The notes beneath the pieces were generated by a model. The model saw only the letters and a list, made by a program, of their open reading frames with translations. It was not told the origin of the DNA and did no database searches. 39,699 nucleotides of DNA from Thermococcus sp. Lineage in GTDB: Archaea > Methanobacteriota_B > Thermococci > Thermococcales > Thermococcaceae. The position numbers were made by a program, and so were the translations under genes. Within the stretch, counting starts at the first letter, position 1. Each line of letters begins with the position of its first letter. Location: positions 1-39,699 of the forward strand of contig NZ_WANV01000015.1 in the NCBI RefSeq assembly GCF_015521605.1, in the 5' to 3' direction. Below, one piece after another: positions 1-39,699 of this stretch.

Positions 1-739
<739 letters not shown>

Positions 740-1037
740 TGAGCAAGGAGTACGGCCGGTGGGACTTCCCTCAAGGGGAAGTACCAAATATCCGTCCGGG
801 GTTTAGTCGGGATGTCGGGCCTGCCTTACCCCCGAGGGGTCCGCCTTTCGGCGTTTCCTCGGGAGCGCACCTTTTTGTGACCCGGGCTGGAGGGCGGGGT
901 TCATGAGTGGGTGCTTTGCACCCTGTCCCCCCGACGCCGCCGTCTTGGCGCCCGGGTGTTTCGCGCCCTGTTCGGGCGCTCCACCCAATAGGGGTGAACC
1001 CCAGCAGTGAAAAATTTTTGCAAAACCCCTCACCGGG
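740..1037 (-). other. pre-rRNA leader with GC-rich processing helices
   Basis: This stretch lies between the 16S 5' end and the rRNA TATA box and is very GC-rich. It contains several self-complementary segments, for example GGGTGC-TTT-GCACCC near 917-933 and a CCCCGAGG/CCTCGGGG-type helix near 831-864. In archaea the 16S leader pairs with the spacer 3' of 16S to form the bulge-helix-bulge processing stem. The 3' partner is outside the window, so the exact stem cannot be drawn. No protein gene is seen here. Confidence 0.7.
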
Positions 1038-1117
1038 CATATTTTAAAAAAGAAGCTGTCAAAAAGCGCCGCTAAAATGCATAATTTTAGACATAAAAAT
1101 GGCAAAAATTTTTGCAA
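1010..1117. repeat. 14-bp direct repeat flanking the rRNA promoter
   Basis: AAAAATTTTTGCAA occurs at 1010-1023 and again at 1104-1117, 94 bp apart, on either side of the rRNA TATA element. The second copy lies in a perfect 14-bp palindrome, GCAAAAATTTTTGC at 1102-1115. The words could bind a regulator or bend the DNA; the sequence does not say which. Confidence 0.6.
1038..1052 (-). promoter_or_regulatory. TATA box of the rRNA operon
   Basis: On the minus strand this reads CTTTTTTAAAATATG, an A/T-rich core in a GC-rich setting. It predicts a start near 1012-1020 and a leader of roughly 275 nt before 16S. The same AAAAATTTTTGCAA word flanks it on both sides. Confidence 0.6.
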
Positions 1118-1118
1118 G

Positions 1119-1415
1119 ATTCGGAGGAACACAAACATGGAACTGAGGAAAGCAACCACCGAGACCACAACACTCACTGTGAGGGACTCCTCATCACCCA
1201 CCCAGACAGGCGCCGAGAGACACGGCCACGTACCAGCCGAGTGTGATCATAGGGAAGTCAGAAGGAGCGTGGGTTATCACTCAGGGGTAGCAACCTGCCG
1301 AGAAAGAAAACCCGGAGAGACATGGCAGGGGTCATCACCCAAGGAGCACCATACCTGTCCTGCAAAGGAGAGAAAAAGGACGGGGCGGCCAGCTTCTCCC
1401 TTAAAGAGACCACCG
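1119..1415. other. unassigned structured-looking intergenic region
   Basis: No credible protein gene is seen between the rRNA promoter and the end of prs. Read on the minus strand, K-turn-like words recur: TGATGA at about 1331-1336 and 1191-1196, and GTGATAA near 1274. The last is followed 12 nt later by CTGA, the spacing of a box C/D guide, but the rest of a C/D RNA is not convincing. Small stems such as ACACGGC...GCCGAGTGT (1220-1244, plus strand) are also present. A plus-strand frame starting ATG at 1137 stays open only by running antisense through prs. A non-coding RNA is possible but unproven. Confidence 0.4.
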
Positions 1416-2255
1416 CTAAAGGCCCAATATGTCAGGCACTACGCTTATCTTCGAAACCGGCGTCGGTATGGTGTTCGTGACGGCAAGCTCGTCAACGGCT
1501 TTGCCCACCCTCTCTATTGCCCCCTCGGCGAAAACTCCGTGAGTGGCCGCGACGAAGACTTTCTCCGCACCCATCTCCCTCAGCAGGTTTGCGGCCCTGA
1601 CCATCGTCCCCCCTGTGCTTATGATGTCATCGACTATGAGCACGTTCTTCCCCCTCACATCAACGTCAACAGGCTTCATCTGAACCTCCGTCGGGGAGAT
1701 GCGAACCTTGTGGAAGTGGCTGTACTCAAGGCCCAGCCTTTCGGCAACTGCCTTCGCCCTTGCAAGGGCCCCCTTGTCAGGGGCGAGAACAATTCCCTCA
1801 CCGAGCTTCTCTCCGAAATAGTCCGCTATGGCCCTCGCCGGAGAAAGGTTGACCGCCTTGCCGGGGAAGAACCTGAGGGTCTCGGGGTTGTGGAGGTCAA
1901 AGACATAGAGCTCATCGTAGTAAACGGCCAGGACTCTGAGTATGGCCCTAACGCTCACGGGCTCTCCGTCCTTTGTGACCCGATCCTGTCTGGAGTATGC
2001 CAGGTAAGGGACGACGACTCTGAGCTTCTGAACCCCCCGCTCGCGCAGCGCATCGGCCATCAGAATCAGCTCAATCAGATGCTCGTCTTGGGGAGAGAAC
2101 GTGGACTGAACAACGGTAACCTCCTCCGAAGAACCCAGGATTCTGACGTACTTCTCACCGTCGGGGAATCTCTTTATCTCAACATCAAGAACCTCGCCGC
2201 CCAGGGCCCTTAGCTCATCCTCCAGATGCCTGGCACCGCTTCCGACCACGAACAT
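1416..2255 (-). CDS. prs: ribose-phosphate pyrophosphokinase
   Basis: The enzyme transfers pyrophosphate from ATP to ribose 5-phosphate to make PRPP, the precursor of nucleotides and histidine, in the cytosol. The 279-residue protein has the ATP-loop motif YSRQDR (87-92), the catalytic-loop lysine in HKVR (about 183) and the PRPP-binding signature [13 protein letters not shown] (205-217). The length fits the compact archaeal form. The ATG at 2255 is chosen because GAGGTGGT sits just upstream; a GTG three codons earlier lies inside that ribosome-binding site. It has its own promoter immediately behind the DUF1614 stop codon and is transcribed towards the rRNA operon. Confidence 0.95.
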
Positions 2256-2295
2256 TAGCACCACCTCGTTTTGCCGTTGGAATGTTCAATCAGGG

Positions 2296-2306
2296 ACTTA
2301 TAAACC
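2296..2306 (-). promoter_or_regulatory. TATA box of prs
   Basis: The minus strand reads GGTTTATAAGT, a near-consensus archaeal TATA element about 45 bp upstream of the prs ATG. It starts 6 bp from the stop codon of the upstream gene, so prs can be transcribed on its own. Confidence 0.65.
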
Positions 2307-2311
2307 CACCG

Positions 2312-3016
2312 TCATACCAGAAGGACGGCAATAACACCCGCGAGGAAGATTCCGTCGAAGGTGCCGGCACCCCCTATGCTGACCATCGGGGCACCCAGGT
2401 TCTTGATACGCCCCCAGTTCATTATATCCGCGCCGATGAGGACTCCCATCGTTCCGCTGACGTAGGCCACGAGGTTGGGGTTGCCGTCCCCCAGAAGCCA
2501 GCCGAGGATCATGGCTATCAGCGGAGGGAGGAACATGGGCATCGCTATCCCCAAACCCTTGACGGGCCTAGCAAAGGCGTGGCTGAAGACGGCAGCTATC
2601 ACCGTGGCCAGAAGCGTGTTGAAGAGCAGAGCGAACTGGCCCAGATAGAGCAGCCTGAAGATCTCATAGAGGACAATACTCAGAGGAACCAGCGCCCCGC
2701 CGACGTTTATGGCTATTATAACCCTCCTCTCAGCCCAATCAAAGTAGGGGACGGGATAGGAGATGCCGAAAAAGCGAACCTCCCTCAGGCCGATGACCGG
2801 CTCGTAGGAGACCTCCTCCGCGATGGGGATGTTGATGAAGCTCCCGAGAAGTGCGAAAATGAAGAGTGCATACGCGACTTCGGGGGGTATTCCAAGCTTC
2901 TCAAATGCCGCCATGACTATGCTCGAAAATATGACGAATACTGCCAGGAAGATGATGAATATCAGGAAGAGAACCGGAAGCGAAACGGGAGGGATTATGA
3001 AGCGCCTCTTATTCAT
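2312..3016 (-). CDS. DUF1614 family integral membrane protein
   Basis: This 234-residue protein is almost entirely hydrophobic. It has a long first membrane segment (PVLFLIFIIFLAVFVIF) and about five more, with conserved-looking loops rich in glycine, such as GTMGVLIGADIMNWG and SIGGAGTFDGIFLAG near the C-terminus. These match the archaeal and bacterial DUF1614 family, which has no established function. ATG 3016 (MNKRRF) is preferred over upstream in-frame starts because those lie inside the ASCH gene. Its first 8 nt overlap the end of that gene, so the two are translationally coupled. Confidence 0.8.
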   Translation of the reverse strand: MNKRRFIIPPVSLPVLFLIFIIFLAVFVIFSSIVMAAFEKLGIPPEVAYALFIFALLGSFINIPIAEEVSYEPVIGLREVRFFGISYPVPYFDWAERRVIIAINVGGALVPLSIVLYEIFRLLYLGQFALLFNTLLATVIAAVFSHAFARPVKGLGIAMPMFLPPLIAMILGWLLGDGNPNLVAYVSGTMGVLIGADIMNWGRIKNLGAPMVSIGGAGTFDGIFLAGVIAVLLV

Positions 3017-3386
3017 CCTCCACCACCACGTTGGCCCACACCTGGGCGCCCCTTGGGATGCGAACTTTCCTCGGCCCATCGAACTTCTCCGCGTTGCGGA
3101 AGACCCAGGCGTATAGGGGCTTCCCTCCGGAGTACTCCCTAAGAAAATCCACATCAACCAGATGCTTGTCGGCATGTTCACTGAGCTCCTCTGGGGTGAA
3201 TGGACCGAGAACGTCAACCAACTCCGCACTTCCAACGGCCCTGCCGCCGCTGATTATGAGGACTCTCCCTCTGATCCTAGTCCGGGATTTTCTTATCTCC
3301 CAGACCTTCTTCCCCTCGGCTATGAGCGTTGCGAAGGGTTCGCGCACTATCAGACCCCTTTTGCGGTTTGAATTCTCGGCACACAT
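3009..3386 (-). CDS. ASCH/PUA-like domain protein
   Basis: The 125-residue product has the compact beta-barrel pattern of ASCH/PUA-like proteins: an N-terminal strand with a [18 protein letters not shown] element, then [20 protein letters not shown] (about 40-60). Such domains usually bind RNA or modified bases; a specific role cannot be read here. ATG 3386 is chosen because a strong TATA box lies about 28 bp upstream, which predicts a leaderless mRNA and excludes the longer frame. It is the first gene of a two-gene operon with the DUF1614 protein. Confidence 0.75.
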
Positions 3387-3407
3387 CAGTATGGTGACGA
3401 AAACGAA

Positions 3408-3419
3408 GTATATAAAATC
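3408..3419 (-). promoter_or_regulatory. TATA box of the ASCH-DUF1614 operon
   Basis: The minus strand reads GATTTTATATAC, a strong archaeal TATA match. Its distance to the ATG at 3386 places the transcription start at or very near the start codon. Confidence 0.75.
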
Positions 3420-3521
3420 TACGCCAGACTCTCCGAAACTAGCTCGGCAAGTTTTCAAAAAGAACCGCCAATGAAAAACTTTAAGTCCACCTCACCGAAC
3501 CCATCAGAGGAGGTATCACCG

Positions 3522-4157
3522 ATGAAGATTATCTGGTACGGACACGCGTGCTTTTGGGTCGAGACGAATGGTGTGAGACTGCTCATCGACCCGTACCCAG
3601 AGGTTGACGACGACAGGATAGGAGAGGTGGACTACATACTGATAACCCACGAGCACGTTGACCACTACGGCAAGGTCGAGCTGCTCTCAAGGCTGAGAAA
3701 CGCCGAGGTCATAGGGCCGAAGCCGGTATACATGATGGCCATCAGCGACGGCGTGACCAGGGTCAGGGAAATAGAGGAAGGGCAGACGCTGGAACTTGGG
3801 AACGGCGTCAAAGTTACCGCCGTCTACATGGAGCACCCCTCAAGCCAGTACCCCGTGGGCTACCTCATAGAGGGAGACAGGACCCTTTTCCACACCGGCG
3901 ATACCTATTCAACCCCCGCCCTCCAGAAGCTCCGCGGGAAGGTGGACGTTCTCTTAGTACCCATCAGCGGGCGCTCAACGGCAAACGAACGCGAGGCGGC
4001 GCAGATAATAGAGGACATAAGACCCAGAATCGTCATCCCGATGCACTATGGGATTTACGGGCAGGGGAGCGTCGAAAAGCTCCAGAACGAACTGAGAAAG
4101 CGGCGCATCTGGGTCATGGTTCGCCCCATGGAACCCTATGAGGAGCTCACCCTATAG
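3522..4157 (+). CDS. metallo-beta-lactamase fold metal-dependent hydrolase (UlaG-like)
   Basis: The 211-residue protein opens with [12 protein letters not shown], typical of the UlaG/UPF0173 branch of the metallo-beta-lactamase fold. It has the metal ligands THEHVDH (H43, H45, D47, H48), an ME-H at 105, FHTGDT (D127) and MHYG (H175). It should be a dinuclear-metal hydrolase of unknown substrate. The start is the ATG at 3522, with GAGGAGGT 8 nt upstream; a longer frame from 3471 lacks a site. radB follows after 11 bp, so the pair is probably co-transcribed, though a functional link is not established. Confidence 0.88.
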
Positions 4158-4168
4158 CGGTGGGGCTG

Positions 4169-4852
4169 ATGCTCACCACGGGGGTAAAATCACTCGACGA
4201 GCTTCTCGGAGGGGGCATAGCCGAGGAAGTTCTGACCCAGATTTACGGGAGCTTTGCCACCGGGAAGACAACGCTCGCGGTGCAGATAGGCCTTCTCAGT
4301 TCGGGAAAGGTCGCCTACGTTGACACTGAGGGAGGCTTCTCACCGGAAAGGCTGAGCCAGATGGCCGAGTCCCGGGGGTTTGATCCGGAGGAGGCCCTTC
4401 AAAGATTTATCCTTTTCACGCCCTCCGATTTCAAGGAGCAGAGGCGCACCATAGGAAGCCTGAAAAAGGTCGTTGATGGGTCGTTTTCCCTCGTGGTGGT
4501 GGATTCAATAACGGCACACTACCGCGTTGAAGAGCACAGGAAGAACCTCACGGCCGAGCTCGGCAAACAGCTCCAGGTTCTCCTGTGGATAGCGAGGAGA
4601 AACCGCATCCCCGTGATAGTCATAAATCAGGTTCACTTCGACAGCAGGGCGGAGAGGATGAAGCCCGTCGCCGAACACACCCTCAACTACCGCACCAAGG
4701 ACATCCTCAGACTCGACAAGCTCAACACGCCCGGGATGAGGGTGGCCCTCCTGGAAAGACACAGGTTCAGGCCGGAGGGAGGGATGGTCTACTTCAGGAT
4801 AACGGAGAAGGGGATTGAGGACGCAATCGAAACAAAACAAGAAAACGTCTGA
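4169..4852 (+). CDS. radB: RadB, archaeal RecA/RadA paralogue
   Basis: RadB is the short archaeal recombinase paralogue: a RecA-core ATPase that lacks the N-terminal helix-hairpin-helix domain of RadA and is thought to assist RadA during recombination. The 227-residue product shows Walker A GSFATGKTT (27-35) and Walker B LVVVDS (108-113), and ends shortly after the core. ATG 4169 is chosen because GGTGGGG lies 4-11 nt upstream; the GTG at 4160 falls within that site. It lies directly behind the metallo-hydrolase gene. Confidence 0.92.
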   Translation: MLTTGVKSLDELLGGGIAEEVLTQIYGSFATGKTTLAVQIGLLSSGKVAYVDTEGGFSPERLSQMAESRGFDPEEALQRFILFTPSDFKEQRRTIGSLKKVVDGSFSLVVVDSITAHYRVEEHRKNLTAELGKQLQVLLWIARRNRIPVIVINQVHFDSRAERMKPVAEHTLNYRTKDILRLDKLNTPGMRVALLERHRFRPEGGMVYFRITEKGIEDAIETKQENV

Positions 4853-4901
4853 ATATTACCCGCAGGGCATACTACCGATTTTGTGATGGCCGGCGGGTGG
4901 A

Positions 4902-5060
4902 TCAAAACTTTGGTTCTGTCGCTTCAAGCTCCTTAACGAGTTCAATCGTCTTCCTCAGGATTTCAACGACTTTGTAGATGTGTTCAAGCTCATCGAGGCT
5001 TGGCTTTCTTCCCTTCCTGCCCTTGAGGTAAGTCCTTCTGCCACGTTTAATAAGCTCCTG
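4902..5060 (-). pseudogene. gene fragment without start codon
   Basis: A minus-strand frame from an in-frame TAA (5061-5063) to TGA (4902-4904) encodes about 52 residues of protein-like, charged sequence (GRKPSLDELEHIYKVVEIL followed by a lysine/glutamate-rich helix). It contains no usable ATG, GTG or TTG at its head. The amphipathic pattern suggests the C-terminal end of a former gene. The family cannot be named. It sits just upstream of vapBC in a stretch otherwise empty of genes (4853-5121). Confidence 0.45.
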
Positions 5061-5081
5061 TTAAGGGGCTTCCACCGCAAC

Positions 5082-5092
5082 TTTTTTTACAC
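5082..5092 (+). promoter_or_regulatory. probable TATA box of vapBC
   Basis: CTTTTTTACAC lies about 35 bp upstream of the vapB ATG, with the ribosome-binding site GGTGAT at 5114-5119. The match to consensus is moderate. Confidence 0.4.
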
Positions 5093-5121
5093 TCCAGTGC
5101 TCTACTATATCTGGTGATACT

Positions 5122-5346
5122 ATGGGAATCACAAAAGTAACTAGGAACTATCAAATTACTATCCCGAGCGATATTAGGAAGAAGCTGGGAATTAAAGTGG
5201 GGGACGTTCTCGTCATCGAGATCGAAGACGGGAAGGCCGTGATCAAAAAGAGCGACCTTGAACTCCCCTTACTGCCCGGGGGAAAGGGGCTGAAGGTCGA
5301 GGATATCGAAGAGGCCATAAGAAAGGGGCAGGGTGAGGAGGAGTGA
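5122..5346 (+). CDS. vapB: VapB antitoxin, AbrB/MazE-type
   Basis: This 74-residue protein begins with a swapped-hairpin AbrB DNA-binding domain (TKVTRNYQITIPSDIRKKLG, then VGDVLVIEIEDGKAVI, residues 4-45). A short acidic tail that would wrap the toxin follows. It should neutralise the adjacent PIN-domain RNase and autoregulate the operon. The two genes overlap by 4 nt in a GTGA arrangement, the usual layout of antitoxin-toxin pairs. Confidence 0.9.
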   Translation: MGITKVTRNYQITIPSDIRKKLGIKVGDVLVIEIEDGKAVIKKSDLELPLLPGGKGLKVEDIEEAIRKGQGEEE

Positions 5347-5729
5347 CGGTAATAGACACCAACGTCTTCATATACGCCACCCTGAGGGATTCGGAGTTCA
5401 ACCCGGAAGCGAGAAGCCTACTTGCATCACTGGAGAGGTGGATCGTCCCCAGCATGGTTCTCTACGAGCTCTACTGGTTTTTCAGGGAGGAGGGTTACAG
5501 CTGGGAAGACATAATGAAGGTGGTCTCCTCAATTCTGAAGAGCCCAAGGACAAAGGTAATCGGGGATGGCGGAAAGTACACAAAACGCGCGCTGGAGCTA
5601 ACCAAGAATCCAAAGCGCTTCAACGACATGGTAATCCTTGCCATGGCGGAGGACTTCAAAAGGCTGGCGACATATGATAGAAGACTGAAAAAAGAGGCGG
5701 AAAAGCTGGGCATCAAAACCCTGCCCTAA
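5343..5729 (+). CDS. vapC: VapC toxin, PIN-domain ribonuclease
   Basis: The 128-residue PIN protein has the expected acidic metal-binding set: D5 (VIDTN), E42 (YELYW), D95 (RFNDM) and D112 (ATYDRR). VapC toxins cut specific RNAs, often tRNA or rRNA; this one's target is unknown. It starts with GTG overlapping the vapB stop, so translation is coupled. All catalytic acids are present, so the toxin appears intact, unlike the second vapC near 37.9 kb. Its stop codon overlaps the stop of the convergent fau-1 gene by 4 nt. Confidence 0.92.
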
Positions 5730-7150
5730 ACCCGCTCATATACCTCCTGCACTATCCTGAGCACCGCCCTGTAGAGCTTCTCCGTGATGACACCCTCCTC
5801 GTAGTGCTGGGTGAGCTTCTCCTTGTCTATTATCTCCTTCTTGCCGTCCGGCCACTTGACGATGTCAACTTCGAGGTCTATGTAGCGCGCCCTGTCCGGG
5901 TATATCTCCACCGGCGTGTTGATGTTGTAGTACTCGCCCTTGGGGTTGCCGTTGCGGTCGTAGTAGCGGTGCACGAACCACCACTTTCCGGCCTCTATCT
6001 CCGTTATGACGTAGTCCCCGAACTCTATGGGCATGTCCAGGCCGTCGTAGAACTTTCCGGGCTTGAGGTGCCGCTTGAACCTCACCCTGAGCGGGTTCTG
6101 GGACACTTCGAGTATCTCGCCGGGCCCTATCTTTATCCTCTGCCCGTCGGGCTTGTAGTGCTCAAGGCTGAATAGCCAGCCCTTCTTGGGGCCCTTGTTG
6201 GCTATGAGAGCCTCCCAGAAGCCCGTCTTTACCTTCTCCCTCTGGGTGGGAACCTTCGAGAGGATTCCCTCCGCTATCTCCACCGCAAAGCTCAGCTCCG
6301 GATCGTAGGCCTTCAGCTGGTGGTGACCCTCAACCGTTGGAACGACCCGGTTCCTTATCTCGTCGAGCTTCTTCTTGGCCCCGCCGCCGAACTCAACCTC
6401 GTATATGTTCCTCCCCTCTATGATGAGGGAGGGGGCCGTGTAGGAGTCCGCCTTCTTGAGCCTGTCCGCCAGCTTGGAGAGGTTTATTATCTCGTCCCGA
6501 AGGGTGTTCCAGTCCTTGTAGGCTGCGGCCGTCCTCCAGAGGATACCCCATTCGCCCAGGTCTATGCTGAGTCCGAGGATGCGGAGCCTCTCGCGCTCGC
6601 TCTGCTCCCTTATCTTTCTGGATATCTTGACGTGCCTCTGTGCACCTATCGGCTTCGGGATTAGAACGGCATAGTCACCGGGGATCGTGAGGGTAACGCT
6701 CAGCTGGGGAAGGAGGTTGTGCTTCTTAACCTGAACGAGGACCTCATCGCCCTCCATCGCACGCGGCAGTTCGCTGGCGACCACTGTTCCGATGGCGCTT
6801 CCTATGTCTATGTAGACGTAGCGCTCGTCCCTCTTGACCACCATCCCCTTGTAGATGCCGTAGAGCTGGTAGGGGAGCTTCCTAAAGAAAACGTCTATGA
6901 GCTCGTCCTCAAGGACTGCCTTTACCTCCTCAACCTTCGTCCCGACCAGGATTACCCCGTGGTGGTCTTTTTTGTCGTAAACATCAACATCAAACTCGTC
7001 GTAGGTCTTTTCGAGGTTGAAGCGCTCGACGATCCTGTTGCTGGGCTGTGAGATTCCAAAGCCCCTGTCGAGGAAGAGCTTTGTAAGGGCTGTTGAGTAG
7101 ATGCCCCTAACTCGAACTGAAACTCCTGTGTCTGTAGACACCTTCACCAC
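5726..7150 (-). CDS. fau-1: FAU-1 ribonuclease / AU-rich RNA-binding protein
   Basis: The 474-residue product matches the archaeal FAU-1 family. It has an N-terminal RNase E/G-like part with an S1-type barrel ([21 protein letters not shown], about 97-117). The C-terminal DUF402 domain contains [11 protein letters not shown] and [14 protein letters not shown] (about 375-440). Family members bind AU-rich RNA and have been linked to rRNA precursor processing. The start is uncertain: GTG codons at 7150, 7147 and 7141 all follow a GAGGGG site, and the last has the best spacing. The gene begins inside the end of the upstream coiled-coil gene (44-nt overlap), so the two form an operon. Confidence 0.88.
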
Positions 7151-7853
7151 CCCTCATTTTCTTTTCCACCACTCCGATGAGCGTGAGTCCTTCGAGTATA
7201 TCCTCGGCGTTCCCGACGCCGCTGAGCTTTTCAACGTTTCTCGCCTCGACCCAGAGCAAACCTCTGGAGTGCCAGTCTCTCAGGGCCTCCTCAACCTTAT
7301 GGACGTCGCCCGGATGGGTGTACAGCCTGAGCAGGAAAACCTTTAAGATTCCAAGCTCGGCCTCAAGTGTCTTAATTTTTCTGAGCTCCTCCATTATACC
7401 AACGGGTACCTTTTTCTCCTTTTCGCCCCCCGCCAAAAGGCTCAGCCCCTCGACCTCCCGGAGCATCTCGCCCAGTGCCTTCCTGACTGCGTAGTCGTAA
7501 ACCCTGTGGAACTGGACGAGCCGGTCCAAGGCCGTCGAGAGCTTTATCTTTGTGTCGTAGTCGTGCTCCTTGACGAGAAGGGAAAGTATCTCCTCAAGGC
7601 GAAACTTCATCTGATACTCGTTGCGGTACAGCTCCTTCGCCTGCTCCTCTATGTGGCCGCCGAAGCTCCCCATCTCACGGTACAGAGACGACGCTATCTC
7701 AAGCTTCTCCCTCGATATGTTGTAAAGGGACCTCACCTTTTCCAGAAGAGCCTCTCCATCCCTTTCCTCGTAGATGGCCGGAAACTGTCGCTCAAAAGTG
7801 GAGTGAAGCGACTCGAGGTGTGAAAGTTGGGCCTTAACCTCCTCAACGTTCAT
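7107..7853 (-). CDS. conserved helical protein of unknown function
   Basis: I do not recognise a characterised family for this 248-residue protein. It is charged and almost entirely alpha-helical with coiled-coil-like stretches, and has no signal peptide or membrane segment. The last 70 residues (from [20 protein letters not shown]) look like a small winged-helix-like domain ending in a basic, serine-rich tail. Its 3' end overlaps the start of fau-1 by 44 nt, which suggests joint expression and perhaps a link to RNA processing; that link is inference. The ATG at 7853 has AGGGGG upstream. Confidence 0.75.
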
Positions 7854-7940
7854 GCGGAAAACCCCCTGGCCTTAATCTTGCGCTTCCCCCTACTTGTAGT
7901 TTTCGATGGGGGTGTGTTAAACAATAGAGCTTACCCAAAA

Positions 7941-7954
7941 CCTTTTTTTAAGCC
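7941..7954 (+). promoter_or_regulatory. TATA box of moaA
   Basis: CCTTTTTTTAAGCC lies 27 bp before the moaA start, and GGTGG at 7972-7976 serves as ribosome-binding site. The predicted leader is only a few nucleotides longer than that site. Confidence 0.6.
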
Positions 7955-7980
7955 AGAAGACTAATCATTCCGGTGGTTTA

Positions 7981-8907
7981 ATGACCCTCTACGACCGCTT
8001 CGGCAGGCCAGTAACGAACCTGAGGATTTCGCTCACCCAGGACTGCAACTATGCATGCTTCTTCTGCCACAGGGAGGGACAGCACTTCAACGCGAGGCTG
8101 GAGCTGACGCCCTCCGAGATAGAGAGACTCGTCCGCATAGCGTCAAGGCTCGGGATAAAGAAGGTCAAGCTCACCGGCGGCGAGCCAACGGTTAGAGGGG
8201 ATATCATCGAAATTGTGAGAAGGATAAAGCCATACCTCCGAGACCTCTCCATGACGACCAACGGAAGCCGCTTGAAGGAGCTGGCCAGACCCCTGGCCGA
8301 GGCAGGCCTGGACCGGGTCAACGTCTCGCTCCACAGCCTCAGACCCGAGATCTACAAGAAGATCACAGGCGTTGACATGCTCGACGTTGTTCTTGAGGGA
8401 ATCGAGGAGGCCGTGAAATACCTCAGTCCGGTCAAGCTCAACATGACCGTGATGAAGGGTCTCAACGATGACGAGATATGGGAGATGGTGGACTTTGCGG
8501 CAGAGACCGGGGCGATCCTCCAGCTCATAGAACTCGAAGCCCCCAGGGAGTTCACGGAGACGAGGTTCTTCAGAAAGTACTTCTACCCCCTCAAACCGGT
8601 CGAGAAGAAGCTTGAGGAAATGGCCGTTGAAATCCGCGAGAGGCGGATGCACAGAAGGAGGAAGTACTTCATTCCCACCGATTACGGCATCGCCGAGGTT
8701 GAGGTCGTGAGGGCCATGCACAACACAGTTTTCTGCGCCAACTGCACCCGCCTGAGGGTCACCTCCGACGGCAAGTTCAAGACGTGCCTCCTGAGAAAGA
8801 ACGACCTGATAGACTTCGCCACAGCCATGAGAAACGGGGCGAGTGATGAGGAGCTGGCCGAAATCCTGAGGCAGGCCGTTCTCATGCGCGAACCCTACTG
8901 GAAGTGA
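7981..8907 (+). CDS. moaA: GTP 3',8-cyclase MoaA (molybdenum cofactor synthesis)
   Basis: MoaA is a radical SAM enzyme that converts GTP into the precursor of cyclic pyranopterin monophosphate, the first step towards the tungsten/molybdenum cofactor. The 308-residue protein has the N-terminal [4Fe-4S] motif C22-x3-C26-x2-C29, the SAM-binding GGEP (66-69), and the C-terminal cluster cysteines C252, C255 and C269 that bind the substrate-site cluster. It ends MREPYWK and lacks the C-terminal Gly-Gly of bacterial MoaA. It stands alone between divergent and downstream promoters; no other moa gene is in the window. Confidence 0.92.
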
Positions 8908-8910
8908 AGG

Positions 8911-8919
8911 CTTTTTAAT
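8911..8919 (+). promoter_or_regulatory. TATA box of trm5a
   Basis: CTTTTTAAT sits about 28-36 bp upstream of ATG 8947, which implies a very short leader. A second A/T stretch at 8928-8938 is too close to the start codon to serve. Confidence 0.5.
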
Positions 8920-8937
8920 CCCCCTCCAAATTTATAA

Positions 8938-11284
<2,347 letters not shown>

Positions 11285-11303
11285 AAGATACAAGATATCA
11301 ACA

Positions 11304-11314
11304 GTTTTATATTT
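11304..11314 (-). promoter_or_regulatory. TATA box of the AAA/DUF4143 ATPase gene
   Basis: The minus strand reads AAATATAAAAC, centred about 25 bp before ATG 11284. This supports leaderless transcription independent of the upstream rfc genes. Confidence 0.65.
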
Positions 11315-11374
11315 TACGGAATACAAAAACATTGAGAACCCATATTTTGAAGGATAAAAATAACCAGAAATGCC

Positions 11375-12862
11375 TCACTTCTTCAGGAAATCGAACAGCG
11401 TCGCCTGCTTGCCCTTCTTCTTGGGTTTGTCTATCTTCTCCCCACTTTCCGCGACGGCTTCCATTTCCTCCTCGGCCTTCTCAAGCTCCTCCTCGCTTAT
11501 CTCCTCTTCCGCCTCTTCCTCGGCTTCTTTCTCAGCTTCACCCTCTTCTTCAGGCTCTTTCTCAGCCGCAACCCTCACGTGTTCCTCAAGCTCCCCGCGC
11601 TCCTTGAGCTTCTTCTCAATGTTCATGCTCTTGCCCCATATCGTCCCGGCCTTCTCCTTGTCCCCCACTATGAACTCAACCTCCTTGAGGTCAAGGTCGA
11701 GGTACACTACGAAGTGCGCCGCCATGTCCGGGTTGTACTCGAATATGGCCCTGAGAACGTTGAGGGTCTCCAGGGCTTCGAGCTTCGCCATATGCATCTC
11801 TTTCATGATCTTCCTGAGCACCGAGTCCCTGAGCGAGCGTTCGGTCTTGCTCTCCGTGAGGAGCTTTATGGTCCTGGGCGGGTAAATCCTCACGAAGCCC
11901 TTTCTCTTAACCCCCGCAACAGCGACACCCGCGGTCATCATGTCTGTGGCGTACTTCCAGAGGCCGTAGTTACCCGTCCTCTGCGCCCGGCCGAGGTATA
12001 TGTCCGCCCTGCTGAGCGCCTCATATGCCCTCGCTATGTCCTCGGGTCTGTAGTAGACGTAGGGGAGGTTCTCGTCTATCCACTGGAGGAGTTCGTGGGG
12101 GAACATGTCAACGCCGAGAACGACCAGCTTGGCCCTCTTGGCGTTGTCTGTTGCAAAGAGCTGGGCCAAAGCCTGGAAGACGCTCTTTTCCGTGTCGCGG
12201 TAGGCGAGAACCTCGACGGCGTCATCTATCCCGCCGGATACAACCGTCTGGAGGTCGTTTATCGCCGCCCTAAGGTCACCGTTGGCGCGCTTGGCTATCT
12301 CATAGAGAACCTCCTTCGGAACGGTTAAGCCCTCCGCGTGGAGAATTCTTACGAGTCCCTTTATGATGTCCCTCTGGGTCAGGCGCTTGTACTCGACTAT
12401 CTGGGCCTTGTTCCTCACCTCCCTCGGAACCTCCCAGTAGTGGTTGGCGCTCATTATTATGGGGTTCCTGGCCCGGTCTATCAGCTTCGCTATCTCCTTG
12501 GCCCCGCTCGGCTCCATGTTGTCCGCCTCGTCCAGGAATATGAGCTTCCTCCTCTTTCCGAGGATGTCCAGGGTGTAGGCGGCCTGGACGTAGCGCTCCA
12601 CCTTCTCGTAGGTCCTCTCGTCGCTGGCATTGAGCTCGATTATTTCGAAGCCGTACTCCCTGGCTATAGCGTAGACCGTCGCCGTCTTACCCGTTCCGGG
12701 GGGGCCGGCCAGAATCAGCGCCTTCTTCTTCGGCGGGCTGCCCTGGAGCCACGCCTCTATCCATGCCCTCACCTGCCCCAGGGCCTTGGTCTGGTTTATC
12801 AGCTCCCCCAGACGTCTCGGCCGGTACTTCTCAACCCAAGGAACGTCCCGCGGCATGGCCAT
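11375..12862 (-). CDS. rfcL: replication factor C large subunit
   Basis: RfcL forms the clamp loader with RfcS and loads PCNA onto primed DNA. The 495-residue protein has Walker A GPPGTGKT (53-60), Walker B LIFLDEAD (about 107-114), and the RFC boxes [10 protein letters not shown] and NASDER. A long acidic, glutamate-rich linker follows, and the protein ends with the PIP box [10 protein letters not shown] that docks PCNA. The ATG at 12862 overlaps the rfcS TGA by one base (TGATG), so translation is coupled. GTG 12865 and ATG 12856 are alternatives. Confidence 0.97.
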
Positions 12863-15462
12863 CACTTACCCATCAGGGTGAACTGGGCGAGTAAAGCTTC
12901 AAGCTGTATCATCTCGTTAGCCCCTTCCACGAGCCTGAAGTTGTACTCGCCTATCTTATCGGCCAGAGCCACCTTCCTGTCCTCGGGTATCGTCAGGTTG
13001 AAGACCTCCTTGTGCATCTGGATGAGAACGTCCTCGCCGCTCAGGCCCTGCTTGAGGAGTATCTCCCTGAGCTTCTCCCTGGCCTTGAGAAAGTTGCCCT
13101 CCAGAGCCAGCTGCATCATCTGTCTGACGTCCTCGGGCCTTGCCCTGCTGGCAACGAGGAAGACGTTCTCATCGGTTATTTTGGTGTCAAGGGCGGCAGC
13201 GGCCTGCAGGACATTTATGGCCCTCCTGAGGTCACCCTCAGCCACGTAGAGGAGCGCCTGAAGTCCTTCCTCCGTTAGTTCAAGCCCCTCGTTCTCGGCT
13301 ATAAGCTCTATGCGCTTCGCTATGTCTTCGTCCCTTAGAGGCCTGAAGCGGAAGATGGCGCACCTTGACTGTATCGGCTCGATTATCTTCGACGAGTAGT
13401 TGCAGCTCAGGATGAAGCGGACGTTGTTCGAGAACATCTCCATCGTTCTCCTCAGGGCCTGCTGGGCGTCCTGGGTCAAAGCGTCCGCCTCATCGAGGAA
13501 TATTATCTTGAAGCTCGCCCCGCCAATTGGCTTGGTTCTCGCGAACTCCTTGACCTTCTCGCGGATGACGTTTATTCCGCGCTCGTCGCTCGCGTTCAGC
13601 TCAAGGAAGTTGTGCCTCCAGCCCTCGCCGAAGAGCTCCCTCGCGAGGGCCAGAGCAGCCGTTGTGTTGTGGAGAACCGTCGGAAGATTACCGCCGATGA
13701 AGTTGTGGTAACCCGGCACGTGTAGGTCATAGATTACGAAGTCGCCCTTTAGCTTCTCGACCTCTGCTATCTCGTCCCAGAGAAGCTCGTTCCTGGCAAG
13801 GAAGATGAGGTAAGCAATGCCCCTTTTGAGCTTTTCGTCGTTGAGCATCTCCTTCAAAAGCTTCAGCTCGGCTTTTCTGATCTCCTCAAGGGCCTCTATC
13901 TTCTCTGTGTTGCTCTCAAGGATTATTCTAACGCTTGAGTTCCACGTGCCGATAAGCCTTCCAATCTCAGCGTAGCTGGAGTACTTCCTCGCAAACAGCC
14001 TCATGGCCTCTATTGTCCCTTCAAGTTCGACTCCAAGAACCCTTGCAATCCTGAGGTAGTTCCTTAAGCTCGGCTTCCTCTTACCCTGGATGTACTCCAG
14101 AATCCGGTCGGCCCTTATTCCCGTCTTCTCCGCTATTTCCTTCCTTCTCCTCTCGACCTCGTTCCAGTCTATAACAATGCTTCTCGACAGGGCCTTTTCA
14201 AGCCTCTCCAGCTCGTCGAGGCGATAATAGATTTCCTTCATGAGCTCCCAAGCTATCCTCTTGGCCTTCTCTGGACTCCACCGGGCCTTGTCGTCGTAGA
14301 AGTTAAGCTTAAGCCTGTCCCTGACGTAGGAAATCAGTTCCCTGTCGGCATAAAGCGAGCCGAGATTGGGGTTCGGTCTCTTTACCAAGGCCTCGGCCTT
14401 TCTCCTCTTCTCCTCGACCGAGAAGCCGACCTCCGAGAGGAAGCGTGAGGTGTTCTCGGAGCCCGAGATGACAACATAGTAGTACGTGCGCCCCTTCGTG
14501 ACCCTGCTCCTAACTTTGGCAACCACACCAAGCCCCGCAAGTGCGTAGGAGACCTGCTCGGCCATCTCCCTGCTCGCGGTCGAGAGGACTATCCCGTTGC
14601 TTTCCACCCCTGCATCGCAGTCAAAGTAGGCCCTCAGGAAGGAGCGCAGGCCCTTCCAGCCCTGTCCGGGTATGTAAACCCTGTCCGCTTTTCTGCCTGC
14701 AAGGCCGAGGCTCTTAACAAGTTCCTTTGCCGTCTTTGAGTTCACGTAGACGTCAGGGGTGCGGTTTTTGTGAATTCTCTCCTTAATCCTCGCATCCGGG
14801 AAGAGCCTCTCGGTGAGCTGCATGAAGCGCTTCCTCAGCCTTTCGTCGGTGTTCGTGAAGGTTATTGCGTTTGTTGTTGAATCCGCGTGGCCGTCCCCGA
14901 TGAAGTAGCCAAGCCACTCGGCGAGGGGATCTTCCTCAAGGATCGCCGGGAGGAAGCGCGGAACGGCCAGTCTATCACCCGGCTTAAGCTCTTCGGCCTT
15001 GACCCATTCTATCCTTCCGTCCCTCCTGTTCACGAGGAGCGGATGGTATGGAGTAACCTTGAGCTCCCTACCGAGCCTCGTCCTTATTCTGACGAGCTCA
15101 TCCGTCTTGTCCTTGTAAACGTACTCAACGGGCAGTTCCGTGAGTTTGCCGTCTTCATCAACGCCGAGAACCCTGAGGCCTTTAACAGGGGTCGGGCCGA
15201 ACCTGCCGTTGCTCAGCCTCTCAACGAGCCCGCCTATTGTAGTCAGCTCACCGTTGACGATAACCTTTGCATCCCCCGTGAGGCACTTCCCAACGCCGGG
15301 GGGACCGGCAAAGAGAAGGTGCGGCATAGAACCTGTTTTAACGTAATGCTTGAGCCTCTTAACTATGTGATCCTGACCCACCATATCGTCGAGCTTTTGG
15401 GGCCTGTACTTCTCAACCCACGGCTTTTCGAGGATTTTAACCTCCTTAACTTCCTCCGGCAT
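12862..15462 (-). CDS. rfcS: replication factor C small subunit precursor with intein
   Basis: The 866-residue precursor holds a 540-residue intein in the Walker A loop (GPPGVGK|TT); splicing leaves a mature RfcS of 326 residues. The exteins carry [25 protein letters not shown], Walker B IIFLDEAD and the SRC motif (QSRCAIF). Mature RfcS is the repeated ATPase of the clamp loader. ATG 15462 (MPEEVKEV) is preceded by GGTAGGGTGAT; longer frames start upstream of the predicted transcription start. ATP binding should be impossible before splicing, because the intein splits the P-loop. It is first in the rfcS-rfcL operon. Confidence 0.96.
13666..15285 (-). other. RfcS intein with LAGLIDADG homing endonuclease
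   Basis: The intein runs from C1 ([10 protein letters not shown], block A) to HN at residue 540 (VLHN, block G), followed by extein Thr. Block B is TPYHPL (78-83) and block F is [11 protein letters not shown]. Two LAGLIDADG motifs are present, LGYFIGDGH (125-133) and [10 protein letters not shown] (217-226), both with acidic catalytic residues. A helix-turn-helix-like stretch (around [19 protein letters not shown]) lies between the endonuclease and block F. All splicing blocks and both endonuclease acids are intact, so splicing and homing both look possible. It is inserted at the P-loop, a known RFC intein site. Confidence 0.95.
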
Positions 15463-15526
15463 AGCTATCACCCTACCTAAGGGGCTTATGAGCTTTGGGG
15501 GTATTAAGCCTTTTGCCATGTGCAAA

Positions 15527-15537
15527 ACTTTTATACC
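15527..15537. promoter_or_regulatory. shared bidirectional TATA element of rfcS and kbl
   Basis: ACTTTTATACC serves as TATA on the plus strand (TTTTATA, 15529-15535, with kbl ATG at 15567). On the minus strand it reads GGTATAAAAGT, with purines GAGG upstream and the rfcS ATG 66 bp away. No other TATA-like sequence is seen in the 104-bp gap, so one element appears to drive both genes or to be contested by them. Confidence 0.65.
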
Positions 15538-15566
15538 TCGATGTCCAAAAATCACCGGTGGTTCTC

Positions 15567-16754
15567 ATGGCGAAGCTCGACTGGATTAGGGAAGAGCTCA
15601 AGGAGCTCAAGGAGAAAGGCCTTTATGTGACCATCAGAAAGCTTGAGAGCGCCCAGGGACCCTGGGTCGTCGTTGATGGAAAGCGCGTTCTGAATATGTG
15701 TTCGAACAACTACCTCGGCCTGGCCGCCCACCCCAAGATAAAGGAGGCCGCCATAAGGGCAATCCTCGACTACGGCGTCGGTGCCGGAGCGGTTAGAACC
15801 ATCGCCGGCACCATGGAGCTCCACGTGGAGCTCGAAGAAAAGCTCGCCAAGTTCAAGAAGAGAGAGGCCGCTATACTCTTCCAGAGCGGGTACAACGCCA
15901 ACCTCGGAGCGCTGAGCGCCCTCCTCACCAAGAAGGACAACGGCGTGTTCATCAGCGAGGAGCTGAACCACGCAAGCATCATAGACGGAATGCGCCTCAG
16001 CGGCGCCCCGAAGGTCATCTACAAGCACCTCGACATGGACGACCTCAAGAAGAAGCTTGAGGAGAACAAGGACAAGGAGAAGAAGATAATCGTCAGCGAT
16101 GGGGTCTTCTCGATGGACGGCGACCTTGCCCCGCTGCCGGAGATGGCCGAGCTGGCCGAGCAGTACGATGCGATGCTCTACATAGACGACGCCCACGGTG
16201 AGGGTGTCCTCGGAGACAGCGGGAGAGGTATCGTCGACCACTTCAACCTCCACGACAGGGTTGACTTCGAGATGGGAACGCTCAGCAAGGCCTTCGGTGT
16301 CATCGGTGGCTACGTCGCCGGACCGGAGGAGGCCATCGAGTACCTCAGACAGAGGGGAAGACCGTTCCTCTTCTCCAGTGCGCCAAACCCGCCCGACGTC
16401 GCCGCGGCCATTGCAGCGGTTGAGATACTCCAGCACAGCGACGAGCTCGTCAAGAAGCTCTGGGAGAACACCCACTTCCTCCAGAACGGATTGAGAGACC
16501 TCGGCTACGACCTCGGCAACACCAAGCACCCGATTACCCCGGTCATGCTCTACGACGAGAAGCGCGCCCAGGAGTTCTCAAGGCGCCTGTACGATGAGTA
16601 CAACATCTTCGCGCAGGCGATAGTCTACCCGACCGTCCCGCTCGGAACCGCGAGGATAAGGCTAGAACCTTCCGCGGCGCACAGCAAGGAGGACCTCCAG
16701 TACGTTCTGGATGCCTTCGAGGACCTCGGAAAGAAGACCGGCTTCCTTAAGTGA
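15567..16754 (+). CDS. kbl: 2-amino-3-ketobutyrate CoA ligase / glycine C-acetyltransferase
   Basis: This PLP enzyme of the alpha-oxoamine synthase family cleaves 2-amino-3-ketobutyrate with CoA to glycine and acetyl-CoA, the second step of threonine catabolism after threonine dehydrogenase. The 395-residue protein has CSNNYLGLAAHP, the cofactor aspartate in YIDDAHGEGVLG (about 205-216) and the PLP lysine K241 in GTLSKAFGVIGGY. Related family members make 8-amino-7-oxononanoate or sphingoid bases, but similarity over the full length favours KBL. Codon use is strongly biased to GAG, AAG, CTC and GGC, suggesting high expression. GGTGG precedes ATG 15567. Confidence 0.88.
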   Translation: MAKLDWIREELKELKEKGLYVTIRKLESAQGPWVVVDGKRVLNMCSNNYLGLAAHPKIKEAAIRAILDYGVGAGAVRTIAGTMELHVELEEKLAKFKKREAAILFQSGYNANLGALSALLTKKDNGVFISEELNHASIIDGMRLSGAPKVIYKHLDMDDLKKKLEENKDKEKKIIVSDGVFSMDGDLAPLPEMAELAEQYDAMLYIDDAHGEGVLGDSGRGIVDHFNLHDRVDFEMGTLSKAFGVIGGYVAGPEEAIEYLRQRGRPFLFSSAPNPPDVAAAIAAVEILQHSDELVKKLWENTHFLQNGLRDLGYDLGNTKHPITPVMLYDEKRAQEFSRRLYDEYNIFAQAIVYPTVPLGTARIRLEPSAAHSKEDLQYVLDAFEDLGKKTGFLK

Positions 16755-16760
16755 AGCATC

Positions 16761-16790
16761 TTCCCATTTCCCCTTTTCTTGGTTCTGTTC
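16761..16790 (+). terminator. T-rich terminator after kbl
   Basis: A pyrimidine-rich run with T clusters (TTTCCCCTTTTCTT) begins 7 bp after the kbl stop. Archaeal RNA polymerase terminates at such T-tracts without a hairpin. Confidence 0.4.
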
Positions 16791-16858
16791 TCAAACGCGT
16801 AATCCTGTTGCAGTTCGAAGTAAAGACCCAAAGTTTTGATATCCTCCAAACTTTACCG

Positions 16859-16870
16859 AAAAATATAATT
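16859..16870 (+). promoter_or_regulatory. TATA box of the DUF835 gene
   Basis: GAAAAATATAAT lies about 55-65 bp upstream of ATG 16924 and predicts a start near 16890. A TTG start at 16873 would lie upstream of that and is therefore disfavoured. Confidence 0.55.
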
Positions 16871-16923
16871 TTTTGGAGATACTATATCAGTCCTGGAATA
16901 ACCCAGTTATAGCGGTGTCGGAT

Positions 16924-17754
16924 ATGCTCTTCATAGCGGCCATAATAGTGGAGGTAATGCTAATAGCAATACTCGCGGTTAGCATCAAGCGCAGGGCCAG
17001 CTTTACATCTCACTACCCGGAGCTTAAGAAGTTCTACGATTACAGCCTGGCGGCGCTTGCGGGGTTCACGGTTTCAAAGCTGGTATTCTTCCCCCTCGAC
17101 CTGAGGGACAGCGGGTTCTTGGATATTCTCCCAGGGCAAATTGCCCTCCTCAACCTCACAGGGAATACTCTCCTAATGTTATCCGCCATAGCCTTCATCC
17201 TTGGATGGGTACGTCTCATAGGGACACTGGTGGCGAGGTATGAGCTTGTCCCGGTAATCGAATTCACCGGAGAGGGAAAGCGCCTCTCACTGAAACCGGG
17301 AGTCTATCTCTGCACTCTGGCGAACTGCTACTCCACCGTGCTGAGGCTTCTCGCGGGAAGAGCGGGCCTTATAATATCGAGGCAACCGCCCCAGGTGATC
17401 AGATCGCGCCTGAAGGTCGAGAAGACTCCCGTGATATGGCTCACCACAGCACCGGGCGAGAGGACGGTAAGGCCCACCCGGCTGGAGTACCTCCTCCACA
17501 TCATCGTTGAGTTCATAAAGAAGACCGAAGCCCCCAAACTGGTTTTCCTTGAGGGTGTGGAGTACCTTATACTTGAGAACGGCTTCACACCCGTCTTCAA
17601 GTTCCTGACCACCCTCAAGGACTACGCGATAATCCACAACACCATCGTGGTGGTGCCCGTTGACGTAGAGAGCCTTGAGGAGAAACAGGCAAACCTCCTG
17701 AAGAGGGAGTTCGAGACAATTGATCCCAAAGTACTTCCCCAGCTCGGTGAGTAG
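16924..17754 (+). CDS. DUF835 domain membrane protein
   Basis: The 276-residue protein starts with three predicted membrane helices: LFIAAIIVEVMLIAILAVSI, then FYDYSLAALAGFTVSKLVFF, then LLMLSAIAFILGWVRLIG. A cytosolic domain follows with the DUF835 pattern, including PGVYLCTLANCYSTVLRLL, VIWLTT and LVFLEGVEYLILENGF. DUF835 is common in Thermococcales and has no defined activity. The ATG is chosen over the TTG at 16873 from promoter position and a GGTG a few bases upstream. The stop is 3 bp from the convergent endA stop. Confidence 0.78.
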   Translation: MLFIAAIIVEVMLIAILAVSIKRRASFTSHYPELKKFYDYSLAALAGFTVSKLVFFPLDLRDSGFLDILPGQIALLNLTGNTLLMLSAIAFILGWVRLIGTLVARYELVPVIEFTGEGKRLSLKPGVYLCTLANCYSTVLRLLAGRAGLIISRQPPQVIRSRLKVEKTPVIWLTTAPGERTVRPTRLEYLLHIIVEFIKKTEAPKLVFLEGVEYLILENGFTPVFKFLTTLKDYAIIHNTIVVVPVDVESLEEKQANLLKREFETIDPKVLPQLGE

Positions 17755-17757
17755 GCC

Positions 17758-18288
17758 TCAGAACTTCACCCACTCTATTTTGTAGTACACCACGTCGTTG
17801 TCCTCATCAACGACCGCCATCACCATGTTCTTCCTGACCCCGTGGGCAACCCTCACGCGGGCGGTAATGTCGTTCGGGGAAAAGCGGAGGTTCTCTGGAA
17901 CGACCCATACCAGCCACTGGGAGTGCTCGTCCATTCCACGCCTGTAAACGCGGAAGTGGGAACCGAACTTGAGGGCCGATTTGACGGTGTAGCCCCTGTC
18001 CCTCAGGTCCGTGTAAACGAGGAGTTTTATGTCGAACTGGTCGTCCCTCTTCCTTCCGAGCTCGACCAGTTCTTTAAAAGAAAGCTCCTTTTCACCGTCA
18101 AAGACCCTAATCCTGCCCTTTTCCACCAAGTAGGCCGCCTCAATGAGGGAGAGGAAAAGCTTTCCATTCACGACCTCACCGAAATACCTCTTGTTGTAGA
18201 ACTGGTTTATGGCCTTCTCCCTCTCGCTGAAGACCCTGTCGCCGCTGAGCTGAAAGATTACCGGCTCCTTCAATTCCTTCCACCCCAC
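17758..18288 (-). CDS. endA: tRNA-splicing endonuclease EndA
   Basis: EndA cuts bulge-helix-bulge introns from tRNA and rRNA precursors. The 176-residue product has the catalytic triad Y115 (FRVYRRG), H122 (EHSQWLVW) and K153 (GVRKNMVM). This matches the short homodimer-forming type and the Y115/H125/K156 arrangement known from Methanocaldococcus. The start GTG 18288 lies inside the end of the acetyltransferase gene (19-nt overlap). The family usually begins near KEPVIF, so a start a few codons later, behind GGGGTGG, is also possible. Confidence 0.93.
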   Translation of the reverse strand: MGWKELKEPVIFQLSGDRVFSEREKAINQFYNKRYFGEVVNGKLFLSLIEAAYLVEKGRIRVFDGEKELSFKELVELGRKRDDQFDIKLLVYTDLRDRGYTVKSALKFGSHFRVYRRGMDEHSQWLVWVVPENLRFSPNDITARVRVAHGVRKNMVMAVVDEDNDVVYYKIEWVKF

Positions 18289-18773
18289 TCGTCTGCTGGG
18301 AGGAGCATGTAGTACGCGTCCTCTCCGTCGGCGTAGTAGCCGATTATGCGCTTAATGCGCCTGAAACCAAAGCGCTCGTAGAGCTTTATGGCCTTTTCGT
18401 TGCTAACGCGAACCTCCAGACCGATGTAGCGGGCGCCCTTCTTTATGAGCCTTTCGATGACCTCGCTGAGCAGGGCCGAACCGATGCCGCTGCCCCGGTA
18501 CTGGGGGTCAACGGCGATGCTCATTATGTGGCCCTCCAGGTCGGGACGGAGGTATGCCATCACGTAGCCGATGACCTTTCCCCGGTACTCCGCAACCAGA
18601 AACGTGTCCGGGTTATTCTCAAGAAAAACTAGGAAAACCCCCCTCGGATATTCCTCGCGGAACGAGAGCCGTTCTATCCTGACGACGTCCGGTATGTCGA
18701 ACAGCTTCGCCGGCCTTATAACGACCATGGCCAGGGGGATCCTCCCGCCGGCCTCCCTAACGGACACGCTCAT
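18270..18773 (-). CDS. rimI: archaeal N-alpha-acetyltransferase (RimI/Ard1-like)
   Basis: This GNAT-fold enzyme would acetylate protein N-termini using acetyl-CoA. The 167-residue protein has the acetyl-CoA loop RGSGIG (93-98), the core strand HIMSIAVDPQ and the C-terminal LYERFGFRRI. These are typical of archaeal RimI/Ard1 homologues such as SsArd1. ATG 18773 lies about 25 bp from its TATA box, so the mRNA is probably leaderless; an internal ATG at residue 16 (MVVIRPAK) is another possible start. It is first in an operon with endA. Confidence 0.87.
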   Translation of the reverse strand: MSVSVREAGGRIPLAMVVIRPAKLFDIPDVVRIERLSFREEYPRGVFLVFLENNPDTFLVAEYRGKVIGYVMAYLRPDLEGHIMSIAVDPQYRGSGIGSALLSEVIERLIKKGARYIGLEVRVSNEKAIKLYERFGFRRIKRIIGYYADGEDAYYMLLPADEWGGRN

Positions 18774-18790
18774 GTTATACACTACGCGCC

Positions 18791-18804
18791 AAAGCTTTTA
18801 AGAC
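18791..18804. promoter_or_regulatory. divergent promoter: rimI (minus) and C/D RNA (plus)
   Basis: AAAGCTTTTAAGAC reads TCTTAAAAGC on the minus strand, 25 bp from the leaderless rimI ATG. On the plus strand it offers CTTTTAAG about 30 bp before the start of the C/D RNA. As at rfcS/kbl, one A/T core could serve both directions. Confidence 0.5.
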
Positions 18805-18834
18805 TTGAGGAAGACCTCATCCGGGGTGGCCACC

Positions 18835-18895
18835 CCTCGTGATGAGCACTCTCGAACCTGACCGCGGGATGATGACCGGATTCCTGGCTGATTCT
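18835..18895 (+). ncRNA. box C/D guide RNA (2'-O-methylation)
   Basis: The four boxes occur in order with canonical archaeal spacing: C GTGATGA (18839-18845), a 12-nt guide, D' CTGA (18858-18861), a 7-nt spacer, C' ATGATGA (18869-18875), a 12-nt guide, and D CTGA (18888-18891). Such RNAs assemble with L7Ae, Nop5 and fibrillarin and direct methylation of the target base opposite the fifth guide base before D or D'. Guide 1 would target GTTCGAGAGTGC (5th base G) and guide 2 CCAGGAATCCGG. Neither target occurs in the 16S part present here. The RNA lies in the rimI-herA gap, where no protein gene competes. Confidence 0.85.
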
Positions 18896-18914
18896 CCCCC
18901 TACTTTCCGGAGTA

Positions 18915-18923
18915 AAGTTTAAA
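18915..18923 (+). promoter_or_regulatory. TATA box of the herA operon
   Basis: AAGTTTAAA sits about 40 bp before ATG 18959, with an AGGTGAT ribosome-binding site ending 3 nt before the start codon. It lies only 23 bp after the D box of the C/D RNA. Confidence 0.6.
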
Positions 18924-18958
18924 GCCCCCGAAAACCAAGTCAAGCGATAGGTGATGTT

Positions 18959-20728
18959 ATGCGCATAGCCGAAGATCTTAACAACCCGGTTGGAATCGTG
19001 ACCGGTGAAGCCACTGTCAACTCCTTCCAGTTCTACGCTCATCCCGATAGCGACCTCAAGTTTGGAGACTTCGTCGTCGCAAGGCTCTGCAAGGAGGCGA
19101 AGGACAGGGACTGCCGCTGGGGCAACGAAGTTGAGTGGGTGATAGGCACAATCAGGGGTATCAAAAACATCAACTGGCTTCTCAGCGAGGGGAAGAGCAC
19201 TTTCGCGAGCCTTGACCTCGACCTTCGGGAGTACGGGGAGAGCATAGGTGAGAACGAGGCGCTGATAGTCACTGTTCACGTGCTGGGGAGAATAGAGCTC
19301 AGAGGCGATAGGGCTGAAATAGTCCCCAACCGCGTCCCCGTTCCCAACGGAAACAAGGTCTACATAGCCAGCTCAGACCTTCTCAGGGCGATCTACTACG
19401 GGGGAGACGGTTTCATTGAGGTGGGAACACTGCTTTTGAGGGAGGACGTGCCGATATACCTCAACGCCGACGAGCTGGTTTCGAGGCACTTTGCGGTTTT
19501 AGCCGTTACCGGGGCGGGCAAGAGCAACACCGTTTCGGTCATGCTCTGGAAGATAGTGGAGGAGCTTAGGGGAACTGTCGTCGTCCTCGACCCTCACGGC
19601 GATTACATGCGCCTGAGCCTCCCCAACACAGGCACGAAGTACGTCAACCTCATCGAGGCGAGAATCCAGCCCGAGACGATGGACGGCGAGGAGCTGGCAG
19701 ACCTCATGGAGATACAGAGCAACGCAACCATACAGCGCTCGTACCTTCTGCGCGCCTGGGACACCGTTCTCCACGAGAACGCCAACCTTGGTGGGCGGGA
19801 GATAGTCAAGGCAGTCCTCGATCTGCTCCAGCGGTGGGCGAGCGAGGGGTACGGCAGTTACTGGGATCCCCACGCCGGCAAGTACCGCGACCTGGGAGAG
19901 ATAAAGGCCGCAGAGAAGGAAACGATAACACGTCTCACGATGAAGATATCCCGCTTCCTGAGGAACTACGGCCATCTGCTCTCAAGCGAGGACATAGTGG
20001 CCTCCATCCGGGCCGGGATGGTGAACGTCATAGACCTCGGCCCCCTGGACGAGGGACAGATGAAGCTCGTCGCGGCGAAGCTCCTCGAAAAGATGTTCGA
20101 AACAAGGATGGACTACGAGAAGGCCAGGAAGAGGCTCGAATACCTTAAGAGGAAGTACGGAAGCAGAATCTCGGCCGTTTCGGAAGAGGTGGAGGAGCTT
20201 GAGAAGTTCATCCGCTCTGTCAAGGCGAGCTACCCAGCCCTCTCGGAACCCATACTCATAATAGTAGAGGAGGCCCACATCTTCGCACCCCACGGCGAGA
20301 AGGGCGGAACCGTGAGGATACTTGGAAGGATAGCCAGGGAGGGCAGGAAGTTCGGCGTCGGCGTGGGACTTGTATCCCAGAGGCCCAGCAGGCTCAACGA
20401 GGACGTGCTGAGCCAGACGAACACGAAAATCATAATGCGCATCGTAAATCCGAACGACCAGAACTACGTCATAAAAGCCAGCGAACAGCTGAGCGGAGAG
20501 CTGATGGGAGACATAGCAGGCCTAGGAAAGGGCGAGGCGGTGATAGTCGGCCAGGCCATAAGCCTGCCGGCGCTGGTGAAGATCTACAACTTCAAGGCCC
20601 TCGGCGGCGACTACGGGGGCGAGGACATAGGCGTCGTGAGGCGCTGGAGAGAAAGGGCGGAGCGCGAGAAGGCAGAGGGGAAGAAGGAGGAGCTCTACGA
20701 GGAGGAGGGCATAGAGCTGGACTTCTGA
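18959..20728 (+). CDS. herA: HerA bipolar DNA helicase/translocase
   Basis: HerA is a hexameric FtsK-like ATPase that works with NurA to resect DNA ends after Mre11-Rad50 action, producing 3' tails for RadA. The 589-residue protein has the N-terminal HAS barrel (about 1-165), Walker [10 protein letters not shown] (183-191), Walker B IIVEEAH (434-440) and an arginine-finger region near [10 protein letters not shown]. The C-terminal tail is acidic. It is first in the four-gene resection operon, with mre11 starting 10 bp after its stop. Length and motifs are complete. Confidence 0.97.
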
Positions 20729-20738
20729 GGTGTTCCAG

Positions 20739-22082
20739 ATGAAGTTCGCCCACATGGCCGACGTCCACCTCGGCTTCGAGCAGTACCGCCTTCCCTACCG
20801 CGCCGAGGAGTTTGCCCAGGCCTTCAGGGAGGCCGTGGAGAATGCCGTAGCGGAGGGAGTGGACTTCATTCTCATAGCCGGCGACCTGTTCCACTCAAGC
20901 CGGCCCAGCCCCGAGACCATAAAGACCGCGATAGAGGTGCTGGAAAAGCCAAGGGAAGCCGGAATCCCGGTCTTTGCGATAGAGGGAAACCACGACAGGA
21001 CGCAGAGAAAGGTTTCCGCGTACCATCTCCTTGAGGGGCTTGGTCTGCTCCACCTCATCGGTCTGAGGGACGAGAAGATCGAGAACGAGTACTTGACGAG
21101 CGAGAGGCTTGGGGGCAAGTACCTCGTCAGGGGGGTCTTTGAGAGGGGCGGAGAGACGATCGAGATCCACGGATTGAAGTACATGAGCGCCGCCTGGCTT
21201 GAGCGCAACCGGCTGGCGGAGATCTTCAGGCCAGAGGGGGACGCTATCCTGATGCTCCATCAGGGGATAAAGGAGCTCATAGAGAAAATGATGGGAATAA
21301 TCCCCGAGAGCCAGCGCGACTACTTCGAGCTGAGGATGGAAGACCTGCCAAGGGGTTACGTCTACTACGCGCTCGGCCACATCCACAGGGAGTTTGTCAC
21401 CAGCTACGACATAGGGACGCTGGTCTACCCCGGCTCGCTCCAGCGCTGGGACTTCGGGGACTACGAGCTCAGGTACCGCTGGAACGGGAGGAGCTTCACC
21501 CCCGAAGCCGGTACGAGGAAGGGCTTTTACATAGTCGAGGACTGGAAACCCAGATTCATCGAGCTGAAGGTGAGGCCCTTTATAGACGTCAAGCTCAAGG
21601 CCGATGAGGAAACTGCCAAGAGGGAACTGAAACGTCTGAGGGATAAGATCCCGAGAGAGGCTTTCGTAAGGCTCGACCTGCGCTGGGAAAGGCCCTACGA
21701 CGTTTCCCACTTCCAGGAGATTCTGGAGGTCAAGTACCTCTACCTGAGAACGCGCTTTGAGAGGAAGCTGAAGGCCACCAACGGTGGAGAGGTGCCAAGG
21801 CCGGCCGAGTACTTCACCCCCGCGGAGCTGAGGGCGATAGAACTGACAGGCGAGAAGAAGTTCGACGCCCTCGATACCGTCGTCGAGCTGTTCCTGGGCG
21901 AGTGGGAGGAGAAGCCGAAAGAGCACACAGGGGAGAAGCGTGAAGAGTCCGCCCCGACCAAGGAAGAGCAACCCCAGGGGAAAGAGAAAAAGCCCGAAAA
22001 GGCCCAGAAGACGAAGAGACCCCGGCCGAAGGGCAAGCCCACGAGCATTCTCGCTTGGATCGGTGGTGGAGATGAAGATTGA
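20739..22082 (+). CDS. mre11: DNA double-strand break repair nuclease Mre11
   Basis: Mre11 is the Mn-dependent exo/endonuclease of the Mre11-Rad50 complex at DNA ends. The 447-residue protein has phosphoesterase motifs ADVHLG (D8, H10), AGDLFH (D49), GNHD (83-86) and ALGHIH with the final metal histidines, followed by a capping domain. The tail from about 385 is very rich in Lys, Glu and Pro and ends with a hydrophobic patch [13 protein letters not shown], probably for partner binding. ATG 20739 has GAGGTGTT upstream. The last 11 nt overlap rad50. Confidence 0.96.
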   Translation: MKFAHMADVHLGFEQYRLPYRAEEFAQAFREAVENAVAEGVDFILIAGDLFHSSRPSPETIKTAIEVLEKPREAGIPVFAIEGNHDRTQRKVSAYHLLEGLGLLHLIGLRDEKIENEYLTSERLGGKYLVRGVFERGGETIEIHGLKYMSAAWLERNRLAEIFRPEGDAILMLHQGIKELIEKMMGIIPESQRDYFELRMEDLPRGYVYYALGHIHREFVTSYDIGTLVYPGSLQRWDFGDYELRYRWNGRSFTPEAGTRKGFYIVEDWKPRFIELKVRPFIDVKLKADEETAKRELKRLRDKIPREAFVRLDLRWERPYDVSHFQEILEVKYLYLRTRFERKLKATNGGEVPRPAEYFTPAELRAIELTGEKKFDALDTVVELFLGEWEEKPKEHTGEKREESAPTKEEQPQGKEKKPEKAQKTKRPRPKGKPTSILAWIGGGDED

Positions 22083-24729
22083 AAAGCTCATAATCAAGGA
22101 CTTCCGCTCCCACGGACTGACGAAGGTCAACTTCACGAGCGGGATAAACCTCATAATCGGCCAGAACGGCTCCGGAAAGAGCTCCCTCCTCGATGCGCTC
22201 CTCGTCGGCCTCTACTGGCCGAGCAAGCCCAAAGACCTCAGAAAGGAGGACATACTCAGGGTGGACGGAAAGTCCACGGAGATAACGGTCTTCTTCGAGA
22301 AGGACGGCGTCAAGTACCAGCTCCACAGGAACATAACCAGGGGAATGGCATTCGCCAAGTACCACGACGGAAGCTCCTGGAAGCACGCTACGGAGACGAG
22401 CCAGAAGGCCGTGAGGGACTGGATGGAAAAGCTCGTTCCGTACGACGTCTTCCTCAACGCAATTTACATAAGGCAGGGGGAGATCGACGCCATCCTTGAG
22501 AGCGACGAGAGCAGAGAGAAGGTCGTCCGCCAGGTTCTCGGCCTCGACAGGTATGAGAACGCCTACAAGAACCTCCTCGAAGTGAGAAAGGAGATAGAAC
22601 GCAGGATAAAATCGACGGAAGACTACCTAAAGAGCACGGAAAACCTCGACGAGCTGATCGGGGAGATGGAAAAGGAGCTCTCAAACGCCCTCAAAGAGAT
22701 AAACAAGCTATCCCCCCAGATCCCAAAGCTGGAGAGAGAACTGGGGAGGGTGGAGAAAAAGCTCAGGGAGCTCGACGGCCTGGAGAAGGAGATAAACTCC
22801 CTCAGACTTAAGGTCAAGGAGAGGGAGGGGAACCGAAAGCGGCTTGAGACAAAGCTTGAGGGGATTGAGAAACGCATAGCCGAAAGCGAGGAGCGTCTAC
22901 GCGAGCTGGAGGAGAGGGTAAAGGAGTTCCGAGGACTGAAGGAGAAGGCGGAGCTCTACCTGAAGCTCTCGAACTTCAGGAAGAGGTACGCTGACGAGAA
23001 GGCCAGAAACGAGAAGCTCGCCGAGAACTACAGGGCGCAGATTTCGGCGATAGGGGAGCGCCTCACCGAGCTGAGCGAACTGGAGAAGCGCCTCAGGGAG
23101 CTGGAGAAAGAGAGGGGCAAGCTCGAAAGGAAACTCAAGAGGCTCGAAAAGGACGCCAGGGCATACGAAGATGCTAGGTCCATATTGTCGCAACTGGAAG
23201 GCCTTAAAAAACGCCTCAAGCTTTCCAGAGAAGACATAGAAAAGCTCTCCAAGGAGATAGAGGATGCAAAGAGGAGGAAGGAAGAGATCCAGGCCGAGCT
23301 AAACGGGATAAACGAGGAGCGCGGTGGACTGAAAAACCTTGTCAGGGAGAGGAACAAGGCCATAACGGAGCTGAAAAAGGCCAAGGGCAAATGTCCCGTC
23401 TGCGGCAGGAAGATGACCGAGAAGCACCGCAGGGAGATAATCGAGAAGTACCAGGCCGAGCTCAAGGAAGTCTCCCTGTCCCTGAGGGAACTCGACGAGA
23501 GGGAAAGAGAGCTCAAGAGCGAGCTCGCCAAAATAGACGAGATTCTGAAGGGAGAGCGCGAGCTCATAAGACAGAGAGAGCTCCTCGACCAGATAGCCGG
23601 CCTTGAAGAGAGGCTGAAGGAGTTTGACCTTGAGAAGCTCGGGAAAAAGGCGGAGGAATACGAGGGAGCAAAGAAAGAGCTGAGCAGGCTCGAAGGCGAG
23701 CTGGAGAGCACGAAGGCCGAGCTTGAGAAGACGAAGGCCCTCGAAAAGAAGAGGGCACTCCTTGAGGGAAAGCTCAAGTCTATCGAGGAAAAGCTGAGGA
23801 AGCTCGATGGGGAGCTTAAGGAGATGGGGTTCTCCGGGCTGGAGGAGCTCGACGGAAAGCTTGCCGAGCTTGAACCATCCTACAAGCGCTACCTCGAACT
23901 GAAGAACTCAGAGAAAGAGTTCGAGAGGGAGAAGAAGAACCTGGAAAGGCTCAGGCTGGAGCTTGAGGAGGTGAAACGCGGCCTGGACGCCGAGAACAGA
24001 GCCCTGAACGCGCTGATGGACGAGCTGGCAGAGAAGGAGAAGCTTTACAGCAGGGAAGAGCATGAGAAGGCCCGGGAAGCCTTCGCCTCCCTCAGGGAGG
24101 AGCTGGCCCGGAAGAGGGCCCAGCTGGAGGCCCAAGAGAAGAAGCGCGACGAGACCATGGAGAACCTCAGGAAGCTCAAGGAGGAGAAGGAGAGGAGAAA
24201 GGAGAAGGCAAAGGAGCTTGAGGAACTTGAGAAAGCCCGCGAGAGGGTTCAGGCGCTCAGGGAAAAGGTGAGGCGCTACAAGGCCATGCTCAAAGAAGGG
24301 GCACTGGCGAAGGTAGGCGAGATAGCCAGCGAGATATTCGAGGAGCTGACCGAGGAGAAGTACTCCGGGGTCACGGTGAAGGCGGAGGAAAACAAGATAC
24401 GGCTCGGGGTGCTGTACAACGGCAGGGAATACGGTCTCGGATTCCTCAGCGGAGGGGAGAGGATAGCCCTCGGCCTGGCCTTCCGGCTGGCACTCTCGCT
24501 CTATCTCGCGGGAGAGATAAGCCTGCTCATCCTGGACGAGCCGACACCCTACCTCGACGACGAGAGGAGGAGAAGGCTCGTCGACATAATGCAGCGCTAC
24601 CTGAGGAAGATACCGCAGGTCATCGTCGTTTCGCACGACGAGGAGCTGAAAGATGCCGCCGACAGGGTGATACGGGTGAGCCTTGAGAACGGCGTCTCAG
24701 TGGTCAAGGAGGTCGAGCTGGGGGTGTAG
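22072..24729 (+). CDS. rad50: DNA double-strand break repair ATPase Rad50
   Basis: Rad50 is the SMC-like ATPase that bridges DNA ends with Mre11. The 885-residue protein has Walker [10 protein letters not shown] (30-38), a long antiparallel coiled coil (about 180-700), the zinc hook C441-P-V-C444 near its middle, the signature LSGGE (792-796) and Walker B LLILDEP (D822, E823). All parts are intact and the hook lies symmetrically. ATG 22072 overlaps the end of mre11 by 11 nt and follows GGTGGTGGAG. nurA follows after 2 bp. Confidence 0.97.
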
Positions 24730-24731
24730 CT

Positions 24732-26066
24732 ATGGGGTACAGGCTTATAGACAGGGCGAGCGTTGACAGAATAAAGAGGATGCTCCAGAAGGGATACGCC
24801 GAGGCCCAGGAGAAGCTGAAAACCATAGAGTGGCGCGAGTTGCCGGAGAGGAGGCAGAGCAGGGTCTACGCCATCGACGGAAGCCAGGGAAAGCAGAGGC
24901 TCAGCGGGACGATTTTCTACGCCGTCTCAAGTTACGCCTTCGGCAACGGCCCTGCATACAGGCTGGTCTACACCAACGCGATGCTCTACAACCAGGGCAT
25001 ATCCGACCAGATAATCCGCCTCCAGATGGAGACCCTTGAGAACAAGCTGGGTTTCCTGGCGGCGAGGCTCGGGGAAGTTGATTACGTCATGATGGACGGA
25101 ACGCTGACCGGCTCGCTCACGAGGCCGCCGGTGTATCCGGAGAGTGTGAGGGGGATAAACGCCCTTCAGGTCGTGCTGGAAGACGAGTTCACCTCCATGA
25201 TAGAGTTCGTGCTGGAGAGGCTCGGTGAAAACTACCAGAACCTTGAGTCCAGGCTAAAAAAGGAACAGAGGAGCTATGAGGGGGTAATATTCGCGGAGTC
25301 CCTCATGAGAGACGTCTTCAGAAAGTTCTTCAGGAACAAGCTCATTGCCCACTCAAAAGGAATCAGGATAAGGAACTGTGAAGCGGCACCGGAAAAGGTA
25401 TTGATACCGCTCGAAGCCCTTGAGAAATACAGAGGAAAAAGCGTCGAGGAAGCCGTTGAGAACCTGAGGAAGAGATACTGCAGGGAGATAGTGATTGAGG
25501 ACATCAGAGAGGCCATCCACGTGGTTCTGGGTTACCTCGAATACCTCTACTCCCTGGAGCAGCTGCTCAACCTGGACGTGAACCTGATCTATGTTGCCAA
25601 GAGCTTCTACACAAAGAGGTTTGCAAAGAAAGCCGGTATTGACCTCCCCGATGTGCCATATCTCGATGCCTACATCAGAAACAGATTTGGTGAGGAGATT
25701 CCAGGATATCTGCCCTTCCCCGAACCTGTAAAGGTTGAACATTCCCTCCCAGAATCACTGAGGGAATTCTTCCCCAAAATTGAAGAAATGAGCTCCCGGG
25801 GAGTTTCCTCCGCGTACATCCGCACCATGAAGGGCGGCGTCATATACCTCCTCCAGAGCAACAACGACATAAACGAAGAACTGCTGGGCGGGATACTCTG
25901 GCACGAGAGGAACGGATACTTCAGGCCGCTCCAGAGGGCCCATGAGGGGGTGAAAATCGAGAAAAAGGCCTTCGAGGCCGAGCTGAAGGCACTGCTCAAC
26001 ATAATAAAGGCGGAGAGCCCCGAGCTGAGGGTCTTCCTGAAGTACGGAAGAAGCCCGCTGGAGTAA
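24732..26066 (+). CDS. nurA: NurA 5'-3' nuclease
   Basis: NurA is the toroidal dimeric nuclease driven by HerA during end resection. The 444-residue protein has the catalytic aspartates in YAIDGSQG (D49) and VMMDGTLTG (D122), the Mn-binding C-terminal histidine region ([13 protein letters not shown]) and the LIYVAKSF segment typical of the family. It closes the herA-mre11-rad50-nurA operon, starting 2 bp after the rad50 stop. Twelve base pairs separate its stop from the convergent secreted-protein gene. Confidence 0.95.
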
Positions 26067-26078
26067 AAAAGAGAAGAC

Positions 26079-28031
26079 TCAGGAGACCGAGGCACTGAAG
26101 GTCGCCAGAATCCTCAGGTACGAGCTGTCGACCCCGTTCATGTAGTCCCTTATTTTTCCTCCGGTCTGCCACCTGTCCTGCCCGGCGAGGACTATGACAA
26201 CCTGCCCCTCGGCCCAGACGTTGGTCTTGACGAACATGCCCCGCTCCCCGTTTCTCACAGCATCCTGCTCGCCGGGAGTTAGGACCTGCCTGACGTAGCC
26301 ACCGACCCCGTCGTAGGCGTCGGGCCCACCGAGGATCACGATTATCCTGGAGTCCTTGTAGGCCTCAAAATCGTCGGCGGTAACGTGCCTCACCGAGAGG
26401 CCAAGTGCCCCCAGCTGCGAAGCCAGCAGGTTGCCCTTGATGTCCCAGTCTATGCCGTTGGAGAGGATAACAACCTCAGGCATCCGAGCCGGCTCGTAGT
26501 TCAGAACCCAGTCAACCAGCGCCTTGAGAACCGAGAGCTCCCCGGCACTTCCGGCTTCAAGCTCCAGGGAACTGTAGACGGCACGGTAGTTGCCCTCGGT
26601 GGCCAGTATTCCACCGCTGTAGTCACTGGTGCGGGCCAGGAGCATTGGAGCATAGCCTCTAAGCGCATGGAGGAGCCTGACGCGCTCAAGGAGCTTCCTC
26701 TCGACGGTGAGCTCAACCCTCAGGCCGTCGCGGCTCACCACAACGCCCCTGTCGGTAACGTCCATGGAGGCGAGGACTTCCGGCAGAACCATTGACGCCG
26801 AGAGCGAGAAGTTGAACTGCACACCTGTGATGTTCTTGACGGATTCACCCATCTCCCTCATCCTGAGACTGTTTTCCGAGGCAAAGCGTGAGACGCTCCT
26901 CTGGGCTATACCGAAGTGGGTCGGTGAAAGCACGTACTGCCAGCCAACGGTGGAGTAGGTGCTAACATCGATGGTGCCGCCGTTGAACGGCCCCCTGTCG
27001 GAGAGAACTAAGGAGTAGCCGGTGTTTACGTAAGGAACCATCGCGGAGGACTGGGTGAGGTTTAGCTCTCCCCTTGCCACCTCCGCAATGGCCAGTGAGT
27101 CAAGGCCGAGAAGTTTGGCCAGGCTCGGTGAGTCTTCCACACCCCCTATGTGCTGCGGGTTCGTGGCATCAAAGAGGGTCCCCGCCGTGACCACGAGACC
27201 GGCGTGAGTGTTCTCAAGGTAGTCCTCAAGGGCTGAAATCTGCCCCTCGGAGAGCCCCCACTCCGGGAGCCAGAGGTTAGAGAGTATCACCACCCGGGGC
27301 TGAAAGCTCTGAAGGGCATCGACGAGCTCATCCGGGGAGACTATCTTTATGTTGTAGTACTTGGCCAGGTCCTCCCAGTGGTGGTCGGAGAGCATCCAGG
27401 GTCTCAGGCTGGTCAAAGGCCTCGCAACGGCCTCGAAGTCCGAGAGGTTGTAGTGGTAGAAGCTCCTGGACACGTTAAACTGCGTAATCAGTGAGTCCAG
27501 AGACTTCTCAAAGGCCACGGCCTCAACCGAGGGGTCAACTATGAGAACCTTCGGCCCATCGGGGTTGGCAACGTAGTACGAGTAGACCGGACTGTAGGAC
27601 ACGTGCCCCTCGACGTCGGTAACCGCTATCTTAAACTCTATCCTGCTCCCCGGCGGTGCCCCGGGCAGGTTTATCTTGCGGTAGAAGACGTAGAAGTCCT
27701 GACTCTCACCGTAGAAGCGACGTATTATGGACTGGTAGAGAGACCAGTTCTCACCGGCAGCGGCGGTTTTGACGTAGGCCGGCTTCCAATCGCCGTCGTT
27801 TATCCTGTAGTATGCCTCAACCTTGCCATTGCCTACCGTGACCCCAAAGTCATCGGCTATGTAGAAGTACACGGTGAACTCCTCGTAGGGGCCAACGACA
27901 AAATCCTTGGGAATGTTGCCCACTATTATTATCGGCGGCCTCAGCTCCGAGACTATTACGGCCGATGAAGCGGGCGGAAGGAGCATACCGAACAGCAACA
28001 GCATTACAAAAACCGCTTTGAGCTTATTCAT
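26079..28031 (-). CDS. large secreted cell-surface protein of unknown function
   Basis: The 650-residue protein has a clear signal peptide (MNKLKAVFVMLLLFGMLLPPASS, cleavage near residue 23). It then has an Ig-like beta region (about 30-155, with EFTVYFYIADDFGV) and a long alpha/beta part with flavodoxin-like strands (VVILSNLWLP, GLVVTAGTLFD). The C-terminal region (VVILSNGIDWDIKGNLLAS, IIVILGGPDAYDG) resembles domains in Thermococcales S-layer-related proteins. There is no C-terminal membrane anchor. It has its own strong promoter, back to back with the FecCD permease gene. Extracellular location is supported; function is not. Confidence 0.75.
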   Translation of the reverse strand: MNKLKAVFVMLLLFGMLLPPASSAVIVSELRPPIIIVGNIPKDFVVGPYEEFTVYFYIADDFGVTVGNGKVEAYYRINDGDWKPAYVKTAAAGENWSLYQSIIRRFYGESQDFYVFYRKINLPGAPPGSRIEFKIAVTDVEGHVSYSPVYSYYVANPDGPKVLIVDPSVEAVAFEKSLDSLITQFNVSRSFYHYNLSDFEAVARPLTSLRPWMLSDHHWEDLAKYYNIKIVSPDELVDALQSFQPRVVILSNLWLPEWGLSEGQISALEDYLENTHAGLVVTAGTLFDATNPQHIGGVEDSPSLAKLLGLDSLAIAEVARGELNLTQSSAMVPYVNTGYSLVLSDRGPFNGGTIDVSTYSTVGWQYVLSPTHFGIAQRSVSRFASENSLRMREMGESVKNITGVQFNFSLSASMVLPEVLASMDVTDRGVVVSRDGLRVELTVERKLLERVRLLHALRGYAPMLLARTSDYSGGILATEGNYRAVYSSLELEAGSAGELSVLKALVDWVLNYEPARMPEVVILSNGIDWDIKGNLLASQLGALGLSVRHVTADDFEAYKDSRIIVILGGPDAYDGVGGYVRQVLTPGEQDAVRNGERGMFVKTNVWAEGQVVIVLAGQDRWQTGGKIRDYMNGVDSSYLRILATFSASVS

Positions 28032-28064
28032 GCACGCTCACCAACATAATGTAACGCTCCCGGA

Positions 28065-28094
28065 GTATTTATACTTAGCCCGAAAGGTTTAAAC
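28065..28094. promoter_or_regulatory. back-to-back TATA boxes, secreted protein and ABC importer
   Basis: On the minus strand TAAGTATAAATAC (28065-28077) lies about 40 bp before the secreted-protein ATG at 28031, with a GGTGAG site. On the plus strand AGGTTTAAAC (28085-28094) lies about 22 bp before ATG 28112, implying a leaderless permease mRNA. Confidence 0.65.
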
Positions 28095-28111
28095 GCCTGG
28101 ACAAATAATCC

Positions 28112-29134
28112 ATGCCCATGAGGAAGTGGCTCCCGGTACTGGCGTTCCTCTCGATCATCGCCGGGTTCCTCGGCGTTTACATAGGCTCTGTCAGCCTGAC
28201 CCCCTCGGACGTAACGGCCAGCGTGGCCTACGGAATAAAATCCATCCTGTCGGGGATATTCCCATCCATAAACCCCGGGGAGAGGCCGAGGGCTTTCATC
28301 ATAGTGTGGGAGCTCCGCCTTCCAAGGGTCCTGCTGGCCTACCTGGTGGGACTCTCCCTCGCCTCGGCCGGTGTTGCCAGCCAGGCCCTATTCAGGAACG
28401 CCTTGGCTGACCCATACATAATCGGCGTGAGCGCAGGCGCTGGGGTAGGCGCCGCCCTGGGCGCAATTTACGCCCCCTCGCACATGGGGACCTTCGCCCT
28501 CGTGTCGGCCCTTCTTTCGGTGCTCATAGTCTACGCCGTCTCCAGGGTCGACGGCCACGTCCCGGTTGACACCCTCCTGCTGGCTGGCATAGCCTACGGC
28601 TTCCTGGCGAGCGCGGTTACATGGTACCTCATAATAAGCCAGGGAGAAAGGGCCCACATAACTTGGATGTGGCTCATGGGCACGTTCAACGGCTCAAGCT
28701 GGGGCAACGTTGGTGAGATGTTTATTGTCGCACTCCTCGGCGTCGGCTTTCTCGTGTGGAAGTGGAGGGAACTGAACCTGATACTCTTCGGAGAGGAGAG
28801 CATCGCCCTCGGTCTCGACGTTCACCTCTATCGGAAACTCTTTATCGGGACAATAGCCCTCCTAACGGCCTTCTCCGTCTCGGCAGCAGGGATAATCGGC
28901 TTCATCGGACTCGTCAGCCCCCACATAATGCGCCTTATCCTCGGACCGAACCACAGAAGCCTCACTCCAGCGAGCGCCCTCTTCGGGGGCGTTCTGCTCG
29001 TTTTTGCCGATCTGCTCGCCAGAACTGTGGCAAAGCCGACGGAACTGCCCGTTGGCATCATAACCGCCCTCATGGGGGCACCGTTCTTCCTGTACCTCCT
29101 GATGAAGCACAAGAGGGGTGAGCTGTACTCATGA
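28112..29134 (+). CDS. FecCD/BtuC-family ABC importer permease
   Basis: The 340-residue polytopic protein (about ten membrane helices) belongs to the FecCD family, which imports iron chelates, haem or corrinoids. Hallmarks are LRLPRVLLAYLVGLSLASAG, the NALADPYIIGVSAGAG helix region (about 97-112) and GIIGFIGLVSPHIMRLILG near the C-terminus, the ATPase-coupling loop. It overlaps the ATPase gene by 4 nt. A substrate-binding protein is missing nearby, so the substrate cannot be named. A second ATG at 28118 is equally plausible given the leaderless promoter. Confidence 0.9.
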   Translation: MPMRKWLPVLAFLSIIAGFLGVYIGSVSLTPSDVTASVAYGIKSILSGIFPSINPGERPRAFIIVWELRLPRVLLAYLVGLSLASAGVASQALFRNALADPYIIGVSAGAGVGAALGAIYAPSHMGTFALVSALLSVLIVYAVSRVDGHVPVDTLLLAGIAYGFLASAVTWYLIISQGERAHITWMWLMGTFNGSSWGNVGEMFIVALLGVGFLVWKWRELNLILFGEESIALGLDVHLYRKLFIGTIALLTAFSVSAAGIIGFIGLVSPHIMRLILGPNHRSLTPASALFGGVLLVFADLLARTVAKPTELPVGIITALMGAPFFLYLLMKHKRGELYS

Positions 29135-29853
29135 AGGCCCTTGAGGTCAAAGTTTCCTTCGCCTACGGGGAGAGGGAAGTCCTCAGGGGGGTGGGGTTCA
29201 CCGCCGGGAGAGGGGAGCTTTTGGCCATAATCGGCCCCAACGGCGCCGGAAAGTCAACCCTCCTCAAGTGCCTGGTCGGGATCCTCAGACCGAGGGGTCA
29301 CGTTATGCTCGACGGGACGAACCTGCTTGAGCTCAGGCCCAGGGAGCGGGCCAAGCTCATAACCTACGTCCCCCAGAGTTCATTCCCCGAGTTCGCCTTC
29401 ACCATAGAGGAGTTCGTCGAGCTCGGCACCTACGCGACGAGGGGGAGCGTCGAAGGGGCCCTGAAAAGGGTTGGCCTCTGGGAGCGCAGGAGGGAGCAGA
29501 TAACGGCGTTAAGCGGCGGCGAATACCAGCTGGCACTTATAGCGAGGGCGCTGGCACAGGGAAGCGAGGTAGTTCTCCTGGATGAGCCGACGAGCCACCT
29601 TGACATAAACCACGCCCTTGAGATAATGGAACTCCTGAAGGAACTGAGCCGGGAGAGGATAGTCATAGCAGTTCTCCACGACCTCAACCTAGCCCTCCGC
29701 TACGCGGACAGGCTAGTCCTTCTGAAGGAGGGGGAGAAGTACTGGGAAGGAAAACCGGAGGAGCTGAAGCCCGAAACCATCGAGGAAGTCTACGGGGTGA
29801 AGGCAAAGATAGCCGAAGTCGATGGCCACAGAGTTCTTCTGGCAGGGGTCTGA
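29131..29853 (+). CDS. ABC importer ATP-binding protein (FepC/BtuD type)
   Basis: The 240-residue ATPase powers the adjacent permease. It has Walker A GPNGAGKS (35-42), a Q-loop in YVPQSS, signature LSGGEYQ, Walker B VVLLDEP and the switch histidine in VLHDLN. It belongs to the iron/cobalamin importer branch. It overlaps the permease stop in an ATGA arrangement and ends the operon. The gap to psmB (29854-30059) holds no third transporter gene. Confidence 0.92.
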   Translation: MKALEVKVSFAYGEREVLRGVGFTAGRGELLAIIGPNGAGKSTLLKCLVGILRPRGHVMLDGTNLLELRPRERAKLITYVPQSSFPEFAFTIEEFVELGTYATRGSVEGALKRVGLWERRREQITALSGGEYQLALIARALAQGSEVVLLDEPTSHLDINHALEIMELLKELSRERIVIAVLHDLNLALRYADRLVLLKEGEKYWEGKPEELKPETIEEVYGVKAKIAEVDGHRVLLAGV

Positions 29854-29882
29854 AAGCAAGTGCAGGAAAACACAAAAGGGTC

Positions 29883-29956
29883 GTTCTGACCGCAGATGCC
29901 GTAAAGGGACCCCTCCTGATGAGGAGCGATGAGAGAAACACCGCAGGAGTCAGAAC
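29883..29956. repeat. inverted repeat with inner hairpin in the ABC-psmB gap
   Basis: GTTCTGAC (29883-29890) is the exact inverse of GTCAGAAC (29949-29956). Between them lies a small perfect hairpin, CTCCT-GATG-AGGAG (29912-29925). The 206-bp gap otherwise holds only the psmB promoter. The structure could be a small RNA or an RNA-end structure of the ABC operon. C/D or H/ACA boxes do not fit well. Confidence 0.45.
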
Positions 29957-30014
29957 ACTGAGCAATCAAAGGGCAGGCGAAAATGTCGCTGGGTTATCCC
30001 GCCGGAACTCGCAA

Positions 30015-30024
30015 AGGTTTAAAA
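30015..30024 (+). promoter_or_regulatory. TATA box of psmB
   Basis: AGGTTTAAAA lies about 40 bp before ATG 30060, with GGGTGAG as ribosome-binding site 5 nt from the start codon. Confidence 0.65.
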
Positions 30025-30059
30025 CGTGGCGTGAGAATTAGTCCCAGGGGTGAGAGAGA

Positions 30060-30662
30060 ATGGAGACCAAGAAGACCGGCACCACCACAGTGGGAATAAA
30101 GGCCAAGGACGGTGTCGTTCTGGCCGCTGATACGCAGGCTTCCCTCGACCACATGGTCGAGACCCTCAACATAAGGAAGATAGTCCCCATCACCGACAGG
30201 ATAGCGATAACCACCGCGGGAAGCGTTGGTGACGTCCAGGCACTGGCGAGAATGCTTGAGGCGGAGGCGCGCTACTATCAGTTCACCTGGAACAGGCCCA
30301 TGAGCACCAAGGCCATGGCTAACCTGCTCAGCAACATACTCAACGAGAACAAGTGGTTCCCCTACCTCGTCCAGATAATCATAGGCGGCCACGTTGAAGA
30401 GCCGACGCTGGCCAACCTCGACCCGATGGGAGGGCTCATCTTCGACGACTACACCGCAACCGGCTCGGGAAGCCCCTTCGCCATAGCCGTCCTTGAGGAC
30501 GGCTTCAAGAAGGGCATGAGCGTCAAAGAAGCCAAGGAGCTCGCCGTCAGGGCCGTCAGGACGGCCGGAAAGAGGGACGTCTACACGGGCAGCAGGAAGA
30601 TCCAGGTCGTCGTCATAACGAAGGAAGGCATGAAGGAAGAGTTCGTTGAGTTCAGGGAGTGA
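30060..30662 (+). CDS. psmB: proteasome beta subunit
   Basis: This is a catalytic subunit of the archaeal 20S proteasome. The 200-residue precursor has the short propeptide METKKTG, cut before T8, which becomes the N-terminal nucleophile (TTTVGIK). Other family residues are D24 (AADTQAS), K40 in IRKI, and the [13 protein letters not shown] segment. It is complete and stands alone with its own promoter. Thermococcales often carry two beta subunits; only this one is in the window, and its T-x-T active-site sequence indicates an active type. Confidence 0.96.
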
Positions 30663-30687
30663 ACCCTTCAACGGTTGCACCAAAGCC

Positions 30688-30699
30688 CTTTTTAATTCC
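30688..30699 (+). promoter_or_regulatory. TATA box of the HExxH protease gene
   Basis: CTTTTTAATTCC is centred about 24 bp before ATG 30717, which predicts a leaderless transcript. No ribosome-binding site is seen. Confidence 0.55.
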
Positions 30700-30716
30700 C
30701 TTTTCGAGTTGATAGC

Positions 30717-31808
30717 ATGCGGAAGCCTTCGAGAATCCTCATCGTCCTTGGTCTCATACTCCTTCTCATACCCACCTTCTACATCGCGGAAGAGTTAACC
30801 TCAAACCCGAACAGTGTCCTTAGCCAGGTAAACGGGATACTCGACCAGGTTCAGGAGATAAGGAACCTTACCTTCAAGGAAAGGCCGAAGATAGTCGTCC
30901 TGACCAAGCAGGAAGCCCTGGCGAAATGGAAGCCCGGAAAAGCCGACATCGAGAGGATGAAAATCGAAGAGCTGACCTACAAGATGACCCTCCTCCTTCC
31001 ACCAGATTATCAGTACATCAAAAAGGAGACGGAGAGGAGTGCCAACTGGATAGCCGCAACGGTTGGAGATACCATCTACGTGATCCGGGAGAACTTCATG
31101 TCAAACCCCGACGTTGCCCGGAGGACGATAGCCCACGAGAGCGTCCACGTGCTCCAGAAGCAGTGGTTCAACGCGAAGTACGGCTCGGACACATACGACG
31201 GGACAATAGCCGTTCAGTCCCTCATCGAGGGCGACGCCGACCTCGTGGCCGACATCTACTGCGAGAGGAACGGAATACCCATATACAAGATACGCTCTCT
31301 GAGCGGAAAACCCCTAACGGACCTCCATATCTTTCCCTACGTCTTTGGCGACCGGTTCGTGAGATACCTCTATGAGAAAGGCGGCTGGGAGCTTGTTAAC
31401 GAGGCCTACAGCAGGTATCCAGTCTCGGCACAGCAGGTCATGCACCCGGAGATGTACATTGAAAACATCACGCCACTCAACGTCACCCTGGACGCACCGC
31501 CGAACTCACGCGTCCTTAAGGAAGACAGGCTCGGGGAGTACTACGTTTACCTGCTCCTCAGGGACGTCGCGAAGCTGGAGAACGAGACCGCCTGGAACGT
31601 CTCAAGCGAGTGGCGCGGGGATAAGCTCCTCCTGACTCAGAACGGGACGGGCTACACACTCCAGTGGAAGGTTGTGTTTTCAACCCCCGAAGCGGCGAAG
31701 ACCTTTGGGGAAACCATCTCCCGGCTCGCGGAGGGCAACACCTACGCGAACTACACGATAAGAATCGAGAGGAATTCCGTTCTCCTGATAGCCAAAAGGA
31801 GGGACTGA
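30717..31808 (+). CDS. membrane-anchored HExxH metalloprotease-like protein
   Basis: The 363-residue protein has one N-terminal membrane helix (ILIVLGLILLLIPTFYIA, 7-24) and an extracytoplasmic domain. That domain contains a zinc motif H140-E-S-V-H144 and, about 27 residues on, LIEGDADLVADIY, which supplies a likely glutamate third ligand (E171) as in gluzincins. Several N-glycosylation sequons (for example NLT, NIT, NET and NGT) fit an outward-facing domain. The substrate is unknown. It ends one base before the thrC start codon, so the two are probably co-transcribed. Confidence 0.75.
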   Translation: MRKPSRILIVLGLILLLIPTFYIAEELTSNPNSVLSQVNGILDQVQEIRNLTFKERPKIVVLTKQEALAKWKPGKADIERMKIEELTYKMTLLLPPDYQYIKKETERSANWIAATVGDTIYVIRENFMSNPDVARRTIAHESVHVLQKQWFNAKYGSDTYDGTIAVQSLIEGDADLVADIYCERNGIPIYKIRSLSGKPLTDLHIFPYVFGDRFVRYLYEKGGWELVNEAYSRYPVSAQQVMHPEMYIENITPLNVTLDAPPNSRVLKEDRLGEYYVYLLLRDVAKLENETAWNVSSEWRGDKLLLTQNGTGYTLQWKVVFSTPEAAKTFGETISRLAEGNTYANYTIRIERNSVLLIAKRRD

Positions 31809-31809
31809 T

Positions 31810-32961
31810 GTGAAGCTCGTCTGTCCTATCTGCGGAAGAACCTACGAGGAACCTGTCCAGAGGTGTGAATGCGGCGGGCCCGTCGAGTTCGAAAGATTCA
31901 CCGGCGAACCCTACATAGGGAAGAACGTCTGGGAGCGGTTCTGGGACTTCTGGCCGGTTGAGCCAGTACTGGAACTCACCCTCGGTGAGGGCGACACACC
32001 GCTCGTTAGATCGAAAATCGGGGTGGAGTTGGGTGTAAAGCTCTACCTCAAGAACGAGACGGCCAATCCAACCTGGAGCTTCAAGGACAGGGGAACTTTT
32101 CTGGCGATGAGCTACGCCCTCAAGGCCGGCTACAGAGCGGTTGGAACGGTTTCAACCGGCAATATGGCCGCGAGCGTTTCGGCCTACGCTTCCCGGTTCG
32201 GTCTCGATGCCAAAATCCTCGTCTCGGAAAATGCCAGCGACGAGAAGCTGAAAGCCGTTTCGGTTTACGGCGGCGAGGTCATCAGGGTTCGCGGTGACTA
32301 CGGGAGGCTCTACTTCGAGAGCCTGAAGTTAGGAGAAAGGCTCGGCGTCTACTTCGTCAACTCGGACAACCCCTTCAGAATCGAGGGCTACAAGGGAATA
32401 TCCTTCGAAATTGCCGAGGAGATAACGCCGGACTACGTTCTGATTCCCACCAGCTCCGGCGGCCTCTTCAGGGGGATAGCGAAGGGCTTCATTGAGCTGA
32501 GGGAGAGCGGGCTGATTGAAGACCTCCCAACTCTGATAGCGGTGCAGGCCGAGGGCTGTTCGCCGATATGCAGAGCGTTTAAAGAGGGCAGGGAGAATAT
32601 AGAGCGCTTCGAAAGGCCCGAGACGGTAGCGAAGGCCATAGCCAACCCCTATCCACCGAGCGGGAACGCGGTTCTGAAGCTGCTCCGCGAGTTCGACTGG
32701 GCGTGCGTCACCGTGAGCGACGGGGAGATAGTCGAGGCTCAGAAGAAGCTGGCCGGTGAAGGCCTCTTCGTCCAGCCGGCGAGTGCAACCGGGATAGCGG
32801 CGCTGAAAAAGCTCGTTGAAAGCGGAACAATCTCCGAGAACGCAAAGGTCGTCTCCATCCTCACCGGCTCCGGGCTGAAGACGCTTTCCCATGCGGAGGG
32901 GGGTGGGATTAGGGAGTGCCCGCTTGAAGGACTGGAAGACTGCATTAGAAGTGGTTCATAA
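31810..32961 (+). CDS. thrC: threonine synthase
   Basis: This PLP enzyme turns O-phosphohomoserine into threonine. The 383-residue protein begins with a zinc-ribbon-like knuckle (C5-x2-C8, C19-x-C21) seen in archaeal ThrC. The PLP lysine is K92 in WSFKDRGT, the phosphate-binding loop is STGNMAAS, and the SSGGLF and LTGSGLK motifs follow. It starts with GTG one base after the protease stop. Its last 17 nt overlap the convergent small membrane protein gene. No other threonine genes are nearby, though kbl (threonine breakdown) is also in the window. Confidence 0.93.
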   Translation: MKLVCPICGRTYEEPVQRCECGGPVEFERFTGEPYIGKNVWERFWDFWPVEPVLELTLGEGDTPLVRSKIGVELGVKLYLKNETANPTWSFKDRGTFLAMSYALKAGYRAVGTVSTGNMAASVSAYASRFGLDAKILVSENASDEKLKAVSVYGGEVIRVRGDYGRLYFESLKLGERLGVYFVNSDNPFRIEGYKGISFEIAEEITPDYVLIPTSSGGLFRGIAKGFIELRESGLIEDLPTLIAVQAEGCSPICRAFKEGRENIERFERPETVAKAIANPYPPSGNAVLKLLREFDWACVTVSDGEIVEAQKKLAGEGLFVQPASATGIAALKKLVESGTISENAKVVSILTGSGLKTLSHAEGGGIRECPLEGLEDCIRSGS

Positions 32962-33217
32962 AGAAGCGCTTTGCCTGTTGCTTGTTCCCCTCATTTTTCT
33001 CGGACATCAGATCAGGGTTCTCAGCAAATAGGAGCTCATAAAGGCGTTTTAGAAGGAGCATAAACCCAGCATAAAGCCACACAAAGAACGCAGCGATGCC
33101 GTTGGTAAGGTAACCCCAGAAGAGTAGCGTTCCGACTATAACACCGAACGACAGGATAACCATGAGCCTGAGCAGGAGCGCATAACCGTAGCGCTCCATC
33201 AACAGGCCAAAATCCAT
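32945..33217 (-). CDS. small two-helix membrane protein
   Basis: This 90-residue protein has two hydrophobic segments (LMVILSFGVIVGTLLFWGYL and IAAFFVWLYAGFMLLLKRLY) and a charged C-terminal tail. No family is recognised. ATG 33217 has a strong GGTGGGTGG site, while the longer TTG frame overlaps that site. The gene has its own TATA box, immediately followed by a perfect 11-bp inverted repeat that would cover the transcription start, so it is probably tightly regulated. Its 3' end overlaps thrC. Confidence 0.7.
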   Translation of the reverse strand: MDFGLLMERYGYALLLRLMVILSFGVIVGTLLFWGYLTNGIAAFFVWLYAGFMLLLKRLYELLFAENPDLMSEKNEGNKQQAKRFFMNHF

Positions 33218-33227
33218 ACCACCCACC

Positions 33228-33253
33228 AAACATTTACAACTGTGTAAATGTTT
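33228..33253. promoter_or_regulatory. palindromic operator of the small membrane protein gene
   Basis: AAACATTTACA (33228-33238) and TGTAAATGTTT (33243-33253) form a perfect 11-bp inverted repeat with a 4-bp spacer ACTG. It begins where the transcription start is expected and runs into the TATA box, which reads TTTTATAAACA on the minus strand (33249-33259). This position suits a repressor blocking polymerase. The cognate regulator is not identifiable. Confidence 0.7.
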
Positions 33254-33313
33254 ATAAAATTTACTCCAGCCTAAAGTCTAGAAGAAAACAGCAAAGGGAT
33301 AGAACCGGACAAA

Positions 33314-33325
33314 ACGTATAAATGG
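33314..33325 (+). promoter_or_regulatory. TATA box of the LigB-like gene
   Basis: ACGTATAAATGG lies about 33 bp before ATG 33353; GGTGA at 33344-33348 is the ribosome-binding site. Confidence 0.65.
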
Positions 33326-33352
33326 GAAAGATGTAGCAACACCGGTGATACC

Positions 33353-34150
33353 ATGCTGATCGGAGCCGCGGTTATGCCCCACGGAAACCCCGTCCTGGAG
33401 CCGGAAGACGATGAGACACGGAGGCTCGCGGAAGTCCTCAGAAAGATAGGCGAGGAGTTCAAAGAAGCTGAAGCCTACGTCCTCATCAGTCCCCACAACG
33501 TCAGGATGAGCGACCACCTCGGCGTGGTCATGGCGGAGCACCTCGTTTCCTGGCTCGGCTTCGAGGGCAGGGAGCTCCCAGGCGAATGGGAGACCGAAAG
33601 GGAACTCGCGAGGAGAATCTACGAATCGGCAAAGAGCGCGGGCCTGCCAGTGGTGGACATGAACTTCGCCGCACTGAGCGGGGACTACTCCCGGTGGCCG
33701 CTGAGCTGGGGCGAGCTTATACCACTCCACTTCCTCAAAAAGAGGCCTCTCGTCCTCCTGACACCGGCCAGGAACGTGCCCAGAGAGGTGCTCGTCCGCT
33801 TCGGTGAGATCATCGGTGACGTCATAGAGGGGAGCAGGAAGAGGGTGGCATTCATAGCCAGCGCCGACCACGGGCACGGGCACGACGAGAACGGCCCCTA
33901 CGGAAAGGTGGAGGAGAGCGAGGAGTACGACAGGCTCATCATGGACATCATCTCGGAAAACAGGCTGGAAAAGCTCATGGAAATTCCCGAAGAGCTCGTG
34001 AGAAAAGCGTTGGTGGACAGCTACTGGCAGCTCCTCGTCCTCCACGGCCTCCTGAAGCGGGTGCAGATGGATGTGATGGAAACCGCCTACGCCTGTCCGA
34101 CCTACTTCGGCATGGCTGGGGCGCTGTGGGTGAGAACCAACTCGCTCTAA
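33353..34150 (+). CDS. LigB-family extradiol dioxygenase-like protein
   Basis: The 265-residue protein has the fold markers of class III extradiol dioxygenases (LigB/MEMO superfamily). H10 (MPHGNP) and H48 (ISPHNV) are the likely metal ligands, and a histidine-rich ADHGHGHD (172-178) lies near the active site. In archaea these proteins are widespread, often near AMMECR1 or radical SAM genes, and a true aromatic-ring substrate is doubtful. Neither partner is adjacent here. Its stop codon overlaps that of the convergent tldD gene by 4 nt. Confidence 0.8.
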   Translation: MLIGAAVMPHGNPVLEPEDDETRRLAEVLRKIGEEFKEAEAYVLISPHNVRMSDHLGVVMAEHLVSWLGFEGRELPGEWETERELARRIYESAKSAGLPVVDMNFAALSGDYSRWPLSWGELIPLHFLKKRPLVLLTPARNVPREVLVRFGEIIGDVIEGSRKRVAFIASADHGHGHDENGPYGKVEESEEYDRLIMDIISENRLEKLMEIPEELVRKALVDSYWQLLVLHGLLKRVQMDVMETAYACPTYFGMAGALWVRTNSL

Positions 34151-35514
34151 CCTATCAAAATCCCTCCATCAAACCTCATGTGGGGGCCACCTGAACTGAC
34201 CCACACCATCTGTGTACCCTTCCCACACGCTCCCAAGGCAGATCCAAAGTCATTCCCAACGGCGGAGATATGTTTAACGGCCTCGACAGCGATTCCAGTT
34301 ATTGAGGCGTCCTTTATAGGTTCGGCCAGCTCCCCGTTTCGTATCGTATACCCCAGTGCAACGCCAACCTGAAAAGCAGTGTTGAGCTGAGCCTGGCCAC
34401 CCCTGGGAAGAAGGAGGTAGTAACCAAACTCTATGTCCTCAATCATCTCCTCAACGCTCCAGTCCCCGGGCTCAAAATAGGTATTCCTCATTCTAATTTT
34501 TGGGGGGTTAAGGTAATTCTCGGCCCTCGAACGCCCGTTCGGCTCGATACCCAGTCTAAACGCCCACTCCCTATCAACCAAGAGTTCATTCAGGATTCCG
34601 TTCTTCAGAATTTCCACCTTTTCAACTGGAACACCCTCATCATCGTATTTGTCGTTCCCAAAGCCGTTTTCTATCACACCGTCGCTCATGCTCACGAACT
34701 CGGGAGCTATTTCCTGACCAAGCATGCCATTAAGAACCGAGTTCTGGGTCAGGTCAGCTTCCACAGGATGCCCCAATGCCTCGTGTGCAATCAGCGCCGA
34801 GAACTTCGGGGAGAGCACAATCGACCATTCACCCCGCTTAGGCCTGACTGCACGAAATTGAGGACGGAGACGCTCCAGTATTCTCCCGGCAACTTCCTCG
34901 TTTGGGTTCGTCTCAAAAATTTCCCAGCCGGTATCGACTCCACCGATATTATCCCCTGCTGAGGCAACGGTACTACCCGACCGTCCAACCGCGGTAGCCA
35001 TCTGGAAGAGGTAGTTGTAGTCCCATTCGATTTCCGTTCCCTCACTCGTTATTAGAATCTTCCTCCCGCTGCCGTCCTCGTAATGAATCCATGCAGACTT
35101 AACGGCGGGGTCTTCATAAAGCAGGGAACCCAGTCCCTCAACGTGGGCAACTTTCTCTTCAAGGCTTACCTGAGAGGGTTTGACCCTCATCCTGCTCTCT
35201 ACGAAATCCCGCACCGGTTTAATCTCAGCCAGTTCAATTTTTTCCTTCTTGGCCAGAGCGGCAGCCTTAGCAAGTCGATAGGCTTCATCAATCGCCCGCT
35301 CAATATCGTTTAATCTGCTGGTCGCAGAAAACCCCCACGCACCATCCGCCAGAACCCTGACACCAAGGCCCTCCCTCAGTCTTTCGGAGAAGGCATCCAA
35401 TCTTCCGTCCCTATAGTCGAGGGTTAAGACTCTAACGCTCTCAAACCTGAGCTCCACGTATTCCGCCCGGAGCCGCTCCGCCCATCTAATGGCCCTTTCG
35501 AGCCGATCAATCAA
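34147..35514 (-). CDS. tldD: TldD-family metalloprotease
   Basis: TldD pairs with TldE to form a zinc protease that degrades unfolded peptides and processes modified peptides. The 455-residue product has the metal site H244-EALG-H249 (HExxxH) and the C-terminal GACGKG with the conserved cysteine ligand. The HExxxH marks it as the catalytic TldD subunit. No tldE lies beside it. The frame begins with TTG (35514) behind GAGGTGGG, a rare start. It follows alaX by 9 bp and is probably in its operon. Codon use is less GC-biased than in kbl or the cDPG synthetase-like gene. Confidence 0.9.
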   Translation of the reverse strand: MIDRLERAIRWAERLRAEYVELRFESVRVLTLDYRDGRLDAFSERLREGLGVRVLADGAWGFSATSRLNDIERAIDEAYRLAKAAALAKKEKIELAEIKPVRDFVESRMRVKPSQVSLEEKVAHVEGLGSLLYEDPAVKSAWIHYEDGSGRKILITSEGTEIEWDYNYLFQMATAVGRSGSTVASAGDNIGGVDTGWEIFETNPNEEVAGRILERLRPQFRAVRPKRGEWSIVLSPKFSALIAHEALGHPVEADLTQNSVLNGMLGQEIAPEFVSMSDGVIENGFGNDKYDDEGVPVEKVEILKNGILNELLVDREWAFRLGIEPNGRSRAENYLNPPKIRMRNTYFEPGDWSVEEMIEDIEFGYYLLLPRGGQAQLNTAFQVGVALGYTIRNGELAEPIKDASITGIAVEAVKHISAVGNDFGSALGACGKGTQMVWVSSGGPHMRFDGGILIG

Positions 35515-35523
35515 GTTCCCACC

Positions 35524-35979
35524 TCACCCCACGTCAAAGCTTATCTCCACCAGCTCCTTGCTCCTCCTGAAACGGACTTTCCGGATTTTTATCTCCCCTA
35601 CCTCCCCGGTTGTCCGCGTGTGCTCTTTGTTGCACGCGTTGACGTTCCAGCCCTCTATGACGACGACCCTGAGGGTTCTCACCTCCGGCGGAATCGGAAA
35701 GAGGTCGTACATGTCCTCACCGAAGCGCTCCTCGGCCTCTTCCCGGGGCAGCTCGTAAACCTTAACCGGGGCGTCTTCCTTTACCTTCTCGTTGGCGAGG
35801 CGCTCTATCTCGGCAACCTCCTCCGGCGTTGGCTTCCTGTCAAACTTGACCGTTAGCCTTCCATGGTTCCCGTCCACGTAAACGCCCGCCGTCCACTTGG
35901 CCTTTTCACCCAGAACCCTGACAACGGCACCCTTTACAACGTGCAGGGCGGTGTGGGTTCTGACTTCTATCGGGAGCAT
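35524..35979 (-). CDS. alaX: AlaX, trans-editing alanyl-tRNA deacylase
   Basis: This stand-alone editing domain removes mischarged serine (or glycine) from tRNA-Ala. The 151-residue protein carries the zinc/active-site motifs H9-x3-H13 (RTHTALH) and C116-x3-H120 (NACNKEH), and closely resembles the short AlaX of Pyrococcus horikoshii in length and motif layout. ATG 35979 is preferred, with GGTGGCG directly upstream; a GTG three codons earlier is inside that site. It heads a probable operon with tldD. Confidence 0.93.
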
Positions 35980-36007
35980 CGCCACCACTCACCTACATTC
36001 GTGGGAG

Positions 36008-36019
36008 GATTATTAACCG
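36008..36019 (-). promoter_or_regulatory. probable TATA box of alaX-tldD
   Basis: The minus strand reads CGGTTAATAATC about 30-40 bp upstream of ATG 35979. The match to consensus is moderate. Confidence 0.45.
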
Positions 36020-36181
36020 TTGCGCTCCGAGCGGCAGGGGTTGCGAACATCCAGAATATGAGGTTATCAACCCTCCGGGTAAATTCAAACGGAGATTATC
36101 CAGCCGTGTTTGAAGGTTTTTCAGTTTCCTACTGTCCGTATCGAATAATTCCCGCCAGAAGTTTGCACCATTAAACAAAAA
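36020..36181. other. gap between divergent alaX and cDPGS-like gene
   Basis: About 160 bp carry no convincing gene. A 61-codon frame on the minus strand (35993-36178) has no ribosome-binding site and overlaps the alaX promoter. The sequence is of mixed composition, without strong hairpins or C/D boxes. Confidence 0.4.
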
Positions 36182-36193
36182 CCGTTATAAATG
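36182..36193 (+). promoter_or_regulatory. TATA box of the cDPG synthetase-like gene
   Basis: CCGTTATAAATG lies about 50 bp before ATG 36243. The leader contains GAGGTGGT at 36231-36238, a strong ribosome-binding site. Confidence 0.7.
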
Positions 36194-36242
36194 CCAAAAA
36201 CGATACACCAGTGCCAGGTTAAAAACTTTTGAGGTGGTCACC

Positions 36243-37589
36243 ATGGCCGAAAAGAAGAGAAAGAGGGTTCTCATTTTGGGCGCCGCCGGAAGGGACTTCC
36301 ACAACTTCAACACGTTCTTCAGGGACAATCCCGAGTACGAGGTCGTTGCGTTCACCGCGACCCAGATTCCGGACATCGAGGGCAGGCTCTACCCGCCCGA
36401 GCTTGCCGGAGAGCTCTACCCGAACGGAATCCCGATATGGAGCGAGGACGACCTTGAGAAGATAATCAAGGAGCACGACATCGACATCGTTGTCTTCGCC
36501 TACTCAGACGTCTCCCACGAGCACGTCATGCACCTCGCGAGCAGGGCCCACAGCGCTGGAGCGGACTTCTGGCTCCTTGGACCGAAGAGCACCATGCTCA
36601 AGTCCAGCAAGCCGGTCATAGCCGTTACGGCAGTCAGAACCGGCTGTGGAAAGAGCCAGACCAGCAGAAAGGTCGCCCAGCTCCTCCAGGAGATGGGCTA
36701 CAAGATCGTTGCGATAAGGCACCCGATGCCCTACGGCGACCTCAGGAAGCAGGTCGTCCAGCGCTTTGCGAGCTACGAGGACCTCGACAAGCACGAGTGC
36801 ACCATCGAGGAGCGCGAGGAGTACGAGCCCTACATCGACAGGGGCATGGTTGTCTACGCAGGCGTTGACTACGAGAAGATCCTCCGCGAGGCCGAGAAGG
36901 AGGCTGACATCATCCTCTGGGACGGCGGAAACAACGACTTCCCGTTCTACGAGCCGGACCTCTGGATAGTCGTCACCGACCCGCACAGGCCCGGCCACGA
37001 GCTCAAGTACCACCCAGGTGAGACCAACTTCCGCGCCGCCGATGTCATAATCATCAACAAGATTGATACAGCGAACCGCGACGACATCCAGAAGGTCCGC
37101 GAGAGCATCGAGAAGGTCAACCCGAACGCCATCGTCATCGACGGTGCCTCACCGCTCTACGTCGACAAGCCGGAGCTCATCAAGGGCAAGCGCGTTCTGG
37201 TCGTCGAGGACGGCCCAACCCTCACCCACGGCGGCATGAAGTACGGAGCCGGCTACATCGCCGCCAAGAAGTACGGAGCTAAGGAGATAGTCGATCCAAA
37301 GCCCTACGCGGTCGGCTCGATCATCGAGACCTACAAGAAGTACAGCCACCTCGACGTCATCCTGCCGGCCATGGGATACGGCGCCAAGCAGATCAAGGAG
37401 CTCGAGGAGACCATCAACAGGGCCGACGCTGACGTAGTCATCATGGGCACCCCCATAGACCTCCGCCGCGTCATGAAGCTCAACAAGCCGGCCGTCAGGG
37501 TCAGGTACGAGCTCGAGGAGATCGGCGAGCCGAAGCTCAAGGACATTCTCAGGGAGTTCGTCGAGAAGTGCGAGAAGCTCAAGAAGTGA
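36243..37589 (+). CDS. cyclic 2,3-diphosphoglycerate synthetase-like P-loop protein
   Basis: The 448-residue protein resembles archaeal cyclic 2,3-diphosphoglycerate synthetase, which cyclises 2,3-DPG using ATP. It has an N-terminal Rossmann-like segment (VLILGAAGRDFHNF, 9-22), a P-loop VRTGCGKSQ (131-139), a Walker B-like IILWDGGNNDFPF and an NKID motif that recalls GTPases. Thermococcales are not noted for cDPG accumulation, so the substrate may differ. Codon use is extremely biased (AAG, GAG, CTC, ATC), a mark of very high expression. It is monocistronic with a strong promoter. Confidence 0.78.
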   Translation: MAEKKRKRVLILGAAGRDFHNFNTFFRDNPEYEVVAFTATQIPDIEGRLYPPELAGELYPNGIPIWSEDDLEKIIKEHDIDIVVFAYSDVSHEHVMHLASRAHSAGADFWLLGPKSTMLKSSKPVIAVTAVRTGCGKSQTSRKVAQLLQEMGYKIVAIRHPMPYGDLRKQVVQRFASYEDLDKHECTIEEREEYEPYIDRGMVVYAGVDYEKILREAEKEADIILWDGGNNDFPFYEPDLWIVVTDPHRPGHELKYHPGETNFRAADVIIINKIDTANRDDIQKVRESIEKVNPNAIVIDGASPLYVDKPELIKGKRVLVVEDGPTLTHGGMKYGAGYIAAKKYGAKEIVDPKPYAVGSIIETYKKYSHLDVILPAMGYGAKQIKELEETINRADADVVIMGTPIDLRRVMKLNKPAVRVRYELEEIGEPKLKDILREFVEKCEKLKK

Positions 37590-37604
37590 GCTTCTTTCTT
37601 TTCT
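37590..37604 (+). terminator. T-rich terminator after the cDPG synthetase-like gene
   Basis: GCTTCTTTCTTTTCT directly follows the stop codon, a pyrimidine-rich run with T clusters typical of archaeal termination. Confidence 0.45.
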
Positions 37605-37856
37605 GCTCCCTTTCGAAACCCTTTTATTGAAAAGGGACTAACCTTTTCTGCCCGGGGAGTGCCGCCGAAGGCGGAGCCGATGAACTTGGGCGGGTTATTA
37701 CCCCCTTTCACCGCTTCTGATGCGCTAAAGATGACACTCGATCCACCATCACCCAGACAATTGGGCGAAAAGTTCTCAAAATGAAACTCCCAAGAGGCCA
37801 GAATGAGAAACCGCCACCAAAGGCGTCAAAATGGGTATAAAGGATACCAAAGGTGT
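37605..37856. other. hairpin-rich intergenic region, no gene seen
   Basis: This stretch holds an 18-bp interrupted palindrome, CCCTTTT-ATTG-AAAAGGG (37618-37635). Next come a perfect hairpin CCGCC-GAA-GGCGG (37663-37675) and a GGG-TTATTA-CCC stem (about 37694-37705). After about 37720 the sequence turns AT-rich, with the word TCAAAATG recurring near 37776 and 37826. The TTTTATTG within the palindrome could be a TATA box for an RNA starting near 37650. Neither strand offers a convincing protein. Confidence 0.4.
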
Positions 37857-37976
37857 CTAGTCCTTCTTATCAACTTTTTCGAAGGGGTTGTATATCCTGA
37901 GCTCCTCTACCTTTGAAGTTCTCTAGAGTTTGCAGTAAATGAGAACGTTGGTGTCTATCAGAAACCCCTCTCCCAT
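37857..37976 (-). pseudogene. vapC remnant (PIN toxin, internally deleted)
   Basis: The minus strand starts at ATG 37976 with MGEGFLIDTNVLIYCKL and hits TAG (37923-37925) after 17 codons; IDTNVLIY is the first catalytic block of PIN toxins. About 20 bp further, in another frame, a toxin-like C-terminus (VEELRIYNPFEKVDKKD, stop at 37857) appears. Only about 120 bp remain of a gene that should be close to 400 bp, so the middle with the other catalytic acids is lost. The start overlaps the end of vapB as in intact pairs. Confidence 0.75.
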
Positions 37977-38146
37977 TCTTCCCTCAGCTCCCTGAGGTTT
38001 TTCTCAAGGTCTTTCTTACCCCTGTAAATGCCCCGGTACTTTGACGGCTCGAAGAACTCGGCCTTTATCCTCTCCCAAAGCTCCGGGGGTATGATGACGC
38101 CCTTAATCCTCCCATGCTCGTCGTAGATGTACTCCACACCCTCCAT
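37958..38146 (-). CDS. vapB: orphan VapB-like antitoxin
   Basis: The 62-residue product begins MEGVEYIYDEHGRIKGVIIPPELW and ends with a basic-acidic helical tail (NLRELREEWERGF). This pattern is seen in small antitoxins that accompany PIN toxins in Thermococcales. ATG 38146 is chosen, with AGGTG upstream and a TATA box 30 bp further; the frame extends 10 codons higher without a site. Its partner toxin is destroyed, so it is an orphan, perhaps retained to counter related toxins elsewhere. That last point is inference. Confidence 0.7.
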   Translation of the reverse strand: MEGVEYIYDEHGRIKGVIIPPELWERIKAEFFEPSKYRGIYRGKKDLEKNLRELREEWERGF

Positions 38147-38175
38147 ACTCACACCTGAAGTGGTTTCGCACTCCA

Positions 38176-38186
38176 CGTATTTAACG
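38176..38186 (-). promoter_or_regulatory. TATA box of the orphan vapB
   Basis: The minus strand reads CGTTAAATACG, about 35 bp before ATG 38146. Confidence 0.5.
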
Positions 38187-38198
38187 CCTTCGCCTCCA

Positions 38199-38222
38199 GA
38201 TATTATACCCTCCGTGAGGAGG
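38199..38222 (+). promoter_or_regulatory. TATA box plus short palindrome upstream of the AT-rich membrane gene
   Basis: GATATTATACC (38199-38209) is a plausible TATA box for the gene at 38255. It runs into the perfect palindrome CCCTCC-GTGA-GGAGGG (38207-38222), which could act as an operator or form a hairpin. GGAGG words recur up to the start codon as ribosome-binding site. Confidence 0.45.
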
Positions 38223-38254
38223 GAAATACATAAATACCCGGAGGGAGGAGGGAA

Positions 38255-38863
38255 ATGGAAGTTGAAGCTGGCGAAAGGGTCGACGAGTTAATCTCCCAAA
38301 TAAAAGGATACGATACCAATGCTAAATCTTTTGTTAGCATATTTATTGGAGTCATGCTACTTATATTTGTCCTATTTTTCCTTGCGATTGATTTTAACAG
38401 CAGTTCTTGGTCATATGTGCTTGTATTTGCAGTAATCTTTCCAGTAGCTGGGGTAGCTTTTCTTTTAGGCATCATCATGTTCCACATACATGCAGACCCC
38501 CAAGAATTCGTTGAAGCATTTAAACGAGACAATAGAAGCAGAGAGGTATCCGAACTACTAATACTTGGGAAGGCTTACTCAACTTGTCGCCCCTTTGTGA
38601 AAGAAGGGTTTAATTACTCCTTAGCATCCTGGTTGTTGCTAAGCATCTGGACATCACTGCTCGAAGTAGGCACTGGGACGGGAAACATTGTAATAAAGAA
38701 TTGGTCAGCGTTTTGGTTTATACTTTTTATCTCATCAATGGGAGCTTTGGTGGGTTTTGTTTTGACTATTGTGTTCTACCTCCGCAAACGCTCCATCGAG
38801 AAGGCCCTTTTCGCAATCCAGCTCAAGAAGAGCGACAATGCCGAGATCTCGATCAAGCTCTAA
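38255..38863 (+). CDS. AT-rich orphan membrane protein
   Basis: The 202-residue protein has four hydrophobic segments (FIGVMLLIFVLFFLAIDF; VLVFAVIFPVAGVAFLLGII; LASWLLLSIWTSLL; FWFILFISSMGALVGFVLTIVFYL). A charged loop lies between the second and third (DPQEFVEAFKRDNRSREV). No family is recognised. Its base composition is far more AT-rich, with AAA/ATT-type codons, than its neighbours until about the last 100 bp, where typical GC-rich codons return. It lies between a decayed toxin locus and a strain-variable ATPase type, so recent acquisition is likely. ATG 38255 has a strong GGAGGAGGG site. Confidence 0.7.
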   Translation: MEVEAGERVDELISQIKGYDTNAKSFVSIFIGVMLLIFVLFFLAIDFNSSSWSYVLVFAVIFPVAGVAFLLGIIMFHIHADPQEFVEAFKRDNRSREVSELLILGKAYSTCRPFVKEGFNYSLASWLLLSIWTSLLEVGTGTGNIVIKNWSAFWFILFISSMGALVGFVLTIVFYLRKRSIEKALFAIQLKKSDNAEISIKL

Positions 38864-38880
38864 CCCTCCTATTTTTAAAC

Positions 38881-38937
38881 CCTGAGAACTCACACTTATC
38901 AACCTTTATAAAGTGTTGAGAACTATAACTTCTCAGG
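38881..38937. promoter_or_regulatory. promoter region of the second AAA ATPase with symmetric repeats
   Basis: The TATA box CCTTTATAAAG (38903-38913) is bracketed by CCTGAGAA (38881-38888) and its exact inverse TTCTCAGG (38930-38937). TGAGAACT also occurs twice (38883-38890 and 38917-38924). The second inverted arm merges with the ribosome-binding site AGGTG. The arrangement looks like an operator set. Confidence 0.5.
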
Positions 38938-38944
38938 TGTCTCC

Positions 38945-39699
38945 ATGAGGCTGGGTGATCTCACCTACATGAACCCCTGGTGGGAGGGGAGAGAGGATTA
39001 TCATGTGAGGCGCTGGAGAGAGCAGAGGTTACACTGGCGGCCAAAATGGCTGGAGAGGCTTTCGCTTAAGCCGTTCTCCCTCAACTTCGTCCTCGGCCCG
39101 AGGCAGGTGGGGAAAACCACGGGAATAAAGCTCCTGATCCAGGAACTCCTAGGGGATAACCCGCCCGAGGCCGTTCTCTATATCAACGTCGAGGTCTTGC
39201 CGAGCCACCGCGAGCTCTTAAACCTTCTCCGCGAATTCCAGGAGCTCAAGGAGAAGGAAGGGATTAAAACGGGTTACATCTTCCTCGACGAGGTTACCTC
39301 ACTTGAAGGCTGGTGGCGCGGGGTTAAACCGCTCATAGACGCAGGCCTTTTAGAGAACGATGTGGTTACGGTTACCGGCTCAAGCTCCCTGAGGGTCAAG
39401 AGGGACATTGAGCTCTTCCCGGGTAGGAGGGGAAGCGGAAAGACCATAGAAGTCATGCCGCTCTCATTTCCAGAGTACGTGGAGGTAATGGGGCTCGGGA
39501 AACCGGAACTGCGGAGGGAAAAAGTGCTGAAGCTTTTCGGGGCCTACTTGAGTACCGGTGGATTCCCGGCATCAATAAACGGTCTCCCGATGGACGATCT
39601 CCTCGGGGCGTATATCGGAGAGATCGTGAGGTTCGGGAAGAGCCTCGAGATAGCTAAGGAAACCTTCGCGGCGATAATAAGGAGCGCCCCCTCGGCGAC
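38945..39699 (+). CDS. AAA-family ATPase, AAA_14 type (3' truncated by the window)
   Basis: The frame is open from ATG 38945 to the window end (251 codons), so only the N-terminal part is seen. It has Walker A GPRQVGKTT (about 50-58), Walker B YIFLDEVTS and a sensor-like VTGSSSLRVKRDIEL, followed by the FPEYVEVMGLG region typical of AAA_14/DUF4143 proteins. It has relatives throughout archaea with no settled function. It is distinct from the ATPase at 9.9-11.3 kb. AGGTG lies 5 nt before the start. Confidence 0.85.
   Translation, partial: MRLGDLTYMNPWWEGREDYHVRRWREQRLHWRPKWLERLSLKPFSLNFVLGPRQVGKTTGIKLLIQELLGDNPPEAVLYINVEVLPSHRELLNLLREFQELKEKEGIKTGYIFLDEVTSLEGWWRGVKPLIDAGLLENDVVTVTGSSSLRVKRDIELFPGRRGSGKTIEVMPLSFPEYVEVMGLGKPELRREKVLKLFGAYLSTGGFPASINGLPMDDLLGAYIGEIVRFGKSLEIAKETFAAIIRSAPSA

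Follow-up and report, generated by a model that had tools for sequence, protein, structure and literature searches.

Between the divergent genes rimI and herA, this Thermococcus genome carries a short stretch of box motifs, and the question it raises is which guide RNA is encoded there and which RNA that guide would modify. An earlier note on the window (the whole 39,699-nucleotide stretch of DNA analysed here) had described a canonical C/D sRNA with two 12-nt guides and a 7-nt D'-C' spacer, and had left the modified RNA open.

A C/D guide RNA in the rimI-herA gap

The description holds. The boxes occur in the order C-D'-C'-D and all four match the consensus (RUGAUGA for C and C', CUGA for D and D') without deviation; the guide, spacer, and guide lengths of 12, 7, and 12 nt compare with an archaeal dual-guide norm of roughly 10-13-nt guides and a D'-C' spacer of a few nucleotides. 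The features of the locus are as follows.

18791-18802 (+): putative BRE/TATA element, AAAGCTTTTAAG, motif only, near-symmetric
18823-18836 (no strand): perfect 14-nt palindrome, GGGGTGGCCACCCC, directly 5' of the sRNA; predicted leader hairpin or DNA operator
18836-18892 (+): C/D box guide RNA sR5 (RF01304), from an Rfam covariance match
18839-18845 (+): C box, GTGATGA, exact RUGAUGA, read from the sequence
18846-18857 (+): D' guide, GCACTCTCGAAC, 12 nt; predicted target 23S rRNA G2371 (G013 numbering)
18858-18861 (+): D' box, CTGA, exact CUGA
18862-18868 (+): D'-C' spacer, CCGCGGG, 7 nt here and 3-8 nt in relatives
18869-18875 (+): C' box, ATGATGA, exact RUGAUGA
18876-18887 (+): D guide, CCGGATTCCTGG, 12 nt; predicted target 23S rRNA G2404 (G013 numbering)
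18888-18891 (+): D box, CTGA, exact CUGA

A strict regular expression for the four boxes, run over both strands, has a single match in the window, at 18839 (+). The covariance search that the earlier note had proposed as a check leads to the same RNA: in an all-Rfam scan (cmscan), sR5 matches 18836-18892 over the whole model (1-53) with 48.7 bits against a gathering cut-off of 40 (E 2.5e-8; 1.1e-10 in a narrow search). The segment 18836-18892 (+) is thus very probably the Thermococcus orthologue of the archaeal C/D guide RNA sR5, and presumably a two-site guide for 23S rRNA.

The neighbourhood is also as claimed: the minus-strand gene is rimI (TIGR01575) and the plus-strand gene herA (NF040819), both over their curated cut-offs. 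Beyond rimI lies a tRNA-splicing endonuclease gene (TIGR00324), likewise on the minus strand and over its cut-off. The sRNA occupies the gap between the two divergent genes, upstream of herA and on the same strand.

Predicted target sites in 23S rRNA

The earlier note had derived both target complements correctly and was right that the 16S portion present holds no target, neither guide having a good match there. It found none because the genome's own 23S is absent from the assembly and the 16S is cut off: a search for rRNA in the assembly returned no LSU rRNA, and the 16S is only a fragment at the window edge (1-739, minus), truncated by the contig start; the remainder of the operon, 23S included, seems to be missing from the assembly. 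Just upstream of the 16S, and on the same strand, lies an H/ACA guide RNA, Pab19 (RF02794), at 876-979 (minus; 99.1 bits against a cut-off of 55), which matches the leader snoRNA before the T. kodakarensis rRNA operon (PMC4247193).

The complement search was run on the 23S rRNAs of relatives, whose target sequences the genome's own 23S is presumed to carry, and it yielded duplexes of 10 and 11 bp. The D' guide pairs with TATCGAGGGTGC through positions 3-12 from the D' box (10 consecutive bp, one G-U), the two positions adjoining D' being unpaired in this species; the D guide pairs with TCAGGAATCCGC over 11 consecutive bp, with one G-U at the edge. In archaeal C/D RNPs, the modified base is the one paired with guide nucleotide five, counted from the D or D' box. 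By this rule, the predicted modified bases are most likely 23S G2371 (D' guide) and G2404 (D guide) in G013 numbering, 33 nt apart. In an E. coli 23S alignment, the sites correspond to 2279 and 2312 of the strain aligned; the P loop of that strain presumably starts two positions after its place in standard numbering, which would place them at about G2277 and A2310. We place the D' target on the 3' side of H81, the hairpin that follows the P loop, and the D target in the next stem (H83/84). Among the papers searched, none names the sR5 targets or helix 81.

With thresholds taken from the observed duplex pair, guide shuffling gave 3 of 5000 pairs with duplexes as good and no more than 100 nt apart. 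Singly, the D' duplex was equalled in 528/5000 shuffles (around 10%) and the D duplex in 380/5000 (around 8%). Either guide alone is weak evidence for its predicted site; it is the two nearby sites, together with co-variation, that carry the case.

All of the 23S rRNAs read (19) share one D target sequence. The D' target varies between genera at two positions, and the guide follows. At target position 10, Thermococcus has T with guide A, and the Pyrococcus-type genomes (G004, G006, and G008), G073, and G087 have C with guide G. At position 6, A is found with guide T in Thermococcus and G087; where the target has G, the guide has C in G073 and a wobble T in the Pyrococcus-type genomes. In G004, G006, and G008, too, both guides align to the 23S segment found for Thermococcus. 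The Pyrococcus-type D' duplex is weaker, with one internal mismatch, and in G006 the 23S site ranks only second by the score used.

The question left by the first reading can thus be regarded as closed, with both guides assignable to the 23S hairpin region just after the P loop, 33 nt apart, and with compensatory changes among relatives. Maps of Thermococcus rRNA modification would gain one well-supported double guide with co-variation evidence. In the proposed mechanism, sR5 would be transcribed upstream of herA and bound by L7Ae at C/D and C'/D', with Nop5 and fibrillarin joining afterwards; each guide would then pair with 23S rRNA, and fibrillarin would methylate the 2'-OH of the base opposite the fifth guide nucleotide, at G2371 and G2404 (G013 numbering). 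Pairing of the two guides with adjacent hairpins may also delay the folding of these hairpins.

Distribution, upstream elements, and rival explanations

Across the Thermococcaceae, sR5 matches with E≤0.001 occur in 76 of 94 genomes, covering all six genera, and exceed the cut-off in 60 of the 94; some of the weak matches are other C/D RNAs, above all the many in genus g3. The C'-guide-D module, with up to two mismatches allowed, is found in 64/94 genomes, mostly with none, although in six of these 64 the only or extra matches have two mismatches and are possibly due to chance. The reversed control pattern gave 4 matches in total. Copies hardly differ in the D guide core GGATTCCTG, and conservation of the boxes extends over Thermococcus, Pyrococcus, and further genera of the Thermococcaceae. 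The earlier note had held that its reading would fall if the boxes were not conserved in related Thermococcus genomes: conservation stands for most of them, but the RNA is missing from some. Most Thermococcus genomes have sR5 in the rimI-herA gap, and Pyrococcus-type copies sit in other gene contexts.

Absence is best read in G015 and G035 (HerA 87% and 78% identical), in which the rimI-herA gap holds no C/D RNA, and in G054, which is also without sR5; only in these three is the synteny of loss readable, since herA matches in most sR5-less genomes are just 45% identical. The 23S target segments are unchanged in G014, G015, G023, G027, G034, G035, G045, and G059, and a pattern search found no replacement D' module in sR5-less genomes. 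Because several Thermococcus lineages are without sR5, those checked keep the rRNA site, and no replacement module was found, sR5 itself is dispensable, and the predicted methylation is either not essential to the lineage or supplied by a guide outside the patterns used. There is thus a natural experiment: the rRNA site is identical in genera and species that have sR5 and in others that do not.

The single-mismatch matches to the D' module that were tested, in G000, G075, and G078, all derive from sR39, another C/D sRNA already known. In the genome studied here (G000), sR39 lies at C34:30092-30113 (minus; 77.1 bits), with a CRISPR array (CRISPR-DR6 repeats) at a distance of about 1 kb.

Two elements precede the sRNA. 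The BRE/TATA-like element is conserved upstream of sR5 in Thermococcus genomes, and at 18791-18802 it could serve both the sRNA (+) and rimI (-), in which case rimI would be nearly leaderless. Part of it probably serves rimI, since its CTTTTAAG core is kept in G015 and G035, both of which are without the sRNA. The second element, the palindrome, has a 12-nt core that occurs once in this genome and in 27 of the 94 genomes, all of the same genus and nearly always in single copy. The core lies directly upstream of sR5 at most places and is absent from other genera; exceptions, with the 12-mer at another place or no sR5 found, include G029, G030, G055, G067, and one of two occurrences in G050.

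The distance from the TATA-like element to the C box is 35-39 nt with the palindrome, against 25-29 nt in several Thermococcus genomes that have no palindrome and 21-25 nt in most of the other genera read. Given this longer distance in the genomes carrying it, the palindrome should lie where transcription starts, forming a leader some twelve nucleotides long. Its outer pairs vary, often remaining complementary, and the version in G032 is one base shorter and still folds. The leader fold (-8.2 kcal/mol) is no better than its own shuffles (z -0.19); likewise, no predicted structure surpassed shuffled sequence, which is what one expects of a C/D RNA. Since G017 and G038 keep sR5, promoter, and palindrome with no rimI or herA detected within about 1.5 kb, the palindrome would go with the sRNA and not with rimI/herA. 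It may be either an RNA hairpin or a DNA operator. A tentative and rather doubtful proposal is that a 5' leader hairpin of the GGGGUGGCCACCCC type, specific to the lineage, precedes most Thermococcus sR5 copies, perhaps as a processing, stability, or regulatory element undescribed for archaeal C/D sRNAs.

Three other explanations of the locus bear weighing against a two-site 23S guide. That box motifs have come together by chance in intergenic DNA is vanishingly improbable: the shortness of the motifs, and nothing else, speaks for it, whereas among 300 simulated sequences (first-order Markov, of window length, both strands) the strict pattern occurred in none and a relaxed pattern in one, the family model provides an independent match, and the orthologues refute it. 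A real C/D guide RNA might, on the other hand, have some other main target for one or both guides (tRNA, 16S rRNA, or none), its D' pairing with 23S being incidental. The D' complement does start with GTTCGA, similar to the tRNA T loop, and the guide positions left unpaired with 23S are the two nearest D'. With one mismatch allowed, however, the six matches to this complement elsewhere in the genome are at about the level of the reversed control, and for none of them does any evidence point to rRNA or tRNA. Moreover, the guide nucleotides that would give the GTTC match vary by species (AAC, AAT, AAG, AAA), whereas those pairing with 23S co-vary with it, and a different main target is accordingly unlikely.

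The conserved element could also act mainly in cis, as an L7Ae-bound kink-turn leader of herA or as a palindromic operator for rimI/herA, with any guide role secondary. Its position shortly before herA, in the same orientation, and the conservation of the palindrome would suit such a role, and Jager et al. suggested that some predicted 5'-region snoRNAs of T. kodakarensis may be cis elements (PMC4247193). Against this, sR5 is retained together with its promoter and palindrome in G017 and G038 away from any detected rimI or herA, the Pyrococcus-type copies have other surroundings, the constraint on both guides is linked to their targets, and herA in G015 and G035 retains a leader without sR5. 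A cis-acting element is thus already disfavoured and seems highly unlikely.

Relation to known C/D RNAs

Given the Rfam match and the matches and modules across the family, the sR5 family was described before and the RNA of the window is its copy in this genome, ordinary for heat-loving archaea. There is little surprise in this; apart from the targets and the pattern of presence and absence, the result is routine annotation. In G024, which we take to be T. kodakarensis KOD1, sR5 lies at 2002457-2002514 (minus strand). For T. kodakarensis, a close relative, 54 C/D sRNAs have been verified (PMC4247193) and 61 putative ones listed, and 26 have circular reads (PMC9014305). The main-text table of circular RNAs in the latter paper has no entry at the G024 position of sR5; the sR5 region shows no clear terminal stem, in keeping with what that paper says of C/D RNAs that are not circular (PMC9014305). 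RiboMeth-seq results for P. furiosus are stated to be deposited in GEO and are absent from the article text (PMC7758197).

Among catalogued families, sR7, sR51, sR28, sR19, and snoPyro_CD share the box architecture of the window RNA; however, their guides are unrelated and they score far under their own cut-offs here. With Rfam sR5, in contrast, the boxes and the D guide core are identical, and the D' guide covers the same 23S segment. The window RNA departs from Rfam sR5 in a D' guide altered to fit the Thermococcus 23S sequence, in a D'-C' spacer of 7 nt as against 3 nt in the Pyrococcus-type copies, and in the additional palindrome upstream of its 5' end.
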